From Deltaproteobacteria bacterium (GTDB lineage: Bacteria > DRYD01): DNA of 5,949 bases. The stretch is taken from assembly GCA_028276365.1 (NCBI GenBank), contig JAPYWL010000063.1:1-5949 (forward strand). The letters run 5' to 3'. Positions within the stretch are counted from its first letter, which is position 1. Each line of letters starts with the position of its first letter. The notes beneath the pieces are model-generated. The model was not told the origin of the DNA. It ran no database searches and saw only the letters and a program-made list of their open reading frames with translations. Shown in pieces: positions 1 to 5,949 of this stretch. The translations under genes and the position numbers were made by a program.

Positions 1-852
1 AATATCACCAAATAAATTAGGTAAAACAAATACTTGAAACTCGCTTCTTCTTTTTTCATCTATTAGCTTAGCTGTCATAATATCAATAAACCAATCATCA
101 GCAACTATTTCAGGATATTCTTTACTTACTTCATAAAAAACTTTTAAAAATATTCCATCTGTAGTTTTAATAACATTAGCTTTATTAACTGCAGTAACTT
201 TCTTAAATCCATTTTTCTTAGCATACTCAAAAGCTAATTTAACTATTCTATATGTTCCAAAATAACTAATTAATCTAAAATCTATTCCGAATTCATTTTT
301 TATTTCGATTCCATAAGATCCAAGAGCATATAGATCTTCTGTATTTTCCCTAAAAAACGTCCAGTTAATATTTAATTTAGGGACTCTAACAGGCCTAACA
401 TTAGCAAATAAATCTAGTACTTTTCTGATAGCAACATTAGCACTTTCTATATTAGGCATATTATCTCCCGCTTTAGGAGTAGTAGTAGGACCTTTAAGAA
501 GAACATGACACTTAACAATTTGCTCTAAAACATCATCAGGAATAGGCTTTAAAACTTGGATTCTTCTTTCTATTGTTAAACCATCTATGTAATGAAATTT
601 AACTTTACCTTGTTTTACTTCATTAGCTAAAACATATTCTAATATTCGTTGAGCTTCTTTAGTAATATAAGGTCCAATTCCATCACCACCTATAACCCCT
701 ATAATAATTGGGCTTATCTTAGAATAGTCAATAAATTCAGTATCATTCTTAGTTTTATTAATCCTTTCATATTCTTTTCTTAGAAGATTTCCAAAATGTT
801 CTTTAGCTTGATTAATAGCTTCTTCAATATTATTAAACTCTATAACTTTCAT
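1..852 (-). CDS. icd: Isocitrate dehydrogenase, N-terminal 284 residues (C-terminus outside window)
   Basis: This encodes a member of the isocitrate/isopropylmalate dehydrogenase family, most likely isocitrate dehydrogenase, which oxidatively decarboxylates isocitrate to 2-oxoglutarate in the cytoplasm. It was translated directly from the minus strand. Family motifs appear in order: GDGIGP (56-61), KGPTTTP (120-126), SANVAIRK (137-144) with NVRPVR (151-156), FRENTEDLY (167-175), VNKANVIKTTDG (222-233) and VLPNLFGDI (276-284). By spacing, S137, N139, R143, R153, R168 and Y175 match the isocitrate-binding S113, N115, R119, R129, R153 and Y160 of E. coli Icd. K224, D257 and D283 fit the catalytic Lys and metal-binding Asp positions. 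The reading frame is open at base 1, so roughly the last third is missing. The ATG at 852-850 is preceded in frame by TAA at 861-859, which fixes the start region, although the Shine-Dalgarno (AAAAG) is weak. The polar N-terminal 45 residues are longer than in many relatives. The NAD or NADP preference cannot be judged because the cofactor loop is missing. An isopropylmalate or homoisocitrate dehydrogenase is less likely. Confidence 0.87.
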   Translation of the reverse strand, partial: MKVIEFNNIEEAINQAKEHFGNLLRKEYERINKTKNDTEFIDYSKISPIIIGVIGGDGIGPYITKEAQRILEYVLANEVKQGKVKFHYIDGLTIERRIQVLKPIPDDVLEQIVKCHVLLKGPTTTPKAGDNMPNIESANVAIRKVLDLFANVRPVRVPKLNINWTFFRENTEDLYALGSYGIEIKNEFGIDFRLISYFGTYRIVKLAFEYAKKNGFKKVTAVNKANVIKTTDGIFLKVFYEVSKEYPEIVADDWFIDIMTAKLIDEKRRSEFQVFVLPNLFGDI

Positions 853-869
853 AATCTTTTAATAAGAAT

Positions 870-934
870 GCAGACCTATTTATATTCCGCCTTAACACTT
901 TAGGAACCTTAGTCTGCAGGCGGTAATAGTTCCC
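870..934 (-). ncRNA. Candidate structured leader RNA (interleaved pseudoknot) upstream of icd
   Basis: The 95-base gap between pilT and icd carries three complementary pairs on the minus strand, in the order A-B-C-A'-B'-C'. A is GGGAACT (934-928) with GGTTCCT (908-902): 7 pairs, two of them G-U at the ends. B is CCGCCT (923-918) with AGGCGG (892-887): 6 Watson-Crick pairs. C is GCAGAC (917-912) with GTCTGC (875-870): 6 Watson-Crick pairs plus a possible G-U (911/876). A further helix, CTATT (929-925) with AATAG (880-876), could replace part of A. The segments are much richer in G and C than the surrounding DNA. The last segment ends 17 bases before the icd ATG, within reach of an initiating ribosome, so translational control is plausible. 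No T-run follows, which argues against a simple terminator. I recognise no known riboswitch class. The complementarity is seen directly; the regulatory role is inference, and the helices may be mutually exclusive. Confidence 0.5.
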
Positions 935-947
935 AATTTTTAGTTAC

Positions 948-2036
948 TTATTTCTTTTTAGAAGAAGCACTAATTAATCTTTCAAATTCTTCAGGATTAA
1001 ATGCTGCTGCCATTGCATATTCATAAGATATTAAGTTTTGTAAATACAAATCTCTTAAAGATTGATCAAATGAGATCATACCATCTTCTGCTCCTGATTG
1101 AATAGCGTTAGTAAGCATATGAGTTTTACCTTCTCTAATAAGATGTCTAATAGCAGGAGTACCTGTCATTATTTCCAGTGCTAAAACTCTACCACTACCA
1201 CTGGCCTTAGGTATTAAATTCTGAAAAACTACACCCTCTAAAATCATAGATAACTGTACTCTAATTTGATGTTGTTGATGAGGTGGAAAAGTATCTATTA
1301 TTCTATCTACAGCATTAGCACAGCCGGTAGTATGTAGAGTCCCTAAAACTAAGTGTCCAGTTTCAGCAGCAGTTAATGCTGTTTGAATTGTTTCAAAATC
1401 CCTTAGCTCACCTACTAATATAACATCAGGATCTTGCCTTAATGCAGATTTTAATGCATTAGCAAAACTATGAGTATCAGCACCAATTTCTCTTTGAGAT
1501 ATTATAGCTAATTTATCTTTATGTAAAAATTCTATAGGATCTTCAATAGTAATAATATGACATTTTCTATTAGAGTTAATATAATCAACCATAGCAGCTA
1601 AAGTAGTAGATTTACCTGAGCCTGTAGGCCCAGTTACTAAGACCAACCCTCTGGGTCTTAATGCTAAATACTTAAAAATTTCAGGTAATCCTAATTCATC
1701 AATGGTAAAGGGTCTAGAAGGTATGATTCTGACCGCTAAAGCCCAAGAGTTTCTCTGAAAATAAGCATTACACCTAAATCTCGCTAAATTAGGTACACTA
1801 TAAGCAAAATCTAGCTCTTTTTCTGCTACTAATTTAGCTTTTTGTTGCTCAGTAAGAATTCCTTCTATCATTTTTCTTATACCATTAGGAGGTATAACCT
1901 GAGGAATAGCTGGTTGTAATTCTCCATCAATTCTTAACATAGGAGGAGATCCCGCTTTAATATGTAAGTCACTAGCATTTTTTTCTACCATCATCTTTAA
2001 CAATACATCAAGAGGGTTTTCAGAAACTACACTCAT
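948..2036 (-). CDS. pilT: PilT, type IV pilus retraction ATPase
   Basis: PilT is a hexameric cytoplasmic AAA+-like secretion ATPase that drives type IV pilus retraction (twitching motility, DNA uptake). The protein has 362 residues from the ATG at 2036, close to the usual 340-370. The N-terminal PAS-like region includes ASDLHIKAGSPPMLRIDG (21-38). Walker A is GPTGSGKST (136-144) and the Asp box is IITIEDPIEF (161-170). Walker B is VILVGELRD (205-213) with catalytic Glu210, and the His box AAETGHLVLGTLHT lies at 223-236 with H228 and H235. AIRHLIRE (295-302) matches the conserved C-terminal AIRNLIRE motif characteristic of PilT, which separates it from PilB/GspE extension ATPases; these also carry a tetracysteine zinc site that is absent here. 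The PilT-like paralogue PilU cannot be fully excluded. An in-frame GTG at 2045 would add three residues, but it lies inside the Shine-Dalgarno AAGAGGTG, so the ATG six bases downstream is preferred. The gene starts 35 bases after the zinc-ribbon/propeller gene, suggesting co-transcription. Confidence 0.95.
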   Translation of the reverse strand: MSVVSENPLDVLLKMMVEKNASDLHIKAGSPPMLRIDGELQPAIPQVIPPNGIRKMIEGILTEQQKAKLVAEKELDFAYSVPNLARFRCNAYFQRNSWALAVRIIPSRPFTIDELGLPEIFKYLALRPRGLVLVTGPTGSGKSTTLAAMVDYINSNRKCHIITIEDPIEFLHKDKLAIISQREIGADTHSFANALKSALRQDPDVILVGELRDFETIQTALTAAETGHLVLGTLHTTGCANAVDRIIDTFPPHQQHQIRVQLSMILEGVVFQNLIPKASGSGRVLALEIMTGTPAIRHLIREGKTHMLTNAIQSGAEDGMISFDQSLRDLYLQNLISYEYAMAAAFNPEEFERLISASSKKK

Positions 2037-2042
2037 TACATT

Positions 2043-2050
2043 CACCTCTT
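2043..2050 (-). promoter_or_regulatory. Shine-Dalgarno of pilT
   Basis: AAGAGGTG lies six bases upstream of the ATG at 2036-2034. The last three bases form an in-frame GTG that a gene caller could take as the start. Because the site would then have no separate ribosome-binding sequence, the ATG is the better start. Confidence 0.8.
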
Positions 2051-2071
2051 TTTTATTTCATATCTTTTTAC

Positions 2072-4018
2072 TTACATAATCTCTATTTTTAGTAAAGTAG
2101 CACTATTACATAAACTCAAAATTAAATTATCATTTACCTTTAGAATTGAATTAATATTCTCATAAATCCCTGCATTGAAATCTGTAATATCACTTAAATT
2201 GTTAGTATAAAATAAACTACCACTACTACCTACAATAAAATAAATATCATTTATATAATTTATATCATTTATCTCAATAAAACTTTTAGGTAATGATATT
2301 TTTTTAAAATTTTCATTTTCAAGATATCCAATAAATCCTGTACTTAAAGCAAAAACTTTATCATTAATCACTTTAAAATTTTTAATAGAATAAAAAGAGC
2401 CTGTACTTATTTTCTTATCAACCTCTAAATTAGAATTTAAAAAAACTATTTCACCGCTACTATTACTAAAAATTAAATTACCTTTGTAATTAATCCCATT
2501 TATTACATTAAAACTTTTTTCTTTTAAAATTTTAAAATCTTTATCAACTAAATATAGTTTTGAATTAACAACTACCAAATATTCATTATTACCAAATTTA
2601 ACAATATTATTTATATCACTATAACCTACCTTAAAAGAAAGTGTATTTTTTTCACTTAAATTTAAAGAATTAATTAAATCATTTAAATCATAAAGCATAA
2701 AAATTGATCCACTATTACCATAAATAAATAATTTATTATCAATAAAACTTAATCCCCTAAATCTATTAGCTAAATAACTAATCTTTATTTCTTTAAAATC
2801 TAAATTCCCTTGATTTAAAGCAGTTAAATCAAATAAAAATAATTTATTTTCTCCTAATAAAATTACTTTTGAATCATATGTAAAATAATTTAATAAATTA
2901 GAGTAAAAATTAAATTTAATTTTATTGATTTTGATATTTATTTGTTTTTGACTAATGTTTTGTATAGATTCTGTATAAACAGGATTCTTATTAAATTCTT
3001 TTTGTTCTTGTTTTATTTCTTGTTTTACTTCTTGTTTTATTTGCTGTTGTTCGATCATTTTTTTTTCATTAATTATTTCATTTTCTATTTTTTGTTCTAC
3101 CTTAGTAAGATCTTTAATTAACTGTTCCGCTTTTTGCTTTTCTTTGATTTTTTCTTGTTCTTTTTGAGCTTCTTCTATTCTTAGATTTATAGAATATTCC
3201 CTTGTTTTTATAAATTTATCAAGCGAATCAACTAAAATAATAATTTCCTCAAAATCTTTTATATCCTTAATATCAATATTAAACTGATTAATTTTCTCTT
3301 TTATTAAATCAACTCTATTTTTTATTTGTTTTAGTTTCACTTTCTCCTCTTTAAGAGGATCTTTATAAATAGATAATAAATATTTAATATTTTTATTTTT
3401 CAATTCAGTTTCAATATTTTTTACTTTAGAAAGGATAGAATCTTTTAGTTCTTGTATATCTTTTTTTAATGAATTAACATCTTCAAGAATTTCATTAATA
3501 TTTTTAAGTTTTTGATCAACTACCTGAGTATTATTTAAGGCAGTAGAAGAGAAAGTAGCATCCTCTACGTATTCAGCTTTAAAAGTCTTGGGATTAAGAG
3601 AATATAGTTTAATAAGTTCTAATTCTCCAGCATCAAGAAAAATCCCACAAGAGCAAACATCTACCCAAATATTACTATCCATAGAATAGTTAATTAGCTT
3701 CATAGGATTAGAACAAACGGGACACAATCGATTTCCACTACCTTTTATACTCTTACCTGAAGTAGATGGGAAAAATTTTTCTATATCTTTCAAAGATATT
3801 TCAAGTGCTTTAGTTAATTCCCCCTTATCAAACCATAAAGAAGAACATTGCGGACATTGATCTATTTTCAAAATACTACCATCTGGAAACTTTATATTTA
3901 ATATCCTAAATTCTATATTACATAATGGACATTTTCTAATTAAATTTTCTTGCTTTGAAGCTAAATCCTTAATACTATTTACTTCATTTATTATATCCTT
4001 TATCAAATCTTTAAACAT
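2072..4018 (-). CDS. Double zinc-ribbon, coiled-coil, seven-bladed propeller protein of unknown function
   Basis: I recognise domains in this 648-residue protein but not a named family. Residues 30-68 form a TFIIB-type zinc ribbon: C30/C33 and C55/C58 followed by LWFDKGEL. Residues 99-133 form a second one: C99/C102 and C122/C124 followed by IFLDAGELE. About 165-345 is a long charged helical stretch rich in Lys, Glu and Gln, likely coiled coil, ending in a KQE repeat. About 376-648 contains seven similar beta-rich units, each with a short hydrophobic strand followed by a turn such as GNSGSIF, NSSGEIV, STGFIGY or GSSGSLF, consistent with a complete seven-bladed propeller. No signal peptide or membrane segment is visible, so it is probably cytoplasmic. 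In other proteins such zinc ribbons bind nucleic acid or protein, and propellers are protein-binding platforms, so a scaffold role is an inference only. The ATG at 4018 has a perfect AAGGAGG eight bases upstream. Base composition is clearly more AT-rich than in pilT. It lies 48 bases after htrA and 35 before pilT, suggesting one operon. Confidence 0.85.
   Translation of the reverse strand: MFKDLIKDIINEVNSIKDLASKQENLIRKCPLCNIEFRILNIKFPDGSILKIDQCPQCSSLWFDKGELTKALEISLKDIEKFFPSTSGKSIKGSGNRLCPVCSNPMKLINYSMDSNIWVDVCSCGIFLDAGELELIKLYSLNPKTFKAEYVEDATFSSTALNNTQVVDQKLKNINEILEDVNSLKKDIQELKDSILSKVKNIETELKNKNIKYLLSIYKDPLKEEKVKLKQIKNRVDLIKEKINQFNIDIKDIKDFEEIIILVDSLDKFIKTREYSINLRIEEAQKEQEKIKEKQKAEQLIKDLTKVEQKIENEIINEKKMIEQQQIKQEVKQEIKQEQKEFNKNPVYTESIQNISQKQINIKINKIKFNFYSNLLNYFTYDSKVILLGENKLFLFDLTALNQGNLDFKEIKISYLANRFRGLSFIDNKLFIYGNSGSIFMLYDLNDLINSLNLSEKNTLSFKVGYSDINNIVKFGNNEYLVVVNSKLYLVDKDFKILKEKSFNVINGINYKGNLIFSNSSGEIVFLNSNLEVDKKISTGSFYSIKNFKVINDKVFALSTGFIGYLENENFKKISLPKSFIEINDINYINDIYFIVGSSGSLFYTNNLSDITDFNAGIYENINSILKVNDNLILSLCNSATLLKIEIM
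3005..3040 (-). repeat. In-frame 12-base tandem repeat, three copies (KQE repeat)
   Basis: On the plus strand the unit TTCTTGTTTTAT occurs three times in a row (3005-3016, 3017-3028, 3029-3040), with only the last base of the middle copy changed to C. It encodes residues 327-338 of the zinc-ribbon/propeller protein as IKQE, VKQE, IKQE. The flanking residues, QQ before and QKE after, look like eroded copies. Because the unit is four codons long, copy-number change would keep the frame and alter only the linker between coiled coil and propeller. Confidence 0.8.
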
Positions 4019-4026
4019 AAGATTTT

Positions 4027-4033
4027 CCTCCTT
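4027..4033 (-). promoter_or_regulatory. Perfect Shine-Dalgarno, partly in a small hairpin
   Basis: AAGGAGG lies eight bases before the ATG at 4018-4016, an optimal match and spacing. The AAGG part can pair with CCTT just upstream (4041-4038, loop TATT). Alternatively TTTCC (4044-4040) can pair with GGAAA (4028-4024), which would also cover the site. Both hairpins are short, so a regulatory effect is uncertain. Confidence 0.75.
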
Positions 4034-4066
4034 AATAAAGGAAATTATAAAAAAGCTTAAAAAAGA

Positions 4067-5221
4067 TTATTTAGACCCTAATACCACATTTTTAGATAAT
4101 CTCTTACCTAATCGAATTATATCTATTTTAATATTATCACCTGGTTTATATTTATCAAGGATTTTTCTATAATATATTGTATTTTTTACTATCTCAGAAT
4201 TAATAGCATATATAATATCACCTTTTTTAAGGCCAGCATTATAAGCAGGTCCATCAGTTTCAATTTCTTTTATCATAACTCCTTCATTAATATTTATTCC
4301 TAAAAATCTGATTATTTCAGGAGTTAGATCAACTACTTCGACTCCTAAATTAGGTCTAACTACCTTACCAAAAGCTTCTAAGTCTTTAATTATTTTTTGA
4401 GCTTTATTAGAAGGAATAGCAAATCCAATTCCTTGAGCACCAATTGCAACTGCAGTATTAACACCAATTACTTTTGAATTTAGATCAACTAACGGACCTC
4501 CAGAATTCCCAGGATTTATAGGAGCATCAGTTTGTAATAAATCCTCTAAATGTAAATTCCCTACATCAATTGTTCTATTTTTAGCAGATATAACCCCTAC
4601 AGTAGCACTATAATCAAATCCATAAGGATTACCTACTGCAATAACCCATTCCCCAATTTTTATACTATCTGAATCATCAAATTCCAAGGCAGGAATTTTT
4701 ATATTTTTATCTGTTATATCCAATTTAATAAGAGCTAAGTCAGTAAATGGATCACTTCCAACTACTTGAGCTTTATATTTTACACTATTCTCAGGAAAAG
4801 TTATATAAATTTCTTTAGCTTTTTCAATAACATGATTATTAGTTACTAAATAATATTTATTAGAGTCAATAACAAAAGCGGAACCAATTCCTTGGCCTTT
4901 AAACATCTTATCCCAATCTGGTCCAAAAAAATATTTAAAAAAATCATCCCAATCTTTAGACCACGGAGTATCAGAAGTAATAACATCAACCCTAGCTACT
5001 GAAGGCTTAACTTCTTCTATGACTTTTACAAATGTATTCTTATCTGCTTCTTTTATCACTACTGTTTGCTTATATAACACATTATTAACATTAGAATTAT
5101 TACCAAAGCTTCTTGTATTATTTTTAATAAAACTTAAAGTAAATATAGAACCTATAATACTACCAATTATTGAGCCTACTATAATGGATATTATTACCAA
5201 TAAAAACAGTCTTTTATCCAT
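4067..5221 (-). CDS. htrA: Membrane-anchored HtrA/DegS-type serine protease with one PDZ domain
   Basis: This encodes an S1C-family serine protease of envelope quality control or stress sensing, 384 residues. Residues 5-31 are one uninterrupted hydrophobic segment with no obvious signal-peptidase site, so I read it as an N-terminal anchor with the protease outside the cytoplasm. The trypsin-like domain (about 65-285) has the full triad: His130 in VTNNHVIEKA, Asp161 in DPFTDLALIKL and Ser240 in NPGNSGGPL. The insertion with repeated Asp/Phe/Trp at 84-108 matches the usual HtrA loop region. One PDZ domain follows (about 289-382) with the carboxylate-loop sequence NLGVEVV and the stretch GPAYNAGLKKGDIIYAINS (324-342). 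One anchor plus one PDZ resembles DegS and many Gram-positive HtrA proteins rather than soluble two-PDZ DegP. The ATG at 5221 is the first possible start, but its ribosome-binding sequence AAAAGG (5229-5224) is unusually close, ending two bases before the ATG. It is probably the first gene of an operon with the zinc-ribbon/propeller gene and pilT. Confidence 0.95.
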   Translation of the reverse strand: MDKRLFLLVIISIIVGSIIGSIIGSIFTLSFIKNNTRSFGNNSNVNNVLYKQTVVIKEADKNTFVKVIEEVKPSVARVDVITSDTPWSKDWDDFFKYFFGPDWDKMFKGQGIGSAFVIDSNKYYLVTNNHVIEKAKEIYITFPENSVKYKAQVVGSDPFTDLALIKLDITDKNIKIPALEFDDSDSIKIGEWVIAVGNPYGFDYSATVGVISAKNRTIDVGNLHLEDLLQTDAPINPGNSGGPLVDLNSKVIGVNTAVAIGAQGIGFAIPSNKAQKIIKDLEAFGKVVRPNLGVEVVDLTPEIIRFLGININEGVMIKEIETDGPAYNAGLKKGDIIYAINSEIVKNTIYYRKILDKYKPGDNIKIDIIRLGKRLSKNVVLGSK

Positions 5222-5425
5222 ATCCTTTTATTAATTACTTTTATATATTTAGAATAAAATTCCTTTATAAAAACAAAAAATTCTATAACTCTTTTACCTT
5301 CATTTTTCAAATGCTAAATTTATTTTATTTCTTTATAAAAAGTAAAAAATATAATAATCTTTTAAATTTTACCTAAAACTCCCAAAGCTCCCATAGTAAT
5401 TACAAACATTTAGCAGCATAAAATT
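5222..5425. other. AT-rich intergenic gap with short repeats, no gene
   Basis: This 204-base gap holds no convincing ORF or T-tailed terminator hairpin. The sequence ATTYCTTTATAAAAA occurs twice on the plus strand (5259-5273 and 5327-5341), 68 bases apart, and both copies are followed by loosely similar A/T-rich sequence. CTCCCA occurs twice nine bases apart (5379-5384, 5388-5393) and is the only GC-rich spot. The repeats could be chance in such AT-rich DNA. Confidence 0.4.
5282..5310 (-). promoter_or_regulatory. Possible sigma-70-type promoter for htrA
   Basis: On the minus strand TTGAAA (5310-5305) is followed after 17 bases by TATAGA (5287-5282), or after 19 bases by TAGAAT. The -35 matches the consensus at five of six positions; the -10 match is weaker. 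Transcription would start near 5275, giving a leader of about 50 bases. Chance matches are frequent in AT-rich DNA, so this is tentative. Confidence 0.3.
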
Positions 5426-5949
5426 TTATTTATTTAATTCAAATCTAACAATATCATATAGAATAACTTCTTTACTACCAATTTTAATATACCAATCTTT
5501 TCTATTAACTATGGGCATCCCTTTTCCTAAATCTTCATGATCAGAAGCAGTTAATTGAACATTACTAAATCCTAGAATTTCTTGGTTATTAGCTGGATTA
5601 ACAACTCCCTCCACACTTGAAAAATTAGCAATATACTTACCATACCATCTTAAATTTTTATCTTTAATAATATAATTTATAAACCCATTATTTGGATCAT
5701 TATACTCATTAACATTAAATCTTCCACCATCCATTAGCCACCTATAAATATCCCTATCAGGAATTGTCAAAGATCCTCTAGTTGTTATTATATTAGCTGA
5801 TAAATAAAAATTATTTGAATTATAATTTTTATCTTGATAATTTAAAACAACAAAATTCTGAGAAACAATATTTATAGGTTTAAAATTAAGATTCATACTT
5901 TGTCCATTCCCATAACTAATATTCCTAAATCTTTTTCCATTATTATCAT
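5426..5949 (-). CDS. Unrecognised Asn/Tyr-rich protein, 5' end outside window
   Basis: I do not recognise this protein. An ATG at 5896 would give 156 residues, but the same frame stays open for 17 further codons to the window edge. That extension (DNNGKRFRNISYGNGQS) has the same Asn/Ser/Gly/Tyr-rich character as the rest, and no good Shine-Dalgarno precedes 5896. I therefore treat it as the C-terminal 173 residues of a longer protein. The visible part alternates hydrophobic and polar residues, as expected for beta-rich structure. It has no Cys, no transmembrane segment, and several Trp/Tyr-rich stretches such as DIYRWLMDGG and LRWYGKYIANF. This composition is common in secreted, pilin-like or phage/tail-like proteins, but nothing is specific enough to choose. 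A pilus-related role would rest only on pilT lying three genes downstream. It ends in TAA, 204 bases before htrA, and is probably in a separate transcription unit. Confidence 0.65.
   Translation of the reverse strand, partial: DNNGKRFRNISYGNGQSMNLNFKPINIVSQNFVVLNYQDKNYNSNNFYLSANIITTRGSLTIPDRDIYRWLMDGGRFNVNEYNDPNNGFINYIIKDKNLRWYGKYIANFSSVEGVVNPANNQEILGFSNVQLTASDHEDLGKGMPIVNRKDWYIKIGSKEVILYDIVRFELNK

Follow-up and report, generated by a model that had tools for sequence, protein, structure and literature searches.

An uncatalogued RNA element with crossing helices upstream of unrelated bacterial housekeeping genes, with a probable role in translation

Results

Comparative sequence analysis confirms that the leader of an icd-like gene, in a window (the whole stretch of DNA that was analysed) of 5,949 nucleotides from a Deltaproteobacteria bacterium, holds a previously uncatalogued, conserved, folded RNA. 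This element probably controls translation of the genes that it precedes. It consists of three helices in A-B-C-A'-B'-C' order at 936-870 of the minus strand, every helix crossing both others, and covariance searches recovered at least about 100 relatives. The element represents an RNA family that is new to the catalogues, covaries strongly and has a rare topology. Unrelated housekeeping genes carry the same fold ahead of them, at a constrained distance from the AUG, unlike gene-specific riboswitches and leaders for ribosomal proteins. Should the element govern the initiation of translation, it would be a portable control element of general purpose, in bacteria that are not yet genetically tractable.

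Structure of the icd leader

The leader spans 947-853 of the minus strand. Its features, and the genes on either side, are as follows.

1-852, minus strand: icd-like ORF (isocitrate/isopropylmalate dehydrogenase family; Pfam Iso_dh, 1.3e-43), continuing beyond the window edge
853-869, minus strand: spacer of 17 nt between C' and the start codon of icd; no clear Shine-Dalgarno sequence
870-876, minus strand: helix C (S2) 3' arm GGTCTGC, 7 bp with the 5' arm (alignment A3)
877-886, minus strand: A-rich linker L3, AATATAAATA, 10 nt, near-invariant as WATANAAATA in 49 copies
887-891, minus strand: helix B (S1) 3' arm GGCGG (same 49-copy alignment)
900-908, minus strand: helix A 3' arm GGTTCCTAA, within loop L2, pairing with TTGGGAACT; same support as the 5' arm
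911-917, minus strand: helix C (S2) 5' arm GCAGACT, double changes at 6 of 7 pairs on alignment A3
918, minus strand: loop L1, single base T, with alternative pairing to A892 or A869
919-923, minus strand: helix B (S1) 5' arm CCGCC, 99% of cells paired, double changes at 4 of 5 pairs in 49 copies
928-936, minus strand: helix A 5' arm TTGGGAACT, still paired, though entirely different in sequence, in the icd leader of the same genus (L266) and in ten distant copies
948-2045, minus strand: upstream pilT-like ORF (named by eye from the sequence), whose stop codon (950-948) ends 11 nt before helix A; same gene order in G001

Helix A (936-928/908-900) has 9 bp, two of them G-U, and T918 could lengthen either B, by pairing with A892, or C, by pairing with A869. 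All three pairs given in the original prediction are present; helix A is two pairs longer than given there, and the linker has 10 nt instead of 11. A chance origin of the triple is ruled out, with 0 of 3000 dinucleotide-preserving shuffles of 947-853 giving an A-B-C-A'-B'-C' set in which each helix has at least 6 bp and at least three G-C pairs. Nested folding of the leader is unremarkable (z = -0.72), which is expected because crossing helices cannot form in nested folding.

Covariation of the three helices

Each helix is independently supported, since its covariation is seen on members that were found without using that helix. Model R1, a covariance model built from the G001 copies, contained helix A pairs only; a pattern search with CCGCC...GGCGGWATANAAATA is, like R1, independent of C pairing. 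Models R2 and then R3 contained C pairs only, with B and A unpaired.

Copies found without C pairing have an entirely different yet complementary helix C (GCTGGG/CCCAGC, CCAGCG/CGCTGG, GCCAAGGT/ACCTTGGC and AACAGGGG/CCCCTGTT). On alignment A3, 92% of the helix C cells are paired, whereas slid controls reach 52% at most, and the double changes at 6 of its 7 pairs amount to 30 cells versus 11.9 in shuffles (0 of 500), where cell counts are not event counts, paralogues and close relatives not being independent. A3 is the clean test for this helix; the C statistics on alignment A4 alone are partly circular because R2 selected for C. For helix B, unpaired in the search models, 99% of cells are paired and compensatory changes occur at 4 of 5 pairs (49 copies). 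Helix A in the ten distant copies totals -136 kcal/mol, versus -65 for swapped partners (0 of 20000 permutations).

The original prediction of three interleaved helices in a structured RNA is thus upheld by the shuffles and by the covariation of all three, and the conservation with compensatory change looked for in related genomes is present in each helix. The other reading proposed there, competing folds of a translational switch, is weakened because compensatory change keeps all three helices in the same molecules.

Anatomy of the element across copies

The core of the element is an H-type pseudoknot, with crossing stems B-C-B'-C', a short L1 and L3 probably over the groove. It is made of helix B (consensus CCGC[C/T]/[G/A]GCGG), a loop of 0-1 nt, helix C of 6-8 bp with unconstrained sequence, and the conserved A-rich linker WATANAAATA. 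Minimal copies of about 40 nt contain S1 (B, 5 bp), L1 of 0-1 nt, S2 (C), L2 of 0-3 nt and L3; lacking helix A, they do not form a pseudotrefoil. In longer copies, A' within L2 pairs with a stretch 2-5 nt upstream of B, which gives the pseudotrefoil ABCABC, and three mutually crossing helices are found in the window and in ten distant copies. Helix A is optional in the window's family, where only part of the long copies form it and several G001 repeats have it damaged, and it forms in 10 of the 10 distant members examined. Few non-helical positions are conserved. In B and L3, sequence conservation exceeds what pairing alone needs.

Some loci are harder to place. L310 (G001) and L348 (a viral contig) have CCGCCTG/CAGGCGG as a simple hairpin followed by AATATAAATA, with no C helix, and are either copies or look-alikes. 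L455 (G002:C3), upstream of a minus-strand ORF, is a degenerate-looking copy with B and the linker and no evident C helix, which suggests that the models miss some of the more diverged copies.

Distribution and expansion

The element is present in six of six sampled genomes of the window's family. At E<=0.1 these have at least 12 (G000), 28 (G001), 17 (G002), 11 (G003), 8 (G004) and 13 (G005) copies. The one other genome of the same order (73% complete) had no copies among the matches listed at E<=0.1, and distant, unrelated genomes have one or two copies each. L430, a match within E<=0.1, looks like a false positive and calibrates the weak end of the matches. Of 14 viral contigs matching a tighter pattern, none had a convincing C helix on inspection. 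Three viral loci (L335, L336 and L339) have in common CCGCC...GGGGCGGTATA.AAATA beside a conserved repeat-like stretch, with no C helix; from these sequences they are related to each other and probably not to the element.

G001 is the only other genome of the same genus that was compared, and in it the leader again lies between a pilT-like ORF and icd. There (L266) B, C and the linker are conserved, and helix A has a different sequence yet 9-10 bp. This helix A is common to the G001 paralogues, so the copy may have been overwritten by the expanded family and not have evolved in place. The genome contains 16 near-identical core copies (L128, L262-L275 and L278), each directly upstream of a co-directional ORF. 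Judged by their sequences, these are a recent burst of a regulatory RNA inside one genome. A plain mobile repeat was rejected, as all 16 face the gene alike and the structure is retained in diverged copies from five other genomes.

The 16 copies also carry a 3' hairpin, CAAAAGTGTATA...TATACACTTTTG. Its loop reads AAGAA or TTCTT in differing copies (L267, L275 and L278 against L263, L264 and L266), and the hairpin thus appears inverted between them.

Position relative to start codons

With few exceptions the copies immediately precede a co-directional start codon, often within an operon. Among 84 copies with an ATG start, 51 have C' at 15.6 +/- 4.1 nt from the AUG. The remaining 33 have a longer gap; about 30 of these have a hairpin (D) that starts directly at C' (median folding z -4.6) and shortens the distance left before the AUG to a median of 13 nt. 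Most distant copies seem to carry a hairpin after C', in several followed by a Shine-Dalgarno sequence (by eye). On the other side, 28 of 74 copies have the upstream stop codon no more than 15 nt from B and 48 no more than 50 nt, and in many it is 0-6 nt from the core. With the stops this close to B there is often little or no room for a promoter, and the element frequently fills the intercistronic gap.

In terms of Shine-Dalgarno sequences, these are present in 1 of 12 element genes versus 28 of 98 others in the window's genome (p = 0.18), in 5 of 38 genus-wide versus 28 of 98 (p = 0.075), and in 42% versus 45% in the sister genus. A replacement of the Shine-Dalgarno sequence by the element is thus suggestive in genus g1 and absent in g2, and the differences are not significant.

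Genes served

The genes downstream of the element in the window's family include icd, mdh, nuoE, nuoC, ppdK, aldolase, acs, prs, recA, rpmF, rpsD, rpsO, rpoZ, frr, tig, asnS-like, atpB, atpH, ybaB, acpP, fabD, enoyl reductase, asd, a KBL/BioF-like enzyme, cutA and csm2 (rpsD, acpP, fabD, nuoC, cutA, asd and KBL/BioF assigned by eye from sequence). In distant genomes they are argG, pyruvate-dehydrogenase E1-like, paaK-like, acsB-like, glyQ and an ftsY-like start, all named by eye without a family search. A pathway shared by the downstream genes of the window's family and the distant genomes was sought and none was found. The original prediction had considered a metabolite-binding leader specific to icd; dozens of unrelated genes carry the element, and the sister-genus copy adjoining icd precedes mdh, which speaks against such a leader. 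A ribosomal-protein autoregulatory leader is likewise not supported: copies before rpsD, rpsO and rpmF exist, yet most precede other genes.

Several genes behind the element (argG, paaK, glyQ, asnS-like, acs, ppdK and prs) encode AMP-forming enzymes. This run is possibly a coincidence or an energy-charge signal.

Proposed function and alternatives

From the computed structure, conservation, position and lack of gene specificity we infer a cis-acting mRNA element that would act on translation initiation of the next cistron, a proposal to which we give an even chance. The pseudoknot forms in 5' leaders and between cistrons, just ahead of the region where ribosomes bind the downstream gene. The A-rich third loop probably occupies the minor groove of stem B, which is rich in G-C pairs, as a putative triplex, and helix A, formed by the upstream stretch and the second loop, can add a third crossing stem. 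The 3' border is held about 13-16 nt before the AUG, either directly or through the filler hairpin D abutting C'. From there the element may set ribosome access and keep the start region clear of upstream RNA. Otherwise it may be a docking site for a shared trans-acting factor, with the ribosome, a ribosomal protein or another RNA-binding protein as candidates. A protein-binding site, also raised in the original prediction, is a possible reading of the leader.

The 5' edge of an initiating ribosome matches a point 13-16 nt before the AUG, and the constant end point there, whatever the filler hairpin, points to translation initiation. However, a riboswitch acting on translation or a site of RNA processing could sit in the same position, gene-proximal copies are partly expected of any motif in 5' leaders, and the downstream genes have no clear common Shine-Dalgarno deficit. 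A stronger version, which we consider quite unlikely, is a natural ribosome-docking RNA of bacteria: with its edge 13-16 nt ahead of the start codon, the pseudoknot would bring in or place the small ribosomal subunit, largely independently of Shine-Dalgarno sequences. If this holds, each cistron inside an operon could be translated at a rate of its own.

The preQ1 class shows that a small H-type pseudoknot with an A-rich L3 can act as a riboswitch, and with this precedent the element could be a metabolite aptamer, with S1 and the A-rich L3 as pocket, that switches translation of many genes on or off in response to a general signal such as adenylate or another nucleotide. The conservation of B and L3 beyond pairing needs and the position favour it, as does, as a weak lead, the AMP formed by several downstream enzymes (partly by eye). 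We consider it doubtful, as the downstream genes are unrelated housekeeping genes that do not belong to one pathway, the one or two copies in unrelated genomes precede differing genes, no helix includes the Shine-Dalgarno sequence, and an L1 of 0-1 nt with an L2 down to about 0-3 nt leaves little room for a pocket. The intercistronic position and the very compact knotted fold would also suit an element of mRNA processing or stability, that is, a self-cleaving ribozyme, an endonuclease site or a barrier to 5'-3' exonucleases protecting the downstream cistron. Ribozyme insulators are an established precedent for a pseudoknot and a 3' hairpin near the ribosome-binding site, an arrangement that the element recalls. 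RNase J is the known bacterial 5'-3' exonuclease, but of 11 carrier genomes only one has a match above the cut-off of its family (TIGR00649), and the five examined from the window's family (79-90% complete) have none, so an RNase J roadblock is contradicted there. Few non-helical positions are conserved in the element and no Rfam ribozyme family matches, self-cleavage itself being judged by Rfam only, and processing is on the whole unlikely.

The feature could also belong to the DNA itself, as a promoter, a mobile-element end or inverted repeats bound by a protein: the TATAAA-like linker does resemble a -10 box and the G001 copies are near-identical repeats with flanking hairpins. This is highly improbable, because the C and A arms change wholly yet stay complementary, of which a DNA-binding protein has no need; 16 of 16 near-identical G001 copies are oriented alike to the gene, unlike random insertion, and many copies have the upstream stop just 0-6 nt from the core.

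Relation to known RNAs

Rfam 15 gave nothing on the element above the gathering threshold in the window and 19 relatives' loci. Even at permissive E-values there was no credible match, in line with the original prediction of a new RNA, and no description of the motif was found in the open-access literature. The preQ1-type riboswitches are similar in their small H-type fold, A-rich third loop and place near the start codon. They differ in that no queuosine genes were seen among the downstream genes, no Rfam family matched and the known pocket would need a longer L1.

The icd and icd-II motifs of Proteobacteria, which also lie upstream of icd, are predicted three-stem junctions, the P1 of icd-II involving the ribosome-binding site (PMC8632094). 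By that description they have no crossing helices and no other genes, which sets the element apart; identity with them was rejected, the element having three mutually crossing helices instead of a three-stem junction.

The nearest functional analogues are two translational operators. The gene 32 mRNA pseudoknot of phages T4 and T2, for autoregulation by gp32, lies 67 nt upstream of the start codon. It resembles the element in its H-type fold, its coaxial stems, its place in a 5' leader upstream of a start codon and the A/U-rich RNA that follows and covers the ribosome-binding site (PMC3014915). In contrast, dozens of unrelated genes share the element, which stops 13-16 nt short of the AUG and often has a third crossing helix. 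The rpsO (S15) operator also contains a pseudoknot (PMC3014915), and one copy of the element (L439) precedes an S15 gene; however, the element is not rpsO-specific and has no Rfam match.

Lastly, the full A-B-C-A'-B'-C' form of the element has exactly the topology of the pseudotrefoil (ABCABC), the genus-1 subclass 1C. This is a class of topologies and not an RNA family; a 2012 survey counted 51 sequences in it (PMC3390330).
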